Assembly: GCA_021161545.1 (NCBI GenBank) | Contig: JAGHAJ010000263.1 | Span: 1 to 7,407, forward strand | Source: Synergistota bacterium | GTDB taxonomy: Bacteria; Synergistota; JAGHAJ01 | DNA length: 7,407 nucleotides | Reading direction: 5' to 3' | Shown here: positions 1 to 7,407 of the stretch, in pieces | Layout of the letters: every line of letters begins with the position of its first letter | Numbering within the stretch: position 1 is the stretch's first letter | Program-made: the position numbers and the translations under genes | Notes under the pieces: generated by a model | Database searches by the model: none | Seen by the model: only the letters and a program-made list of their open reading frames with translations | Told to the model about the DNA's origin: nothing

Positions 1-172
1 GAGGTATATATCCAGGCATAAAAAGGACATCTCCCTTAGCTGTAGATATAACTGTCCTTAGAGGTACTACTGCTTTAGCAGAAGAAAGGTCTGCAAATCC
101 CTCTGCCACCGCATCTATGGCTTCATCCATATGTACAAGAGATTTCAACTCATCCCTACCTATTACAAGCAT
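1..172 (-). CDS. Ornithine cyclodeaminase/mu-crystallin family protein, N-terminal part (cut by window edge)
   Basis: The 57 complete codons visible begin MLVIGRDELKSLVHMDEAID and continue to VVPLRT (Arg at about residue 39) and LFMPGYIP. This is the typical N-terminus of the ornithine cyclodeaminase/mu-crystallin family, in which the Arg of the P-x-R-T segment binds the substrate carboxylate. The family includes ornithine cyclodeaminase, NAD(P)H-dependent delta1-pyrroline-2-carboxylate reductase, an archaeal alanine dehydrogenase and related imine reductases. The NAD-binding domain lies outside the window, so the reaction cannot be chosen. A GAGGAGG Shine-Dalgarno site (182-188) sits nine bases before the ATG at 172. 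A GTG directly before it (175) is an alternative start and follows two in-frame stops. The gene begins 14 bases after the upstream dehydrogenase stop and is surely in the same operon. The context suggests a cyclic imino acid such as proline or pyrroline-carboxylate, which is inference. Confidence 0.85.
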   Translation of the reverse strand, partial: MLVIGRDELKSLVHMDEAIDAVAEGFADLSSAKAVVPLRTVISTAKGDVLFMPGYIP

Positions 173-186
173 CACTTATTACCTCC

Positions 187-1335
187 TCAAACAACAGCGG
201 GTTCTACTATCAATTCTCCCCTCTCAAATCTCTTGTAGCTCAACATATCTATCGGGAGGTCAAGTTCCTCACTCAGTACCAGCTGTGACATAAGAACACC
301 TGTTATTGGACTAAACATAAAACCGTGGCCGCTAAAACCAACTGCCATGTAGTACCCTTCTATTTCCTCTACCCCTCCAACTATAGGCTGAGCATCAGGT
401 GTCATATTGTAGGAACCTGCCCACTGCCTTACAACTCTAAGGTCTCTTGTGGGCGGCAATAAATTAGAGAGCTTACGTGCCATTTCTTCTAAGAATACCC
501 ATGTGGAATTCACTCTATGTGTTTCCTCATGCTCTTCCGGTCCATATCCCATAATAAAACTACCGTGCGGTCTTTGCTGTATGTAAAAATTACCAGTAAA
601 CGAAATCAACATCGGCTCAGAAATCCTATTCACAGGTTCAGTTATTAATGCCTCGTGTCTCTCACTATAAGTAGGAATAGATATACCCGCCATAGCAGCG
701 ACCTCTTTAGACCACGGTCCAGCACAATTCACAACTACTGGAGTTGAAATTCCTCCTCTGTCAGTTATAACTCCCTTAACTTTTCCTCCTTCAACAATAA
801 TATCTTTCACTTCTGTATAAGTAAATATCTCAACACCAAGCCTTCTTGCAGCTTCTGCATAAGCAAATGTCGTTAAAAATGGGTCTCCATGTCCATCTCT
901 ATCATGAAATGTAAAACCCACTGCCCCATCAACATTAAGGATAGGAACTATCTCCTTTGCTTCATCTGCAGAGATCACCTTCGACTTTATACCAAGGCTA
1001 TTTTGGAGTGCTACATTTTTTTTCAGTTGATCAAATTCACTCTCCTTGTATGCAATAACCAGATAACCTCCCTGGTGAAGTCCTATAGGCAATCCTAACT
1101 CTTCTTCAAGATGCTCGAATATTTCTATGGAGGCTATACCAAACTTACAGTTCATCTCAGTACCCCATTGTGCTCTTATTCCCGCTCCACATCTACCTGT
1201 GGAACCACTTGTAATATAGGATTTTTCGAGCACTACAACATTTTTGCACCCTCTTTTCGCAAGATTGTAGGCAACAGAACAACCTACAACCCCACCACCA
1301 ATAACAACCACATCAGCCGTACGTTTAAAATCCAT
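187..1335 (-). CDS. FAD-dependent DAO-family amino/imino acid dehydrogenase, second beta subunit
   Basis: This 382-residue protein has an N-terminal FAD-binding Rossmann motif (GGGVVG, residues 13-18, with the ribose-binding Glu at 37) and the family segment STGRCGAGIR near residue 45-54. Near the C-terminus (about 333-340) lies GFSGHGF, which closes the flavin site. Length and layout match the beta subunits of dye-linked proline dehydrogenase, sarcosine oxidase SoxB, opine oxidase OoxB/NoxB and HcnC. These enzymes oxidise a C-N bond of a secondary or imino amino acid, reducing FAD. No signal peptide is visible. It starts at ATG with a purine-rich AAGGGGG site, 12 bases after the stop of a paralogue to which it is roughly half identical by eye. 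Substrate-side residues differ between the two (VRQWAGSYNMTPDAQ here, VRQWSGPYDITPDSQ there; GFMFSP here, GLQFAP there), so a different substrate is plausible. The family is clear but the substrate is unknown. Confidence 0.9.
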   Translation of the reverse strand: MDFKRTADVVVIGGGVVGCSVAYNLAKRGCKNVVVLEKSYITSGSTGRCGAGIRAQWGTEMNCKFGIASIEIFEHLEEELGLPIGLHQGGYLVIAYKESEFDQLKKNVALQNSLGIKSKVISADEAKEIVPILNVDGAVGFTFHDRDGHGDPFLTTFAYAEAARRLGVEIFTYTEVKDIIVEGGKVKGVITDRGGISTPVVVNCAGPWSKEVAAMAGISIPTYSERHEALITEPVNRISEPMLISFTGNFYIQQRPHGSFIMGYGPEEHEETHRVNSTWVFLEEMARKLSNLLPPTRDLRVVRQWAGSYNMTPDAQPIVGGVEEIEGYYMAVGFSGHGFMFSPITGVLMSQLVLSEELDLPIDMLSYKRFERGELIVEPAVV

Positions 1336-1347
1336 TCCTTTTCCCCC

Positions 1348-2499
1348 TTATATACAGGCAGGTTCAGGTATAAGTTTACCTGTCTTAAATCTATTGAAAG
1401 ACAACACATCAACAGATATGAATGGCTCTTCGCCAATGATCAATTCGGACATAATCCTACCTATAGATGGAGCAAACTGCAAACCATGACCGCTCCACCC
1501 TACATCGAGATAGAATCCCTCCACCTCCTCTACAGGTCCTACTATAGATTGAGAATCTGGTGTAATATCGTAAGGTCCAGACCATTGTCTCACGACCCTT
1601 ACATCTCTTAAGATTGGCATCTTCTTCAAGACTCTACGGCTCACTTCCTCCATAAATTGCCATGTCACACCAACATCATATCCCTTTTTCTCGTTGGGGT
1701 TATCCATACCTATGAGAAATCCACCTGTAGGTTCCTGTTTCCAATAACTGCCATCGTCTTGACAGAGTATCAAGGGTTTTATAATTCTATTAACGGGCTC
1801 TGTAACCATTATTTGGTGCCTTTCACTCACTACAGGGATATCCAACCCAACCATCTTCCCTATCTCTTTTCCCCAAGGACCAGCTGCATTGACAACCTTT
1901 CTTGTGGATATCTTACCCTTATCCGTAACCACTGCCTTTACTTTATCTTTTTCTATCTCTATATCAACGACCTTCGTATACGTATAAAACTTCACACCCA
2001 AGCGCTTTGCAGCTTCATAGTACGCAAAGGTAACACGGTGAGGATTAACATGTCCATCCTCCGCACACCAGCTCGCACCTAATACCCCTTCAACATCTAA
2101 CAATGGAATGAGCTCTTTTATCTCATCAGGATTCAGAATCTTTGAAGGTATGCCAAGGCTACTTTGGAGCCTCACATTTTCTCTAAGCTGATTAAGCTGT
2201 CCTTCGGTGTATGCAAGCCACATATAACCACCCTGCTCAAGCTCAAGGTCGAAGTCAGTATCAAGTTCCTCTTTCATCCTGATGAAGCCCTTTATATTCT
2301 CCTTTGCAAGTCTGCAGTTTATCTCAGTACCAAACTGCTGTCTTATACCCGCTGCACTTCTACCCGTCCCTCCATAGGTAAGGTATTTCTGCTCCAAAAC
2401 AACAACACCATGCATTCCTTTTGACGCAAGATGATAAGCAATAGAGCAACCATGAACTCCCCCACCAATGATGACAACCTCAGCAGAGACAGGCAGCAC
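1348..2499 (-). CDS. FAD-dependent DAO-family amino/imino acid dehydrogenase, first beta subunit (proline/sarcosine/opine type)
   Basis: A 383-residue flavoprotein of the D-amino acid oxidase fold. GGGVHG (residues 12-17) and Glu36 form the FAD-binding Rossmann motif. GTGRSAAGIR follows at about 44-53, and WSGHGLQFAP near the C-terminus covers the isoalloxazine ring. The position right after alpha, ferredoxin and BFD-protein genes is that of the catalytic beta subunit in the archaeal PDH1 proline dehydrogenase operon and in Hcn/opine oxidase systems. It would oxidise the substrate and pass electrons to the Fe-S/alpha part of the complex. The start is GTG at 2499, only three bases after the preceding stop. 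A GAGGAG site lies about 12 bases upstream, rather far, so translation may rely on coupling to the upstream gene. An in-frame stop just upstream excludes a longer form. L-proline is the best single guess for substrate, but sarcosine, D-proline and opines cannot be excluded. Confidence 0.9.
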   Translation of the reverse strand: MLPVSAEVVIIGGGVHGCSIAYHLASKGMHGVVVLEQKYLTYGGTGRSAAGIRQQFGTEINCRLAKENIKGFIRMKEELDTDFDLELEQGGYMWLAYTEGQLNQLRENVRLQSSLGIPSKILNPDEIKELIPLLDVEGVLGASWCAEDGHVNPHRVTFAYYEAAKRLGVKFYTYTKVVDIEIEKDKVKAVVTDKGKISTRKVVNAAGPWGKEIGKMVGLDIPVVSERHQIMVTEPVNRIIKPLILCQDDGSYWKQEPTGGFLIGMDNPNEKKGYDVGVTWQFMEEVSRRVLKKMPILRDVRVVRQWSGPYDITPDSQSIVGPVEEVEGFYLDVGWSGHGLQFAPSIGRIMSELIIGEEPFISVDVLSFNRFKTGKLIPEPACI

Positions 2500-2502
2500 C
2501 TC

Positions 2503-2784
2503 TTAATCACTCTCCTCTGCGAGGAGCCCAACTTTTATAGGTTTGGAAGGAGGCCTATAAGTAGGGACAGGTATTTCATCTATCCTCTTCCCTGTTATCC
2601 TTGCAACCTCTCTTATTATAATATCCCTGCAAGTCTTACCTTGGCATGGCCCCATACCAGCTCTCGTTATTCTCTTTATCTCCTCAGGGTCCGTATAACC
2701 TCTCCGTATAACCTCTCTAATCTGCCCAAGCGTCACATCCTCACAACGACAAACAATGACATCATCATCAGTAAATTTCTCCAT
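2503..2784 (-). CDS. BFD-like [2Fe-2S]-binding protein (PdhX-like electron-transfer subunit)
   Basis: This 93-residue protein is a BFD-like (bacterioferritin-associated ferredoxin type) [2Fe-2S] domain. Cys12 and Cys14 (VCRCEDV) and Cys47 and Cys52 (GPCQGKTC) give the C-x-C, 32 residues, C-x4-C ligand pattern. The segment RITRAGMGPCQGKTCR is characteristic of the domain where it is fused to the C-terminus of HcnB, opine oxidase alpha subunits and some GlpA proteins. Here it is a free-standing subunit with a Pro-rich tail (about 71-83). Its ATG follows the ferredoxin stop with no gap (TAAATG), so translational coupling is likely. Its own stop is in the same frame as the next gene, separated from that GTG by one codon. 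It probably relays electrons between beta and alpha. The counterpart in the archaeal proline dehydrogenase operon is called PdhX, as I recall it. Confidence 0.9.
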   Translation of the reverse strand: MEKFTDDDVIVCRCEDVTLGQIREVIRRGYTDPEEIKRITRAGMGPCQGKTCRDIIIREVARITGKRIDEIPVPTYRPPSKPIKVGLLAEESD

Positions 2785-3288
2785 TTATCTCACCACCCTG
2801 ACATGTCTTACATCAGCAATCATGTCCTTAGGGACATGAACTGTAACCACCTTCGTACCGTCTTTATGAGGCTCTATAACACTTCTCACCTCGCCTTTAC
2901 CAACTACCTCACCTGCGCGATTAAGAAGCTCCACTTCTTCGCCCTTCTCAGGTACAGGATAAAACTCATAAGGCAATTTCAGTAACGCATCATCGCCATC
3001 ACACGAAGCATCTACAACAAATATTGCTAATCCTGGGCATTTTGCAACACACAAAGTACAGCCCGTACACTTCTCCCAATCTATTTCTGGAAGGTCATTT
3101 ATGTCCTTAAACTCCTTTATAGCCCCAAAGGGACACGAAGCATGGCACGGATCACACGGTATCTCTTGAATACACTCTACTACTGCCACTGGCCCCTTTT
3201 TCAGCACCTCCGGAGGTGGCATTACCCTGTTTACCTCTTCCATTGAAAACACACCAGTCCTTCTTAGGTGTTCACTGAGTTTTACCAT
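2785..3288 (-). CDS. Two-cluster [4Fe-4S] ferredoxin subunit (PdhF-like)
   Basis: A 167-residue protein with eight Cys set out as two [4Fe-4S] sites. The second is a standard C-x2-C-x2-C-x3-CP (Cys74, 77, 80, 84). The first is unusual, C-x5-C-x2-C-x3-CP (Cys39, 45, 48, 52), lengthened between ligands one and two. A ninth Cys (96) follows. After about residue 105 the protein continues as a Cys-free, Val-rich region (ELLNRAGEVVGKGEVRSV) that looks like a small beta domain. It is likely an electron-transfer subunit of the amino/imino acid dehydrogenase complex, between the alpha and BFD proteins. Its ATG lies inside the end of the alpha gene (ATGGTAA, seven-base overlap), with a strong AAGGAGG site ten bases upstream. 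The ferredoxin fold is clear. The electron path is inference. Confidence 0.88.
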   Translation of the reverse strand: MVKLSEHLRRTGVFSMEEVNRVMPPPEVLKKGPVAVVECIQEIPCDPCHASCPFGAIKEFKDINDLPEIDWEKCTGCTLCVAKCPGLAIFVVDASCDGDDALLKLPYEFYPVPEKGEEVELLNRAGEVVGKGEVRSVIEPHKDGTKVVTVHVPKDMIADVRHVRVVR

Positions 3289-4373
3289 TCAACCACAACC
3301 TCCTTAAGTCCAGACCTAATCTTCTCACTCAAAGGTCCCCTTCTCAGCTCTTCAAGGCTTGAAAGAGTATCTTCTCTATCTGCTTCCCAACCATCATATG
3401 CATACCCAAGATCGCTTGCAGCAATAAGTCCTGCAAGCTTACCCTCCAGCATTGCAGATGTAGCTTCTTCTATACCAGCCACATCTCCAGCCACAAATAT
3501 ATCCCGTCTAGACGTCCTCATGTATTTATCTCTGAGGACCACATTACCACCAAGCTGTGGCACATACTTCATCTTACAACCAGCCTGCCACAATAATTCT
3601 ATTAGTGGAGAAAGCCCTACAGACAAGCATACCGTATCCACATTCAATATCCTCTTGGTAGAAGGTATAGGCTGCCACTTACTATCAAGTTTAACAATTG
3701 CAGCTGCTTCAACTGCATCTTTTCCATAAACTTCAAGTATCGTATGAGAAGTATATATAGGCACACCCAATCTTCTTATCTTAGATGCGTGGACAAGGTA
3801 TCCTCCTATATAGGGCATTGCTTCTACTACAGTAGCAACTTCAACATTAGCCTGCATAAGCTGATAGCTTACAATAAGACCAATGTTTCCAGCCCCAACC
3901 ATTAAAACCCTATCACCGGGTACGATCCCATAGACATTCATTAATGTCTGCACAGCACCTGCCCCGTACACACCAGGCAGATCGTTGTTCGGAAATGTAA
4001 GCATACGCTCAGAAGCCCCAGTTGCTATTATGACCCTCTCCGACTTTATCTTCATATACACATCCTCACCAGTCATAGCAGTAACTACACCGTCATCTTG
4101 ATAGTAGCCAGTCGCCGTAGTATTGGAGACAACCTCTATCTTGTCCTTTAGCTTTTCTATGTCAGAGAGGAGCATCCCGGCAATCTTTATACCCCTTACT
4201 CCAGCAGACTGTCTGTGAGAACCAAAGAACTTATGTGTCTGCTTTACAAGCTGTCCCCCAAGCTTCAAACCATCATCCACTAGCAAAACTTTCGCTCCCA
4301 TAGATGCAGCCGCTATAGCTGCAGACAATCCCGCCGGACCTCCACCTACAACCAACACTTCAGTTTTTCTCAA
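3282..4373 (-). CDS. FAD/NAD(P)-binding oxidoreductase, alpha subunit of the amino acid dehydrogenase complex (HcnB/PdhA/SoxA-like)
   Basis: A 363-residue two-dinucleotide-domain flavoprotein. GGGPAG (10-15) binds FAD. ATGASER (117-123) and the second glycine motif GAGNIG (160-165) belong to the inserted NAD(P)- or nucleotide-binding domain. FVAGDVAG (293-300) is the second FAD motif. There is no thioredoxin-reductase CxxC. Segments such as RMLTFPNNDLPGVYGAGA and the C-terminal RRGPLSEKIRSGL are typical of the alpha subunits of HcnABC, opine oxidase, sarcosine oxidase and archaeal proline dehydrogenase. In HcnB-type proteins a BFD domain follows. This protein stops before it, and that domain is encoded two genes downstream. 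The start is TTG at 4373, supported by AAAGGTGA five bases upstream and by the immediate Rossmann strand. It overlaps the preceding gene by 14 bases. It would take electrons from beta via the Fe-S proteins and pass them to NAD(P) or another carrier. Confidence 0.9.
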   Translation of the reverse strand: MRKTEVLVVGGGPAGLSAAIAAASMGAKVLLVDDGLKLGGQLVKQTHKFFGSHRQSAGVRGIKIAGMLLSDIEKLKDKIEVVSNTTATGYYQDDGVVTAMTGEDVYMKIKSERVIIATGASERMLTFPNNDLPGVYGAGAVQTLMNVYGIVPGDRVLMVGAGNIGLIVSYQLMQANVEVATVVEAMPYIGGYLVHASKIRRLGVPIYTSHTILEVYGKDAVEAAAIVKLDSKWQPIPSTKRILNVDTVCLSVGLSPLIELLWQAGCKMKYVPQLGGNVVLRDKYMRTSRRDIFVAGDVAGIEEATSAMLEGKLAGLIAASDLGYAYDGWEADREDTLSSLEELRRGPLSEKIRSGLKEVVVEW

Positions 4374-4680
4374 TTAAATCACCTTTCCCTATCTGAGTTT
4401 GTACCCTCATACCCTCTCTTAAAGGAGTAACACACACCCTCACATTAGGCTTACCATCAACAACCATAAAGCAGGAAGAGCATTTTCCAATTGCACAGAA
4501 AAATCCTCTTGGCCTTCCGAGTTCCGCGCTCGTTCTGTATTTCTTGACTCCTGCTGCGTGGAGTGCTGCCGCTATTGTCTCTCCCTCATATCCCTCGAGT
4601 TCCTTCCCATCAAAATAAAACTTGACTTTCCTACCTCGTTGAAAGGTCAAAATGGGATGATGCTCCAGTCTACTACTCAA
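4360..4680 (-). CDS. Small [2Fe-2S] ferredoxin-fold protein (HcnA/Fer2_4 type), first gene of the redox operon
   Basis: A 106-residue plant-type [2Fe-2S] domain. Cys62, 67, 70 and 83 give C-x4-C-x2-C-x12-C within the segment GRPRGFFCAIGKCSSC. The opening RLEHHPIL, then FYFDGKELEGYEGETIAAAL, matches HcnA, opine oxidase small subunits and the N-terminal domain of SoxA alpha subunits from its first residues, which supports the TTG start at 4680. An AGGGGGG site lies eight bases upstream. In SoxA-type proteins this domain is fused to alpha, whereas here it is a separate gene overlapping alpha by 14 bases. It has one [2Fe-2S] cluster and is expected to be a cytoplasmic subunit of the complex. It is the first gene after the only sizeable intergenic gap, so its promoter probably lies in 4681-4818. 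Confidence 0.9.
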   Translation of the reverse strand: MSSRLEHHPILTFQRGRKVKFYFDGKELEGYEGETIAAALHAAGVKKYRTSAELGRPRGFFCAIGKCSSCFMVVDGKPNVRVCVTPLREGMRVQTQIGKGDLIEKN

Positions 4681-4818
4681 AACTATTACCCCCCTACGGT
4701 GATAAAAAATACATTTTTCACAAACTAAATAGTTATAAGCCTCACAATATAATTATTCGACAAAGAGAACAGAAATCCTTCTCATTGGAATATGTAGAAA
4801 TTTTATAAACAGTACCCC
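4681..4818 (-). promoter_or_regulatory. Intergenic leader with candidate promoter of the redox operon
   Basis: This 138-base AT-rich gap is the only non-coding stretch longer than about 15 bases. On the minus strand a TTGTCG (4763-4758) is followed by TATAAC (4737-4732), a five-of-six match to a -10 box, but the spacer of 20 bases is longer than the ideal 17. Nothing better was found. The operon start implies that a promoter should be here, but the exact boxes are weak. A five-pair hairpin (GAGAA/TTCTC, 4783-4765) after tsaB is too weak, with too short a T run, to call a terminator. Confidence 0.35.
4699..4721 (-). promoter_or_regulatory. Near-palindrome, candidate operator upstream of the redox operon
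   Basis: A 23-base near-symmetric site with arms GTGA and TCAC, an inner AAA/TTT pairing and a non-symmetric seven-base centre. Seven of the outer eight positions pair. It ends 18 bases before the TTG start of the first gene, between the candidate -10 box and the ribosome site. It is directly followed on the upstream side by a second short perfect inverted repeat, AACTA-N2-TAGTT (4723-4734), which overlaps the candidate -10 box. The position suits a repressor or substrate-sensing regulator. AT-rich DNA gives such repeats by chance, so the call is tentative. Confidence 0.3.
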
Positions 4819-5529
4819 CTATTTCGAAATCTTCTCTTCTGCAGCTGAAGCTCTGTAATACAAAGGCAAAATACTAAATGGGTCATCCAGTTTCTCTTTA
4901 AGCATGTGTGTATAAAACAGCTTTACAAGCGCGTCTGTCTTAGGAAACATCTTAAACACCACGATATTATAGGAATTAGAAGCACCCAACAGGATATTAC
5001 TATCAGCTCTTCTCCTCTCGTCCAAGATAAATAAAATTTCACGATCCCTGTATTTTTGAGCTAAGAACTGTAGCCACTTCTTTAAGTTACATAAAGAAAC
5101 ATCCTCAACACGCTTAAGCCCATCTTTTACAGAATAAAGTGCAGTAAAATACTTCCCCGAAGCGGCTGAAATAAGTGGCGAAACAAGAAACGAGATACCT
5201 TCAAATTCACAAGCAATGGCATCCATAGTTACAATGCCTTTCACAAGCAAGTTACCCGCATATGACATAGACTTTGCAATTGAAAGTGCAATCCTTATAC
5301 CAGTGAAAGATCCCGGTCCCACTCCTACTGCAATTCCTCCAAGGTCACTCTTGCCTATACCTGCTTCGCCGAGCAACTTGTCTATCAACAAGAATAGGTT
5401 TTCACCTTTTACAACCCCTCTATCCACATAGATACTTACTAAAGGCTTATTACCACAAGAAACACCTATACTGCTTATATTTGTCGATGTATCAATCGCA
5501 AGTACATAAATATTATCTCTCAAAGGCAA
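4819..5529 (-). CDS. tsaB: tRNA t6A37 threonylcarbamoyltransferase complex, dimerisation subunit TsaB
   Basis: A 236-residue actin/HSP70-fold protein of the TsaB (YeaZ) family. AIDTSTN (11-17) is the first phosphate-type loop, and VGVGPGSFTGIRIALS (68-83) is the family signature. Length is normal for the family. TsaB forms the TsaD-TsaB-TsaE complex that transfers the threonylcarbamoyl group from TC-AMP to A37 of ANN-decoding tRNAs. It is a structural partner and lacks the catalytic metal-binding His of TsaD. The usual segment after the signature (IDARxGEVY in many homologues) reads LISAASGKYFTALY here, lacking the Asp and Arg. The TTG start at 5529 has a strong GAGGAGG site seven bases upstream and overlaps tsaE by 17 bases. 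TsaD and TsaC are not in the window. It is the last gene of the right-hand operon. Confidence 0.92.
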   Translation of the reverse strand: MPLRDNIYVLAIDTSTNISSIGVSCGNKPLVSIYVDRGVVKGENLFLLIDKLLGEAGIGKSDLGGIAVGVGPGSFTGIRIALSIAKSMSYAGNLLVKGIVTMDAIACEFEGISFLVSPLISAASGKYFTALYSVKDGLKRVEDVSLCNLKKWLQFLAQKYRDREILFILDERRRADSNILLGASNSYNIVVFKMFPKTDALVKLFYTHMLKEKLDDPFSILPLYYRASAAEEKISK

Positions 5530-5986
5530 CTTTCACCCTCCTCAAAAGTTCACAATCATCCCCATTGCAGCAAACCATTATTTCAATCATCCTCACGGTC
5601 ATATCCAAATAAAAAAGACCAACTCTTACGTAAGATGATGAAATATAAGGAAGTATGCCTTCACCCCATTCCACTGCAACTATTCCAGTACCATCAAAGT
5701 AGTCCTCAATTACGTTGAAATCCTTTACTTCTATTCTGTAAAGGTCCAGATGATAAAGTTTTAGAGTGGGAGTTCCATACTCCCTTGCAAGTGTGAACGT
5801 AGGGCTTTTAACAGCATCACTTATACCCATACCCATAGCAATGCCCTTCACAAATGTAGTTTTACCAGCACCAAGTTCACCAGTTAGAAGGACAATATCA
5901 GATGATTTTAGGACTTTTCCCAGTTTTTCTCCCACAGTGATAGTTTCACTCTCACTACATGCTATCAGTTTCTTGTTCCAAACCAT
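5513..5986 (-). CDS. tsaE: tRNA t6A37 biosynthesis ATPase TsaE
   Basis: With the ATG at 5986 this is a 157-residue P-loop ATPase of the TsaE (YjeE) family. It carries the Walker A GELGAGKT (36-43), SPTFTL (61-66), the H-x-DLYR motif (79-84) and VEWGEG (105-110), in family order and spacing. TsaE binds the TsaD-TsaB dimer and hydrolyses ATP to reset it between rounds of t6A formation. The ATG is preferred over a GTG 30 bases further upstream. It makes a one-base TAATG junction with the preceding gene, has an AGAGGAAAG ribosome site seven bases before it, and gives the usual family N-terminus. The gene is followed by tsaB with a 17-base overlap, the common tsaE-tsaB pairing of many bacteria. 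Confidence 0.94.
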   Translation of the reverse strand: MVWNKKLIACSESETITVGEKLGKVLKSSDIVLLTGELGAGKTTFVKGIAMGMGISDAVKSPTFTLAREYGTPTLKLYHLDLYRIEVKDFNVIEDYFDGTGIVAVEWGEGILPYISSSYVRVGLFYLDMTVRMIEIMVCCNGDDCELLRRVKVAFER

Positions 5987-6234
5987 TACGTATCTTTCCT
6001 CTTGGAAAGATACCACTTCAAAACAAAAAACAGTATAACACCTACTCCAACTATGAAGAGAATGGAACTAAAAAAGAATCTTATCCCCACAAACTTAGCA
6101 TGAGAAGGGGACATTATTAATACTACAACGAAGACAAGGGCTATATTTATTGCCATTATAAACATACTCTTTCTTCTTGCTCTATTTGTTTTTTCAAGCT
6201 CTTTCTTGAGGTCAAATCTATTGCGAACCCTCAA
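5986..6234 (-). CDS. Small two-helix membrane protein of unknown function
   Basis: I do not recognise this 82-residue protein. Residues 1-23 are strongly basic and charged (KKELEKTNRARRK). Hydrophobic stretches at about 24-41 and 52-74 look like two transmembrane helices joined by a short loop (SPSHAKF), and a basic tail (KWYLSKRKDT) follows. By the positive-inside rule both ends face the cytoplasm. The TTG start directly follows the dapH stop, with GAGGGGAG five bases before it. An internal ATG at residue 24 would remove only the charged leader. It joins tsaE by a TAATG overlap, so it is a real member of the operon. Gene order offers no firm hint of function, although a cell-envelope role would fit its dap neighbours. 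It could be lineage-restricted. Confidence 0.75.
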   Translation of the reverse strand: MRVRNRFDLKKELEKTNRARRKSMFIMAINIALVFVVVLIMSPSHAKFVGIRFFFSSILFIVGVGVILFFVLKWYLSKRKDT

Positions 6235-6939
6235 CTAAACTCCCCTCAAGTCGTCCACTATCTTTCTTTTTTCCTCTTTTAAACTACCTATTTGTTTTAC
6301 CACCTTAGCGGGTACACCTGCAACCACTACTCCCGAAGGAACATCCTTTACAACTACAGCACCAGCTCCTACAACCGACCCTTTACCAACTCTTACTCCT
6401 TCAAGTACAACTGCATTTGCTCCAATCAATACGCCATCTTCTATAACGACAGGAGTCGCGCTCGGGGGTTCTATAACACCTGCAATGACAGCACCAGCCC
6501 CCACATGCACCTTTTTGCCTATAATAACCCTCCCTCCAATCACAGCATTCATATCGATCATAGTTTCTTCGCCTATCTCAGCACCAACATTTATAACAGC
6601 TCCCATCATTATCACACAGTTTCTACCTATCTTTACTTTACCCCGTATTATTGCACCCGGTTCTATTCTTGCAGGTATGTCTTTATAGTCAAGCAAGGGC
6701 AATGCTGAATTTCTCGCAGAAATCTCAAACCAGTAATCTTCCACACGATTCTTGTTATCCTTGATAACACCCTGGATAGCTTCATAATCTCCCACTAAGA
6801 AGAAAAATCCATCTACCCCAAACAACTTAACACCTTCAGGAACCGTGTCTGGAGAGATACTACCGCTTATCCATGCCTTTGTTGGAGTTTTCTTTTTACT
6901 CTCTTTTATTAACCTTATCAGTTCTTCTGCATCACTCAT
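6235..6939 (-). CDS. dapH: 2,3,4,5-tetrahydrodipicolinate N-acetyltransferase
   Basis: A 234-residue acyltransferase of the DapH family, near the 236 residues of Bacillus DapH. The N-terminal part (about 1-90) is the DapH cap domain. From about 92 to 215 come hexapeptide repeats forming a left-handed beta-helix. The stretches [13 protein letters not shown] (111-123), MIDMNAV (127-133), [10 protein letters not shown] (145-154), EPPSATPV (157-164) and [13 protein letters not shown] (173-185) are diagnostic of DapH rather than of the succinyl-transferring DapD. It transfers acetyl from acetyl-CoA to tetrahydrodipicolinate, committing it to the acetylase branch of lysine and meso-diaminopimelate synthesis in the cytoplasm. 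The aminotransferase and deacetylase of that branch are not in the window. The ATG at 6939 overlaps the end of dapF by eight bases, with AAAGGGGTG upstream. Confidence 0.96.
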
Positions 6940-7407
6940 CTACCCACACCCCTTTAAATATAAGTCTCGCTCCTCCCATAAGAGACAATTCTTGCACACC
7001 ATCAGTTGTATACTTAATACCCACTTTCAAATTTCCCCCAGGATTTATAATTGTCACAGGAAATTTACACCTACCATAAACGTAAGACACATACGCAGAA
7101 GCAACTGCCCCTGTACCACACGACAAGGTTTCACCCTCCACTCCTCTTTCGTAAGTTTTAACCTTTATTGTATTACTATCTACATACTCAACAAAGTCAA
7201 TATTAGCACCTTCAGGAAATTCCTTTCTATGCCTGAGCTCTCTACCCCGACCACCAACATCAACAACATCGACTTTCTCCACTGGAACTACATAGTGGGG
7301 TACCCCAACATCAACAAGCATACCATCACAATCCTTAAGAGGATTCCCCATTTCAACAACTCTCCCTATATTAAGCCCAATCAGTTCCCCCTCGAACCAT
7401 ACCCTTA
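6932..7407 (-). CDS. dapF: Diaminopimelate epimerase, C-terminal part (cut by window edge)
   Basis: About 157 codons of the C-terminal portion are present. The reading frame is open through the right edge ([20 protein letters not shown]), so the Met at 7351 is internal and not the start. GVPHYVV (about 7306-7286), the segment [12 protein letters not shown] and [16 protein letters not shown] are DapF signatures. Cys in SCGTG (codon 7120-7118) is the second catalytic Cys of the pair that interconverts LL- and meso-diaminopimelate. The first catalytic Cys and the N-terminal domain lie outside the window. The usual length is 270-280 residues, so a little over half is visible. It overlaps dapH by eight bases (ATGAGTGA) and acts in the same pathway. 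The protein acts in the cytoplasm without a cofactor. Confidence 0.95.

Follow-up and report, generated by a model that had tools for sequence, protein, structure and literature searches.

A bacterial five-gene flavoprotein cassette with a second beta subunit: a candidate proline-type imino-acid dehydrogenase associated with HypD in Synergistota

The window, a 7,407-nucleotide stretch from a Synergistota genome, carries an operon whose probable product is an anaerobic dehydrogenase for imino acids of the proline type, with two beta subunits on one core, serving proline/hydroxyproline catabolism beside HypD. This reading is suggested by the association of the cassette with HypD, proline-racemase-family and aldehyde oxidoreductase (AOR) genes, by the absence of classical proline dehydrogenase (PRODH), and by shared gene neighbourhoods. 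The cassette is a widespread, ordinary bacterial form of a known kind of enzyme, apparently uncharacterised in these bacteria; no description of the bacterial five-gene cassette was found in the open-access literature. New here are the second beta, a correction of the family to which the cassette is assigned, and the link to HypD in anaerobes without PRODH. The operon offers a concrete candidate for proline oxidation in anaerobes without classical proline dehydrogenase and mostly without proline reductase, and the HypD link across genomes is relevant to collagen breakdown.

All genes of the window lie on the minus strand (Table 1), in the order dapF (cut), dapH, a small membrane protein, tsaE, tsaB, and then the cassette, which follows tsaB after a gap of 138 bp. 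Neighbouring cassette genes overlap or sit 0–12 bp apart, an arrangement as in one operon. A promoter scan returned a single site, not above chance expectation. The five genes described in an earlier note, in the order Fer2, alpha, ferredoxin, BFD and beta, have the coordinates and domains given there, and the host is bacterial, as proposed. The range of 1348–4680 assigned to them is too short, since the cluster continues into a second beta gene and, from position 172, a gene of the ornithine cyclodeaminase/mu-crystallin (OCD) family. The small protein between dapH and tsaE (5986–6234) has two hydrophobic stretches and no Pfam match.

Table 1. Features of the cassette and its flank in the window
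Feature	Coordinates	Strand	Support
Fer2 subunit, 106 aa, one [2Fe-2S]	4360..4680	-	Pfam Fer2_4, E 8e-31
Alpha subunit, 363 aa, FAD and GxGxxG (GAGNIG) nucleotide site	3282..4373	-	Pyr_redox_2, E 8e-39
Ferredoxin subunit, 167 aa, 2x[4Fe-4S] and conserved C-terminal domain	2785..3288	-	Fer4 matches, two Cys sets
BFD-type [2Fe-2S] subunit, 93 aa	2503..2784	-	SO_alpha_A3 (SO_alpha_A3/BFD, E 6e-16) and Fer2_BFD
Beta1, accessory DAO-type catalytic subunit (predicted), 383 aa	1348..2499	-	DAO, E 2e-76
Beta2, DAO-type catalytic subunit (predicted), 382 aa	187..1335	-	DAO, E 5e-79
OCD-family gene, start only, cut by contig end	1..172	-	Translation matches OCD of contig C211
tsaB, flanking	4819..5529	-	TIGR03725 above cut-off

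The host genome bin (1.6 Mb, 82% complete) includes a second contig, C211, which overlaps bases 2–714 of the window end to end (L044 2875–3587) at 96.4% DNA identity without gaps. This is most simply a strain variant and suggests two strains in the bin. After beta2, C211 carries the full OCD gene (PF02423, E 5e-75) and then a sodium-dependent NSS symporter.

All Fe-S motifs of the cassette are intact and invariant across relatives. The Fer2 subunit, the equivalent of gamma/HcnA/OdhC, has the cluster motif Cx4Cx2Cx12C, found in 84/84 relatives. Alpha, whose GAGNxG motif occurs in 77 of 87 relatives, is colinear with the alpha subunits of SoxA and PDH1. The ferredoxin subunit corresponds to gamma/PdhF and has complete Cx5CxxCx3CP and CxxCxxCxxxCP motifs, both Cys sets being present in 99/99 relatives; its C-terminal domain of ~65 residues (window 2785–2990) is conserved and has no Pfam match. 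The BFD subunit, with a complete CxC...Cx4C motif, is the delta/PdhX equivalent and corresponds to the C-terminal domain of PDH1 alpha. An RxW motif (FMN) is also present.

From the observed gene anatomy, cofactor motifs, homology, conservation and gene association, a substrate, direction, acceptor and assembly can be proposed. The product would be a cytoplasmic enzyme of the dye-linked type, in a superfamily with the archaeal alpha-beta-gamma-delta L-proline, bacterial D-hydroxyproline and opine dehydrogenases. A DAO-fold beta would oxidise a proline-type substrate on FAD, and electrons may reach alpha, which has FAD and an NAD(P)H-type motif, by way of an FMN at its interface with beta, then pass to the Fer2, BFD and 2x[4Fe-4S] subunits, with a putative exit to ferredoxin or NAD(P). 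For beta2, the usual type, the substrate is most likely L-proline, and that of beta1 is probably a related compound such as D-proline or a hydroxyproline isomer. The complex would serve proline/hydroxyproline catabolism next to HypD in anaerobes that lack PRODH.

Identity and tree placement identify beta2, and not beta1, as orthologous to the beta usual in relatives. Beta2 shares 71–75% identity with the betas of the closest relatives and falls beside them within the Synergistota beta clade (support 100), and beta1 falls outside it, in a beta clade of 12 rows (support 100; both in an unrooted tree made by a quick method). The earlier note had taken beta1 for the beta of the cassette; it is an accessory paralogue, and the orthologous beta2 had been missed. 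Orthology and the tree rule out beta1 as the main catalytic subunit. Beta1-type genes lie upstream of Fer2 in two loci (L026 and L037) and are the sole beta in others. The motif GWSGHGLQ in beta1 corresponds to GFSGHGFM in beta2, as in PDH1; all of the beta1 clade has GWSGHG, as against G[FY]SGHGFM in other betas where found, PDH1 included. The closest solved relative of both is the PDH1 beta 1y56_B (E 6e-77 for beta1, E 8e-93 for beta2), to which beta2 is 41% identical. Two betas on one core have been demonstrated biochemically for OdhB1-C-A-B2, the opine dehydrogenase of B. japonicum (PMC4575208). The best reading is that beta1 and beta2 would be interchangeable subunits on one electron-transfer core.

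The separation of subunits, which the earlier note had treated as a curiosity, is the bacterial norm. The cassette is found in 20 of 41 same-phylum genomes, and 19 of 40 sampled Synergistota genomes show this split order. Scanning of genome contigs recovered more than 500 relatives. The best 80 of them, spread over Synergistota, Bacillota, Atribacterota, Thermotogota, Caldisericota and other groups, nearly all have the same gene order. An order that recurs in ~20 same-phylum genomes and these 80 further loci is not due to chance. Fer2 and BFD each have their own ORF here, as the earlier note held. Separate genes are seen for Fer2 and alpha in 85 of 86 loci, for alpha and ferredoxin in 94 of 97, and for ferredoxin and BFD in 95 of 98. 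The survey of 100 loci rules out the split form as a rarity. Since the split form is common in bacteria, it is preferable to regard the PDH1 alpha of archaea and proteins of the SoxA type as fusions.

The cassette resembles the archaeal alpha-beta-gamma-delta L-proline dehydrogenase (T. profundus/T. litoralis) in its order of alpha, two-cluster ferredoxin, BFD and DAO-type beta; T. litoralis OCC_00347-00332, homologous to pdhA-F-X-B, matches it, and that archaeal cluster likewise includes an OCD-family gene (PMC4364671). Domains and this order agree with the proposed PDH/OpnDH-type complex of A-F-X-B-like order. Unlike the archaeal enzyme, in which Fer2 forms the first ~120 residues of alpha (PMC4575208), the cassette has Fer2 as a separate 106-aa gene, two betas and a bacterial host. 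Because Fer2 is not on the alpha N-terminus, the cassette is, as judged from sequence, a bacterial five-gene relative of the alpha-beta-gamma-delta type and not a strict member. That type was compared by its published gene order and description, and PDH1 (1y56) by direct alignment. Kawakami et al. 2005 reportedly called the alpha-beta-gamma-delta type in P. horikoshii PDH2.

The label "PDH1-like" does not hold, as the features tested fit the T. profundus type. PDH1 of Pyrococcus horikoshii (PH1363/PH1364; alpha4beta4) consists of two genes, with one fused alpha and no ferredoxin subunit. Consecutive parts of its alpha (8–88, 110–379 and 410–492) correspond to the genes for Fer2, alpha and BFD: Fer2 plus alpha is colinear with 1y56_A residues 8–258 and 297–379, as it also is with SoxA, and the BFD profile matches 410–492 (E 3e-15), so PDH1 alpha is a Fer2-alpha-BFD fusion. 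Its Fer2 part has no Cys residues. Membership in PDH1 is ruled out by the alpha fusion, the lost Fer2 cysteines and the missing ferredoxin subunit.

The likeness to the Thermococcales pdhA-F-X-B order had led to the proposal of an ancestral split state or a recent archaea-to-bacteria transfer. As an explanation of the cassette this is very improbable. Among archaeal sequences 1y56_B was compared; it attaches close to the base of the bacterial betas, but on a long branch next to the outgroup, so that its placement is unsure. The loci recovered with A1 are almost all bacterial, and the nearest relatives of each subunit of the window belong to one and the same Synergistota group. Nothing points to a recent transfer from archaea, and the shared nearest relatives argue against one. 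Deep placement differs somewhat between the beta tree and the alpha/ferredoxin trees, which are unrooted and made by quick methods, and the history may have been split-first or fused-first.

Like the flavin-containing opine dehydrogenases (OpnDH; OdhABC/OoxAB/NoxAB) and D-HypDH, the cassette has a separate [2Fe-2S] gamma gene, a DAO-type beta and the RxW FMN motif, and its Fer2 gene shows the gamma pattern Cx4Cx2Cx11-12C. However, the alpha of those enzymes holds a second [2Fe-2S] motif, in place of which the cassette has a BFD gene, and they lack the 2x[4Fe-4S] subunit. Searches of plasmid collections returned distant relatives only (~30–38% match). Compared with SoxABDG, the betas are SoxB-like and alpha, Fer2 and BFD are SoxA-like parts, whereas SoxA itself is a fused protein of ~965 aa. 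SoxABDG identity is ruled out by scores far below the curated cut-offs (SoxA 157 against 1164 for alpha; SoxB 200 and 192 against 529 for the betas) and by missing genes, and PutA/PRODH identity by the lack of a PF01619 barrel.

A dehydrogenase of the sarcosine/opine type, or one for other secondary amines with no relation to proline, is quite unlikely. The nearest NCBIfam models are SoxB for the betas and SoxA for alpha/Fer2, all far below cut-off, and close betas can prefer opines (PMC4575208), but the operon has no SoxD or SoxG, SoxA is fused, and proline/hydroxyproline genes are repeatedly found close by as well as in the same genomes.

The proline-type reading draws instead on gene content. 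HypD (NF043068) is present in 20/20 cassette genomes, 19 above cut-off and one truncated at a contig edge, as against 1 of the 21 same-phylum genomes without the cassette (Fisher p about 8e-11, counting the 41 genomes as independent, with no phylogeny correction). Within families f2 and f4, HypD and the cassette mostly vary together, with one exception (G024). The AOR family (20/20 against 3/21) and the proline-racemase family (14/20 against 3/21) are likewise enriched, both uncorrected for phylogeny. Classical PRODH (PF01619) is found in 0/41 genomes, with controls positive in 8/14. A second bacterial class has the cassette in 15 of 17 genomes, HypD in 12 (all among those 15) and PRODH in none. 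Within 12 kb of one genome (G010, L157), HypD and its activase occur together with a racemase-family gene, an NSS symporter, the cassette and an OCD-family gene.

Some of these neighbours could instead point to a D-amino-acid type, in which a racemase/epimerase would make D-proline or cis-4-hydroxy-D-proline, the complex would oxidise it to pyrroline-2-carboxylate (P2C), and an OCD-family reductase would return L-proline. An OCD-family gene lies directly downstream of beta2, a proline-racemase-family gene (Cys-Cys type) directly adjoins the beta1-type cassette of G022 (L156) and is found near the cassette of L157, the host's own genome has a proline-racemase-family gene too, and the heteromeric D-HypDH belongs to the same superfamily (PMC4575208). 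This route is nevertheless rather unlikely, given that beta2 is closer to the beta of the L-proline enzyme PDH1 (41%, with the common motif GFSGHGFM), the OCD protein reaches none of the curated cut-offs for P2C reductase, and the HypD route from L-Hyp to P5C needs no D-isomer step.

The preferred proline-type reading is itself weakened at several points. A B. japonicum beta close to archaeal L-ProDH is inactive on L-proline (PMC4575208), indicating that beta similarity does not fix the substrate. HypD forms P5C from L-Hyp, and no classical P5C dehydrogenase to take it up scores above cut-off in any of the 41 genomes, the host's own included. The cassette adjoins 2-oxoacid oxidoreductase genes, instead of proline genes, in several families, and some cassette-bearing genomes outside Synergistota have no HypD. 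Classical P5C dehydrogenase (above cut-off in 0/41) and D-proline reductase were rejected as partners; PrdA occurs in 2/41 genomes, both without the cassette. As a guess, AOR-type enzymes are candidates for P5C oxidation, because AOR genes lie inside the cassette in L056 and L077.

In those two loci (L056 6427–13902 and L077 6546–14074), genes for an Fe-S protein, an AOR-family protein, an OCD protein and a beta1-type subunit come after the Fer2-alpha-ferredoxin-BFD core, and the core appears to occur with a different catalytic partner. L107 (6503–10053) has a fused alpha and ferredoxin, and there a GidA/FAD_oxidored-like protein takes the place of the DAO beta. A broader proposal, improbable as it stands, is that the four-gene core would be an interchangeable anaerobic redox core for beta1-type and beta2-type subunits, a tungsten-type aldehyde oxidoreductase (L056/L077) and a GidA-like flavoprotein (L107), linking both NAD(H) and ferredoxin to the fermentation of proline/hydroxyproline, perhaps through flavin-based electron confurcation/bifurcation.

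The upstream tsaE-tsaB pair is conserved in many relatives across several families. In Bacillota (Thermosediminibacter and Tepidanaerobacter; L086 and L124), tsaE-tsaB also lies 2–5 kb upstream of the cassette, perhaps as a shared inherited or transferred block. One contig labelled Methanomethylovorans (L082) carries a Synergistaceae-like beta and is probably mis-binned.
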